Source of the DNA: an uncultured Ruminococcus sp.
GTDB lineage: Bacteria > Bacillota > Clostridia > Oscillospirales > Acutalibacteraceae
DNA length: 49,019 nt
Assembly (NCBI GenBank): GCA_902800005.1
Contig: CADCCP010000004.1
Coordinates: 67,773-116,791, forward strand
Reading direction: 5' to 3'
Positions 1-49,019 of this stretch are shown here, one piece after another (position 1 is the stretch's first letter; every line of letters starts with the position of its first letter). The position numbers were made by a program, and so were the translations under genes. Below the pieces are notes generated by a model. It had not been told where the DNA came from. It made no database searches and worked only from the letters and a program-made list of their open reading frames with translations.

Positions 1-2
1 TT

Positions 3-314
3 GTTGCCCCATGCACGGGCAATACCCTCGCAAAACTCGCCAATGCCGTTACCGATACGCCCGTAACAATGGCGGTCAAGTCACATTTGCGTCAGCAAAA
101 ACCCGTTGTGATAACCGTTGCCACAAATGATGCTCTTGGTGCTTCCGCTCAGAATATAGGAAAGCTCATGAATACACGACACTATTACTTTGTTCCTTTC
201 GGGCAGGACAATCCTTACGAAAAACCCAACTCTCTTGTGGCGGACTTCTCACTCATACCCGATACACTCCGCTCTGCCATCGATCACAGGCAATTACAGC
301 CCGTTCTCATATAA
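3..314 (+). CDS. dpaB: Dipicolinate synthase subunit B, 3' part only
   Basis: C-terminal ~103 codons of the flavoprotein subunit that, with DpaA, makes dipicolinic acid in the mother cell for loading into the spore core. The frame is open from the left edge, so the start lies outside the window. Recognisable family sequence: a CTGN(T)LAKLAN segment, a VT(M)AVKSHLR segment, a TNDALGA(S/N)A.NIG segment and the closing VPFGQD..PYEKPNSLVADF region before the stop at 312-314. The first in-frame ATG at 69 is internal to the domain and not a gene start. A strong terminator follows directly. It fits the sporulation content of the rest of the window. Confidence 0.9.
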   Translation, partial: VAPCTGNTLAKLANAVTDTPVTMAVKSHLRQQKPVVITVATNDALGASAQNIGKLMNTRHYYFVPFGQDNPYEKPNSLVADFSLIPDTLRSAIDHRQLQPVLI

Positions 315-356
315 AAAAGGCAGTACAGAATCAAAGCACATTCTGTACTGCCTTTT
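315..356. terminator. Bidirectional intrinsic terminator between dpaB and the zinc-ribbon gene
   Basis: Perfect inverted repeat: AAAAGGCAGTACAGAAT at 315-331 and its complement at 340-356, with an 8-base loop. The A-run on the left and T-run on the right let it work in both directions, serving dpaB (+) and the convergent gene ending at 395 (-). Confidence 0.9.
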
Positions 357-394
357 GATATATCGATTTTGACACCCGTCAAGGTATGTATATT

Positions 395-2137
395 TTATTC
401 AGATGACTCTGCCGATGATCCTGCACTTTCAGCAGTCGATGTGACAGATGATGTGACAGAACTTTCAGCAGGTACGGACGATGTATTTTTGTTGCCGAGA
501 GGATTCTTGAACAGCGTGATATAAGCCGTTACGCCGAGTGCGATTATCAGTATTATGATAATAATAGCGGGAAGTATCACCTTGTTCTGTGTTTTCGGAG
601 CAGTGACACGATTCACGCCCATATTTCCTCCGACTACCTTTGCATTTTCGTCATGCTTCATAGGCTGGGCAACAACATCATTTTTCTGCCATGCCTCTTC
701 CTGTATCACATTATTGTCATTCATGCCCATCTTGCCTGCATACATCTGCTTCTTGAGGTTCTTTACATAGGAAGTCTGATCGAAGTTGGGATCGGACGGA
801 ACCTGCTGCGGAGGAAGATCACTCAGTCTTTCACCTGTAGAAGTAAGTTCTGTTCTTTCCTGCTGTATAGGCTGCAAGGGCTGACTCGGAGCAGTTGACC
901 ATTGTCTCTGCTGACGAGGCTGTCTGGGCGGTTGGGCAGGCTGCTGCACAGGTCTCTGCGGCTGTACGGGCTGTTGTACAGGTCTCTGCGGCTGCTGCAT
1001 TGGCTGCTGATTGAAATCACCAGGATTTGCCGACCACTGTCTTTGTTGACGAGGAGGCTGACGTGGCTGTGCAGGCTGCTGCATTGGTTGTTGTACAGGA
1101 GGCTGCACAGGCTGTTGTACAGGTCTTTGCTGCTGCGGCATCTGCTGCTGATTGAAATCATTCGGATTTGCCGACCACTGTCTTTGCTGACGGGGTTGTC
1201 TGGGCTGTACAGGCTGTTGTTGTACAGGCGGCTGTTGTACAACGGGCTGCTGCACAGGGGGTTGTACAGGTCTCTGCGGCTGCGGCACAACGGGCGGCTG
1301 TACGGGAGGAGGAGTTTCTTTTTTCTGCAATACAACAGACGGCTTTGCGGGCTGCTGCGGTATGCTCACTTCTATATTGGTCTGCTTAACGACGGACGGT
1401 GCCTGCTTTCTCACAGGGATCTCCACTGTCGGTTCTTCCTGTTCAGGCTGTCTTGCACTTTGGGGAGGTGCTGCTTCAGGGCTGTTGATGTCCGGAAGGG
1501 CATTGCTTATTTCTTCCTGCTGTATGGGCGAAAGCATTACGGCAGGTGTGTTTCTTATCTCATCGATAGTTACCTCTCTTTCAAGCCGCATGGGCGGGAG
1601 GACAGTCTCCTCCTTTTCTTTAGCAAGCGGCGTGAGGGAAACTGCAGGCGTGTTTGCGATCGCTGAAAGCGGTACAGGTCTTTCGATCTGCATAGGCGGC
1701 AGAGAACTGTCATCATCTGACATCATTTCGGGAAGATTGTCCAAGTCATTATTGACCTTTGCAGAAAAATCCACCTGCTGATTTCTTGCTGCATTCCTCT
1801 GCTGCAACTTTGCAAAAAATGCATTCTGCTGAGCCTGTTTTTTAGCTTCTTCTGCTGCAAGTCTTGCTTGCTCCGCAAGCCTCTCCTGTTCAAGCCTTGC
1901 TGCTTCTTCGGCTGCTTTTTTAGCTTCTTCAGCTTTTCTGATCTCTTCAAGCCTTCTGGCTTCTTCGGCAGCCTTAGCCTCTTCTTCCAATCGAAGAGCC
2001 TCTTCTGCTTCAAAAAGCTCCTGTTCGATCTGTTCTCTTGTCTTGCCCGTCTTTATGCTGTAACCGCAAAAAGGACAATCCTGACCGTTATTGACGATCG
2101 AGTTGCCGCAGCCCGGGCATTCTATCAAAAGTGCCAT
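395..2137 (-). CDS. Zinc-ribbon, coiled-coil, Gln/Pro-rich single-pass membrane protein
   Basis: 580-residue protein of unknown function. Order of parts: an N-terminal zinc ribbon (two CxxC pairs, CPGC and CPFC, within residues 8-24); a charged Glu/Ala/Lys helix of about 90 residues likely to form a coiled coil; a region with two related LPPM..ER segments each followed by NTPAV; a long low-complexity Gln/Pro stretch holding three copies of a unit built on RQQRQWS(A/T); then one transmembrane segment of about 23 hydrophobic residues near residue 535 and a short Ser-rich tail. With no signal peptide, the zinc ribbon and Q/P region should be cytoplasmic and the tail outside. The reading frame, its own promoter and the ribosome site AAGGAG support a real gene. 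Function is not inferable; a membrane-tethered scaffold is only a guess. Confidence 0.8.
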   Translation of the reverse strand: MALLIECPGCGNSIVNNGQDCPFCGYSIKTGKTREQIEQELFEAEEALRLEEEAKAAEEARRLEEIRKAEEAKKAAEEAARLEQERLAEQARLAAEEAKKQAQQNAFFAKLQQRNAARNQQVDFSAKVNNDLDNLPEMMSDDDSSLPPMQIERPVPLSAIANTPAVSLTPLAKEKEETVLPPMRLEREVTIDEIRNTPAVMLSPIQQEEISNALPDINSPEAAPPQSARQPEQEEPTVEIPVRKQAPSVVKQTNIEVSIPQQPAKPSVVLQKKETPPPVQPPVVPQPQRPVQPPVQQPVVQQPPVQQQPVQPRQPRQQRQWSANPNDFNQQQMPQQQRPVQQPVQPPVQQPMQQPAQPRQPPRQQRQWSANPGDFNQQPMQQPQRPVQQPVQPQRPVQQPAQPPRQPRQQRQWSTAPSQPLQPIQQERTELTSTGERLSDLPPQQVPSDPNFDQTSYVKNLKKQMYAGKMGMNDNNVIQEEAWQKNDVVAQPMKHDENAKVVGGNMGVNRVTAPKTQNKVILPAIIIIILIIALGVTAYITLFKNPLGNKNTSSVPAESSVTSSVTSTAESAGSSAESSE

Positions 2138-2212
2138 AGCAATTATCTCCTTGTCACCTTAATTTTCAGATACATCTTCTTTCCGTGAAAATTATACATA
2201 TATCCGATTATT

Positions 2213-2241
2213 ATTATATTACATTTTCCTATTCCAGTCAA
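2213..2241 (-). promoter_or_regulatory. Sigma-A-type promoter of the zinc-ribbon/Q-P-rich gene
   Basis: On the minus strand TTGACT (2241-2236), a 17-base spacer and TATAAT (2218-2213). The start codon lies about 75 bases downstream. The surrounding 2138-2317 gap is very AT-rich and holds no other recognisable gene. Confidence 0.75.
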
Positions 2242-2317
2242 CATTTTTAATATAAAACTAACATTTTTATCATATTTTAACAAAAATCATTGTGGTTTTA
2301 CAGCAATTATTACACAA

Positions 2318-3091
2318 TCATTTCTTTTTCCTGTCATGTGTTTCATTTACTTTCTTGGCTTCCAATTTTTTATGATAGGTCTTTATCATTCGCATTTCTT
2401 CATTGGTGAGTTCTCTCCATTTACCCGGCTGGAGCATTCCGAGTTTCACAGGTCCTATGGCAGTCCTCTTTAATCTTGCCACTTCCAGTCCCACTGCCTC
2501 ACACATTTTTCTGATCTGTCTGTTTCTGCCCTCTTCCAGAACGATCTCCAAGACGGTTCTGTCCTGCTCACCTTTTACGACTCTGACAGATGCAGGCAGT
2601 GACTCCCTGCCGTCTATGACAACTCCCGTTGTAAGTTTGGTAAGCTGTTCTTCGGTCACTCTCGGTCTGACCGTCACCCTGTAGGTTTTGGCAAAATGTG
2701 TTGACGGATGTGTTATCATGTTCGCAAAATCCCCATCATTCGTCATCAATAACAATCCCTCTGATTCCCTGTCAAGCCTGCCCACATGAAACAGTCTTGC
2801 AGGCACTTCCTCAACAAGTTCCGTTACACATTTCCCACCGCCCTCATCACTGGCAGTTGTGATATATCCTCTCGGCTTGTGAAGCATGATATAATATTTT
2901 TTTGCATTGCTTTGGATTTTTATTTCCCTGCCTGCAACGGTTATCTTATCTTTGGACGGATCGGCTTTTTCTCCCAGCTTTGCCCTCCTGCCGTTGACAA
3001 GCACTGCACCCTTTTCAATGAGTTCCTCTGCTTTTCGCCTTGATGATATGCCCGCATCAGCTATTATTTTCTGCAATCTTATTTTTTCCAT
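2318..3091 (-). CDS. rluB: 23S rRNA pseudouridine synthase, RluB/RsuA family
   Basis: 257 residues. An N-terminal S4 RNA-binding domain (about 1-60, with RLQKIIADAG and SSRRKAEELI) is followed by the pseudouridine synthase core with GRLDRESEGLL, Asp107 being the expected catalytic nucleophile, and the late RNRQIRKMCEAVG motif. The family modifies a uridine of the 23S rRNA peptidyl-transferase region. The start ATG has GGAG about 8 bases upstream and follows the dacF stop by 2 bases, so it is the last gene of the minus-strand operon that begins with the site-2 protease gene. The Lys-rich C-terminal tail is usual. RluB versus RsuA/RluE specificity cannot be proven from sequence alone. Confidence 0.92.
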   Translation of the reverse strand: MEKIRLQKIIADAGISSRRKAEELIEKGAVLVNGRRAKLGEKADPSKDKITVAGREIKIQSNAKKYYIMLHKPRGYITTASDEGGGKCVTELVEEVPARLFHVGRLDRESEGLLLMTNDGDFANMITHPSTHFAKTYRVTVRPRVTEEQLTKLTTGVVIDGRESLPASVRVVKGEQDRTVLEIVLEEGRNRQIRKMCEAVGLEVARLKRTAIGPVKLGMLQPGKWRELTNEEMRMIKTYHKKLEAKKVNETHDRKKK

Positions 3092-3093
3092 TT

Positions 3094-4161
3094 CTACGTC
3101 TCCTGTTCTTCATACAGACAACTCTCTCCTGCAAAGAGTCTTGCCTTTGCGAGTACTCTGCCGTCTGTGCAATATTCTACTTCACCGATCTCTGTACCCT
3201 TTTCAACGGGGGCATACAAAAAATGCGGCATATATATTTTCTTTTCAACTTCTGTATTCTTCGGCAACGCAATTTTCACTTCATCGGAAATTGCCGTGAC
3301 ACTCTGCATTTTTGAGCCGACAACGGGAATTTCCATGCTTTCGGATAAACTTCTTTTCTCTATTTGCGAAAACCCGTATTCATACATGGCAATATGGTCA
3401 TTCCAATCATTGCCGTCATTCAGCGTGACAGCTATAAGTCGAACTCCGTCACTCTCCGCACAGGAAGTCAATGTCCTGCCTGCCTTTTTGGTAAAACCCG
3501 TCTTTATCCCCATACACTTATCATATAAAGACAGCAGTTTATTGTGATTCACATATGTCTGCACCTTGTTTTCTGGTGACACAAATTCCACTTTCATGCT
3601 TTTCTGTGAAACTATCTCTCTGAATTTTTCATTCTGCATGGCGTAACTGCACAATAAAGCCATATCATATGCCGTTGAATAATGTTCCTCGTCATCAAGT
3701 CCCGACGGCGTGACAAAATGAGTGTCTTTCATGCCTATCTCATGTGCCTTTTCATTCATCATGTCGGCAAAGCCCTCTTTACTGCCTCCTATGGCTATAG
3801 CTATTGCATTTGCCGCATCATTTCCTGAGATCATCATCATTCCCTTGACAAGCTCAGATATTTTCAGCACATCTCCCACTTGCAGATACATACTTGAACC
3901 CTCTGCTATCATGTCATAGCTGAACTTCACTTTCCTGTCACAGTCACTTTCAAGGGCTATAATTGCCGTCATTACTTTCGTGATACTTGCAATAGCCCTT
4001 TTTTCATGTGCCGCTTTTTCATAGAGAACTTGTCCGTTATCTGCACAATACAGCACTGCCGATAATGCCGACACTTGTATATCACTTTCCGCACTCACCG
4101 TCACCGCTGTAAACATCATCAAAACCGCTGTCACAAAACAAACTATTTTCCTGTACAGCAT
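3094..4161 (-). CDS. dacF: D-alanyl-D-alanine carboxypeptidase, DacF/DacA type (S11)
   Basis: 355 residues with an N-terminal signal peptide (about 1-24, ending VSA). Penicillin-binding motifs are intact: SxxK (Ser59-Ile-Thr-Lys62), SGN (112-114) and KTG (220-222). The C-terminal domain is the usual beta-rich PBP5 C domain. The enzyme trims the terminal D-Ala from peptidoglycan stem peptides outside the membrane; DacF-type members act in spore cortex or vegetative wall maturation. Position between ytfJ and rluB is the common clostridial order and favours the DacF assignment. The terminal amphipathic membrane anchor of PBP5 is not obvious. Confidence 0.93.
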   Translation of the reverse strand: MLYRKIVCFVTAVLMMFTAVTVSAESDIQVSALSAVLYCADNGQVLYEKAAHEKRAIASITKVMTAIIALESDCDRKVKFSYDMIAEGSSMYLQVGDVLKISELVKGMMMISGNDAANAIAIAIGGSKEGFADMMNEKAHEIGMKDTHFVTPSGLDDEEHYSTAYDMALLCSYAMQNEKFREIVSQKSMKVEFVSPENKVQTYVNHNKLLSLYDKCMGIKTGFTKKAGRTLTSCAESDGVRLIAVTLNDGNDWNDHIAMYEYGFSQIEKRSLSESMEIPVVGSKMQSVTAISDEVKIALPKNTEVEKKIYMPHFLYAPVEKGTEIGEVEYCTDGRVLAKARLFAGESCLYEEQET

Positions 4162-4218
4162 AAAACCACCTGCCTTATCTCTAATATATGCACAAGGCAG
4201 ATGGTTTATTTTTGATTT

Positions 4219-4659
4219 TTATACCTGTGGATCGTCAAGTCCCGAATCAGTCTCTTTTTTTTCTTTTTCAGATTTTTTATCCTCTTTCTTATCTTTCTTG
4301 AAGATGCCTGCCACTTTGTCAACGATATCAGGTATCATTCCGACAGCTCTGTCCTGTGAATCCTGATAAGTCGATATGTTCAGCAGTTTCACTTCACCGT
4401 TGTATATAGAAATAAAACCCAACGGCGTTATCGTTACGCCTGCACCTGCTCCGCCGCCGAATAAATTCTGCGAATCGGCTTTCTTGGAATTGAACTCCGA
4501 ACCGCCCGATGCAAAACCGTATATTACTTTCGATACAGGTATGATCGTTGCACCGTCAGGGGTAGTTATCGGTGTACCGATAACCGTGTTTACATCCACC
4601 ATTTGTTTCAGCTTTTCGAGGGTGGTATCCATCAAGCCCTCTATTGGTCTTTCACTCAT
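4219..4659 (-). CDS. ytfJ: Sporulation protein YtfJ (GerW family)
   Basis: 146 residues. Family marks: N-terminal PIEGLMDTTLEKLK.MVD, VIGTPITTPDG.TIIPVSK, a GFA.GG.EF segment, GGGAGAGV.I.P.GF, and a Lys/Glu-rich tail. GerW/YtfJ is made in sporulating cells and influences germination in Bacillus; its molecular role is not known. Ribosome site GGCGG lies about 9 bases upstream of ATG. It sits between DUF2953 and dacF, a conserved arrangement. The acidic/basic low-complexity tail (about 118-146) is unlikely to be structured. Confidence 0.92.
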   Translation of the reverse strand: MSERPIEGLMDTTLEKLKQMVDVNTVIGTPITTPDGATIIPVSKVIYGFASGGSEFNSKKADSQNLFGGGAGAGVTITPLGFISIYNGEVKLLNISTYQDSQDRAVGMIPDIVDKVAGIFKKDKKEDKKSEKEKKETDSGLDDPQV

Positions 4660-4713
4660 CTTTCAACACCGCCTTTCCTGTAATTATAATCCAATCTTCA
4701 TGAAATTGCAATA

Positions 4714-5313
4714 TCATTGTTTTATTTTCTTCAATATCCTTATACCGCCTATCAATGCTCCAACCGCACCTGTCAGCACAAATACAGGCATTATATGGGC
4801 TTTTAAAATAAATCTCACCTGTGTTTTTTTCGCTTCAAAGCCTGCATCTATATATTCCTCATGCCTTTTCAATCTTGTATGCCTGTCTATAAGCGACAGA
4901 AGCGGATATATTGCCGAACACGCATAGCCGAATTTCATAGCCGTATCCGCAGGATCACTGCCCACTACAAGCAGATCTAACCTTGTTTTCATTACAAGAT
5001 GTCGTCTTATGGTGTCTGCCAATTTCAACAGTATCGCTGTTATCTCTTTGAGAAGTTCTATTATCCCTTCAAGTCCCTGTTTTTTTGTGAACTCAAGTAC
5101 AGGATTTTTCTTTTTTTCTTTCGTTTTTTTTTCCTTTTCAGGCTTTTTCTTTTCAGGCTTCTCTTTCTGCGGCAGTATTTTGAAGATCGGGAAGATATAT
5201 CCCACTTTCAGCTTCACTTCATCCATGTATTCCAGTTCTATGCTGAACGGGCAAAAAATGACAAACCCTATCAGAAATACTATCACTAAAAGTATTATCC
5301 GTAATACAAGCAT
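4714..5313 (-). CDS. DUF2953 membrane-associated protein
   Basis: 199 residues: an N-terminal transmembrane segment (about 1-24), a highly basic Lys/Glu stretch (about 50-70), then an amphipathic region and a C-terminal hydrophobic segment rich in Gly/Val (about 170-190). This matches the DUF2953 family that almost always neighbours ytfJ and scpAB in spore-formers. Function unknown; association with sporulation is inferred from context. Its ATG shares a base with the scpB stop (TAATG), indicating translational coupling. Confidence 0.8.
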   Translation of the reverse strand: MLVLRIILLVIVFLIGFVIFCPFSIELEYMDEVKLKVGYIFPIFKILPQKEKPEKKKPEKEKKTKEKKKNPVLEFTKKQGLEGIIELLKEITAILLKLADTIRRHLVMKTRLDLLVVGSDPADTAMKFGYACSAIYPLLSLIDRHTRLKRHEEYIDAGFEAKKTQVRFILKAHIMPVFVLTGAVGALIGGIRILKKIKQ

Positions 5314-5840
5314 TATTCATCACCCTGCTCTTCATTCGGCAGCGGCGGCAGTTCATCTGTTGACGATATATTGAAACATCTTAAAAAATGCTCTGTCGTG
5401 CCGTAGACAAGAGGTCTGCCGGGCAATTCAAGTCTGCCTTTTTCCTCAATAAGCTGTCTTGCCACAAGGCTCGATACCACGCCCGAACAATCCACTCCTC
5501 TTACCTGTTCTATAAATGCCTTTGTCACGGGCTGATTGTATGCAATGACTGCAAGCACTTCTGCCGCCGCCTGTGAAAGAGGTGTATTCCTCTTTATATC
5601 CATGACTTCTCTTATCACTTCCGCATACTTCTCTACTGTACACATCTGATAACTGTCATTCAGGCGAACTATCCTTATACCTCGTTCCGCTTTTTCATAT
5701 TCCTCAACAAGTCCGTCACATATCGTCATAGCCTGCAACATTCCTATTTTCAAGCCTTGTGCTATTTTCGTCAATTCAACAGGCGTTCCGCTTGCAAATA
5801 TCACTGCTTCAACTGCATTCTTCAATTCTCTTTCTTCCAA
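5313..5840 (-). CDS. scpB: Segregation and condensation protein B
   Basis: 175 residues. Two winged-helix domains with family marks (VEAVIFASG.PV at the N-terminus, PLSQAAAEVLAVIAYNQPVTKAFIEQVRGVD in the centre, LPGRPLVYGTTE.FL near the end). ScpB dimers bind ScpA and regulate the SMC condensin at the chromosome. The start is a TTG lying within the last codons of scpA (19-base overlap), which implies coupled translation and a fixed ScpA/ScpB ratio. Length is normal. Confidence 0.95.
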   Translation of the reverse strand: MEERELKNAVEAVIFASGTPVELTKIAQGLKIGMLQAMTICDGLVEEYEKAERGIRIVRLNDSYQMCTVEKYAEVIREVMDIKRNTPLSQAAAEVLAVIAYNQPVTKAFIEQVRGVDCSGVVSSLVARQLIEEKGRLELPGRPLVYGTTEHFLRCFNISSTDELPPLPNEEQGDE

Positions 5841-6550
5841 CGCTTTCCGCCCCCGACTGCCATTCTCAATTCAAATCCCCCGTCAACTTCCTCTATCTCC
5901 ACACGCTTTCCCTTTATAAGTTCAAGTACCGCCAGAAATATCGCTACCAATTCACTTTTATCCGTTGCTCCATCAAATACTCTCTCATACTTCATGCTTT
6001 TGACTTTACACAGCTTCCGCATTACTCCTATTATCTTTGAGCTTACAGAAACAACTCTTCTCTGCACGATGCCCTCAAACAAGTCCCTTGACGGCGGTAT
6101 TTTTTCCTTGCCCCTGCCTACCGCCAGCATATATGCACCTACAAGATAATTTGCTTCATGTACTCTCTTATATTTCATGTCAGCCTTTATCTTCAGAGGC
6201 TCTCGGCAATAGCTGTCAAAACTGATATTCTCCATTAAAACTTTTGCTATCTCTTTGCACTTTCTGTACTCGATAAGCTCACCGGAAAGTTCTTCACGCA
6301 TTTTTTCACCGTCATCATATTTCGGCAAAAGCATAGCCGACTTTATCTGCACAAGCCTTGATGCCATTGAAAGAAATTCCCCTGCTATATCCAAATTCTG
6401 TTCCTGCATGATGCTGATATGCTCCATATACTGTTCAAGAAGTTCGGATATTTGTATATCACAGATATTCAGCTTGTTTTTCTCTATCAGGTGCAGAAGA
6501 AGATCAAGAGGTCCTTCAAATACTTCTAATTTATACGAAATCTGTTCCAA
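5822..6550 (-). CDS. scpA: Segregation and condensation protein A (kleisin)
   Basis: 242 residues. Starts with the family signature FEGPLDLLLHLIEKNKL.ICDI; the middle carries SMASRLVQIKSAMLLP; the C-terminal winged helix has V..FLA.LELIK. ScpA bridges the SMC heads with ScpB. The best start is a TTG at 6550 with a G-rich patch only a few bases upstream, so the ribosome site is atypical; coupling to the site-2 protease gene 4 bases upstream probably helps. Confidence 0.95.
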   Translation of the reverse strand: MEQISYKLEVFEGPLDLLLHLIEKNKLNICDIQISELLEQYMEHISIMQEQNLDIAGEFLSMASRLVQIKSAMLLPKYDDGEKMREELSGELIEYRKCKEIAKVLMENISFDSYCREPLKIKADMKYKRVHEANYLVGAYMLAVGRGKEKIPPSRDLFEGIVQRRVVSVSSKIIGVMRKLCKVKSMKYERVFDGATDKSELVAIFLAVLELIKGKRVEIEEVDGGFELRMAVGGGKRWKKEN

Positions 6551-6556
6551 TCCCCG

Positions 6557-7258
6557 TCACCATGCCCATGAAAACGGCAGTGCCGTCAGCCAGTCTATCA
6601 TATCACAAAGCAATACCTGTACGGGATATATAAGATTTCCTATACCGCCCATCAGGACAAGTGCCATGAATAACATTGTGATATACATCTGATATTTTTC
6701 TATCCAGAATATAGCCTTGTTCGGCAGGAACGCCATCACAATTTTAGAGCCGTCAAGAGGCGGTATCGGTATGAAGTTGAACACTGCAAGACTTACATTT
6801 ATTATCATCAAATACTTAAAAAACAACAGTACATAATACATAACGCTCGATACTCCTATATAATATGCATTTGTCTTTATCAGTATCGTTACGATGAGAT
6901 TGAATACAAGTCCTGACACTATCGCCGCAAGCAGGTTAGAAACAGGTCCTGCCAATGCAGTTAGTGCCATATCTCTTTTGGGCTTCTTGAAAAATCTCGG
7001 ATCGACAGGTACGGGCTTTGCCCAACCGAATCCTATCAAAAGTATCATTGCCGCTCCCAGATAATCTATATGTGCGAGCGGATTCAATGTCAGTCTGCCC
7101 TGAAGTTTTGCTGTTCTGTCACCCAGCTTATTCGCCACAAATCCGTGTGCCCATTCATGCAGCGGCATTACAAGAAATATTACCATGAGGGACGATATGA
7201 TATACACTATCACCTCTATGATATTCACGTTCCCTGAACGTATCATACTCAAAAGCAT
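6557..7258 (-). CDS. Site-2 protease family intramembrane metalloprotease (M50)
   Basis: 233 residues with about six membrane segments. Zinc-binding HEWAH at residues 34-38 in the second segment region and the second metal motif NFIPIPPLDG near the C-terminal third mark an active M50 enzyme of the short, PDZ-less type found upstream of scpA in many Firmicutes. Substrate unknown; the family cleaves membrane-anchored signalling proteins or handles small membrane remnants. It is the promoter-proximal gene of the scpAB-DUF2953-ytfJ-dacF-rluB series. It is not spoIVFB by context. Confidence 0.88.
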   Translation of the reverse strand: MLLSMIRSGNVNIIEVIVYIISSLMVIFLVMPLHEWAHGFVANKLGDRTAKLQGRLTLNPLAHIDYLGAAMILLIGFGWAKPVPVDPRFFKKPKRDMALTALAGPVSNLLAAIVSGLVFNLIVTILIKTNAYYIGVSSVMYYVLLFFKYLMIINVSLAVFNFIPIPPLDGSKIVMAFLPNKAIFWIEKYQMYITMLFMALVLMGGIGNLIYPVQVLLCDMIDWLTALPFSWAW

Positions 7259-7283
7259 TATCTTTCATTCCTTTCCAAAAAAA

Positions 7284-7511
7284 TCAAGAACTTTTCTTTG
7301 AATCAACATAAACATACAAAAACAAAAACGGAGAAAGCAATCCCCCGACCGATCCCAATAATACAGTTTTCACTACACCCTTTTTCTTCCGCTGCTTTTT
7401 TCTCGTTTTCATTCAAGTATCTATCGGGATGATATTTTTTTGCAAGATTTTTATATCATCGGAAGCTGCATTAAGGGACACTCCCAAAATTTTATAAGGA
7501 TTTTTTTCCAT
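7284..7511 (-). pseudogene. Decayed J-domain (DnaJ-like) membrane protein gene
   Basis: The 7259-7595 gap is not empty. From an ATG at 7511 with GGAGGAAG upstream, frame A reads MEKNPYKILGVSLNAASDDIK, the start of a J-domain, then goes out of register. Frame B continues with LAKKYHPDRYLNENEKKAA, including the diagnostic HPD at 7423-7431. Frame A resumes at an ATG at 7412 with a basic stretch and a hydrophobic segment (LLGSVGGLLSPFLFLYVYV) ending at a TGA at 7284-7286. The helix II residues normally between DDIK and LAKKYHPD are missing, so small deletions with frameshifts are the simplest reading. The 42-residue ORF 7412-7284 could still be made as a tiny membrane protein. Confidence 0.7.
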
Positions 7512-7535
7512 TCGCAACTTCTTCCTCCAATTATC

Positions 7536-7572
7536 AAAAAACACCAACTTCTTTCATTCAAGTTGGTGTTTT
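7536..7572 (-). terminator. Intrinsic terminator after the acidic zinc-ribbon gene
   Basis: Inverted repeat AAAACACCAACTT / AAGTTGGTGTTTT (7538-7550 and 7560-7572) with a 9-base loop and a T-run on the minus strand. It closes the efp transcript before the J-domain remnant. Confidence 0.85.
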
Positions 7573-7595
7573 CATAAGCTGAATTTCAGAAGATA

Positions 7596-8048
7596 TTATT
7601 CTTCTCCGTCTTCTTCGTCCTCGTCATAGTCGAATTCAAGAAGCTCTCCGCATTTCGGACATTTCATGCTGCCCTGCAACACGGCTTCTTCTGTCAATGA
7701 TATGGTCTCATTACAGGTCGGGCAAGTGACTTCATACAGCGTGTCATCTTCACTGACACAGTTCTCGCAGTCGCAAGTCTCATCATCGTCCCCGTATATC
7801 TCGTCATAATCATCATCTTCGTCATCATCTTCAAAAAGGACATCTTCCACACCTGTCAGGTCTTCATCCAATGCATCTATCTGATCGCATACATCGTCAT
7901 AGCACTGTCCAAGTTCCGAGATCTCCTCTGCCATCTCACCGACAAGGTCTACCAATGCTTTCAGCACTTTATTCTGCTTTTCATTCATGTCAAGTTCCAT
8001 TCCATCGAACAAGCCCTTGACATATGCTGCCTTTTCACTTATATTCAT
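7596..8048 (-). CDS. Acidic zinc-ribbon protein, CD1247 N-terminal domain type
   Basis: 150 residues from the ATG at 8048, chosen because AGGGGA lies 6 bases upstream; an in-frame ATG seven codons earlier would place that site inside the gene. The N-terminal helical part (about 1-70) matches the CD1247 N-terminal family seen next to efp in Clostridia. Then a very acidic Asp/Glu linker, a CDCENC cluster, and a C-terminal zinc ribbon with two CPxC pairs, closing in an acidic tail. Function unknown. It is last in the operon with efp and is preceded by a 7-bp repeat tract. Confidence 0.8.
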   Translation of the reverse strand: MNISEKAAYVKGLFDGMELDMNEKQNKVLKALVDLVGEMAEEISELGQCYDDVCDQIDALDEDLTGVEDVLFEDDDEDDDYDEIYGDDDETCDCENCVSEDDTLYEVTCPTCNETISLTEEAVLQGSMKCPKCGELLEFDYDEDEEDGEE

Positions 8049-8088
8049 TTTCTTTCCCCTCACAATCACTCATTGCTGACCGAACCGC

Positions 8089-8123
8089 ACAATGTACATT
8101 GTACATTGCACATTGTACATTGT
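8089..8123 (-). repeat. Heptad tandem repeat (ACAATGT type) in the efp-CD1247 gap
   Basis: Four consecutive 7-bp units ACATTGT, ACATTGC, ACATTGT, ACATTGT (plus strand, 8096-8123), with a partial inverted unit before them. In the sense of the downstream gene they read as (G/A)CAATGT units. The tract fills most of the short gap between the efp stop and the next gene. See the related tract at 35529-35563. Confidence 0.85.
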
Positions 8124-8681
8124 TTAAGCTCTTGCCATGTATTCACCTGTTCTGGTGTCGATCTGGATCTTGTCGCCCTCGTTGATGAACAGAGGCACTT
8201 TGATCTCTGCACCTGTTTCAAGTGTTGCAGGCTTCGTTACATTGGTAGCGGTATCGCCCTTGAAGCCGGGATCGGTCTGTGTAACCGTCAGGACAACAAA
8301 GTTAGGCGGCTCTACACCGAATACATTGCCCTTGTAGGACAGAACTTTACATACCATGTTTTCAGTAACGAACTTGAAGTTATCACCCAAAACTGCCTTA
8401 TTGATAGGTGTCTGCTCATAAGTTTCATTGTCCATGAAGTAGTAAAGATCGCCGTCATTGTAGAGATACTCCATGTCTTTTCTCTCAACGAATGCTGTCG
8501 GATACTTGTCATTGGGGTTGAAAGTTCTTTCAACGACTGCACCTGTAATGACGTTTCTTATCTTTGTACGAACAAACGCCGCACCTTTACCGGGCTTAAC
8601 GTGCTGAAATTCAATGATAGAAACGACCTGTCCGTCCATTTCAAACGTAACACCGTTTCTGAAATCTCCTGCTGTTATCAT
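8124..8681 (-). CDS. efp: Translation elongation factor P
   Basis: 185 residues, full length, three beta-barrel domains. Starts [13 protein letters not shown] and ends with the family DTRTGEYM(A)RA. The loop that carries the modified residue reads KPGKGAA with Lys32 at the tip, so a lysine-type modification is expected, but no modification enzyme is seen here. EF-P relieves ribosome stalling at polyproline, relevant since a Pro-rich protein is encoded at 395-2137. Strong ribosome site GGAGG before ATG and its own promoter at 8724-8752. Confidence 0.97.
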
Positions 8682-8723
8682 AATTAAAATCCTCCGTTTT
8701 TCATAAAATAATATACCTGTATT

Positions 8724-8752
8724 ATTATACTATACGTCAAATCAAATTGCAA
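8724..8752 (-). promoter_or_regulatory. Sigma-A-type promoter of efp
   Basis: Minus strand TTGCAA (8752-8747), 17-base spacer, TATAAT (8729-8724), about 43 bases before the efp start codon, within the gap after the pepP stop. Confidence 0.65.
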
Positions 8753-8760
8753 CATTTTTT

Positions 8761-9834
8761 TCAAATTACGGTAAGTTCTTTTGACATTGACGCAAAATTC
8801 ATATATCCGCTGCTTGTTACAACGACCATATCTTCTATCCTGACACCGAACCTGTCGGGCAGATATACGCCCGGCTCAACTGTCACGACCATGCCGTTTC
8901 TCAATATAAAATCGCTTTTCGGAGAAACGGACGGTACTTCGTGTATATCCAATCCTACGCCGTGACCTGTGGAATGTCCGAAATACTCCCCGTATCCTGC
9001 ATGACTGATATATATTCTTGCAGCATCGTCAACTTCACCGCAGCTTACACCCTCTTTTATCATATCAAGGGCATTCTGCTGTGCCTGTTTTACTGTTGCA
9101 TAAACTCTTTTTTGTTCCGAGCCTATGTTTCCGAATGCATACGTTCTCGTCATATCGCTGTGATAGCCGTCATAAGTTGCCCCTATATCAAACAAGATGA
9201 GATCTCCTCTTTTCACCCTGCTGAACTCAGGCACTCCATGAGGCATTGATGTATGTTCACCCGCAAGCACTATCAGATCAAACGACACTCCCTCTGCACC
9301 CGATCTTCTCATTCTGAATTCAAGTTCCAATGCGATCTCTCTTTCGGTCACACCCTCTTTTATCAGTTTCAGAGTTTCCCTCAGTGCATTTTCCGTTATC
9401 ACCTGTGCCCTGTGCATTTTCTCTATCTCGTCAGAGGTCTTTATCACCCTCATTGTATTGATGATCCTGTCAAGTTCATTGCTTTTCAATGCAGCGGCAT
9501 TTGCCTTTGCAAATATCTTTTCAATATGCTCACACTCACTCAGCGTTATTGCCGAACTTTCCAGCATTATATTTTTCAAGCCGTTCTGACTGATAATATC
9601 CGCCATATCATCACTCAGCACTTTATAAGCAACTACTGTACAATCCTTTGCTTTTTTCTGTGCCGCCTCGCTGTACCTTGAGTCAACAAAAAGATAACTT
9701 TTTTCTCTCGTGACAAGCAAGTATCCCAATGACGATACAAAGTCTGTAAAATATCTTCTGTTGGTGGCGGAAAATATCAATGCACCGTCGGCATTTTGCG
9801 GAAGCATTTCCGATAATATCCCAAGTTTCGACAT
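8761..9834 (-). CDS. pepP: Xaa-Pro aminopeptidase / M24 family peptidase
   Basis: 357 residues from the ATG at 9834, preferred over an upstream alternative because GAGGTGCGGAG precedes it and the N-terminus then matches the family. An N-terminal creatinase-like domain (about 1-125) is followed by the pita-bread catalytic domain with all metal ligands: Asp in FDIGATYDGYHSD (two), His in GHSTGHGVGLDIHE, and Glu in VEPGVY and RIEDM. Removes N-terminal residues preceding proline. Overlaps no gene; aroQ ends 11 bases upstream. Part of the common clostridial aroQ-pepP-efp order. Confidence 0.93.
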   Translation of the reverse strand: MSKLGILSEMLPQNADGALIFSATNRRYFTDFVSSLGYLLVTREKSYLFVDSRYSEAAQKKAKDCTVVAYKVLSDDMADIISQNGLKNIMLESSAITLSECEHIEKIFAKANAAALKSNELDRIINTMRVIKTSDEIEKMHRAQVITENALRETLKLIKEGVTEREIALELEFRMRRSGAEGVSFDLIVLAGEHTSMPHGVPEFSRVKRGDLILFDIGATYDGYHSDMTRTYAFGNIGSEQKRVYATVKQAQQNALDMIKEGVSCGEVDDAARIYISHAGYGEYFGHSTGHGVGLDIHEVPSVSPKSDFILRNGMVVTVEPGVYLPDRFGVRIEDMVVVTSSGYMNFASMSKELTVI

Positions 9835-9844
9835 ACTCCGCACC

Positions 9845-10279
9845 TCATACCAATTTCTTTGCAAGAGCCGACAATCCGAGATAATAACTCTCCTTGCCAA
9901 AGCCTGCAATACATCCTATACAAACCGCTGATATAACAGACTTATGCCTGAACTCCTCACGGGCATAGATATTCGACATATGTGTTTCGACTGTCGGGAT
10001 ATGCACAGACTCTATCGCATCATGCAGAGCATAACTGTAATGCGTCAATGCACCCGCATTTATCATTATACCGTCTTTTTCACCGTAAGCGGAATGTATT
10101 TTGTCCACTATATCTCCCTCATGATTTGACTGAAATATCTCCAATTCAAATCCGAGTTCCTCTGCCCACTTCATGACCTGTACATTGATGCTTTCTGCTG
10201 TTTCAGCCCCGTATATATTCTTGTCCCTGATGCCCACCATATTCAGATTAGGTCCGAGTATAAAAAGTATTTTCTTCAT
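9845..10279 (-). CDS. aroQ: 3-dehydroquinate dehydratase, type II
   Basis: 144 residues. Family marks: LGPNLNMVGIRD..IYGAE with the catalytic Tyr, FQSNHEG.IVD, INAGALTHYSYALHDAI, VETHMSNIYAREEFRHKS. Catalyses dehydration of 3-dehydroquinate to 3-dehydroshikimate in the shikimate pathway, as a cytoplasmic dodecamer. GGPN in most members is GPN preceded by Leu here; not expected to matter. Confidence 0.96.
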   Translation of the reverse strand: MKKILFILGPNLNMVGIRDKNIYGAETAESINVQVMKWAEELGFELEIFQSNHEGDIVDKIHSAYGEKDGIMINAGALTHYSYALHDAIESVHIPTVETHMSNIYAREEFRHKSVISAVCIGCIAGFGKESYYLGLSALAKKLV

Positions 10280-10283
10280 TTTT

Positions 10284-10616
10284 TCAATCCGCCTTTGCCA
10301 CAGAATAGGTAAAATCTATATTTCTGTCTTTAAGCTGTTTTTTACCTGCATTCAGAAATGCCTCACCGTTTTCGGTATACTTGTACTTGAAAACTATTTC
10401 TATCCTGTAACCGTCAAATTTCCTGTCCTTATACATCTCACTGTAACCCTTTGTTTCTATATACCTGACATAGTTGTTTATTTTTGCCTGAATTGCCGTG
10501 AGATGTTCATATTCCTGAACAAGCCACGCATAAGGATCGGTTATCAAAAATACCAATTGATTCGTGTCCTTGTCTATTCCCATTCCGTCAATCACATTTG
10601 CCTGCTTTACAGACAT
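10284..10616 (-). CDS. DUF6572-type small protein
   Basis: 110 residues with the pattern NVIDGMGIDKDTNQLVFLITDP.AW near the N-terminus, then EHL..IQAKINNYVRYIE, which resembles the DUF6572 family of about 100-residue cytoplasmic proteins. No catalytic motif and no membrane segment. It lies between yqeG and aroQ with 2- and 4-base gaps, so it is cotranscribed, but it is not a usual member of this operon. Function unknown. Confidence 0.7.
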   Translation of the reverse strand: MSVKQANVIDGMGIDKDTNQLVFLITDPYAWLVQEYEHLTAIQAKINNYVRYIETKGYSEMYKDRKFDGYRIEIVFKYKYTENGEAFLNAGKKQLKDRNIDFTYSVAKAD

Positions 10617-10618
10617 AT

Positions 10619-11122
10619 TTATTCCCCCATGATCTTTATCTTTTTCCTTACATTAACTTCCAATTTTCTTCTTATCCCGATCGTCAAACCGTGTTCTTCA
10701 TCTCTCGGCACAAGCAGTACAGACTTCATGCCTGCCAGATTTGCTCCCAGAACATCTGTATATATCTGATCGCCCACTACAAGCACACTCTGCGGTTTTT
10801 CCTTCAGCTTTTTCTTTGCCCTGTTGAATCCGAATGGAAACGGTTTCAAACTCATCGATACACAATCAAGCCCCACGCTGTCCGAAAAAGGCTTGACTCT
10901 CTTTTTATAATTATTCGAGCATATCACCACTGCGATATGATTTTCCTTCAGCATGGCTATCCACTCATAAACTCCCTCATACGCTATATGTGATGTCGGC
11001 GGTGCAAGGGTATTGTCAACATCAAGCAAAATAGCATCTATATCAAGTTTCCTGATAAGTTCCATGCTGATATCCGTAACATTTCTGACTGCCGCTGTCG
11101 GCATCAAAAGTCCCCTTTTCAC
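10619..11122 (-). CDS. yqeG: YqeG family HAD phosphatase
   Basis: 167 residues from the GTG at 11122; GGGGGAG lies just upstream and the product then aligns with family members, whereas the longer frame (to 11227) overlaps the rpsU stop region. HAD motif I is DVDNTLAP, motif II is ICSNN, the Lys/Pro loop is LKPFPFGFNRA, and motif III is VGDQIYTDVLGAN. The family dephosphorylates phosphatidylglycerophosphate-like or other substrates in different lineages; substrate here is not determined. Commonly found just before aro genes in Clostridia. Confidence 0.88.
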   Translation of the reverse strand: MKRGLLMPTAAVRNVTDISMELIRKLDIDAILLDVDNTLAPPTSHIAYEGVYEWIAMLKENHIAVVICSNNYKKRVKPFSDSVGLDCVSMSLKPFPFGFNRAKKKLKEKPQSVLVVGDQIYTDVLGANLAGMKSVLLVPRDEEHGLTIGIRRKLEVNVRKKIKIMGE

Positions 11123-11228
11123 TCCACTCCCCCTTAAGATCCACTGCACATTTGAAAAGGGGACATTCCCGAAATGCCACAATGAAGCAGCATCCGAAAA
11201 CATCCCCTTAATTTCTGTGTAAAGCACA

Positions 11229-11405
11229 TTACTTGTACTTACGTTTACGAGCAGCTTCAGACTTCTTTTTACGCTTTACAGAAGGCTTTTCATAAGCTTC
11301 TCTCTTACGAACTTCCTGAATGATACCGCCTCTTGCACACTGTTTCTTAAATCTTCTCAATGCACTTTCGAGGGATTCATTGTCTTTAATTCTGATCTCA
11401 GCCAT
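11229..11405 (-). CDS. rpsU: 30S ribosomal protein S21
   Basis: 58 residues starting [20 protein letters not shown], continuing [23 protein letters not shown] and ending in a Lys/Arg-rich tail. Normal length and sequence for bS21. Ribosome site GGGAGGG is about 10 bases upstream. It has a near-consensus promoter at 11463-11492 and is probably the first gene of the transcript running through yqeG-aroQ. Confidence 0.97.
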
Positions 11406-11462
11406 TTATCTTCCCTCCCATCCGCCATAAGGCAGGGGTTTGTGTCATTACGATACCTTATC

Positions 11463-11492
11463 ATTATACATTACACAAATACGATTTGTCAA
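11463..11492 (-). promoter_or_regulatory. Sigma-A promoter of rpsU
   Basis: Minus strand TTGACA (11492-11487), 18-base spacer, TATAAT (11468-11463); both hexamers are perfect consensus. The start codon follows about 58 bases later. It lies just after the methylase stop, so the rpsU transcript is independent of the restriction-modification genes. Confidence 0.88.
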
Positions 11493-11559
11493 CAAGTAAA
11501 ATCAAATAAATTTAAACAATTTTCTCTGTAAACTTTGCATAATGATTTTAATAAGCCGT

Positions 11560-12453
11560 TCATGCAAATTTCAACTGCACATTTTCCGATGAAATGCAGC
11601 TGCTATTTTCAAATGGTTCATAATTTATCAGTAACGCTTCTATTACTGCATTTCTGTTTTCTTCTTTTGCACCCACATGATAAAAATGCTCTTTTGTTAT
11701 CTTATGGCAAAATCCCCATAATTCGTTAATATATAAATTTGCTCTGTAATCATTATGATCCCAAGTCGAAAGCATAAATTTATTTTTTGAACCTTTCAAA
11801 GCCTCACATAATTTATTTTCATCACATTCATTCCAACTGTCATAATAATCAACATTTCTCCCTATATAAGGTGGATCACAATATATAAAAGATTTCTCTG
11901 TCGCTTTACCAATCGTTTTTTCAAATGAATCGCATATAAATTCCCAGTCGCACACCGATAAACATTCTTCTATATACTTTACCTGATTCACTATCTTTGT
12001 TATATATGCCTTTGAAAATCTCTGCGGTTTATGCCCGTAAGGAACATTAAATTTATGATCTTTATTAAATCTTATCATTCCATTGAAACATGAACGATTT
12101 AAGAAAAGAAAATCCAACGGCTCATGTTTTGAATTAAATCTTTCTCTGACTTCATAATAATATTCATCGTCTTTTTCTGAAAGTAATCTGCCATTTTCCT
12201 CAAGAAATGTCCTTATGATATAAGAGTTTATCTTTTTATCTTTCAACTGTTCGTAAAAATCAATAATATATGGATTTTTATCCGCAAAAATTGCTTTCTT
12301 TGGTTTTACATTAAAACCAACAACGCCCGATCCCATAAAAGGTTCTATCCATAATGTTTCTTCATCAACAACAACATTCCTTCTTATCAATGGAATCAAT
12401 TTGGTTTTAATTCCTTGTATCTTTATAGGCGGAACATAAATCTTTTCACTCAT
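11560..12453 (-). CDS. Dam-family N6-adenine DNA methyltransferase of an EcoRV-like system
   Basis: 297 residues, D12/Dam class. The SAM-binding motif I is PFMGSG at 38-43 followed by VVGFN; the catalytic DPPY is at 193-196 (YCDPPYIGRN). The N-terminal K.KLIPLI is typical of this class. The preceding gene is an EcoRV homologue, and M.EcoRV is itself a Dam-related enzyme, so the expected target is the adenine in GATATC rather than GATC. ATG comes one base after the endonuclease stop and is preceded by GAGGAG inside that gene, a strong site. The gene is near 28% GC in sampled lines, well below its neighbours. Confidence 0.92.
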   Translation of the reverse strand: MSEKIYVPPIKIQGIKTKLIPLIRRNVVVDEETLWIEPFMGSGVVGFNVKPKKAIFADKNPYIIDFYEQLKDKKINSYIIRTFLEENGRLLSEKDDEYYYEVRERFNSKHEPLDFLFLNRSCFNGMIRFNKDHKFNVPYGHKPQRFSKAYITKIVNQVKYIEECLSVCDWEFICDSFEKTIGKATEKSFIYCDPPYIGRNVDYYDSWNECDENKLCEALKGSKNKFMLSTWDHNDYRANLYINELWGFCHKITKEHFYHVGAKEENRNAVIEALLINYEPFENSSCISSENVQLKFA

Positions 12454-12454
12454 T

Positions 12455-13288
12455 CTATCTGCTCCTCTTGGATTTTTTTGGATTATTCAAATTTTCAGGC
12501 AACCCCTTAAATTCAAGATATTCTTTAAAACTTGACATCTTTTTATATGTGCCATCATCCTTTTTTATCTCTATCTTACCGAAATTAGCCCAGTAATCAT
12601 CAAACTTATCTTCTCCGGCTTTTGCAAAAACACCATTTCCGTTAATAATATCATCAATACATTGTATACTTCCGATATTGGCTGTGTTTCCGCTGCCACT
12701 TTTGTCACTTGCAATTTTCCATTTCTCTTCCGCAAAAAACACCAACCCTTTTATAACCGATGGAATATTTTTAATTTCGTCCACGGAATAGGTTCTCATT
12801 TCATCTGTTTTCAAAATATCGGTTCTTCTGTAAATGATACCCAAGCAAAAATGTCCCGAATAATCGCTGTATGGATATTGTATATTTTTTGTACTCTTTC
12901 GGTCAATAAAATACTCTCCATGAGATCCTAAAGTAAAACCATTGCAAAAATCATCATTTTCATCAAAATATGTTGTCTTTAAGTCAACCGCAAATTTTAT
13001 ATTTTCATTCTTCTTACAAATAAACGTCATATCCGGATACCAATTCTGATACTTTGCAAGTTCTATCCTGTAATTTATTTCATCAGCAAAATTCTTTAAA
13101 TAAGGAAATAACTGCAATTCCAATATCTTTGATATAACTTTTGTATCGCCCGAAACAGTATAAACATTTTTAAATATATCTATAAAACCTCTTATCGTCC
13201 ACTCATCATTTTCGGAAATCTTGGTTGACAAATTTCTAACAAATTTTTTTAGCTCCGTAAGGAACAACTCTTTTTCGTTCTCAAACAA
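12455..13288 (-). CDS. EcoRV-family type II restriction endonuclease
   Basis: 277 residues. Remembered EcoRV sequence aligns clearly: SGDTKV at 46-51, YQNWYPDMTF around Asp86 (EcoRV Asp74), VDLKTTY with Asp102 and Lys104 (EcoRV Asp90, Lys92), a (S/N)TKNIQYPY block, a GIIYRRTD block and the recognition loop GSGNTANIGS at 198-207 (EcoRV loop at 182-187 is GSGNTT). The catalytic PD...DxK set is complete. Predicted to cut GATATC. The best start is TTG at 13288 with only a poor ribosome site, giving about 12 extra N-terminal residues compared with EcoRV. It lies upstream of its methylase in the same transcript and 18 bases after the broken flavoprotein gene. Very AT-rich. Confidence 0.93.
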   Translation of the reverse strand: MFENEKELFLTELKKFVRNLSTKISENDEWTIRGFIDIFKNVYTVSGDTKVISKILELQLFPYLKNFADEINYRIELAKYQNWYPDMTFICKKNENIKFAVDLKTTYFDENDDFCNGFTLGSHGEYFIDRKSTKNIQYPYSDYSGHFCLGIIYRRTDILKTDEMRTYSVDEIKNIPSVIKGLVFFAEEKWKIASDKSGSGNTANIGSIQCIDDIINGNGVFAKAGEDKFDDYWANFGKIEIKKDDGTYKKMSSFKEYLEFKGLPENLNNPKKSKRSR

Positions 13289-13306
13289 TCTCGATTGCTT
13301 CTTTCA

Positions 13307-14408
13307 TCAGTTTTCGCCTGCAAGAACTCCTGTACAAAATGCCGTCTGCAAGTTGAATCCGCCCGTGTAACAATCCACATCTATGACTTCTCCCGCAAAA
13401 TACAAGCCTTTTATCAATTTCGACTCCATTGTTTTCGGCTCTATCTCTTTAACATCAACTCCGCCTGATGTCACTATTGCTTCTTCAAGCGGTCGATATG
13501 ATTTCACTGTAAGCGAAAATCTCTTTAAAAGTGATATTATATTTTTCCTGTCCATACGACTTATCTCACTGCACTTTTTCCAGCTTTTCCTCAGAAAGTG
13601 CGGGTTTCAAGTCTATATCAAGTCTGTATCTGCCCGACTGCATTTCTCTCATGTGAGAACTTGCACTCAAGATCACCGCCCCCGATACGCCGTATTTCAT
13701 CAACTGCAATTCACCGAAATCCGTATATATTTTTTTATTCGCATGGGTGTCAAAGACATTCAACGAAACATTCTTCAAAAGAAGTTTATCACATTCAGAC
13801 GGTATTTTTTCAACTGTTTCAAGCGGTACAAGTGACGGTTTCAGCGGTACTATCCTGTGTCCGACTTTTTCGGCAAATTTGTAGCCGTCCCCCGTTGAAC
13901 CCGTCAATGAATACGATTTTCCTCCGCAAGCGACTATCACCTTATCAAACTTCAAAAATTCATTCTGAATTTTTATCCCCTTTATACAATTATCTTCAAC
14001 GACTATATCCGAAACGGCTTTATTTATTATTTTACAGCCTGCCTGTCTTGACACTCTCAAGAGGGTATCAACGACATCTGCCGCCCTGTCGGATACAGGG
14101 AAAACTCTGTTTCCCCTTTCGGTTTTGAGTGCAAGACCGTTGCTTTCAAAAAATGTCATGGTATCGCTCGGTGAAAACCTGTTCAATGCACTGTAAAGGA
14201 ATCTTGCATTGACAGGAGTATTTTCTATAACGGTCTTTATATCGCAGTTATTCGTCAAATTACATCTGCCCTTGCCTGTGATATATATTTTTCTGCCTAT
14301 CTTCTGATTTTTCTCAAAGACAGTTATGTCATCACCTGCATAGGCTCCGAATATACCTGCCATCATTCCTGCCGCACCGCCGCCTATAACTGCCGTCTTT
14401 CTCGCCAA
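13307..14408 (-). pseudogene. HI0933/YhiN-family flavoprotein, broken by internal deletion and frameshift
   Basis: The 5' part (start TTG at 14408, GGGAGGAA upstream) encodes the FAD-binding GGGAAGMMAG motif, GKGRCNLTNN and the family's GGKSYSLTGSTGDGY, then stops at 13566 after LSEEKLEKVQ. The 3' part resumes in another frame with KCSEISRMDRKNIISLL and the family C-terminus (EEAIVTSGGVDVKEI, GLYFAGEVIDVDCYTGG) to a stop at 13307. The two parts sum to about 370 residues against about 400-410 for the family, so roughly 35-45 codons are missing. These flavoproteins are NAD(P)/FAD-dependent oxidoreductases of uncertain role. Likely inactive unless the join is an assembly error. Confidence 0.85.
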
Positions 14409-14409
14409 A

Positions 14410-15279
14410 TCACTGTTCCTCCCTGTTGTTGCTGTATACATCATACTCTTTCCATATATTTTCAAGTTTCTCAAACGTATTGCTTGCTTCAAGTTCGGGA
14501 TTAAGTACAGTTGCCACTATAAGAGCATTTATCATGCTCAACGGTGCTACAAGAGAATCCACCACCGATGCCATGTCACTTTTTGCAATAAGAACAAAAT
14601 CCGATACCGATACAAGAGGGCTTGCCATGCTGTCGGTGATGGCAATAACTTTTGCTCCCCTGTGATGTGCAAAGGTCATAGCTTTTATCGCCGCATTGGA
14701 ATATCTCGGAAAGCTGATGCCTATTATCACATCTTCACTTGACATTCTGAACAGTTTTTCATGTATCTCCGTTTCGCCGTAGTTGCTTATCACCTTGACA
14801 TTCTCAAATATCAGCGAATAGTAGTATCCCAAAAAAGATGCAAGTGCTGCCGAGCTTCTAACTGCAAATATATATATCGTTTTTGCCTTTGAGATGGCAT
14901 TGACTGCATTTTTGAAATCATCTTTTGATGTTTCTTCAATAGTCTTTCTTATCTTCTCTATATCCTGATTAAGAACCGTCTCAAGAATATCGTCATTGTT
15001 TATTCTGCTTTTTGTAACTTCGATCCTCTGTACAGATGTCAGCTTGTCCCTTATCATTTCCTGCATGGCTCTCTGCATCTGCGGATAGCCGTCATAGCCA
15101 AGCTCCGCTGCAAACCTTACAACAGTCGATTCACTCACGCCCACAGTTGTTCCCAACTTTGAAGCCGTCATGAATGCCGCCTTGTCATAATGCTTTGTAA
15201 TAAAATGAGCTATCAGCTTCTGACCTTTTGAGAAGCTGTGCATTTTTTCGTTTATATTCGACAACAGATTTTTTGTCAT
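14410..15279 (-). CDS. MurR/RpiR family transcriptional regulator
   Basis: 289 residues from the ATG at 15279 (AAGGGG upstream); an alternative start is six codons earlier. N-terminal HTH_6 domain (about 1-80) with TASKLGTTVGVSESTVVRFAAELGYDGY; C-terminal SIS domain (about 115-260) that would bind a phosphosugar. Such regulators control amino-sugar, ribose or cell-wall sugar catabolism. No sugar genes adjoin it; the downstream flavoprotein gene begins two bases from its stop, an arrangement seen in other Clostridia. Target unknown. Confidence 0.88.
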   Translation of the reverse strand: MTKNLLSNINEKMHSFSKGQKLIAHFITKHYDKAAFMTASKLGTTVGVSESTVVRFAAELGYDGYPQMQRAMQEMIRDKLTSVQRIEVTKSRINNDDILETVLNQDIEKIRKTIEETSKDDFKNAVNAISKAKTIYIFAVRSSAALASFLGYYYSLIFENVKVISNYGETEIHEKLFRMSSEDVIIGISFPRYSNAAIKAMTFAHHRGAKVIAITDSMASPLVSVSDFVLIAKSDMASVVDSLVAPLSMINALIVATVLNPELEASNTFEKLENIWKEYDVYSNNREEQ

Positions 15280-15350
15280 AGCAAAAATCCCCTTCACTTA
15301 ATGTACATCTATTTTATTCCTGTTTTTAAAAAAAATCAAGTCACAAAAAC

Positions 15351-15381
15351 AAAAAATCAGAACATTTCTGCTCTGATCTTT
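15351..15381 (-). terminator. Intrinsic terminator of the BspA-like gene
   Basis: Imperfect hairpin ATCAGAACA / TGCTCTGAT (15356-15377) followed on the minus strand by a T-run (complement of 15350-15355). Closes the 16.6-15.4 kb gene before the rpiR transcript. Confidence 0.65.
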
Positions 15382-15388
15382 TGCAATA

Positions 15389-16636
15389 TCAGTTTCGTCT
15401 TTTATGAGAAGTTTTTCTGCCCCGCTGAATATGTGGATGTTGTTCGGGAACGGGCTGTGTGTTCAGTGCTTCATCAAGATATGAAATGATACGGTTTTGC
15501 ACCACGATCCTTGCTATACAGTATACCAGAACTGCAACAAGCACACCCGTAATTATAAGAAGTGTAATGCAGAGTCCCTTATATACTTCGACCGAATAAT
15601 TGTCTATCGTTGTATTGTATCTGATATTCTTCTCAGAGATATTGTCATTTCCTGCTCCTATTACGACTTTATGCCATTCATTTTTGCCGCCCTCAAAGAA
15701 TATCTCCGAAAGCCTGATACAATCACTGAATGCACCGTTTCCTATGTATCCTATGCCCTTTGGAAAAAACACATTGACAATATACTTATTTCCGTAAAAT
15801 GCAAAGTCGGCTATGCCTTTGGTATTCCTCTGTATACGAACATCCGCTTCTTCAGGCATTTCGCCTTTATAACCGCAGTACCAGCCGTCTATATATATAC
15901 TTCCGTCAGCACTGTTACGATAAAAAGCAGTTTCCGTAAAAGCATCCTTGCCTATTCTTTCAAGACTTGCAGGAAGGTCGATCTTTTTAAGATCACTGCA
16001 GTTCATGAACGCCTTTTTATCTATGTATCGTATGCCCTCTTCAAACCGTATCTCCGACACATTCACGCAATTCGCAAAAGCACCTTCATCTATGCCGATA
16101 ACTGCCATGTCATCTATTTTGCTCGGAAAAGTGATCTTTGTATCTTTTTGATAACCGTTTTTACACTTATACACGGTTATCTCGTTTTCCGAACTGATAC
16201 GATATTTAAAAAACTCTCCTTCACATATTTTCTCACCTGTTGCCGTAAAATGCACATTTGCCCTGAGAAAACTCTCATTACCTTTGCTTTCAGCGTGTAC
16301 TCCGTTCCAGACTTCCGCACTTCCCTCAAAATACACATCTTTCAGATCGTCACATCCCTCAAATGCCCCTTCCTCTATTTTCACGACACTTTCGGGTATG
16401 ACAACACTCTTTAAATTTTTACTTTCCTTAAAAGCCCCCGACAAGATGACTTTCACTGTTCCGTCATCAGTTTGCTGAGGTATCTCCGCTTTTTCACTGC
16501 CGCCCTTGTACCGCACGACCGCAACAGCACCTTCCAATACCTGATACTCAAATTCATCGTCCGCAAAAACAACCGACGGCAAACTCAGCACCAATATCAT
16601 TACGGCAAAAAATATAGCGATCTTCCTTTTTCCCAT
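15389..16636 (-). CDS. BspA-like leucine-rich-repeat surface protein with C-terminal membrane anchor
   Basis: 415 residues. Signal peptide about 1-25 (ends VFA). LRR_5-type repeats recur with the pattern I..GAF..C..L..I..P..V..I, at about residues 65-110 and 185-240 and again around 300-330, with interrupting segments of the form ..N.(W/E)H.V. The C-terminus has a single transmembrane helix (about 355-378) and a short basic tail, so the repeats should face outward. BspA-like proteins are common in gut Firmicutes and are linked to adhesion; substrate cannot be inferred. Confidence 0.85.
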   Translation of the reverse strand: MGKRKIAIFFAVMILVLSLPSVVFADDEFEYQVLEGAVAVVRYKGGSEKAEIPQQTDDGTVKVILSGAFKESKNLKSVVIPESVVKIEEGAFEGCDDLKDVYFEGSAEVWNGVHAESKGNESFLRANVHFTATGEKICEGEFFKYRISSENEITVYKCKNGYQKDTKITFPSKIDDMAVIGIDEGAFANCVNVSEIRFEEGIRYIDKKAFMNCSDLKKIDLPASLERIGKDAFTETAFYRNSADGSIYIDGWYCGYKGEMPEEADVRIQRNTKGIADFAFYGNKYIVNVFFPKGIGYIGNGAFSDCIRLSEIFFEGGKNEWHKVVIGAGNDNISEKNIRYNTTIDNYSVEVYKGLCITLLIITGVLVAVLVYCIARIVVQNRIISYLDEALNTQPVPEQHPHIQRGRKTSHKRRN

Positions 16637-16651
16637 TCCCTCACCTTTCCT

Positions 16652-17176
16652 TTAAATGTAATATACCCTGTCCGACTTCCTTTCCGGTATCTTTGTCAGG
16701 TCACTTTCGGTATACCCAAGTACACAGTGTCCGATACCTTCATAATCTCCCTCAATACCAAGTGACTTCAATATTTCCTTGCCCTCGTCACTTTCAAACT
16801 CCTCTTTTGCACGATGTATCCAACAGCTTCCTACACCCATCGAATGTGCCGCCAGCATGAGATTTCCCATAACAAGACTGCCGTCATAAATATATGTCGG
16901 CTTGGACTTGTCAGCAAGCACCACCAATACAACAGGTGCATTATAAAACGGATCAAAGCCCTCTGCCCAGCCGCCTATCTTCCTGTTCATCTCCGACAAT
17001 CTGTCACGCATTGCCCTGTCCGTCACCGCAACTATTATTGCCGACTGGTAATTTCTGCCGCTTGCCGCATACACTCCTGCCTTTATTATATCATCTATTA
17101 CTTCCTTTGGCAACATATCATCTTTATAATTTCTTGCACTTCTTCTCTCGACCATTGCCTTTATGACTTCATTCAT
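16652..17176 (-). CDS. Nitroreductase family protein
   Basis: 174 residues from the ATG at 17176, which overlaps the previous gene's stop and has GAGG upstream; the longer frame runs through that gene. Family marks: ERRSARNYKDD at the N-terminus for FMN phosphate contact, AASGRNYQ, APVVLVVLAD, LMLAAHSMGVGSCWI and GHCVLGY. FMN-dependent NAD(P)H oxidoreductase of the small (about 170-residue) type; physiological substrate unknown. Translationally coupled to the small membrane protein upstream. Confidence 0.9.
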   Translation of the reverse strand: MNEVIKAMVERRSARNYKDDMLPKEVIDDIIKAGVYAASGRNYQSAIIVAVTDRAMRDRLSEMNRKIGGWAEGFDPFYNAPVVLVVLADKSKPTYIYDGSLVMGNLMLAAHSMGVGSCWIHRAKEEFESDEGKEILKSLGIEGDYEGIGHCVLGYTESDLTKIPERKSDRVYYI

Positions 17177-17384
17177 CGCTGTCAGCCTCGCTTTCAAGTT
17201 TCTTTTCATGTTTTCTGCCATATCTGTTAGCGGTGTTGCCCGTTCCGTTGTTACTGAAAGCGGTACAGTCAAAACTCAATTCACCCACTTTTATGCCGCC
17301 CTTGACAGGTGACAGGATAAATCCCAAAGCCGCTCCGCATAAAAATCCCGAAATTGCCAAAATAATCCCTGTTGATGCTTTCAT
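17169..17384 (-). CDS. Small single-pass membrane protein (YtxH-like)
   Basis: 71 residues from the ATG at 17384, chosen for the GGAGGT 7 bases upstream. One hydrophobic segment (about 5-25) with the GAALGFILSPVKGG pattern typical of YtxH-like proteins, then a polar tail with NNGTGN and a charged end. Function unknown. First gene of a two-gene operon with the nitroreductase, behind a long leader. Confidence 0.7.
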   Translation of the reverse strand: MKASTGIILAISGFLCGAALGFILSPVKGGIKVGELSFDCTAFSNNGTGNTANRYGRKHEKKLESEADSDE

Positions 17385-17445
17385 AAGATCTACCTCCAAA
17401 AAAATTTAATTCAGGCGGAAAGCTGCACTCTCCATAAAAAGCAAA

Positions 17446-17473
17446 TGCGTAAGGTTCTGAAAAACCCCACGCA
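17446..17473 (-). promoter_or_regulatory. Attenuator-like hairpin in the leader of the small membrane protein gene
   Basis: Inverted repeat TGCGT..GGTT / AACC..ACGCA with a 2x2 internal mismatch, followed on the minus strand by TTTGCTTTTT. The leader from the promoter at 17564-17592 to the start codon is about 170 bases and also holds a hairpin with GTTCGG/CCGGAC and a long pyrimidine tract. I do not recognise a riboswitch class. Confidence 0.4.
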
Positions 17474-17563
17474 CTTACTCAAAGGAATAAAAAGAAAAAA
17501 GGAAAAAGGAAAGAAAAGGAATAATCAAATTTATCACTGTCCGGTACTCTCCGAACTGTTACT

Positions 17564-17592
17564 ATAATACACTAAAATTTTTCATTTGTCAA
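17564..17592 (-). promoter_or_regulatory. Sigma-A promoter for the YtxH-like/nitroreductase operon
   Basis: Minus strand TTGACA (17592-17587), 17-base spacer, TATTAT (17569-17564). Divergent from nrdR; the 17385-17711 gap holds only the two promoters and the leader. Confidence 0.75.
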
Positions 17593-17644
17593 GTATTTTT
17601 TATAGATTTTTTATAATTCTTTTCAAACATTATAAAAAAACTAT

Positions 17645-17673
17645 TTGACTTTAAAGCAAAAAAGTTATATCAT
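17645..17673 (+). promoter_or_regulatory. Sigma-A-type promoter of nrdR
   Basis: TTGACT (17645-17650), 17-base spacer, TATCAT (17668-17673), with an overlapping TATAAT at 17673-17678. GGAGG precedes the nrdR start about 40 bases later. Confidence 0.55.
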
Positions 17674-17711
17674 ATAATTGTAATATGTTTTGCTACAAGG
17701 AGGTTTTTTCT

Positions 17712-18179
17712 ATGAAATGCCCTTACTGCGGTTATGAAGAAAGCAAGGTCGTTGATACCCGTTCGGTCGATGATAACGGAAAGATCAGAAGACGGCGTGT
17801 TTGTTTCAGTTGCTCCAGAAGATTCACTACATATGAAACTGTTGAAACTATGCCTTTTATGGTCATCAAGCGTGATATGGGGCGTGAACCGTATGACCGT
17901 GAGAAGCTCACCAGAGGCATTCTCAGAGCCTGCGAAAAAAGAGACATATCTGCCGAGCAGATCATCTCTATCGTTGATAAAGTCGAAGCCAAGATGGATA
18001 TCTGCTATGACTATGAAAAAGAGATACCATCTACCATGATAGGTGAATATACCCTGCAGGTTCTCAAAGATGTCGATGAAGTCGCATATGTCCGTTTCGC
18101 ATCTGTATATAAGCAGTTCAAAGATATACATTCTTTCCTCGAAGAATTAAATAAACTTATTTCCGAAAAACAGGAGTGA
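17712..18179 (+). CDS. nrdR: Transcriptional repressor NrdR
   Basis: 155 residues starting MKCPYCG; GGAGG lies 10 bases upstream, so the in-frame ATG nine codons earlier is not used. N-terminal zinc ribbon with Cys3, Cys6, Cys31 and Cys34, then the ATP-cone domain (about 48-138, starting VIKRDMGREPYDREKL). NrdR senses ATP/dATP and represses ribonucleotide reductase operons. No reductase gene or NrdR box was found nearby. The amidohydrolase follows after 4 bases. Confidence 0.97.
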   Translation: MKCPYCGYEESKVVDTRSVDDNGKIRRRRVCFSCSRRFTTYETVETMPFMVIKRDMGREPYDREKLTRGILRACEKRDISAEQIISIVDKVEAKMDICYDYEKEIPSTMIGEYTLQVLKDVDEVAYVRFASVYKQFKDIHSFLEELNKLISEKQE

Positions 18180-18183
18180 TATT

Positions 18184-18978
18184 ATGATAATCGATACCCA
18201 TGTACATATCGGTAATATGCTTGGTTTTGTCCTCACGGAAGAGGAGGTCATTTACTCAATGCAGAAATACGGCATCTCTCACAGTATCGTTTCAAGTCTG
18301 AATGCTGCCGAATTTGACCACCGGCTTGAGCCTGTCCCTTCGCAGTATCTCCATTCACAAATAGAATGTCTTAATGATGTCATTGAATTTGCAAAAAAAT
18401 TTCCCGATAAAATAAGTGCTGCCGTCTGGGTAAGACCTTTCAATGAAAAAGCCGATGATGCTCTTTATCAAGCTGTCAGCCAAAACAGAAAATATATCAA
18501 AGCCGTCAAGTTCCACCCCTATCACTCAAACATCCCCTTTGATTCCAAACAGTCCGAACCGTTCATTGAACTTGCCGAACATTACGGTCTGCCTGTTGTC
18601 ACCCATACATCATGTATCAAAGTTTACAGAATGGCAAAAAAATATCCAAAGACCAAATTTGTCATGGTGCATATGGGACTCGGTACCGACAACAAGGAAG
18701 CCATCGACCTCATTTCCAAACTCCCCAACCTTTACGGCGACACTACATGGGTACCTGTCAAAAGCACCCTTGCACTCATCAGAAATGCAGGTATTGACAA
18801 GGTTTTCTTCGGAAGTGACAATCCCATTGACGGTAAAGATACCTATTTCTGCAACAGGAACGGTGACCGCTCTCTTTATCAGGAATATTTCAATGAACTG
18901 AAACATATCCTTTCTCCCGATGACTATGACAAACTCATGTATCGGAATGCCGCTTCCGTTTTCGGCATCGACCTGTAA
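18184..18978 (+). CDS. Amidohydrolase family protein (TIM barrel)
   Basis: 264 residues. Metal-binding HVH near the N-terminus (MIIDTHVHIG), VKFHPYH in the middle, THTSC and VMVHMG further on, and the closing FGSDNP. This is the amidohydrolase-2 type that includes hydrolases and decarboxylases. Substrate unknown. It is cotranscribed with nrdR and ends at a strong terminator. Confidence 0.85.
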   Translation: MIIDTHVHIGNMLGFVLTEEEVIYSMQKYGISHSIVSSLNAAEFDHRLEPVPSQYLHSQIECLNDVIEFAKKFPDKISAAVWVRPFNEKADDALYQAVSQNRKYIKAVKFHPYHSNIPFDSKQSEPFIELAEHYGLPVVTHTSCIKVYRMAKKYPKTKFVMVHMGLGTDNKEAIDLISKLPNLYGDTTWVPVKSTLALIRNAGIDKVFFGSDNPIDGKDTYFCNRNGDRSLYQEYFNELKHILSPDDYDKLMYRNAASVFGIDL

Positions 18979-19020
18979 AAAAGCTCCGCATTGCTTTGAA
19001 ACAATGCGGAGTTTTGTTTT
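18976..19020. terminator. Bidirectional terminator between the amidohydrolase and C39-like genes
   Basis: Perfect 10-bp stem CTCCGCATTG / CAATGCGGAG (18984-18993, 19002-19011) with A- and T-runs on both sides; it serves two convergent genes and overlaps the stop of the right one by one or two bases. Confidence 0.9.
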
Positions 19021-20722
19021 ACTTTCTTACATATACTTTAAAGTATTTTTTCTCTACTCTGCCGTAGAAATCCTTGACTTTGACACATACATCATATGTA
19101 GTTGCCCTTGAAGCATTAAATGTTGCTGTTGTGCAGTGGCTGAAATCTCTTATCGTTTTCCAGCCGATGCTGTCCTCGCTCCTGCAGTAGAATGCATACT
19201 GATAGCCGTTTTCACCGCCGTGTGCGGCTGCCGTCAATATTACACTATCGCCCAGCCTGACATGATCGGCTGATATTCTCGAATCATTCACGAGTTTCGG
19301 GCATACCTTGACTGTATCATAGTATTTCACAAGATGTCCCTTTTCATCGCTCACCTTAACACATATATCATAAGTTGTTGCTTTCATGGGCTTGAATGAT
19401 ACTGTATCATCTGCATTCGTATTCACTCTTACCCAACTATCGTCTTCCTGTCTCTTGTAGAAACAATCATAGCTGTATGAACCGATACCGCCTGCCGCCT
19501 TACACTTGAAAGTCACCTCTTCACCGAGATACACGATGTCACTGACAACACCGGACTTATTGACCAAAGGCTTTTTTACTTCAAAAGTCATATACTTTTT
19601 CTCAACATTTCCTTTTGCATCCCTGATCTTCACGCATACATCATAATCTGTCGATGCCTTCGGCTCAACGGATGCTGTATCAAGACTGCTGAAATCCTGA
19701 ATGGTAGTCCAATTGCTGCTGTTTGCCCTCTTATAGTAATAAGCATATGTATACGGTGCTGTACCCTTTTCAGCCCTGCCCTTCAAAGTGATCTTCTCAC
19801 CGAGCATTATAGTGTCCGCACTGACAGATGACTTGTTCTCAAATACATTATGGGTATATTCAAGTACAGGCTGTTGTTTATCTTCTATCCTTGTTGCATA
19901 GTCGAGAGCTATCCAACCGTTCTTTGCACCATATTTCACATATCCCCATGTATAGCCGCCGCCCGCTTTCTTTTTGGTGACCGTCAGAACCGTCCCGTCA
20001 GGAACATATCCGATCCTGTCATAACCTGTACCGGCATTTTCTCTGAGATTCAATCCTGCATCATCTGTGACCTGCCAAGTTTCATTGACGACCGATATTT
20101 TTGATGTACTTGTTGCAGTCGAGCCTGATGTGAAATGCAGTTCAGGACTTTTTATAAACCACACCGATGAATAATGATAATTATACAGATTTACATTTGA
20201 ATGTGACAGCGGTACTCTTTTGGTAGGTGTACCTATATTGGGATCGGAACAAAAAAATGTATCGGTATCGGCATCATAGTCTGTCAGCAGTATTGCGTGA
20301 GGTATATTATAGTCATAATACACCACACCCTCAGGATGCTTCTTCAAAGTATCTATGAAATACTGCTTGATACCTGCTCTTGTACCCGAATGTTCAAGCT
20401 CATCTACTCTTCTGTTGATGACTTCTATCTGTCTTGTAGTTCCCGCAAAGGTATAATCACAGATCATTCCGCCCATCCACAGATAATGGCATTTATCCTC
20501 TGTGATCTTCATCCAGTTAGGATCACCGAGAAGTATCGCTGCTCTTCTGAGCATCATCACATTTGAAGCAAGCGTACACGTCACATATGTATTCTGATTG
20601 ACAAATACTTCATCTTTGTTGACTTGTTCAAATGTTGCAGCTTCCGCATTCATCACAGCCATCGGTGCAGACAATATCGCTCCGCACATCAATACAGCTA
20701 TAATTTTTTTTAAATGGTTCAT
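19019..20722 (-). CDS. Secreted C39-like/SH3 protein with three Ig-like repeats
   Basis: 567 residues from the ATG at 20722 (GAGGGGAG upstream). Signal peptide about 1-28 (ends AEA). A C39-like peptidase region (about 30-190) has a candidate Cys in TYVTCTLASN and a candidate His in NIPHAILLTDYD followed by Asp; I cannot confirm a full triad. An SH3 type 3 domain (about 205-270, GLNLRENAGTGYD) follows, then three related repeats of about 90 residues, each with a (V/H)(Y/R)LG(E/D).(V/I) entry and an exit of TTYD(V/I)CVKV.D..G. The repeats resemble extracellular Ig/PKD-type modules. Function unknown; a cell-wall-bound protease-like protein is plausible. Confidence 0.8.
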   Translation of the reverse strand: MNHLKKIIAVLMCGAILSAPMAVMNAEAATFEQVNKDEVFVNQNTYVTCTLASNVMMLRRAAILLGDPNWMKITEDKCHYLWMGGMICDYTFAGTTRQIEVINRRVDELEHSGTRAGIKQYFIDTLKKHPEGVVYYDYNIPHAILLTDYDADTDTFFCSDPNIGTPTKRVPLSHSNVNLYNYHYSSVWFIKSPELHFTSGSTATSTSKISVVNETWQVTDDAGLNLRENAGTGYDRIGYVPDGTVLTVTKKKAGGGYTWGYVKYGAKNGWIALDYATRIEDKQQPVLEYTHNVFENKSSVSADTIMLGEKITLKGRAEKGTAPYTYAYYYKRANSSNWTTIQDFSSLDTASVEPKASTDYDVCVKIRDAKGNVEKKYMTFEVKKPLVNKSGVVSDIVYLGEEVTFKCKAAGGIGSYSYDCFYKRQEDDSWVRVNTNADDTVSFKPMKATTYDICVKVSDEKGHLVKYYDTVKVCPKLVNDSRISADHVRLGDSVILTAAAHGGENGYQYAFYCRSEDSIGWKTIRDFSHCTTATFNASRATTYDVCVKVKDFYGRVEKKYFKVYVRK

Positions 20723-20822
20723 TGGTAAAACTCCCCTCATATTATCTTACATACTATGATACCCCCTTATCAAAAAAAATTCAAGATATTTCAATATGTT
20801 TTTATTTATTTTTGACATTACC

Positions 20823-20834
20823 AACAATATTGTT
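20823..20834. promoter_or_regulatory. 12-bp perfect palindrome upstream of the C39-like gene
   Basis: AACAATATTGTT, a possible operator in the AT-rich gap 20741-20900. No regulator is assigned, and such a palindrome can occur by chance in sequence this AT-rich. Confidence 0.25.
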
Positions 20835-20900
20835 AATTGTATTTGTAAATTATTACAATAACTTAATTCAAGTTACATTTTCTCTTGGCTAAAAATCACA

Positions 20901-20934
20901 AAAAAGAGTATCAATCATAAATTGACACTCTTTT
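20901..20934 (-). terminator. Terminator of the spoIIIA operon
   Basis: Imperfect stem AAAAGAGTATCAAT / ATTGACACTCTTTT with a 5-base loop and a T-run on the minus strand, about 20 bases after the spoIIIAH stop. Confidence 0.8.
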
Positions 20935-20955
20935 CAAACACAGATAAAATATTTT

Positions 20956-21579
20956 TTATATCTCCGTAACAGTTATTTTGTCAAATTCGATGCCCGCCTG
21001 TCTGTTCACAATATCCTTGACAGTCAAAGCTGTTGCTTCATTCAGATTTCCCTTTGCCACGATAACCGTACAATTCCCGTTATTGATCGACACAAGACAC
21101 TCTGAAAATCCCTTTGTTCTTATCTCCGCTTCTATATCCCCCTCTGCCTTGATGGTATTCGCAAGTTTCTCTGCTATCTTCAAGGCATCTTTTTTTGCCG
21201 TTTCCGAAGTCGATCCCTCTATAATATCCGACAATGCTTCCTGTGCCTTATCCTGAGATTGTGTACGCTTTGCCCTCTCACTTGAAAAATACTCCTGCTG
21301 TTCTTTCGTCAAAATACTGCTTACTTCCTGCACCGTTTCTTTTACTTTCTCCTTCTTTGACGTTTCACTCTTTGAAACATCAGATTTTTCCGACTTTGCT
21401 CCCGATACTTCCGTATTCACATAAGTAGTCTGTCCCAACTGTTTTGAGACGCTTTCTGCAGGTCGGCTGTCCGTCACGCTGACAGGCTCTACTCCCGAAA
21501 ACTGCCAATTCAAATATACCGCCGTACCAAGTGCCGCCACCATTGCCGCTATCATTAACTGCCTTTTGCCAAATGTCAT
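20956..21579 (-). CDS. spoIIIAH: Stage III sporulation protein AH
   Basis: 207 residues from the ATG at 21579 (AGGAGAGAGA upstream; seven extra codons are possible before it). One N-terminal transmembrane helix (about 6-24), a Ser/Lys/Glu-rich linker, then the ring-forming (YscJ/FliF-like) domain ending in VKDIVNRQAGIEFDKITVTEI. SpoIIIAH in the mother-cell membrane binds forespore SpoIIQ through the intermembrane space. Last gene of the operon. Normal length. Confidence 0.93.
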   Translation of the reverse strand: MTFGKRQLMIAAMVAALGTAVYLNWQFSGVEPVSVTDSRPAESVSKQLGQTTYVNTEVSGAKSEKSDVSKSETSKKEKVKETVQEVSSILTKEQQEYFSSERAKRTQSQDKAQEALSDIIEGSTSETAKKDALKIAEKLANTIKAEGDIEAEIRTKGFSECLVSINNGNCTVIVAKGNLNEATALTVKDIVNRQAGIEFDKITVTEI

Positions 21580-21596
21580 AAACTCTCTCTCCTGTC

Positions 21597-22121
21597 TCAT
21601 GTACTCATCTTACTCACGCATATATGCGACTTTGTTACATCAAGTGCCGCACTCACTGCCTCAATGACCTTTCCGCATACCTTCTCATTGTCTCCACCCT
21701 CGCATACTACCAATACCCCCTTTATTCTCGGCATGAGTTGTCCTATCGTCAACGCCTTTTCCGAACCGTCATTCTGCCGTACCACGATACACGACTGTCT
21801 TTCATTGCTTTGTTTATCACTTGAAGTTTCCCTCTGCTGTACGTCATTATCCGTTGCATATATATTTCTCACCGTCCCGTCAAGTGTCAGCATTATTTTT
21901 GTCTTTCCGACTCCCTCTATGCTTGCAAGCATATTCCCAAGTTCATCACACAATTCCTGCCTGTACTCCGTCACATCTTCCGTTTCGGCTTCACTCACCT
22001 CTGCAAATGTATCTGTCTTTTTTCCTCCCATGAAATCCGAAAAAAATATAAGTACTATCCCGACAAGCCCCGCTATCACCGCTATTTTAAGTATATTCTC
22101 CTTTTTAAGAATATCCCTCAT
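21597..22121 (-). CDS. spoIIIAG: Stage III sporulation protein AG
   Basis: 174 residues from the ATG at 22121 with GGTGGGAA upstream. One N-terminal helix (about 12-30), then a region with ELGNMLASIEGVGKTKIMLTL, IGQLMPRIKGVLVVCEGGDN and VIEAVSAALDV, the family's ring-building domain. SpoIIIAG forms a large ring between the two membranes around the forespore. Overlaps the spoIIIAF stop. Confidence 0.95.
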   Translation of the reverse strand: MRDILKKENILKIAVIAGLVGIVLIFFSDFMGGKKTDTFAEVSEAETEDVTEYRQELCDELGNMLASIEGVGKTKIMLTLDGTVRNIYATDNDVQQRETSSDKQSNERQSCIVVRQNDGSEKALTIGQLMPRIKGVLVVCEGGDNEKVCGKVIEAVSAALDVTKSHICVSKMST

Positions 22122-22590
22122 ATTTCCCACCTATCACTCTTACATTACTCTCTATCCCCAATTCTCCCGTCACTTCTTTAACTCTCTTTACTCTGTAAAT
22201 ATCCTTCCTCTCCAAAATAATATCTGCCCTTATCATAGATATGCGGTTGCTTTCATCAATATCCATGCAGACCGACGTTTCAACAGGAAAAATATTTTCC
22301 TCTGCCAATTTATTTTCGATCAATCCCTTTATCTCGCTTTGAAGATATTCTATCCTCTGCTGTGAAATCTCTTCGGGAATATCGCCCGAAAATTCCCCTA
22401 CATTCCCAATATCCGCCGAAAAATCTCCTATCACGTTCCCCAACGGAACTATCACCGAACACAGCATAAATACACCTAATACATATCTTACTGTCTTTTC
22501 AAGTACCATGTCCGATATGAACATCTCCACGATACATACAACTGCCGAACTTACACATATCCCTGTCGCCCACTTCATGAACTCATCCAT
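22105..22590 (-). CDS. spoIIIAF: Stage III sporulation protein AF
   Basis: 161 residues: two N-terminal transmembrane helices (about 8-26 and 35-52) and a soluble C-terminal domain, as in the family (MDEFMKWATGI, VLGVFMLCSVIVPL). The ribosome site is weak. It overlaps spoIIIAG by 17 bases. Confidence 0.92.
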   Translation of the reverse strand: MDEFMKWATGICVSSAVVCIVEMFISDMVLEKTVRYVLGVFMLCSVIVPLGNVIGDFSADIGNVGEFSGDIPEEISQQRIEYLQSEIKGLIENKLAEENIFPVETSVCMDIDESNRISMIRADIILERKDIYRVKRVKEVTGELGIESNVRVIGGKYEGYS

Positions 22591-22614
22591 TACGTCATCT
22601 CAATTCATATTTCA

Positions 22615-23655
22615 TCATTTTCCCAAAAGCAAAATTATCCCTGTCGATATGACAAACACCGCCAATACACAAAACAACAATCCCGTCATCATTGCAACTG
22701 ACTTTGATACACTTCTGAAAATTCTCGTCATTGTGCCGAGTCCTATTATATCCCCCACACTTGCAAGCACGAACATCGAGAACTGCCACACTATACACTC
22801 CGCTGCAACGGGCATTATCAATAATACGCTTGCGATTATCACAAACACTCCTGCACCTGTCTTTAATAACTCTATACTTCCGTTGAATGTATTCAAAGCC
22901 TCTCCCAACGCTCCACCGACAACGGGTACAAATGAACTTACTGCAAATCTCAATACCTTTTGACTGACTTTATCCATTGAAGATGTCATTATCGTCTGCA
23001 AAGACAATATTGCCGTAAATATCCCCATCACAAACATCAATGCCCATTTTGCAAATTTATACACGCTTTCACACAAACTATTCAAATTCATTTTCACTGA
23101 TAATGAAGATGTTATCGTTAACGCTAAAAATACATTCATCAAAGGTGATACAAGTTTTGCACTGACTGTCGAAACAGCATTACCTGCCGTCATCATCACC
23201 GTATAATATGATGTGCCTGTCATTTCCTTTCCCGTTGATATGATAAGCCCTGCCATTATCGGCACTAATAAAACCATGAATCCCGACACACCGTTCAACA
23301 CTTCAACTGCCCTTTTGATCGTACTGCACAAAGGTACTATTACCGCTGTACATATACACATCGTCCCGACTGCTTCCGATACCCCCTTTTTCTCCAAAGT
23401 TATATTGAATCCCTCTGACAATGCACATAACAGCATTATACCAAGACATACCGACATACCCGTAAATGCCGTATGACTGTTTTCACCGAACATGGAAAAT
23501 ATTTTTTCAAACACTTTCCCAAAGTCCAATCCCGACATTTGACCGTAGTCAACAGATGTTATCCCCAATTCCGCCAAATTTCTCTTTACTTCTGTCGGCA
23601 AGCTGTCATACAAACTCTGTGCATTGACATATACCGCTCCACTCTCCACTCTCAA
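22615..23655 (-). CDS. spoIIIAE: Stage III sporulation protein AE, apparently without its signal peptide
   Basis: Up to 346 residues; polytopic membrane protein with the family pattern (SLYDSLPTEVK.NL, about seven or eight helices, FVPVVGGALGEALNT near the end). Bacillus SpoIIIAE is about 400 residues and begins with a hydrophobic signal segment; here the protein starts RVESGAVYVNAQSLYD and the first helix comes only near residue 60. The start region is a TTG at 23655 or, more likely, GTG at 23649, both inside a 7-bp repeat tract whose GGAG units also provide the ribosome site. The in-frame stop just upstream rules out a longer product. Confidence 0.88.
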   Translation of the reverse strand: MRVESGAVYVNAQSLYDSLPTEVKRNLAELGITSVDYGQMSGLDFGKVFEKIFSMFGENSHTAFTGMSVCLGIMLLCALSEGFNITLEKKGVSEAVGTMCICTAVIVPLCSTIKRAVEVLNGVSGFMVLLVPIMAGLIISTGKEMTGTSYYTVMMTAGNAVSTVSAKLVSPLMNVFLALTITSSLSVKMNLNSLCESVYKFAKWALMFVMGIFTAILSLQTIMTSSMDKVSQKVLRFAVSSFVPVVGGALGEALNTFNGSIELLKTGAGVFVIIASVLLIMPVAAECIVWQFSMFVLASVGDIIGLGTMTRIFRSVSKSVAMMTGLLFCVLAVFVISTGIILLLGK

Positions 23656-23664
23656 CTCTCCACT
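23637..23664 (-). repeat. Heptad tandem repeat (AGTGGAG type) at the spoIIIAE start
   Basis: Four 7-bp units on the plus strand: CTCCACT, CTCCACT, CTCAACT, CTCCACT. In the sense of spoIIIAE these are AGTGGAG units. A 20-base block, TTGAGAGTGGAGAGTGGAGC, is shared exactly with the tract at 46641-46668. Confidence 0.9.
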
Positions 23665-23665
23665 C

Positions 23666-24040
23666 TTATTTCATTAACTCCATAGCAGTATTTAAAATAT
23701 TCCCGAACAACGGCATAGCCGTTATTATAACTGCCACTCTCGATGAAAACTCCACTTTTGATGCCAAAGCCCCTTGACCTGCATCCTTACAGGTTTCCGA
23801 AACAAATTGACATATCACACATATTCCCAGAGTCTTTATCAATATCTCCGCATATTCTCCCGTTGAAGTCAAACTGCTTATCTGCTCTATTATAGGCGAT
23901 ACTCTTGAAAGTACACTCACAATTATAAATGCACCGCCCGTTATCACCAGCAATACAGCCGTTTCGGGTGCATATTTCTTTAACCCCAATGCACATAATG
24001 CCGTTATCAATGCAATTCCGCATATCTCTGTTATTTCCAT
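23666..24040 (-). CDS. spoIIIAD: Stage III sporulation protein AD
   Basis: 124 residues, four hydrophobic segments, with LKKYAPE.AVLLVITGGA and ETCKDAGQ.ALASKVEFSSRVAV as in the family. Small integral component of the SpoIIIA complex. Stop is two bases from the repeat tract preceding spoIIIAE. Confidence 0.95.
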   Translation of the reverse strand: MEITEICGIALITALCALGLKKYAPETAVLLVITGGAFIIVSVLSRVSPIIEQISSLTSTGEYAEILIKTLGICVICQFVSETCKDAGQGALASKVEFSSRVAVIITAMPLFGNILNTAMELMK

Positions 24041-24042
24041 AT

Positions 24043-24237
24043 CTAAAATCCAAACAGTGTTTCTATCGTTCTGAACAAATCCGCTATCTTCTGTACCAAC
24101 ATCAACAACACTACTATCAATCCAGAAAGTGTTGTCATCATAGCCTGTTCCTCTCTGCCTGACCTCGACAGCACCAGACTTAAAACCGCCACTATTATTC
24201 CTATTGCCGCTATCTTGAATATAAAGTCAACATTCAT
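24043..24237 (-). CDS. spoIIIAC: Stage III sporulation protein AC
   Basis: 64 residues with two hydrophobic helices and the family stretch FKIAAIGIIVAVLS.VL..SGREEQA. Small membrane subunit of the mother-cell complex; 2 bases before spoIIIAD. Confidence 0.95.
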   Translation of the reverse strand: MNVDFIFKIAAIGIIVAVLSLVLSRSGREEQAMMTTLSGLIVVLLMLVQKIADLFRTIETLFGF

Positions 24238-24249
24238 CTTTTTCTCCCG

Positions 24250-24765
24250 TCAGCATATCAATACCGCTGTAAGCACTCCGCAAAACATCCCTACTATCCT
24301 GTAAACCCTGCACTTTGATAACATTTCATTTTTTAATATATTCCACCTCTCTCTGACAAGTTCTTCATGCAGTTTTATTTTTGACAACTCCCCCTCTCTG
24401 TCACTCACTCCAAACGTATTCCCGAAATACTCTATCATCTCCGTATCGCTTTTTTCAAAATGCAGTTCCTTCATATTTTTCTCCACAGCCTTTTTCCATG
24501 CCGTTTCTATCGCTTCACCGTCATTCATATATCCCTCTGTGTCATTTAAAATACCTTCTGCAAGAGGTACATTTTTTATATTCTTCAATATCTCCCCGAA
24601 AGACATTCCCCCGTATGAGATCATTGTCTGCACCTGTGTTAAAAACATAATGTACTGTTCCAAAAACTCCGCTTTTCTCCTTGATCTCAGTGAAAAATAT
24701 ATTCCCCCGAGAGTTCCGCATATCACTATGAATGCCCCGCCGACAAACTTCAACATCTCATTCAC
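24250..24765 (-). CDS. spoIIIAB: Stage III sporulation protein AB
   Basis: 171 residues: N-terminal helix (GGAFIVICGTLGGIYFS), a helical cytoplasmic region with RRKAEFLEQYIMFL..VQTMISYG and FGNTFGVSDREGELSKI, and a C-terminal helix. Related in fold to GspF-like platform proteins. Overlaps spoIIIAA by 8 bases. Confidence 0.94.
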   Translation of the reverse strand: MNEMLKFVGGAFIVICGTLGGIYFSLRSRRKAEFLEQYIMFLTQVQTMISYGGMSFGEILKNIKNVPLAEGILNDTEGYMNDGEAIETAWKKAVEKNMKELHFEKSDTEMIEYFGNTFGVSDREGELSKIKLHEELVRERWNILKNEMLSKCRVYRIVGMFCGVLTAVLIC

Positions 24766-25693
24766 CTGACTTTATAAACTTCGCAATTTTGCATGGTCTG
24801 TTTGCAGACTCCAATATCACTATATTTCCGAATGCACCTGTTTCAATGAGTTCAACAGCCTGTTTTCTTCTCAAAAGTTCTTCATAACTGCCTGCATGAA
24901 TGCTTGCTATTACGACCGCCCCTGCATTGAATCCCTGTGAAACAAGCCTGCAATCCTCATTTGTACCCAATTCATCACATATTATAACTTGCGGTGACAT
25001 GGCTCTTATTGCATGGATTATTCCCTCACCTTTGGGATAGCCGTTCAATACATCACACAATCCCATGTCATTATATGCCTGTCCCGAATACGTCCCCGAC
25101 AGTTCACCTCTTTCATCTATGACTGCCGTTCTCGTTACATGACACCCTATCCCCAATGAAAGACTTCTTGCCAAATCCCTTAATAAAGTCGTCTTGCCGC
25201 TTGACGGAACTCCGACTATCAAGATACCGCTTTCAAACGGATATAAGCGATTTATAATTTCCTCCGAAACTCCGAAAACCTGTCTTGCTATCCTGACATT
25301 CATTGAAGATATGTCATTCAATGCGGAAATTTTCCCGTCCGTTAAAACCGCAGTTCCGCATAAGCCCACTCTATGACCGCCTTTAACGGTAATATAACCG
25401 TTTTTTATTTCGTCCTGTCTGCTGTATACCGAATAATCACATAACCGCCTGAACGTGTCATATACACTTCTTTGAGATACACGAAAGACTTTTTCATTCA
25501 TTGTATACATGATTTTCCCTTCACTGTCTGTAAATACCGTTGTTGCACCGTCAGATAATGCCAACGGTTTATTTGCCCTTATGCGAATCTCCTGCACAGA
25601 ATTTTTCTTGCTGTCGGGGATATTTTTCAAAACCGCCCTTATATCCTCCGACAATATCTCTGCTGCACTGTCAAATGCTTTTGTATCTGCCAT
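24758..25693 (-). CDS. spoIIIAA: Stage III sporulation protein AA (ATPase)
   Basis: 311 residues from the ATG at 25693, with AAGGGA about 9 bases upstream; a longer start at 25729 is possible. RecA-like secretion ATPase: Walker A GVPSSGKT at about 161-168 with LLRDLARSL, Walker B-like AVIDERGEL and VIICDELG. Powers the SpoIIIA channel linking mother cell and forespore. First gene of the eight-gene operon. Confidence 0.96.
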   Translation of the reverse strand: MADTKAFDSAAEILSEDIRAVLKNIPDSKKNSVQEIRIRANKPLALSDGATTVFTDSEGKIMYTMNEKVFRVSQRSVYDTFRRLCDYSVYSRQDEIKNGYITVKGGHRVGLCGTAVLTDGKISALNDISSMNVRIARQVFGVSEEIINRLYPFESGILIVGVPSSGKTTLLRDLARSLSLGIGCHVTRTAVIDERGELSGTYSGQAYNDMGLCDVLNGYPKGEGIIHAIRAMSPQVIICDELGTNEDCRLVSQGFNAGAVVIASIHAGSYEELLRRKQAVELIETGAFGNIVILESANRPCKIAKFIKSGE

Positions 25694-25725
25694 TTCAAAC
25701 ATTCCCTTCGTTTCTGATACTCTAT

Positions 25726-25754
25726 ACATATTGTAATACTTTAAAAAATATTCC
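25726..25754 (-). promoter_or_regulatory. Candidate sigma-E promoter of spoIIIA
   Basis: Minus strand GAATATT (25754-25748), which fits the Bacillus sigma-E -35 pattern, a 14-base spacer, and CAATATGT (25733-25726), only a partial match to the -10. spoIIIA is under sigma-E in Bacillus, so the position is right, but the -10 is weak. Confidence 0.35.
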
Positions 25755-25783
25755 TTTACACACCGATTTTTTCATGCTATAAT
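25755..25783 (+). promoter_or_regulatory. Sigma-A promoter of the ttcA-like gene
   Basis: TTTACA (25755-25760), 17-base spacer, TATAAT (25778-25783); the start codon follows 19 bases after the -10 with GAGGTG as ribosome site. Back to back with the spoIIIA promoter region. Confidence 0.8.
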
Positions 25784-25802
25784 ACATTTTCGAGGTGATA
25801 TT

Positions 25803-26627
25803 ATGGATAAAACTCAGGCTATCGAACACAGCATTATAACAAAATACAAAAAGACTCTTTTTCACAGATTCATAGGTGCTGTCAAGGATCATGAACTCAT
25901 TTCACAAGGCGATAAAATAGCCGTCTGCATATCGGGCGGAAAAGATTCCATGCTTTTGGCAAAGCTCATGCAGGAACTTTCCAGACACGGCGATTATCCC
26001 TTTGACATGGAATTTATCGTGATGGATCCCGGATATGCCCCACGAAACCGTCAGAAGATAATTGACAATGCCGAAATTCTCGGTATCCCCATAAAGATAT
26101 TTGAAACGGATATTTTCAATTCTGTTGTGAATATAGAAAAAAATCCCTGTTACTTGTGTGCAAGAATGAGGAGAGGTCATTTATATAAATATGCACAATC
26201 GCTTGGCTGTAATAAGATCGCTCTCGGACATCACTTTGATGACGTTGTGGAAACTATTTTAATGGGTATGCTTTACGGTGCACAGATACAGACCATGATG
26301 CCGAGAATAAAAAGCAAAAATTTCGACGGCATGGAACTGATACGCCCCATGTATTATATCCGTGAAAAAGACATTATCTCATGGAGAAATTACAATAAAC
26401 TTGAATTTTTACAGTGTGCCTGCCGTTTTACAGAACAAAATGCACAACTTGACGGTACGGGTACTTCAAAACGTCAGGAAGTTAAAAATCTTATCAAAGA
26501 AATGAAAAAAGTCAACCCACAGGTTGACATAAATATTTTCCGAAGTGTTGAGCGTGTCAATTTGAATACTATCATAGGTTACTATGATGAAGATGAGGAG
26601 CATAATTTTCTTGAAAAATTTCATTAA
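25803..26627 (+). CDS. ttcA: TtcA-family tRNA thiolation protein
   Basis: 274 residues. PP-loop SGGKDS at 44-49, then PCYLCARMRRG with Cys116 and Cys119, GHHFDDVVET and LQCACRF. The pattern matches the TtcA family, which makes 2-thiocytidine in tRNA using an iron-sulfur cluster. Firmicute members of this clade are less well characterised, so tRNA 2-thiolation is likely but the exact position is not certain. The end overlaps the EamA gene by 17 bases. Confidence 0.85.
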   Translation: MDKTQAIEHSIITKYKKTLFHRFIGAVKDHELISQGDKIAVCISGGKDSMLLAKLMQELSRHGDYPFDMEFIVMDPGYAPRNRQKIIDNAEILGIPIKIFETDIFNSVVNIEKNPCYLCARMRRGHLYKYAQSLGCNKIALGHHFDDVVETILMGMLYGAQIQTMMPRIKSKNFDGMELIRPMYYIREKDIISWRNYNKLEFLQCACRFTEQNAQLDGTGTSKRQEVKNLIKEMKKVNPQVDINIFRSVERVNLNTIIGYYDEDEEHNFLEKFH

Positions 26628-27564
26628 GAGTGGAGTTAAAAACAAACTTCTTACAAATATATTTTTTGTATCGGGAACAGCACTTTTCTGCACGATACTT
26701 TGGGGAACAGCTTTTCCTGCAATAAAAATCGGCTATCGGCTTTTTGACATATCGAACACCGATACACCATCTATACTCATATTTGCAGGGGCAAGATTTG
26801 CACTTGCAGGAATTATCGTGCTTGCAATAGGCTTTGTGCGAGATCCCAAAGCTATGCTTTTGCATAAAAAAGATATTTTGCCTGTTGGCATACTCGGATT
26901 TTTTCAAACCTTCATGCAGTATCTTTTACTATATATCGGTCTTTTGAAAGTTTCGGGTACAAAATCATCTTTGCTTACATCTGTTGCCGCTTTCGGCTCG
27001 GTCATACTTTCGGCGATCTTCTTTAAGTCCGACAAACTCACTTTCAAAAAAATTCTCGGCTGTCTTGTGGGAATTTCAGGTATCTTTGTCATAACCATGT
27101 CGGGCGGTTCGATAGGCGGATTTTCCCTAATGGGTGACGGACTTGTCATTCTCTCAAATTTATCGGGTGCTTTCGGAAATGTCATCAGCAAGAAAATTTC
27201 ACCGAACAGAGATCCCATTCAAATATCAGGCTGGCAATTGACTTTCGGCGGTTCAGCACTCATTATAACAGGTCTGATATTCGGCGGAAAACTGATTTTT
27301 TACAATATAAACTGCCTTTTGATACTGCTGTATCTTGCATTTATGGCAGGTATTGCCTTTATGCTGTGGACAATGCTTTTATTTCACAATCCCGTCAGCA
27401 AGATCGCCGTTTTCAATTTATTTATCCCTGTTTTCGGAACTATGTGGTCAGGAATTTTTCTCAGTGAAAACATCTTCACTCCTATAAATCTTATATCACT
27501 TCTGCTTGTATGTTCGGGGGTATTTCTTGTAAACTCCAATAAAAAAATTTGCAATTTTTCATAA
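26611..27564 (+). CDS. EamA/DMT family transporter
   Basis: 317 residues from a TTG at 26611 that has GAGGAG 10 bases upstream; earlier in-frame ATGs lie deeper in the ttcA end. Ten hydrophobic helices in two EamA halves (about 20-150 and 165-310), with GTAFPAIKIGY in the first and GPVSKIAVF-type (here NPVSKIAVFNLFIPVFG) in the second. Drug/metabolite transporter; substrate unknown. Confidence 0.88.
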   Translation: MKNFIKSGVKNKLLTNIFFVSGTALFCTILWGTAFPAIKIGYRLFDISNTDTPSILIFAGARFALAGIIVLAIGFVRDPKAMLLHKKDILPVGILGFFQTFMQYLLLYIGLLKVSGTKSSLLTSVAAFGSVILSAIFFKSDKLTFKKILGCLVGISGIFVITMSGGSIGGFSLMGDGLVILSNLSGAFGNVISKKISPNRDPIQISGWQLTFGGSALIITGLIFGGKLIFYNINCLLILLYLAFMAGIAFMLWTMLLFHNPVSKIAVFNLFIPVFGTMWSGIFLSENIFTPINLISLLLVCSGVFLVNSNKKICNFS

Positions 27565-27605
27565 AAAAGTCCCCTGTATCCTTTTGGGATGCAAGGGACT
27601 TTTTA
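27563..27605. terminator. Bidirectional terminator between EamA and clpX
   Basis: Long hairpin with outer stem AAAGTCCC / GGGACTTT and a near-perfect inner stem, flanked by A- and T-runs; serves the convergent EamA (+) and clpX (-) genes. Confidence 0.88.
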
Positions 27606-28919
27606 TTATTTTTTATGTCTTTTTGACGGCAGTTTATCTGCTGTCACTTTTTTTATGATATTTTTCTTTCTGCCGGAACGCTCAAACACAGGTTCACTTT
27701 TTTTCAGGACCGTATCGGCAGTAATAGTGATCTTGGTAATAGTGTCATCTGATGGAACTTCATACATAAGTTTCTTGAGAATATCTTCCATGATGGAACG
27801 AAGTCCCCTTGCACCCGTATGACGTTCTATTGCTTTTTTAGCGATCTCCCTGAGAGCCTCGTCCTCAAATACAAGCTCCACTCCGTCAAGGGCAAACAGC
27901 TTTGCATACTGCTTGACAAGAGCATCTTTCGGTTCTTTCAGTATCCTTACGAGTGCATCTTCATCCAAGCCGTTGAGTGCCGTTATGACAGGCAATCTGC
28001 CCACCAACTCCGGTATAAGACCGAATTTCACCAGATCCTGCGGTATCACATTTGACATCCAGCTCGTTGTATCAAGTTCGGTCTTTGTCTTTATATCAGC
28101 ATTAAAGCCGAGACTGGAGGAATCCATTCTCTTTTCAACGGTCTTTTCCAGTCCGTCAAAAGCTCCGCCGCATATAAACAAGATATTGGATGTATTGATC
28201 TGTATGAATTCCTGCTGAGGATGTTTTCTGCCGCCGTTTGGCGGAACATTGGAGACAGTGCCTTCCACGATCTTGAGAAGTGCCTGCTGTACGCCCTCAC
28301 CGCTAACGTCACGAGTGATCGAAGGATTTTCGGATTTTCTCGCTATCTTGTCTATCTCATCAACGTATATAATTCCATGCTCTGCACGCTTGGTATCATA
28401 ATCTGCTGCCTGTATGAGCCTGAGAAGGATATTTTCAACATCCTCTCCTACATAGCCTGCTTCCGTCAGGGTAGTGGCATCGGCAATCGCAAACGGAACA
28501 TCAAGTATCTTGGCAAGTGTCTGAGCAAGCAGCGTTTTTCCTACGCCCGACGGTCCGAGAAGCAGGATATTGCTCTTGTTCAGGGCTACCCCGTCATCAT
28601 CGGGATAATTCACTCTTTTATAGTGGTTGTACACCGATACGGCAAGTGAGATCTTTGCTTCTTCCTGACCGATAACATATTCATCAAGTTTAGCTTTGAT
28701 TTCCTGCGGCTTCGGAAGATCATCAAGACTTTTGAAGAACTCCCCGTCCTTATCTTCGGGAAAGTCGGGAAAATCAGGTTCTTCTTCGGGATCGATGATC
28801 GACATACACAGCTTCACACACTCGTCACATATATAAACTCCCGAACCCGTTATAATTTTTTCTACCATATTCTGCGGTTTTCCGCAAAATGAACAACGTA
28901 TTTCTTCTCTTTTGGGCAT
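27606..28919 (-). CDS. clpX: ATP-dependent Clp protease ATP-binding subunit ClpX
   Basis: 437 residues. N-terminal zinc domain with Cys9, Cys12, Cys31 and Cys34; Walker A GPSGVGKT at 122-129, [10 protein letters not shown] as Walker B region, the GYVGEDVE pore loop, and an IGF-equivalent loop near SSLGFNADI for ClpP docking. Unfolds substrates and feeds them to ClpP. Normal length. Follows clpP by 12 bases. Confidence 0.98.
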
Positions 28920-28931
28920 CTTTGCAGCTCC

Positions 28932-29513
28932 TTACCGTTGTGTTATGACCTTATCAATAAGACCGTATTCCAGTGCCTGCTGTGCTGTCATGAAGTTGTC
29001 ACGCTCGGTATCCCTTGCGATAATATCATAGGGCTGTCCTGTTTTTTCGGAAAGGATCATATTGAGTTTCTTTTTTGTCTGGATGATGTGGTCAGCGTGT
29101 ATCATAATATCTGTTGCCTGACCTTGTGCACCGCCGCTGGGCTGATGTATCATAATGTCGCTGTTCGGAAGGGCATAACGCTTGCCCTTTGTACCTGCGG
29201 CAAGAAGGAATGCTCCCATACTTGCAGCCATGCCCATGCATATCGTTGAAACGTCACACTTTATATACTGCATGGTATCATAAATAGCCATACCGTCGGT
29301 CACAGAACCGCCGGGACTGTTTATATACAAACTGATGTCCTTTGTGGAGTCCTGTCCTTCAAGGTACAGAAGCTGGGCTACTATAAGACTTGCGGTCACG
29401 TTGTTCACTTCTTCGGTCAGCATGATGATCCTGTCATTGAGCAATCTTGAATAGATGTCATATGAACGCTCACCACGATTTGTCTGTTCTATTACATAAG
29501 GTATTGTTGCCAT
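28932..29513 (-). CDS. clpP: ATP-dependent Clp protease proteolytic subunit
   Basis: 193 residues with the catalytic Ser98 in [10 protein letters not shown], His123 in MIHQPSGG, and an Asp in the handle helix ([11 protein letters not shown]). Forms a tetradecameric chamber. GGGGAGGT precedes ATG. Normal length, no propeptide evident. Confidence 0.98.
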
Positions 29514-29576
29514 ATGAAAGACCTCCCCTGTAAATACACAATAATAGAATTAACCTTTTTTTCATTTCTTAATCAA

Positions 29577-30881
29577 TTATTCTGCAGTTTCCTCTTTCTT
29601 TTCGGCTGCAACGGCTGCTTCCTTTACAAATTCAAGAGCCTTTGCAACTTCTATGTCACCCTTTATATCCTTTGCAGAGAATGCTGCCTTTACTCTCTCC
29701 ACATCGACCTTGTATGATTTTGCAAGCTCGTCATACTTGTTTTCAACTTCCTCGTCAGTTGCGGTAAGACCTTCAAGCTCTGCGATCTTCTTGAGAGCAA
29801 GTCTTACTTTTACCTGTGATACTGCCTGATCGTGATATGTCTCACGGAGTACGTCTTCTGTCAATCCCGTATACTGCATATAGGTCTTGATGTCCATGCC
29901 CTGCATACGAAGATTCATTGCAAACTCGTCAATGATATTATCGATCTGGTTTTCATACATTGCTTCAGGTACCTCTGCCTGAATGAGTTCAGCCAGCTTG
30001 TCTGCTACCTGACGTTCCTTGTCATTATCATAGGACTTTTTCTTGTCTTCTGCGATCTTTTCTTTCAAGTCTGCCTTATATTCATCTATTGTATCGAACT
30101 CACTTACGTCCTTTACAAACTCCTCGTCAAATGCAGGCAGTTCTCTTGCCTGTATCTTGTGCATCTTTATCTCAAACTGTGCAGGCTTGCCTTTCAGATC
30201 ATCTACCTGATAGTTGTCGGGGAATGTAACATCTATCACAAATTCCTCATCAACACTGTGTCCGATAACTGCATCTTCAAATCCGGGTATGAATGCACCG
30301 CTGCCGAGTGTAAGATTATAATTTTCTGCTGTACCGCCGTCAAAAGCCTTGCCATCGACCATGCCCTTGAAGTCTATCGTTACTGTGTCATCCTTCTGTG
30401 CAGGTCTGTCCGTCACATCTACCAAACGGCTGTTTCTCTGACGTACTCTTGTTACCTCGCTCTCGATGTCCTCTTCCGTTACATCTGTTGACATCGGTAC
30501 AAACTCGATCCCCTTATAGCCGTCGATAGTTACTTCAGGCTCTACTGTGACCTTCATTTTAAGGACAAGTCCGTCTTTATCGGCTTTATCAACATCAATG
30601 TCCGGTACATCTCTGACCATATCAAGACCTGCTTCATTTGCACCGAATGTAACTGCCATCGGATACAAGTCTCTGATCGCATCTTCATAGAACACCCCTG
30701 CTCCGTACATTTTCTCGATCACTGCACGGGGAGCTTTGCCCTTTCTGAATCCGGGAATGTTGATATTCTTTACTTCTTTCTTATAAACCCTGTTCACAGC
30801 GTTCATAAATACCGTTCCCTCTACCTCGACAACGAGTTCATAACGGTTTGTGTCCACTTTGTTTGATGATACCAATTTCAT
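29577..30881 (-). CDS. tig: Trigger factor
   Basis: 434 residues: N-terminal ribosome-binding domain with FRKGKAPR at about 46-53, a PPIase (FKBP-like) domain (about 150-245, with DTVTIDFKG and IPGFEDAVIG), and a helical C-terminal chaperone domain. Binds nascent chains at the tunnel exit. GGAGG upstream; preceded by a near-consensus promoter. First of tig-clpP-clpX. Confidence 0.98.
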   Translation of the reverse strand: MKLVSSNKVDTNRYELVVEVEGTVFMNAVNRVYKKEVKNINIPGFRKGKAPRAVIEKMYGAGVFYEDAIRDLYPMAVTFGANEAGLDMVRDVPDIDVDKADKDGLVLKMKVTVEPEVTIDGYKGIEFVPMSTDVTEEDIESEVTRVRQRNSRLVDVTDRPAQKDDTVTIDFKGMVDGKAFDGGTAENYNLTLGSGAFIPGFEDAVIGHSVDEEFVIDVTFPDNYQVDDLKGKPAQFEIKMHKIQARELPAFDEEFVKDVSEFDTIDEYKADLKEKIAEDKKKSYDNDKERQVADKLAELIQAEVPEAMYENQIDNIIDEFAMNLRMQGMDIKTYMQYTGLTEDVLRETYHDQAVSQVKVRLALKKIAELEGLTATDEEVENKYDELAKSYKVDVERVKAAFSAKDIKGDIEVAKALEFVKEAAVAAEKKEETAE

Positions 30882-30924
30882 TTTTATTGTCCTCCAATTT
30901 ATTTTGACTGAAAAATCAAATCTT

Positions 30925-30953
30925 ATTATAACATACTTTTTTTAAATTATCAA
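30925..30953 (-). promoter_or_regulatory. Sigma-A promoter of tig-clpP-clpX
   Basis: Minus strand TTGATA (30953-30948), 17-base spacer, TATAAT (30930-30925), about 43 bases before the start codon. No CtsR or CIRCE operator was recognised. Confidence 0.82.
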
Positions 30954-30956
30954 GTT

Positions 30957-31626
30957 TTATTTTATCGACATAGGCGTAAATTTTACATAATCACACGCCA
31001 CCAGCCTGAAATGTATGCCGTCCTTTTCTCCTACGAAGGCTTTTTTAGCGGCATTGCCGCCGTGAACGTGTCCGTAAAAACATTTCTCTATCTCGTATTC
31101 CCTCAGCACGTCCATTATCTCCGTACACTCCATGCCGTTATACACCGGCGGATAATGCAGAAATACCACAGGCTTATATCCTGCCTTTACCGCCGGTTCT
31201 ATCGACATTTTCAGCCTGCCGACCTCTCTTTTCAAAATAAGCATATCTTCATCTTTTTCAGCTCGTACCGCATATTGCCGTATCTTCCACGACATAATAA
31301 TTATTATGCAGTATACTTATACTGTCAAATCCGCTTTCTTTGATATACTTATCCATCTTTGATTTAGTCGTCCACCAGTAATCATGGTTGCCTTTTAAAA
31401 TAATTTTCTTTCCGTTCAGACTTTGTATATATTCAAAGTCCTTATTTATCTCATTCAGTTTCATCGCCCATGAAATATCCCCTGCAATTACAACTGTATC
31501 ATCAGGTTCAACTAATCTCTGCCAATTTTCCCTGATACGCTCCGTGTAATTGCTCCAACCGCTGAATACATCCATAGGCTTATTCGTACCGAATGACAAG
31601 TGCAGGTCGGCTATCGTATAGATCAT
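30957..31626 (-). pseudogene. Metallophosphoesterase (COG1768-type) broken by a small internal deletion
   Basis: Frame 1 (ATG at 31626, overlapping the thrC stop) carries DLHLSFG, VIAGDISWAM and LKGNHDYWW, the first three phosphoesterase metal motifs, and stops at 31258 just after AICGT. Frame 2 continues with AEKDEDMLILKREVGRL, FLHYPPV and YGHVHGG, the rest of the family. Intact members carry an RGW segment plus about ten residues after ICGT, so about 10-15 codons plus a frameshift are missing. Product likely inactive, unless the two fragments assemble or the break is an assembly error. Confidence 0.82.
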
Positions 31627-33131
31627 GCCTTTATACCGAGACTGTCCAAAACGGCTTTCGGCATTTCGTCAACTTCACACTCAAATGTAAATCTTACTTC
31701 CGCATTTTTGAGTGCTGCCAACGGTGCCGGTATAGCCGTCTTTGTCTTTGCCGAAAGCTCATCTACCATTGCAAATTCATCTTCGGGCAATTTTTCATCC
31801 GTTACAGCCGTCAATACACTCTGTGCGAATTTATAAGGACTTGCCGTTGATGCAAGTATAACGGGTGTATTATCCCCTGTTTCACTCACATACTGCTGAT
31901 ATACATTGACTGCAACTGCTGTATGTGTATCACAAAGATAATTTTCATTCTCATACAAGTCTTTTATAGTCTTTTGTGTATTCTCGTCATCACAGAATCC
32001 GCCCCAGAAATATTTATCCAACTTCTCTTTAACATCACTGTCAACCGTATACTTGCCCTCACTTGACAACGCTTTCATAAAGCCTGCAACTTTTTCGGCA
32101 TTTTCACCCGTAAGGTGATACAACAGTCTTTCCAAGTTGCTCGATACAAGTATATCCATTGACGGTGACATTGTTGTATAGAACTTTCTCATTTTATCAT
32201 AAGTACCCGTTTTGATGAAATCCGTCAAAACATTGTTGGAGTTCGATGCACATATAAACTTCTTTACGGGTAATCCCATATTCATTGCATAGAAAGCTGC
32301 AAGTATATTACCGAAATTACCTGTCGGCACGGCTACATTTACGCTTTCACCAACTTCAATTTTACCCTCTTTTACCATATCGCAATATGCTGAAAAATAA
32401 TATACTATCTGAGGCAAGAGTCTTCCCCAGTTGATAGAGTTTGCACTTGAGAACAACATATTATTCTCTGCCAACTTTGCCTTTATATCTGCATTGGTAA
32501 ATATCTTTTTAACGCCCGTCTGAGCATCATCAAAATTGCCCTTTATAGCCGCTACATTGACATTATTGCCTTTCTGAGTAGCCATCTGACGTTTCTGCAT
32601 GGGGCTTACTCCGTCAACGGGATAAAATACCATTATCTTCACACCGTCAACATCTTTGAAGCCTTCCAAAGCAGCTTTACCTGTATCACCGCTTGTTGCG
32701 ACAAGTATAACAGCCTCTTTGCCGTTGTATGCCTTTTTAACGGACTTTGTAAGCAAATGCGGCAATATCTGTAAAGCCATATCCTTGAATGCACAAGTAG
32801 GTCCATGCCACAACTCCAATACACCCATTTTTGTATCTCCGCTTTCGATATACGAGATAGGTGACGGATTGTCAGAACCGAATTTCTCGACTGTGTAAGC
32901 ACTATCTACACTCTCGCTTATCTCGTCAGCCGTGAAGTCGCCCAGAAAATCGCCCATGATTTTTTTAGCTCTGCCCCTGTAATCAAGCTCACACATTGCC
33001 TTTACTTCTTCAAGCGAATATTTCGGGAATGACTGCGGTACAAACAAGCCGCCTTCCTCAGATATGCCTTGTGCAATAGCCTGTGAAGCCGTTACAACTC
33101 TGTTTTTATCTCTTGTACTATTGTAATTCAT
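31623..33131 (-). CDS. thrC: Threonine synthase
   Basis: 502 residues, the long (yeast/E. coli-like) type. Pyridoxal phosphate lysine is Lys116 in HGPTCAFKDMAL; VATSGDTGKAAL and SNSNNVLTDFI are further family marks. Converts O-phospho-homoserine to threonine. The 83-base gap upstream carries a small hairpin but no convincing T-box. Confidence 0.96.
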   Translation of the reverse strand: MNYNSTRDKNRVVTASQAIAQGISEEGGLFVPQSFPKYSLEEVKAMCELDYRGRAKKIMGDFLGDFTADEISESVDSAYTVEKFGSDNPSPISYIESGDTKMGVLELWHGPTCAFKDMALQILPHLLTKSVKKAYNGKEAVILVATSGDTGKAALEGFKDVDGVKIMVFYPVDGVSPMQKRQMATQKGNNVNVAAIKGNFDDAQTGVKKIFTNADIKAKLAENNMLFSSANSINWGRLLPQIVYYFSAYCDMVKEGKIEVGESVNVAVPTGNFGNILAAFYAMNMGLPVKKFICASNSNNVLTDFIKTGTYDKMRKFYTTMSPSMDILVSSNLERLLYHLTGENAEKVAGFMKALSSEGKYTVDSDVKEKLDKYFWGGFCDDENTQKTIKDLYENENYLCDTHTAVAVNVYQQYVSETGDNTPVILASTASPYKFAQSVLTAVTDEKLPEDEFAMVDELSAKTKTAIPAPLAALKNAEVRFTFECEVDEMPKAVLDSLGIKA

Positions 33132-33160
33132 AAAAGTTCCTTCTTTCTTTTATTTTTGGG

Positions 33161-33182
33161 ATCAGACCGCAAACGATCTGAC
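33161..33182 (-). promoter_or_regulatory. Small hairpin in the thrC leader
   Basis: 9-bp imperfect stem ATCAGACCG / CGATCTGAC with a 4-base loop. On the minus strand it lacks a T-run and therefore is not a terminator of the dipeptidase gene; on the plus strand it is followed by a short T-run. Role unknown. Confidence 0.25.
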
Positions 33183-33214
33183 TTTTAAATAATACACCAT
33201 CAACATATATTCTG

Positions 33215-34126
33215 TCAAATGTTTTTGAAAAATTCAAACGCATTATTGAAAAATATATCTTCCACTACGCTTTCATTGTAATACTTTAAAAACATTTCGT
33301 ACAAATCGCCCATTTTCTCAATGCCGTTGAGGTCTTTCGGCACGTCTGCACCGTCAAAATCTCCACCCATAGCTATACACTTCTCACCGCCAAGCGATAA
33401 AAAATATTCCGCCATTCTCAATACATCATTCATTGACGACTTTTCAGCATTGTTATTCAAGAAGTCTATGCAGAAATTCAAGCCAACGATACCGCCCGAT
33501 TTTTTTACAATTTCAAACTGCTCGTCAGATAAATTTCTTTTATGCGAACACAATTTCTTTGCATTGGAATGTGATGCGACAAGCGGGCTTTTCGCTATCT
33601 CTGCAACGTCATAAAACAGTCTTTCGCTTGCATGGGATATGTCTAAAACAATATGATCTCTTTCAAGCTCTGCAACTGCCTTTCTGCCAAATTCGGACAG
33701 TCCCCTTGAATTTTCAACTCCAACACCGTCACCTAATTCATTTGTGCCGTTCCATGTCAAAGTCATCATCTTTACGCCTATATCCGCATATTTACGGATA
33801 TTCTCTAACTTTCCGCCGAGTGCCGCTCCGCTTTCCACCGTCAGCACAATTCCCGTTTTACCGACTTTTTCAAAGTCTGCCCCAGTCTTACATTGAATTA
33901 TATCCCTGTTTTTTATCTGCTCATGCAGTTTATCTACACACCCGTTGAATAACTTTTCCGCATTTTCTCCCCTGTATTCATCGGGAACCCACACAGCAAG
34001 ACATTGTATATATTTATCCATATAACCCGACTTTTTGAAAGATATATGAAAATCATCATTGAAAAGCGTACTTTTTTCCATATATGCTCTATAAAGCGTG
34101 TCACAGTGCAAATCAAACAATCTCAT
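33215..34126 (-). CDS. Membrane dipeptidase (M19)
   Basis: 303 residues. Metal motif DLHCDTL at the N-terminus, VESGAALGG, LTWNGTNE, DISHASER, VASHSNAK and GGDFDG near the end fit the renal dipeptidase/M19 family, which hydrolyses dipeptides in a zinc-dependent TIM barrel. No signal peptide, so it is cytoplasmic. ATG overlaps the acetyltransferase stop by four bases. Confidence 0.92.
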   Translation of the reverse strand: MRLFDLHCDTLYRAYMEKSTLFNDDFHISFKKSGYMDKYIQCLAVWVPDEYRGENAEKLFNGCVDKLHEQIKNRDIIQCKTGADFEKVGKTGIVLTVESGAALGGKLENIRKYADIGVKMMTLTWNGTNELGDGVGVENSRGLSEFGRKAVAELERDHIVLDISHASERLFYDVAEIAKSPLVASHSNAKKLCSHKRNLSDEQFEIVKKSGGIVGLNFCIDFLNNNAEKSSMNDVLRMAEYFLSLGGEKCIAMGGDFDGADVPKDLNGIEKMGDLYEMFLKYYNESVVEDIFFNNAFEFFKNI

Positions 34127-34797
34127 TGACCATCACTCCTGAATGGAAATCTTTTATTGCCCTTGTTTTCTTCCCAAGTCTTTTTCATATCCTCAAAGGC
34201 TTCTTCATCAAACTTTTTCTTCTTGAAGTAAAATTCCAGATCTTCATCTGTAATTTCCCTTATGACTTTACAGGGATTTCCTGCCGCAAACGTCCATGAC
34301 GGTATATCCCTCGTGACAACAGAACCCGCTCCTATAACTACATTATCGCCTATCGTCACGCCTGCACAAATGACTGTATTTCCGCCTATCCATACATTGT
34401 CACCGATATGCACTTCTTCAGAATACATATAACCTGTATTTCTGCAAGCGGGATGTATGGGGTGTCCAACTGCATATATAGATACATTCGGGGCTAATAA
34501 ACAGTAATCCCCTATGACTATCTTCGCACAATCCAGCATTGTACAATTATAATTTATAAAACATTTTTCTCCTACTTCTATATTCACACCGTAATCACAG
34601 TAAAACGGCGGATTCACTCTTACATGACCTGCACACTTTCCGAAAAGATCTTTAACTTTTTTCTCGATACCGTCAAAGTCACTCGTATCCATTGTATTCA
34701 GTTCATGTGTCAGCTTTCTTGCACGAACTTCCTGTTCATATACAGACTTATCCGACTTATAGACCATTCCGTTATCTCGTCTTTCATTGTTATCCAT
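34123..34797 (-). CDS. Maltose/galactoside O-acetyltransferase-like, copy 1
   Basis: 224 residues: N-terminal helical MAT domain (about 1-60), left-handed beta-helix with hexapeptide repeats (about 75-190; HIGDNVWIGGN and VTIGDNVVIGAGSVVT) and an AAGNPCKVIREI closing. The catalytic His lies in VGHPIHP. Acetyl-CoA-dependent sugar O-acetyltransferase; substrate unknown. It is a close paralogue of the next gene upstream and overlaps it by 8 bases, indicating a tandem duplication. Confidence 0.88.
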   Translation of the reverse strand: MDNNERRDNGMVYKSDKSVYEQEVRARKLTHELNTMDTSDFDGIEKKVKDLFGKCAGHVRVNPPFYCDYGVNIEVGEKCFINYNCTMLDCAKIVIGDYCLLAPNVSIYAVGHPIHPACRNTGYMYSEEVHIGDNVWIGGNTVICAGVTIGDNVVIGAGSVVTRDIPSWTFAAGNPCKVIREITDEDLEFYFKKKKFDEEAFEDMKKTWEENKGNKRFPFRSDGQ

Positions 34798-35509
34798 TAC
34801 AAAATCTCTCCTTTACTCTTTTGATAATTTCCGGCAATTTACCTTTATTTCTGAAAGAGAATTTTCCGCTGTCGGAATTTTCTCTCCAAATTCTTTCCAT
34901 ATCCATGAAAGCATTTTCATCAAATCTGTTGTTTTTGAAGAAAAACTCTATATCATCATCTGTAATTTCTCTGATGACTTTACAGGGATTTCCTGCCGCA
35001 ACCGTCCATGCAGGAATATCTTTCGTAACTATCGAGCCTGCACCGATAACGGCATTATCTCCTATTGTAACCCCTGGACATATCACCACATTTCCTCCTA
35101 TCCATACATTATTGCCTATATGGATTTCTCTTGCATATTCATAACCCGTATTTCTGCAAGCAGAATGTATAGGGTGACCTGCCGCATATATCGAAACATT
35201 CGGGGCAAACAAACAATTATCACCTATTGTAATTTTATTACAGTCAAGTATCACACAATTATAATTGCAGAAGAAATTGTCACCGACTCCAATATTTTTT
35301 CCATAGTCACACCGAAACGGCGGATTTACCATAATATTTTTACCGCACTTTCCAAAAAGCTCCCTTGCAACTTCCGCTATGCCCTCAAAGTCACTTGTAT
35401 CCATAGTATTCATCTTGTAAGTCAAACGTCTTGCTCTTTTCTGTTTCTCAAAAACAGCCTCGTCCGAGATATACACCATTCCTTTATCTCGTCTTTCATT
35501 ATTATCCAT
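34790..35509 (-). CDS. Maltose/galactoside O-acetyltransferase-like, copy 2
   Basis: 239 residues from the ATG at 35509. Same architecture as copy 1 (AAGHPIHSACRNTGYEY, IHIGNNVWIGGN, AAGNPCKVIREITDDD), with roughly 65% of residues shared by eye, plus a C-terminal extension of about 16 residues that copy 1 lacks. Ribosome site is poor (AGTGAGTG); a heptad repeat tract lies just upstream. Confidence 0.87.
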   Translation of the reverse strand: MDNNERRDKGMVYISDEAVFEKQKRARRLTYKMNTMDTSDFEGIAEVARELFGKCGKNIMVNPPFRCDYGKNIGVGDNFFCNYNCVILDCNKITIGDNCLFAPNVSIYAAGHPIHSACRNTGYEYAREIHIGNNVWIGGNVVICPGVTIGDNAVIGAGSIVTKDIPAWTVAAGNPCKVIREITDDDIEFFFKNNRFDENAFMDMERIWRENSDSGKFSFRNKGKLPEIIKRVKERFCNG

Positions 35510-35528
35510 TTTACACACTCACTTTACA

Positions 35529-35563
35529 ATTCATAATTCATAATGCACAATGCATAATGTATA
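35529..35563 (-). repeat. Heptad tandem repeat (TRTRMAW type) before the acetyltransferase pair
   Basis: Five 7-bp units on the plus strand: ATTCATA, ATTCATA, ATGCACA, ATGCATA, ATGTATA. In the sense of the downstream gene the units fit T(A/G)T(A/G)(A/C)A(A/T), which also covers the tract at 8089-8123. Confidence 0.8.
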
Positions 35564-35611
35564 GATATTCCCGATAACTGCATTATACTACTTTTCTCAT
35601 TACTTTACAAG

Positions 35612-35645
35612 CATAAAAAATAGCTGACAATCACTTGTCAGCCAA
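35612..35645 (-). terminator. Terminator of spoVAD
   Basis: Perfect 8-bp stem GCTGACAA / TTGTCAGC (35623-35630, 35635-35642) with a 4-base loop and a T-run on the minus strand. Confidence 0.85.
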
Positions 35646-35648
35646 TTT

Positions 35649-36668
35649 TTACTTATTTGAACATATATTCAAGAGATGTGCAATAGACGGTATGCTTTCA
35701 CCCTGCTGTGATGATGTGGGTGACATCAATGCCCCTGTTGCTATGAATAGGATATTTTTTAGATTTCCGGCTTGCAGTTGTTTCATTACATATGAACAGA
35801 ATACAGATGCCGAACATCCGCAGCCTGAACCTCCTGCATGAACGTCCTGTCCCTCCAAATCAAATATCATCAATCCGCAGTCATTGTAATTATCGGATAA
35901 ATTTATATTTCTCCTCTGCAATATCTCTTTGAGAAGTTCAGAACCCACTTTTCCCAAATCTCCCGTTAATATCAAGTCATAATCCGTCGGTTTGGTATCG
36001 GTGTCGGTGAAAAAATTGTACAGTGTATCTGCTGCTGCCGGTGCCATTGCCGCTCCCATGTTCGTTGCATCTTTCACTTTCATGTCAACGATACGTCCTA
36101 TTGTGATATACTTCACTGTCACATCACCGTTGCTTTTATCAAGAAGTGCCGCTCCCGAACCTGTTACCGTCCATTGTGCCGTAGGTGTACGCTGTCCGCC
36201 GTACTCTATGGGCAAGCGAAATTGTCTTTCCGCCGAACAAAAATGTGAAGATGTAACGGCTATTGCCCTTTCAGCCGCTCCGCTGTCTATGAATATGCTT
36301 GCAACTGCCATAGTTTGTGCCATTGTCGAACAAGCCCCATATTGTCCCAAAAAAGGGATATTCAGCTCCCTCAATCCGAATGTTGAAGATATGCACTGAT
36401 TGAGAAGATCACCTGCAAATATCACATCTATATCCGCATTGACAAGACCGTTTTTCTTTAAAAGCTCACATACAGCGGTTTTCTGTAAAGCACTTTCGGA
36501 TTTTTCCCATGTAGGCTGTCCGAGAGTGTTGTCGGTGAAGGTGATGTCAAAATATTTTCCGAGAGGTCCTTCACTTTCCTTTTTTCCTGCCGCTCCGACA
36601 GATGAACGTATTGTCACGTTATTGCTTATCTTTAGTGTATATTTTCCCGTTCTTTCAGGCATTTGCAT
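35649..36668 (-). CDS. spoVAD: Stage V sporulation protein AD
   Basis: 339 residues from the ATG at 36668 (GGGAG upstream). Thiolase-like fold with the family marks GPLG.YFD, DVIFAGDLLNQ, LGQYGACSTMA (Cys in the pocket) and GGSGCGCSA. SpoVAD binds dipicolinic acid during its uptake into the forespore. Partners spoVAC and spoVAE, usually adjacent, are absent on both sides. Confidence 0.94.
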   Translation of the reverse strand: MQMPERTGKYTLKISNNVTIRSSVGAAGKKESEGPLGKYFDITFTDNTLGQPTWEKSESALQKTAVCELLKKNGLVNADIDVIFAGDLLNQCISSTFGLRELNIPFLGQYGACSTMAQTMAVASIFIDSGAAERAIAVTSSHFCSAERQFRLPIEYGGQRTPTAQWTVTGSGAALLDKSNGDVTVKYITIGRIVDMKVKDATNMGAAMAPAAADTLYNFFTDTDTKPTDYDLILTGDLGKVGSELLKEILQRRNINLSDNYNDCGLMIFDLEGQDVHAGGSGCGCSASVFCSYVMKQLQAGNLKNILFIATGALMSPTSSQQGESIPSIAHLLNICSNK

Positions 36669-36756
36669 CAACTCCCGATTTTATCATGCCCGAAAAATTC
36701 ACAATTTATCCATCGTAAGCATACTATATAGTAAAAAACAATGAGGTGAAATTACT

Positions 36757-36987
36757 ATGGGAAAGCCTCTTATAATGGTGTCATCAGTCACCTACGCCAT
36801 GAAAGGCAAACAAATTTTGAATAATGCAGGTATCCGCTGTGAGATCGAGAGAACTACGAAAAGAGATATTTCAAACGGCTGCGGTTACAGTCTTTACGTC
36901 CCAAAAGATACCGATGAGGCTGAAAAGATCCTCAGAGAAAATAACATTAAGATAATAGGTCGTACAGAAAGGAGCAATTCAAAGTGA
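36757..36987 (+). CDS. DUF3343 small protein (putative Se/S carrier)
   Basis: 76 residues, with MVSSVTYAMKGKQILNNAGI at the start and NGCGYSLYV, the conserved GCGY Cys. DUF3343 proteins are thought to carry sulfur or selenium to partners. GAGGTG precedes ATG, and its stop overlaps the GTG of the desulfurase (GTGA), so the pair is translationally coupled. Divergent from spoVAD. Confidence 0.85.
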   Translation: MGKPLIMVSSVTYAMKGKQILNNAGIRCEIERTTKRDISNGCGYSLYVPKDTDEAEKILRENNIKIIGRTERSNSK

Positions 36988-38114
36988 TATATCTTGATAA
37001 TTCTGCAACGACTTATCCGAAACCCCTGAAAGTCCGTCAGGCTGTTGCAAGTGCCATGCAGACGGCGGCAAATCCCGGTCGCAGCGGTCATGATCTGGCA
37101 TTGATGTCGTCAGAACAGATATTCAAAACAAGAAAAACTGCTGCCGACTTTTTTCATTTTTCAAAAGAAGAAAATGTCATTTTTACACTCAACTGCACAA
37201 TGGCTGTAAATATGGTATTAAAGGGTATCCTGAAAAACGGCGATCATGTTGTGGTGTCGTCACTGGAACACAATGCTGTCATGCGTCCGCTTGAAAAACT
37301 CACTCAAAAGGGTGTTTCATATACAGTTGCAGAGGTATTTCCATGTGACAACGATAAAACGGTAAATTCTTTCCGACAAGCCATCAACGGAAAAACTAAA
37401 ATGATAATATGCACTCACGCTTCAAATGTCTGGGGCATTAAACTGCCGATAGAGAGAATTGCCGCCCTTGCCCATGAATATGGTGTACTTTTTGCCGTTG
37501 ACACAGCTCAAAGTACAGGAATTGTACCGATAGACCTCAATAACAGCCATATAGACTTTCTCTGCACGGCGGGACATAAAGGTCTTTACGGTCCTATGGG
37601 AACGGGTATTCTTATAGTTTCAGGCAATACAATTCCCGATACAATCATAGAAGGCGGTACGGGTACAAATTCCATTTCATTCCAACAGCCCGAAGAACTC
37701 CCCGAAAGATTTGAAAGCGGTACACCTAATTACAGCGGTATTGTCGGACTTCGTGCGGGAATTGATTTTGTGAACGCAAATAAAATAGAAAACATCTCAA
37801 AACATGAATTCACTCTTATAAAACATCTCTATAAAGAACTTTCAAAAATGCCGAAAGTAAAATTATATATGCCCGAACCGTCGGAAGAATATTTTGTACC
37901 GATATTGTCTTTCAATATTGACGGAACGGACAGTGAAAACGTATCATCTTTCCTGAATAAAAAAGGCATAGCTGTTCGTGCGGGACTTCAATGCAGTCCT
38001 ATGGCTCACAAAATGACAGGCACTCTTGAAACGGGTGCAGTAAGAATCTCCCCGTCAATATTCACAAAATCATCTGATATTGACTATCTTGTATCTGTTA
38101 TCAAAAAAATATGA
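36984..38114 (+). CDS. Cysteine desulfurase-like class V aminotransferase
   Basis: 376 residues. PLP-binding Lys in TAGHKGLYGPMGTG; catalytic Cys in RAGLQCSPMAHKMTGT; N-terminal YLDNSATTYPKP. Belongs to the group related to Enterococcus EF2568, often paired with DUF3343 in selenium-dependent hydroxylase loci. Here no SelD or molybdenum enzyme is present in the window. Likely donates sulfur (or selenium) to the coupled DUF3343 protein. Confidence 0.88.
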   Translation: MIYLDNSATTYPKPLKVRQAVASAMQTAANPGRSGHDLALMSSEQIFKTRKTAADFFHFSKEENVIFTLNCTMAVNMVLKGILKNGDHVVVSSLEHNAVMRPLEKLTQKGVSYTVAEVFPCDNDKTVNSFRQAINGKTKMIICTHASNVWGIKLPIERIAALAHEYGVLFAVDTAQSTGIVPIDLNNSHIDFLCTAGHKGLYGPMGTGILIVSGNTIPDTIIEGGTGTNSISFQQPEELPERFESGTPNYSGIVGLRAGIDFVNANKIENISKHEFTLIKHLYKELSKMPKVKLYMPEPSEEYFVPILSFNIDGTDSENVSSFLNKKGIAVRAGLQCSPMAHKMTGTLETGAVRISPSIFTKSSDIDYLVSVIKKI

Positions 38115-38117
38115 CTG

Positions 38118-38158
38118 AAAGGAATGGGAGTTTGTGTATTTTTTCCCATTCCTTTTTT
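38118..38158 (+). terminator. Terminator after the desulfurase gene
   Basis: AAAGGAATGGGA / TCCCATTCCTTT stem with a 14-base loop and a run of T's, directly after the stop. Confidence 0.88.
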
Positions 38159-38179
38159 ATATTTTTTCGGAAAAAACGG

Positions 38180-38207
38180 TTGAATAAATTTTTCAATGTG
38201 TTAAAAT
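38180..38207 (+). promoter_or_regulatory. Candidate sigma-A promoter of cdaA
   Basis: TTGAAT (38180-38185), 16-base spacer, TAAAAT (38202-38207); a TATAAT overlaps further right. Confidence 0.5.
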
Positions 38208-38238
38208 ATAATAAGAAAAAATGAGGGGGAATTTTATC

Positions 38239-39141
38239 TTGTGGTCTGTAATAGTTGATGTCTATAACTGGTTCATTGCACTCATGCTCAGTTTCAGAGC
38301 AACTGATGTGCTTGATATAGTTGCCATTTCGTTCATCATATACAATGTGATAAAAATAGCCCGTGAAACAAGAGCTGAACAGCTTTTAAAAGGTATTCTA
38401 ATATTGCTTATCGGCTTCACAATATCACAGATATTCAATCTAAAAATGCTCAATGCATTGTTTACATCTTTTTTCCAGTTTTCAATGCTCGCAGTGCTGA
38501 TAGTATTCCAGCCCGAACTCAGAAGTGCCCTCGAACACATCGGCAGAAGCAAGATCGCACGTTACTGGAAAGTATTCTCTTCGGGCGATGATGAAGATGA
38601 AAACAATGTCAAGCAGATAAAAAGAACTATCAACTGTGTCGTAGAAACTGCCAACAACTTCCAAAAGTCAAAAACAGGTGCTTTGATCGTCTTTGAACGT
38701 CAGACAAAACTCGGAGATATTATAGATACAGGCACTATTGTCAATGCAGAGCCGTCTGTTCCAATGATAGGAAATATATTCTTCAATAAAGCTCCCCTTC
38801 ATGACGGGGCTATGATAATTCGTGACGGAAAAATATATGCCGCCGGCTGTATCCTTCCCCTTACAAAAAATAACAGCAGTGTCAGTATTGATCTGGGTAC
38901 ACGCCATCGTGCCGCACTCGGTCTGAGTGAAAACAGTGATGCAGTCATTGTTGTCGTTTCGGAGGAAACGGGTACCATATCCGTTGTACTCAACGGTGTC
39001 ATTTCAAGGAATTACACCCGTGAATCACTGAATATCACGCTTGAAGAACTCCTTGTTCCCAAACCTCCCGAAAAAAGTGAACGTATCCCTATCATTCCCG
39101 TTATCAAGAAAGGCAGAAAAGATGAAAAAGAAAATAAGTAA
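38239..39141 (+). CDS. cdaA: Diadenylate cyclase CdaA
   Basis: 300 residues if it starts at the TTG at 38239, which has GAGGGGG nine bases upstream; an ATG at 38221 has no ribosome site. Three N-terminal transmembrane helices (about 5-80), then the DAC domain with HDGAMIIRDGKI and GTRHRAALG, the catalytic DGA and RHR motifs. Makes cyclic di-AMP from ATP. Followed by its regulator cdaR with a 20-base overlap. Confidence 0.96.
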   Translation: MWSVIVDVYNWFIALMLSFRATDVLDIVAISFIIYNVIKIARETRAEQLLKGILILLIGFTISQIFNLKMLNALFTSFFQFSMLAVLIVFQPELRSALEHIGRSKIARYWKVFSSGDDEDENNVKQIKRTINCVVETANNFQKSKTGALIVFERQTKLGDIIDTGTIVNAEPSVPMIGNIFFNKAPLHDGAMIIRDGKIYAAGCILPLTKNNSSVSIDLGTRHRAALGLSENSDAVIVVVSEETGTISVVLNGVISRNYTRESLNITLEELLVPKPPEKSERIPIIPVIKKGRKDEKENK

Positions 39142-40402
39142 ATTCAGGCTTGGAAAGCTCTTTTACAATGATAAATTCGTGATGTGCTTTTCGATATTAA
39201 TGGCGTTTATATTTTGGCTGTACGTTTCGTCCACAACGCAGGAAGCCTCCGTTTTCACTGTCACGGACATTCCCATCACTTTGCCGGAGCTTACACATGA
39301 ACTTAAATATTTCAATGCCGACGGACTCAAGGCAGAAGTCAGGATCTCAGGAAATGCCCTTGTAGTTGCAACTGTCACAAGTGACGATATTTATATAACC
39401 GCAAACGATACAAGTTCTGTCACAACACCGGGTACATATACTCTTGACCTTGTGCCTAAAAAAAGCGGAATGAAAGTTGATTACACATTCGACTCCACTC
39501 CCACTCCCTCCAGCATCAACGTCTATGTAGACCGTCAGGCTGAACCGAGAGAAATTGAGATCACGGATAAAATAAAAGTATCCTCTGTTGACGAAAATTC
39601 CTATGCATCATCTACCCAGCTTTCACAGCAGACCGTGAAAGTGTCGGGTGCAGAAAGCATTGTAAACAGCATTGCACAAGTGTGTGCCGAATATGAATTT
39701 AAGTCAACTCTCTCTCAGACAACAGTAGTTTCCGCCCCTCTCGTCTTCTACGACAGTAACGGTCAAAAAATAGATACCAAATACATCACCGCCGATATTA
39801 CAAAAGTTGATGCTACCGTGCCTGTTTTGAAAGTCGTCACCGTGAATGTGAAGCCGTCTGTAACAAATATGCCTGATAATCTCAACATATCCGACAGGAT
39901 AAAAGTCGAACCGTCAATAGTAAAGCTCGCCGTTCCGCACAATATGAGCAATATCACCGAAATAACGACCGAAAATATCGACTTCCTGAAAGTAAGCTCG
40001 AATAACAACAAATTTGAAACTGCTCTGGTAATTCCTTCGGGCAGCAGAAATATTGACGGCACCGACAAAGCAAATGTTGAATTTGACATGACAGATATTT
40101 CTCTTAAAAACATCACCGTCACCAATTTCGGCATTATAAATGAAAGTTCCGAACAGACCGCTTCCGTTACTACCAAGTCTCTCACAGTAAAAATAATGGG
40201 AACAAAAGATCAGCTTTCATCAATAACATCATCAAATATAACCGCTTTTGTGGATATGTCGGAGAAAGCCTCCAATTTTATAGGCATGACCGAAATGCCT
40301 GTACACATCACCACAAACAGCAAATTTGATAAATGCTGGGTATACGGCTCTTATACAGTCGATGTGACCGCCGTCAAAAAATCGGAGGAATCTTCATCTT
40401 AA
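39122..40402 (+). CDS. cdaR: CdaR-like regulator with YbbR domains
   Basis: 426 residues from the ATG at 39122. One N-terminal membrane helix (about 17-38), then a series of about four YbbR repeats facing outside (TDIPI, VYVDRQ and similar). CdaR binds CdaA in the membrane and modulates c-di-AMP synthesis. The usual third gene, glmM, does not follow; a terminator does. Confidence 0.92.
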   Translation: MKKKISKFRLGKLFYNDKFVMCFSILMAFIFWLYVSSTTQEASVFTVTDIPITLPELTHELKYFNADGLKAEVRISGNALVVATVTSDDIYITANDTSSVTTPGTYTLDLVPKKSGMKVDYTFDSTPTPSSINVYVDRQAEPREIEITDKIKVSSVDENSYASSTQLSQQTVKVSGAESIVNSIAQVCAEYEFKSTLSQTTVVSAPLVFYDSNGQKIDTKYITADITKVDATVPVLKVVTVNVKPSVTNMPDNLNISDRIKVEPSIVKLAVPHNMSNITEITTENIDFLKVSSNNNKFETALVIPSGSRNIDGTDKANVEFDMTDISLKNITVTNFGIINESSEQTASVTTKSLTVKIMGTKDQLSSITSSNITAFVDMSEKASNFIGMTEMPVHITTNSKFDKCWVYGSYTVDVTAVKKSEESSS

Positions 40403-40406
40403 TGAT

Positions 40407-40452
40407 AAATGAGGAATGAAAAGTATTTATAACTTCTCATTCCTCATTTTTT
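40407..40452. terminator. Bidirectional terminator between cdaR and trx
   Basis: Inverted repeat AAATGAGGAATGA / TCATTCCTCATTT with flanking A- and T-runs; cdaR (+) and thioredoxin (-) converge here. Confidence 0.88.
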
Positions 40453-40461
40453 AACATTGTT

Positions 40462-40770
40462 TTAAATTCCGAGCATGGAAATTATTGCCGACTTCGGTAT
40501 TACACCGATCTTTGTATCAATATGCTTTCCGTTCTTGAATACCATAAGTGTAGGTATGCTCATAATGCCGAATTTCTGTGCAAGCTCCGACTGCTCATCA
40601 ACATTCACCTTGCCTACTTTGATATTCATATATTCATTGGATATTTCCTCGACAACAGGTGAAAGCATCCTGCACGGTCCGCACCATGATGCCCAAAAGT
40701 CAATAAGCACCGGTACTTCTGCATTCAGCACTTCTTTTTCAAAATTCTGTTCGGTTATCTCGATCGTCAT
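40462..40770 (-). CDS. trxA: Thioredoxin
   Basis: 102 residues with the active site WCGPC (Cys30 and Cys33) and the cis-Pro motif [11 protein letters not shown]. Cytoplasmic disulfide reductase. Divergent terminator shared with cdaR. No thioredoxin reductase nearby. Confidence 0.95.
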
Positions 40771-40820
40771 TACTCTGTCTCCTTATCAAATAATAATATT
40801 ATTACCGGATAAAACAAATT

Positions 40821-41804
40821 TTATTTTTTCTTTTTTCTTTTTGTTTTTACATCAGGTTCTGCCGCATATTTCACGAATGCCTTGTAATTTATCAGGGCTT
40901 TGACAAAATGCGGATGCTTTTCCGTGAATTCCGGCTCTTTTTCGGGGTGCTTTATGATATAGTCTTCCTGTTGCTTTGCATATATGCTTGCAAGGTTAAG
41001 AACACATATCAATATATACAATATTACAGATGCAACCGCTCCAATGCCCGTATACGGATAAAGCACAGCAAATATCACCACCAGACACGCTATTGCTCCT
41101 ATCATACAGATAATATGCTTGACATGGCTCTTTTTGTCAAAGCACAGCGTTATGAAGCATACCAACGGCACTCCTCCCAACAAAAATGCAAAAAATGAAT
41201 GTGATATGGCACCTCCCAGATTTTTCACATTTCCGATAGATTCACCTATTGCTCCGCCCATTGCCATCTGAACGACACTCTGCTCTAAAAGCACTGATGC
41301 ACACAGTATTTTTTGTGCCTTTAACAGGGACTTGTTCAGAATTGCAACACTGTCTGATGTATATTCTCTCCTGTTGGTACTTCTTGCCTTTTCGATAAGC
41401 TCTGCCAGCGACTTTATCTCAACACCCTCCGGCACTGTATATGACCACTTGTAATTTGCCGAATCCAGCCCCACTGTACTCTGCTCTTCGACAGACTGCT
41501 CACTTTCCTCTTTGGTCTCTATCTTCTCAAGGGAGTCCAATGCTTTTTGCAGTTCTTTTTCGGCATTGTCAACAGCTTCCTGTGTAGCAGGCGTTCTGTA
41601 TGCTTCGGACAATGACGGCGTTATTTCAAGATTTTCCGTAATATACAGCTTTGCACTAAGAAACGGCGAACTCAACAGCAGTATACATATTATGAAACAC
41701 GCTATCATAACACCTCTTATTATATAACTCGGTGTTGCAAGCGGCCTTTTTTTCTTTGGTACATTTATTACCTTCACTTCCCTTTTTTCTTCCCTTTCAC
41801 TCAT
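40821..41804 (-). CDS. Polytopic membrane protein with FIVAR-like helical module
   Basis: 327 residues of unknown function. A basic N-terminus, then a transmembrane helix (about 26-50), an outer helical region (about 60-165) including SLAELIEKARSTNRREYTSD, which resembles a FIVAR repeat, then three more helices (about 200-290) and a Lys-rich tail. Overlaps ppa by 4 bases (its ATG lies upstream of the ppa stop), so they are cotranscribed. FIVAR in secreted proteins is linked to surface binding; here it is held between membrane helices. Confidence 0.7.
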   Translation of the reverse strand: MSEREEKREVKVINVPKKKRPLATPSYIIRGVMIACFIICILLLSSPFLSAKLYITENLEITPSLSEAYRTPATQEAVDNAEKELQKALDSLEKIETKEESEQSVEEQSTVGLDSANYKWSYTVPEGVEIKSLAELIEKARSTNRREYTSDSVAILNKSLLKAQKILCASVLLEQSVVQMAMGGAIGESIGNVKNLGGAISHSFFAFLLGGVPLVCFITLCFDKKSHVKHIICMIGAIACLVVIFAVLYPYTGIGAVASVILYILICVLNLASIYAKQQEDYIIKHPEKEPEFTEKHPHFVKALINYKAFVKYAAEPDVKTKRKKKK

Positions 41805-42337
41805 ATAGAACCGAATTTCTCCTTATAGCTTTTTATTGTCGTCTCAATGATCTTTATAGCATCATCCTTGCCCTTGACCTCATCAACGACGGTCTCCTTG
41901 TTTTCAAGCGACTTGTACACAGTAAAGAAGTGTGTCATCTCTTCGAATATGTGCTTGGGAAGCTCAGATATATCCGTATACTCATTGTAGGTCGGATCTT
42001 TGAAGGGTATTGCTATTATCTTTTCATCGTTTCTGCCGTTGTCGAGCATGGTTATGACACCTATCGGATAGCACTGTATCAATGTGAGAGGCTGTATCGA
42101 CTCCGAACACAGAACAAGCACATCCAACGGATCAAGGTCATCTGCATATGTACGGGGAATGAAACCGTAGTTTGCGGGATAATGCGTAGAGGTGTGCAGG
42201 ATACGATCAAGTTTCAGCAGACCGCTCTGTTTGTCCAATTCATACTTTGCCTTGCTTCCTTTGGGTATCTCGATGACTACCATAAAATTTTCGGGGGTGA
42301 TCCTTGACGAATCCATGTCATGCCAAATATTCTGCAT
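41801..42337 (-). CDS. ppa: Inorganic pyrophosphatase (family I)
   Basis: 178 residues. N-terminal VVIEIPKGSKAKYELDKQSG, signature YADDLDPLDVLVL with the three metal-binding Asp, and VVDEVKG near the end. Cytoplasmic Mg-dependent hydrolase of pyrophosphate. GGAG is upstream and an extended -10 (TGTTATAAT) is visible in the leader. Normal length. Confidence 0.97.
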   Translation of the reverse strand: MQNIWHDMDSSRITPENFMVVIEIPKGSKAKYELDKQSGLLKLDRILHTSTHYPANYGFIPRTYADDLDPLDVLVLCSESIQPLTLIQCYPIGVITMLDNGRNDEKIIAIPFKDPTYNEYTDISELPKHIFEEMTHFFTVYKSLENKETVVDEVKGKDDAIKIIETTIKSYKEKFGSI

Positions 42338-42433
42338 AAATATATCTCCTTTTTTATCAAAATAAAATCTATGATGATTATAACATAATACTTACAAAAA
42401 AACCATAGTTTTTATTAAAAATTTCCAAAAAAT

Positions 42434-42469
42434 TACAGAGCAGATATTGACATCTGCCCTGTAAATTTT
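42434..42469 (-). terminator. Terminator of secF/secD operon
   Basis: Stem TACAGAGCAGAT / ATCTGCCCTGTA (one mismatch) followed on the minus strand by T's (complement of 42424-42433). Confidence 0.85.
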
Positions 42470-43534
42470 TTACTCGGAAACTTCTTCTTTTTTTGTCATG
42501 TCAGCCTTTTGAGTTTTTTCTGTTTTCTTTGCAGACTTCTTGCCGCCGTTCTTTCTCTTTTCAGCCTTTTTCTTGTCTTGATGATTTTTCCACATTACCC
42601 AAAGGGGTGCAGCGATACATATTGATGAATAAGAACCCGAAATAAGTCCTATCATCATAGGCAGTGCAAAGCTGATGATGGAGCTGATACCATAGATAAG
42701 GGATACAACAAGAACAGAGCCTATTGCAATAATAGTAGTGATGGAAGTGCAGATCGTTCTTGTAAAGCACTGGTTAAGGCTGTTGTTTACCAATTCTGCT
42801 GTTGTAGTCTTAGGACCTGACTTTCTTCTGTTTTCTCTCACACGGTCATATATAACTATCGTGTCGTTGAGGGAGTAACCAAGTATCATCAATACAACTG
42901 CTATGAAGTTGTCATTCAGCGGCATTCTGAACAGTACGAATACAAAATATACTATTATGAGGTCATGTATCAGTGCAATGACTGCCATGACACCTGCCGA
43001 AAGACCGCCGATCTTTCTGAATCTGAGGGCAACATAGAATATCATTATGACTGCTGCCATAGATACTGCTATGATACACTTCAAAAAGAAGTTCGCACCC
43101 TTTGAAGCATCAACTGCTGTTGAAGATTCCTCTGCAAAGCTGTTTTTGGGATAGCCCTTTTGAAGTGCATCCGTGATAGCCTGCTTGTGAGATATATCGA
43201 CAGCCTTGTTGCCCGTGAACTGCAAGGAAACGATATGCTTTGTAGTATCGTCCGCACTTGCCGCAAGGTTCTCACTGTATGAAAAATCCACTTTCTCATT
43301 TTTCAGTGCATCTATTCCCTTGAGAGTCTCATTAACGATCTTCTCGATATTCTTGTGTGAAGGCTCTCCGCCATAGTTATACTTGATGATAGTACCGCCA
43401 GTGAACTGTATGTCAACTATTGTCGGCAGGCATACTACATTCAATATAAGGCTCACAAGCATGATACCAAGAGATATGCAGAAGAATATCTTTGATTTTC
43501 CGATAAAGTCTATATGGAATCTCTGTCTCATCAT
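42470..43534 (-). CDS. secF: Protein translocase subunit SecF
   Basis: 354 residues. Six-helix RND-type subunit with VDIQFTGGTIIKYN in the first periplasmic-side loop, YSLNDTIVIYDRVREN and a Lys-rich C-terminus. Acts with SecD to pull exported proteins using the proton or sodium gradient. Overlaps secD by 4 bases. Confidence 0.96.
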   Translation of the reverse strand: MMRQRFHIDFIGKSKIFFCISLGIMLVSLILNVVCLPTIVDIQFTGGTIIKYNYGGEPSHKNIEKIVNETLKGIDALKNEKVDFSYSENLAASADDTTKHIVSLQFTGNKAVDISHKQAITDALQKGYPKNSFAEESSTAVDASKGANFFLKCIIAVSMAAVIMIFYVALRFRKIGGLSAGVMAVIALIHDLIIVYFVFVLFRMPLNDNFIAVVLMILGYSLNDTIVIYDRVRENRRKSGPKTTTAELVNNSLNQCFTRTICTSITTIIAIGSVLVVSLIYGISSIISFALPMMIGLISGSYSSICIAAPLWVMWKNHQDKKKAEKRKNGGKKSAKKTEKTQKADMTKKEEVSE

Positions 43535-44883
43535 GACTTTGCACCTCCATACAATCTCTTATTTCTGAGGAATTTATATCCCGAAACCGAACGGAGCATA
43601 AGTCTTGATGCTGCAACGCCCATTATAAAGTTGGCAATTACACCGACCAAAAGTGTATATCCGAATGCATAGATAAGACCTGTTGTCGAAACGCCGAACA
43701 GTGAAGAAAGGATATTTGCAGGACCGAATACAAGTATAAGTATAATTGCAACGATGATAACAGTTACGTTGCCGTCAAAGATGGCAGAGAAGCTGCCTTT
43801 TGTACCGTTCCTGATACAGCCGTCAAGAGTCTTGCCCGTCCACAGTTCATCTTTTATTCTTTCAGCAGTGATGATGTTTGCATCAACGCCCATACCTATT
43901 GAAAGGATAAGACCTGCAATACCAGGTATAGTCATGGTGAAGCTGGGGAATATTGTAAAGTAACCCGAAACTGCCGCTACCGATATGGACAACTGACCGA
44001 CAAGTGCTATAAATGCTATAAAGCCGGGCAGTCTGTACATGATAAGCATGAATGCACATATCAGTGCAAGAGCTATGATAGAAGCAATTCCCATTGCCTG
44101 CAAAGCGTTGCTTCCCAATGAGGGACTTATAGTGCCGTAACTCTCAACGACGAGTTTGAACGGCAATGCACCTGCATTTATCTTGTTTGCAAGAGCCGTA
44201 GCCGTCTTTGAAGTAAAATTGCCCGTGATAACGGCATTTCCGCTGTCGATAGCTTCATTTACATTGGGTGCGGAAAGCAGCTCATCATCCATCCAAATAG
44301 AGATCTGCTTACCGACATAGTTTGATGTAGCTGTTTTAAACTTTTCCTTGCCCTCGTCGCTGAACTCCAAGCCTACGACATATTCCATAGAACTTTTTGA
44401 GCTGCTTGTCTGCTGATAGGAAGCGTATGCTCGCTTTACATCTTTACCTGTCAGCAAAACTTCACCAGATTGTTCTGTGCCGCCCCTGAATGTCAGTTCC
44501 GAAGTTGATGCCAATTCAGCGATAGCCGCATCGGGATCATAGTCCTTTTCATCCGATTTCCACGGAAAACGAATAGTTATCCTGTCATGTTCATAGTCGG
44601 GATATACTTCATAATCTGTGATGTTCTGACCGACAAGACGGGAATCAAGGATACCCTTGATGTCTTCCATCTGTGTTTCATCTGCGTCAATGCCGTCTGC
44701 GGGTGCAAACACCGCTTCAACACCGCCGTTGATGTCGATACCCCATCTTATGTCCTTGATACCCTTTATATAGGTCACATCAAAGTCACCGTTTTCCCCG
44801 TATACACCGAATATCGACGTATACGCAAGGGCTGCTATCAGAACAAAGACTATGAAGAATACCGGTTTGCCAATTTTTTTCAT
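43531..44883 (-). CDS. secD: Protein translocase subunit SecD
   Basis: 450 residues from the ATG at 44883 (GGAGG upstream); the long open frame upstream is noncoding. Starts with a helix, then GIKDIRWGIDINGGVEAVF, the P1-type outer domain, and six helices with IIALALICAFMLIMYR and ADVN.IIGERI-like (here ANIITAERIKDEL). First gene of the pair, with a consensus promoter at 44948-44976. Confidence 0.96.
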   Translation of the reverse strand: MKKIGKPVFFIVFVLIAALAYTSIFGVYGENGDFDVTYIKGIKDIRWGIDINGGVEAVFAPADGIDADETQMEDIKGILDSRLVGQNITDYEVYPDYEHDRITIRFPWKSDEKDYDPDAAIAELASTSELTFRGGTEQSGEVLLTGKDVKRAYASYQQTSSSKSSMEYVVGLEFSDEGKEKFKTATSNYVGKQISIWMDDELLSAPNVNEAIDSGNAVITGNFTSKTATALANKINAGALPFKLVVESYGTISPSLGSNALQAMGIASIIALALICAFMLIMYRLPGFIAFIALVGQLSISVAAVSGYFTIFPSFTMTIPGIAGLILSIGMGVDANIITAERIKDELWTGKTLDGCIRNGTKGSFSAIFDGNVTVIIVAIILILVFGPANILSSLFGVSTTGLIYAFGYTLLVGVIANFIMGVAASRLMLRSVSGYKFLRNKRLYGGAKS

Positions 44884-44916
44884 ACAGTATCCTCCAATTT
44901 GTTTGTATAGTGTTGT

Positions 44917-44937
44917 CTGCCGTTGCCCGACAGACGT
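44917..44937 (-). promoter_or_regulatory. Small hairpin in the secD leader
   Basis: GTCTGTC / GGCAGAC (one G.T pair) with a 7-base loop, between the promoter and the start codon. Possible translational control; no known class. Confidence 0.3.
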
Positions 44938-44947
44938 ATCAAAGTTA

Positions 44948-44976
44948 ATTATATATATTTTGTCTATAAAAGTCAA
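44948..44976 (-). promoter_or_regulatory. Sigma-A promoter of secD-secF
   Basis: Minus strand TTGACT (44976-44971), 17-base spacer, TATAAT (44953-44948). Confidence 0.82.
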
Positions 44977-45142
44977 ATCTTTTTTGATAAGATAAGGCAA
45001 AAACATTTGCACTTCAACATATTTCAAACAATAAAACCGCTCTTTTTTTGTTAATTTATCACAAAAAAACACGTTAATTTTTATCAAAAAAGCAACAAGT
45101 TGGAAGTTGCACAAATTTTTATCCGTAATTTTGTTAAAATTG

Positions 45143-45175
45143 AACTCCCGACATTTCTTGATGTCGGGAGTCCAG
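45143..45175 (-). terminator. Terminator after the aminotransferase gene
   Basis: Perfect 11-bp stem ACTCCCGACAT / ATGTCGGGAGT (45144-45154, 45161-45171) followed on the minus strand by TTCAATTTT. The rest of the 44884-45197 gap holds the secD promoter and leader. Confidence 0.75.
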
Positions 45176-45197
45176 AACAAGTGAGGTTATATCAACA

Positions 45198-46457
45198 TTA
45201 TCTTGTAAGCTTTTCAAGTGCCGCCATCTTCACGCATACGCAGAAGATATTCATAGCTGTTTCAAGTTCCTCTATCGGCGGATATGTCGGAGCTACTCTT
45301 ATATTGCTGTCTTTGGGGTCTTTGCCGTAGGGGTATGTTGCACCCGCCCCAGTCAATACAACGCCTGCATTCTTACACAGTTCTACAACTCTCTTTGCAC
45401 AGCCGTCCATAACGTCCACACTTACAAAGTATCCGCCGTTGGGCTTTGTCCAGTCGGCTATGCCCAGACCTGCAAGTTCTCTTTCAAGCGTATCCGTTAC
45501 CATGTCAAAACGGGGCTGCAAAACTGCCTTATGCTTCTGCATATGTGCGAGAAGTCCGTTTATATCACCGAAATACTTCACATGACGGAGCATATTCAGC
45601 TTATCATATCCTATTGTCTGATATTTATATCTGTTTTTCAGGACTGCAAGGTTATTTTCAGAGGCTGCCAAAGCCGCAACGCCTGCACCGGGGAATGTTA
45701 TTTTTGATGTTGAGCAGAACTCAAATGCCAGATCTTCATTGCCGTTCTTCTTAAGTTCATCAAAGATATTAAGAAGTGTATCGGGCGTATCGCTTATATC
45801 ATGCACGATATATGCATTGTCCCACATGATCCTGAAATCCTTTGCAGCGGGCTTCAATGCCGCAAATCTCTTTACTGTTTCATCAGAATATGTTATACCC
45901 TGCGGATTGGAATATTTCGGTACACACCAAATACCTTTTATAGTGCTGTCCTCGCTGACGAGTTTTTCGACCATGTCCATATCGGGACCTGTCAGTGTCA
46001 TAGGTACGGTTATCATCTCTATACCAAAATACTGTGTAATGCCGAAGTGCCTGTCATAGCCGGGTGCAGGACACAGGAATTTCAATTTTTCCTGCTTTCC
46101 CCAAGAAGTTTCCATCATGCAGGCTATCGTGTCAAACATCATGTTCAGACTTGAATTTCCGCCTACCATCACATTCTTTACATCTACTCCGAGAAGGTCT
46201 GCAAAAAGCTGTCTTGCCTCTATGATACCCTCAAGACCGCCGTAATTGCGGCAATCGGGACAATCTGCTGTTTTGAAGTCCGTTTCGGGTGTGATAGAAT
46301 TGAATATCTCATTTGATATATCAAGCTGTGCAGAGCCGGGCTTTCCTCTTGCCATATTAAGTGAAAGTCCCTGTGCCTTGTAATCCTCGTAACAGCCTTC
46401 GAGCTTTGCAAGCTCTTTCATAAGTTCAGTCTTTTCCATTGACGCATAAGTCTGCAT
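45198..46457 (-). CDS. Aminotransferase class I, probably aspartate aminotransferase of the Ic subgroup
   Basis: 419 residues from the ATG at 46457 (GGAGG upstream). PLP pattern: MARGKPG near the N-terminus, VGGNSSLNMM, CPAPGYDRHF, VPKYSNPQG, WDNAY, and Lys in CSTSKITFPGAG. Matches the PF12897 group that includes clostridial and actinobacterial aspartate aminotransferases. Links aspartate and oxaloacetate. Context gives no more. Confidence 0.9.
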   Translation of the reverse strand: MQTYASMEKTELMKELAKLEGCYEDYKAQGLSLNMARGKPGSAQLDISNEIFNSITPETDFKTADCPDCRNYGGLEGIIEARQLFADLLGVDVKNVMVGGNSSLNMMFDTIACMMETSWGKQEKLKFLCPAPGYDRHFGITQYFGIEMITVPMTLTGPDMDMVEKLVSEDSTIKGIWCVPKYSNPQGITYSDETVKRFAALKPAAKDFRIMWDNAYIVHDISDTPDTLLNIFDELKKNGNEDLAFEFCSTSKITFPGAGVAALAASENNLAVLKNRYKYQTIGYDKLNMLRHVKYFGDINGLLAHMQKHKAVLQPRFDMVTDTLERELAGLGIADWTKPNGGYFVSVDVMDGCAKRVVELCKNAGVVLTGAGATYPYGKDPKDSNIRVAPTYPPIEELETAMNIFCVCVKMAALEKLTR

Positions 46458-46640
46458 AATAAAAGTCCTCCACAAAAATATTTCATAATCGTTTCAAAAA
46501 CCTTTATTATTTTAATATACACACCCATAAAATGCAAGTCAATTTTTCCAAACTTGCAAATTTCATTGTTTTAACAAATATTACTATGAATTGTGGCTGT
46601 TTTTTGATACATATTCCCCAATACACTTTCATATTTTTAG

Positions 46641-46668
46641 AGTGGAGTTTTGAGAGTGGAGAGTGGAG
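46641..46668 (+). repeat. Heptad tandem repeat (AGTGGAG type) at the lipoprotein start
   Basis: Units AGTGGAG (46641-46647), a diverged TTTTGAG, AGTGGAG (46655-46661), AGTGGAG (46662-46668). It shares a 20-base block with the tract at 23637-23664 and lies in the same sense relative to the following gene. A single AGTGGAG also follows the ttcA stop at 26625-26627. Confidence 0.88.
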
Positions 46669-46671
46669 CAG

Positions 46672-47004
46672 TTGAAAAGAATGATCTCAATAATATTTAT
46701 ATCTTTGTTATTGTCTTCATGCAGGGATTCACCGCCTGCTTCCGCAAAAGACGAGATCACATCGTATGAGTGGACGATAACAGACGTCGTTTCGGGCAAT
46801 ACACACGGATATGTGTCATTCCCTGACGGAAAAATAAAAATTTCCGATGATCTTATCGACTTCACAGGCGACTGCACTATAGATGAAAATTGTATAACCG
46901 TAAATTCCGAAAATTATGGTGTCGTCAACATCAGCTACACGATTTACGGCGATACTCTTGAATTGGAATATTTAGGCAAAAAAATTTCCACTAAAAAGAA
47001 ATAA
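46672..47004 (+). CDS. Small predicted lipoprotein
   Basis: 110 residues from a TTG at 46672, which gives the Lys-Arg n-region that a signal peptide needs; an ATG at 46681 gives none. Lipobox LLSSC at about residues 13-17, then a soluble domain of about 90 residues with a beta-rich YGDTLELEYLG pattern. Its ribosome site GGAG is provided by a heptad repeat unit 10 bases upstream. Function unknown. Transcribed towards the pullulanase. Confidence 0.65.
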   Translation: MKRMISIIFISLLLSSCRDSPPASAKDEITSYEWTITDVVSGNTHGYVSFPDGKIKISDDLIDFTGDCTIDENCITVNSENYGVVNISYTIYGDTLELEYLGKKISTKKK

Positions 47005-47073
47005 TTTTACCATTAGTGCATTTTACACTAATTTTTTTGAACAAATTTGTAATAAATACAAGACAAAAAGCAG

Positions 47074-47102
47074 TTTATTTTACTGTGCGGAAATGTTATA
47101 AT
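47074..47102 (+). promoter_or_regulatory. Candidate promoter of the pullulanase gene
   Basis: Weak -35 TTTATT (47074-47079), 17-base spacer, TATAAT (47097-47102), about 70 bases upstream of the start codon. AAAGGAG precedes the ATG by 10 bases. No catabolite-response site was recognised. Confidence 0.5.
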
Positions 47103-47172
47103 TATGGGGAATACAGCAGTGTCTTTTATGACAAATTCCAACTGCTGAGAATAGAAAAGGAGCAGAATTTCT

Positions 47173-49019
47173 ATGAACGCAAAGAAAATCTCCAAGCGTG
47201 TACTGTCTGTCCTTCTCACTCTAATAATGGCTGTAAGCTGTTTTGTTCTCCCGTCACTTTCGACAAATGCGGCTGAACCTACTGTTGTTAACATTCATTA
47301 TCTGCGTGATGACGGCGAATACAGTGCATGGGATGTCTGGGCATGGGCTGACGGTCTTGACGGTGCAGGCTATGCTTTCACAGACAACGGTGATGCAGAC
47401 GGTGCAGTTGCAACCATCACCATCACAGAAGCCACTCCCAAAATGGGCTTTATCGTCAGAAAGCCCGATTGGAGTGCAAAAGATCCTGACGGCGACCGTT
47501 ATGTTGACCTCAGTTCCGTTGTTTCAGGCACTGTCGAAGTTTACTGCAAGGAAGGTTCCGAAATCGATGACTTCGCTGTAAACTATGACAACGCTTTACA
47601 AGGTCTGAAAATCAAGTCAGCAAACGCTGCCGACAAGAAAACTGTTGAGTTCACTCTCACAAAAGTAGTTGACGACGATGACATCATCAAAGTAGACGAT
47701 TTCTCTATCGTCAGTGCAGGCGGTCAGAGTGTCGCTATTGATTCACTCCAAATGAACAGTGATAATGCTTCCGGTGTTATCGCTCTTGCTGATGAAGTGG
47801 ATTACTCCAAAGAGTACACCATCTCTTTCAGAGATACTGCTATCAAACTTTCTATGCCTGATTATTTTTCAAGTGCAGAGTTTGAAGATGCCTACACCTA
47901 CACAGGTGACGATCTCGGTGTTACTTTCGTTGACGGCTCTACACAGTTCCGTGTATGGGCTCCCACAGCAGAAAAAGTTGAACTCAACATCTACGCAGAG
48001 GGCAACGGCGGTTCTCCCGAACAGACCGTTGAAATGCAGAAAGATGTAAAAGGCACATGGCTTCTCGTTGCCAACGGCAATCTCAACGGCAAATATTACA
48101 CCTATAACGCATACTTTGACGGCAAGACCAACAAAGACATTGTTGACCCCTATGCAAGATCAGTAGGTGTCAACGGTAAAAGAGGTATGGTACTTGACCT
48201 CGATTCTACCGATCCTGATGATTGGGACAATGATGAAAGAAATACCTATAACGACCTTACGGATATGCAGATATATGAAGTTCATGTAAGAGATTTCTCC
48301 GTAAGTGCAAACAGCGGTATCTCCGAAGCTAACAAGGGCAAATATCTCGCTTTCACAGAGAGAGGAACTACTCTCAACGATGAGGGCGTTATCCCCACAG
48401 GTGTAGACCATCTTGTTGACTTGGGTATCACTTCCGTACACATTCTTCCCTCTTATGACTACGGCTCAGTTGATGAAACAAAACTCGACAAAGCTCAGTA
48501 TAACTGGGGTTATGACCCTGTAAACTACAATGCTCCCGAAGGCTCTTACTCAACAGATCCTTATCACGGTGAAGTAAGAGTGACCGAATACAAGCAAATG
48601 GTAAAAGGCTTGCATGATGCAGGTCTGGGCGTTATCATGGACGTTGTTTACAACCATACATACAACACCAACTATTGCTTCAATCAGCTCGTTCCCGGAT
48701 ATTTCTACCGTCCCGGTCAGAACACTTCCGGCTGCGGTAATGACGTTGCTTCCGAGCGTTCTATGGTAAGCAAATTTATCGTTGACTCAGTTAAATACTG
48801 GGCAGAAGAATATCACCTTGACGGCTTCCGTTTCGACCTCATGGGTATCCTTGATGTTGACACAATGAATGCTGTCCGTGCAGCAGTTGATGAAGTTGAC
48901 CCCGACATCATCATTTACGGTGAGGGCTGGAACATGGGTTCCGTTCCTACCAAAAACGTAAAAATGGCTAACTACACAAATGCCGATCTTACACCCGGTA
49001 TCGCATATTTCAGTGATAC
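47173..49019 (+). CDS. Secreted type I pullulanase (GH13), 5' part
   Basis: At least 615 residues; runs past the right edge. Signal peptide about 1-33 (ends TNA). An N-terminal starch-binding region (about 37-140, CBM41-like, with WDVWAWA), a middle module (about 140-235), a CBM48-like region (about 245-340, with FRVWAPTAEKVEL), and the catalytic barrel from about 360. The type I signature YNWGYDP begins at Tyr443; the catalytic nucleophile is Asp555 in GFRFDLMG and the acid is Glu584 in YGEGWN; DVVYNHT lies between. Hydrolyses alpha-1,6 bonds of pullulan and limit dextrins outside the cell. A starch-degrading lifestyle is implied. Confidence 0.95.
   Translation, partial: MNAKKISKRVLSVLLTLIMAVSCFVLPSLSTNAAEPTVVNIHYLRDDGEYSAWDVWAWADGLDGAGYAFTDNGDADGAVATITITEATPKMGFIVRKPDWSAKDPDGDRYVDLSSVVSGTVEVYCKEGSEIDDFAVNYDNALQGLKIKSANAADKKTVEFTLTKVVDDDDIIKVDDFSIVSAGGQSVAIDSLQMNSDNASGVIALADEVDYSKEYTISFRDTAIKLSMPDYFSSAEFEDAYTYTGDDLGVTFVDGSTQFRVWAPTAEKVELNIYAEGNGGSPEQTVEMQKDVKGTWLLVANGNLNGKYYTYNAYFDGKTNKDIVDPYARSVGVNGKRGMVLDLDSTDPDDWDNDERNTYNDLTDMQIYEVHVRDFSVSANSGISEANKGKYLAFTERGTTLNDEGVIPTGVDHLVDLGITSVHILPSYDYGSVDETKLDKAQYNWGYDPVNYNAPEGSYSTDPYHGEVRVTEYKQMVKGLHDAGLGVIMDVVYNHTYNTNYCFNQLVPGYFYRPGQNTSGCGNDVASERSMVSKFIVDSVKYWAEEYHLDGFRFDLMGILDVDTMNAVRAAVDEVDPDIIIYGEGWNMGSVPTKNVKMANYTNADLTPGIAYFSD

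Follow-up and report, generated by a model that had tools for sequence, protein, structure and literature searches.

A probable EcoRV isoschizomer inserted beside rpsU in a Ruminococcus genome: recognition site, insertion history and the apparent mixed ancestry of the EcoRV genes

The window, a stretch of 49,019 nucleotides from an uncultured Ruminococcus sp., contains two adjacent genes that very probably constitute a Type IIP restriction-modification (R-M) system of the EcoRV family, in which the endonuclease (R) most likely cuts unmethylated GATATC and the methyltransferase (M) protects the host. Homology and the avoidance of GATATC in the host genome make R a probable and well supported EcoRV isoschizomer, and the system adds such an enzyme from gut-type Clostridia. 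The added value of the analysis lies in computed support for the recognition site, in the history of the insertion and in the apparent mixed ancestry of the EcoRV genes themselves. The features discussed in the text are listed in Table 1.

Table 1. Positions of the R-M pair, its insert and the neighbouring features in the window
Feature	Position	Strand	Remarks
R, EcoRV-family restriction endonuclease gene	12455..13288	minus	277 aa, TTG start; PF09233, EcoRV chains
M, D12-class (Dam-type) adenine-N6 methyltransferase gene	11560..12453	minus	297 aa, ATG start
Complete insert, by comparison with the empty site in congener G406	11543..13306	minus	1,764 bp; blastn of junctions
FAD-dependent oxidoreductase gene (presumed), upstream of R	13307..14492	minus	two ORF pieces, 121-bp deletion at ~13579
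rpsU promoter, TTGACA-18-TATAAT	11463..11492	minus	12/12 consensus match; intact downstream of insert
rpsU (presumed), right-hand neighbour of insert	11229..11405	minus	58-aa ORF, 100% identical in L161 and L162
Candidate internal promoter for M, TTGACC-18-TACAAT	12877..12906	minus	inside R; 10/12 match, weak lead

Endonuclease and methyltransferase

Judged by its sequence and its modelled fold, R belongs to the EcoRV family beyond doubt. A profile search matched it to PF09233 with 380 bits (E 5.3e-114) over profile positions 4-244 of 244, the curated cut-off being 25 bits, and its residues 24-258 match solved EcoRV chains with an E value of 4.3e-45. The identity to R of EcoRV is 36-37%. An AlphaFold2 model, built on an alignment of 36 sequences including the query, has a mean pLDDT of 91.8; the 39 best PDB matches of this model in Foldseek are all EcoRV chains, many of them in DNA complexes, and the first-ranked one reaches a TM score of 0.86 by target length.

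The catalytic residues are kept: D86, D102 and K104 of R align with D74, D90 and K92 of EcoRV, and among 36 sequences of the tandem type described below, the query R included, D102 and K104 are invariant and D86 is present in at least 90%. The R-loop of R reads GSGNTAN, in which G182-S183-G184-N185-T186 and N188 (EcoRV numbering, also in what follows) are as in EcoRV and T187 is replaced by alanine. T37, K38, Q69, N70, T93, T94, T106, K119 and R140 are likewise kept. In EcoRV, the R-loop and K38 serve to recognise the site and to bend the DNA. Changes among the positions tabulated are L40I, Q68Y, H71W, S112E and A181S, and further T187A, Y219F, R221K, R226T and I233F. The Q-loop, QQNH in EcoRV, is thus YQNW in R, with Q69 and N70 retained and both outer residues altered. 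H71W and T187A are common to all six tandem-type sequences in the residue alignment. As described in the available part of PMC4081073, the R-loops of EcoRV form 12 of the 18 possible major-groove hydrogen bonds, K38 enters the minor groove at the midpoint of the site, and the Q-loop, which bears D74, makes two minor-groove contacts; because of these roles, the base-reading parts of R can be considered largely retained.

The ATG start of M lies one base from the stop of R. M passes PF02086 (3.6e-42, 145 bits) and also TIGR00571, the model of the Dam subfamily, and displays a DPPY motif at residues 193-196. Its identity to M.EcoRV is about 57% by blastp and 53% in the multiple alignment, and since M.EcoRV must protect against R.EcoRV, this lineage supports GATATC as the site. 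Matches to TIGR00571 and to the structures of Dam and DpnII would also fit a Dam-like GATC methylase with a specificity unrelated to that of R, a reading that we regard as most improbable: M resembles M.EcoRV far more closely than it does Dam (a match of about 70 bits across 185 residues), GATC is only mildly avoided in the host genome (observed/expected, O/E, 0.78), and GATATC does not contain GATC, so that such an enzyme could not protect it. The assignment of M to the M.EcoRV lineage is therefore preferred. No D12 methylase besides M was found in the assembly of the carrier genome, which is 89% complete.

An earlier note, made by a model from the letters of the window, had proposed an EcoRV-family R-M pair at 11560-13288, and both ORFs lie exactly there and pass PF09233, PF02086 and TIGR00571. 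It had read Asp86, Asp102 and Lys104 as the EcoRV active site, GSGNT followed by A (where EcoRV has T) as the recognition loop, the Q-loop as partly changed and M as a Dam-class methylase with DPPY, and the alignment and the D12 profile agree with it on each of these points. The same holds for two of the checks it had suggested, a search with the Pfam EcoRV profile and a structure prediction. Its predicted site, GATATC, finds support in the kept R-loop and the kept residues T37, K38, Q69 and N70, in the M.EcoRV lineage of M, and in the exact avoidance of this hexamer in the host genome.

Insertion beside rpsU and expression of the pair

The pair resides in an insert that consists of R, M and approximately 35 bp of ends. 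Its place is empty in the congeners G406 and G333, where blastn against L161 and L162 revealed the upstream gene, which we take from a reading of its sequence to be a FAD-dependent oxidoreductase gene, followed by a promoter and an ORF that is presumably rpsU (ribosomal protein S21), with no R-M genes in between. The insert starts directly past the stop codon of the oxidoreductase gene and ends upstream of the rpsU promoter, which is largely conserved in the alignment with L161 and L162. No recombinase gene is present within the 1,764 bp, and inspection of the ends by eye revealed no target repeat. The 121 bp missing from the oxidoreductase gene in the window are present in L161 and L162, and in the congener G416 (L171) this gene is one open frame.

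G416 has an insert in the same place and between the same flanking genes. Its M is intact and 75% identical, and its R is split into two frameshifted pieces (L171 654-1467), which a sequencing error in that assembly might also explain; the insert is probably a restriction system in decay at the same locus. In an rpoB tree, the carrier genome of the window (G000), G416 and G406 form one clade (100/100), within which G406 groups weakly with G416 (88/55). Because G406 joins G416 within this clade, it has likely lost the pair.

Gene order is uniform among the relatives. In all 80 loci compared, which are the best 80 of at least 545 confirmed among 594 candidate stretches from a scan of genome contigs, R comes first and M second on one strand, with a median overlap of 4 bases. 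Because they were selected by strength of match to an alignment headed by the R described here, these loci are biased towards the tandem type, and at least five of them are the same records as genomes counted elsewhere in this analysis.

R and M would make up an operon of two genes that lacks a C protein gene and lies directly behind the oxidoreductase gene. R is probably transcribed by read-through from the upstream operon, because the 18 bases between the oxidoreductase stop and the R start leave no space for a promoter. M would be produced from the same message by coupled translation, perhaps together with transcripts from a promoter inside R. The model for such a promoter is provided by EcoRI and Eco29kI, which resemble the present system in gene order, R preceding M in one operon, and in which a promoter inside R allows separate transcription of M according to the available part of PMC3874152; in the window the corresponding site is the weak candidate of Table 1. 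A scan for consensus promoters returned 19 sites compared to 14.3 (sd 3.5) in shuffled sequences, which is not a significant excess. EcoRV cuts GATATC in the middle and leaves blunt ends. R, as a predicted PD-(D/E)XK homodimer, would most likely cut the same sequence when it is unmethylated, and M would prevent this in the host by methylating an adenine in GATATC.

Compatible with the same family and site, but unlikely, is that R is unexpressed or defective in this strain. The congener G416 combines a frameshifted R with an intact M at the same insert, and five of the 80 relatives' loci have an R ORF of less than 250 aa next to an M of at least 280 aa, for which frameshift, assembly error or start choice are possible causes; M is shorter than 250 aa in two of the 80, one of them at a contig end. 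The TTG start, the missing room for an own promoter and the broken upstream gene point in the same direction. On the other hand, R is full-length, retains every catalytic residue and has a confidently predicted fold, and its TTG start is common to the same gene in G416. An active system that cuts GATATC hence remains the preferred reading.

Avoidance of GATATC in the carrier genome and in the genus

In 396 kb of the carrier genome, taken as 20 stretches from 5 of its 165 contigs, GATATC was observed 16 times, whereas a maximal-order Markov model predicts 273 occurrences (O/E 0.06). Among the 3,855 hexamers for which at least 20 occurrences are expected, it is the eighth lowest. The full assembly (2.395 Mb) contains 174 sites compared to 1,652 by scaled expectation (0.11), and as this value is milder than that of the sample, the unsampled contigs are less depleted. 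The nine one-base neighbour pairs of GATATC show O/E values of 0.88-1.43, none being similarly depleted, and the two-base neighbours GAATTC, CATATG and GTATAC show 0.57, 0.56 and 1.03, respectively. Because neither the neighbour pairs nor GATC are depleted to a like degree, the avoidance is exact to the hexamer GATATC. The loss of most GATATC sites from the genome is expected if this system, or an earlier one of its kind, cuts there.

The earlier note had listed three GATATC sites in the window and had remarked that the host must protect them if the system is active. All three are real and there are no others; however, three sites are a deficit compared to the approximately 14 expected (mean of dinucleotide shuffles 13.9), and the remark on protection does not take into account that most GATATC sites have disappeared from the genome.

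Other palindromes are also strongly avoided in the sampled 396 kb, including CGCG (4 seen, 295 expected), CTAG (2, 245), GCGC (8, 340) and GGCC (31, 918). Strong avoidance is further seen for the four RCATGY words, CTCGAG, CCCGAG/CTCGGG (CYCGRG-like), AACGTT, GACGTC and CGTACG. Their avoidance may reflect several R-M systems, whether current or former.

Within the genus, M of this kind was found in 5 of 61 genomes (E below 1e-130), and the same five exceed the PF09233 cut-off (G000, G416, G417, G432 and G443); R is broken in one of them (G416), and absence in the other 56 genomes rests on assemblies that are 62-100% complete. GATATC counts per genome range from 61 to 2,310 among the 61 genomes, which differ in size and completeness. 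All five carriers have fewer than 100 GATATC per Mb, as do 5 of the 56 non-carriers (G121, G214, G280, G406 and G412), and the medians are 71 per Mb for carriers versus 592 for non-carriers. The exact Mann-Whitney p-value for this comparison is 1.3e-4, or 4.9e-4 with the genome of the window excluded, and 0.15 for the reversed word CTATAG as a control; these p-values ignore kinship, and genome sizes were rounded.

Kinship was considered with the rpoB tree, which comprises 26 of 30 genomes, G412 having been dropped for lack of a match and G405, G434 and G399 for partial genes; G419 was kept although it is on an extremely long branch, which is probably an artefact of the strand or frame in which its gene was read. 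Depletion requires three changes on this tree and carrier status five. The carriers occupy three separate places. G406 as well as G121, G214 and G280, which are depleted but are not carriers, adjoin carriers; for G412, which is absent from the tree, a second marker gave no firm placement. When carrier status was tested against depletion with the tree taken into account, the result was not significant; this test had no power, as it offered four independent pairs, of which about one agreed and none opposed.

The plain reading is that these lineages have gained and lost GATATC systems, with a deficit that persists beyond the loss, so that the depletion of G121, G214, G280, G412 and G406 likely stems from lost systems. 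Because these five non-carriers are equally poor in GATATC, older or lost systems account for part of the signal. The available part of Rusinov et al. 2015 (PMC4687349) describes avoidance that outlasts lost R-M systems as common, and likewise orthodox Type II sites that are avoided in carriers and in system-free relatives. In contrast to that study, the present case is limited to a single system and a single genus, in which one locus occurs intact, with a broken R, and empty. A genus with carriers, one of them with a broken R, and with empty sites could be used for timing restriction-driven site loss and for tracing its persistence.

Weak PF09233 matches in G280, G219, G092 and G127 (18.8-21.1 bits) are below the cut-off and were not considered relatives. 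A tblastn search of R, M and the C proteins against the loci of these four genomes gave three hits (E 0.24-0.50), all in L009. A relic of an EcoRV system in G280 was consequently dropped, its profile match being below the cut-off and tblastn giving no convincing match.

An open scan covered all 64 six-base palindromes in sampled DNA of the five genus carriers and 17 non-carriers, in which G406 was unsampled and several genomes were represented by only 15-40 kb. GATATC ranked second of 64 by mean depletion in carriers (TTCGAA first), second by the difference between carriers and non-carriers (GACGTC first), and first by the weakest carrier, in which O/E is at most 0.24 with pseudocounts. The O/E of GATATC in the sampled DNA is 0.06-0.22 in all five carriers; among the non-carriers it is at most 0.08 in 4 of 17 and 0.32-1.17 in the other 13. 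The genus avoids many palindromes; the scan agrees with the site that had been predicted beforehand from homology, without singling out GATATC alone. Three carriers from other genera of the family are mostly less depleted, with O/E values in sampled DNA (100 kb each) of 0.54 for G098, 0.30 for G265 and 0.00 for G356, and whole-count values of 0.37, 0.19 and 0.22, respectively.

Operon types and the ancestry of M.EcoRV

EcoRV itself, encoded on the E. coli plasmid pLG13 (L016), resembles the present system in the fold, active site and R-loop of its endonuclease and in the D12 lineage of its methylase, and its site GATATC is probably the same. In contrast, the EcoRV system is divergent and includes a gene for a C protein, as described in the available part of PMC5333194, whereas R and M are arranged in tandem without a C gene here. 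None of the window ORFs of at least 60 aa matched any of four C proteins at E 1e-3, and a C-protein profile found no match near the pair at E 0.1. Thus, the pair was not classed as an operon of the EcoRV type. EcoRV and the three plasmid relatives L015, L017 and L018 each have a gene for a helix-turn-helix regulator that neighbours R and M and is encoded on the opposite strand.

When ORFs within 1.5 kb of the pair were searched with a profile built from four plasmid-encoded C proteins, one of the 80 relatives' loci (L034) gave a match; 74 of these loci extend at least 500 bases upstream of R. The tandem type therefore lacks a C gene as a rule, with L034 as a possible exception among these 80 loci. 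The ORF in L034 (3193-3687; the record of G443) encodes an XRE-type helix-turn-helix protein (HTH_3); it shares the strand of R, is located approximately 300 bases upstream of it, and may be a regulator of the pair or an unrelated host gene. A match in L027 was rejected as a C gene: it encodes a protein that combines a helix-turn-helix with a cupin, and it lies on the opposite strand at a distance of about 1.6 kb.

Tandem pairs in Rhodothermus marinus (L013) and Antarctobacter (L014), which are already annotated as EcoRV family, have the same R-M order and no annotated C gene. Identities to these pairs are 53-56% for R and 51-59% for M. They are plasmid-borne and belong to other phyla, in contrast to the bare chromosomal insert at rpsU described here. 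A literature search yielded nothing useful on any isoschizomer of EcoRV from Ruminococcus or from rumen bacteria, on the contact residues of M.EcoRV or on the term "EcoRV family".

The two genes of EcoRV do not seem to share one history. In a tree of 37 R proteins, for which long branches were warned of, the four endonucleases of the C-type systems are on one side of a branch (99). In the M tree, M.EcoRV is located among tandem-type methylases and apart from the other three C-type methylases. Holding the four C-type methylases together was rejected (p_AU 0.0002). Conversely, the grouping of EcoRV in the M tree was rejected on the R data (p 3e-49), although this group was named after the M tree had been seen; an AU test on R in which L015, L017 and L018 grouped without EcoRV gave no rejection (p 0.083). 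M.EcoRV (L016 61-957) is closer to the tandem methylases of L013, L014, L080 and L098 than to the other C-type methylases.

M.EcoRV thus seems to have changed its partner between tandem and C-type systems. Because a change of partner needs a site common to both types, the tandem type, including the pair described here, would read GATATC, and this exchange would be the strongest homology argument for that reading.

The exchange also bears on the alternative that the pair has another or a relaxed specificity and that other, earlier systems in the genus, directed at GATATC, left the avoidance behind. We consider this very unlikely. Five genomes without the pair are equally poor in GATATC, the Q-loop and some other residues deviate from EcoRV, and further palindromes are depleted in carriers, all of which such a reading would accommodate. 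It is, however, difficult to reconcile with an R-loop that is identical save for T187A and that makes most of the base contacts in EcoRV (available part of PMC4081073), with the nesting of M.EcoRV in the methylases of this subfamily, which needs a common site, and with the depletion of GATATC in all five genus carriers, at three separate places of the rpoB tree. GATATC is consequently retained as the most likely site of the pair.

For the family as a whole, we lean, with some reserve, towards a wider reading: the EcoRV family would comprise two operon types, the textbook one with a C protein and a tandem one, generally lacking a neighbouring C gene, to which this pair and the compared relatives of many phyla belong; M.EcoRV would be of tandem descent and re-paired with a C-type R, and the copy in the genus would have passed at one locus from intact to R-broken to gone while the GATATC deficit was kept. 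That the two genes of EcoRV differ in ancestry would be a small new detail on a textbook enzyme.

An EcoRV-family nuclease is also encoded by the halovirus HGTV-1, a tailed archaeal virus (L019 3959-4552), with no methylase annotated within 4 kb. This nuclease is shortened, and when aligned with EcoRV it carries other residues in place of K38 and N185.
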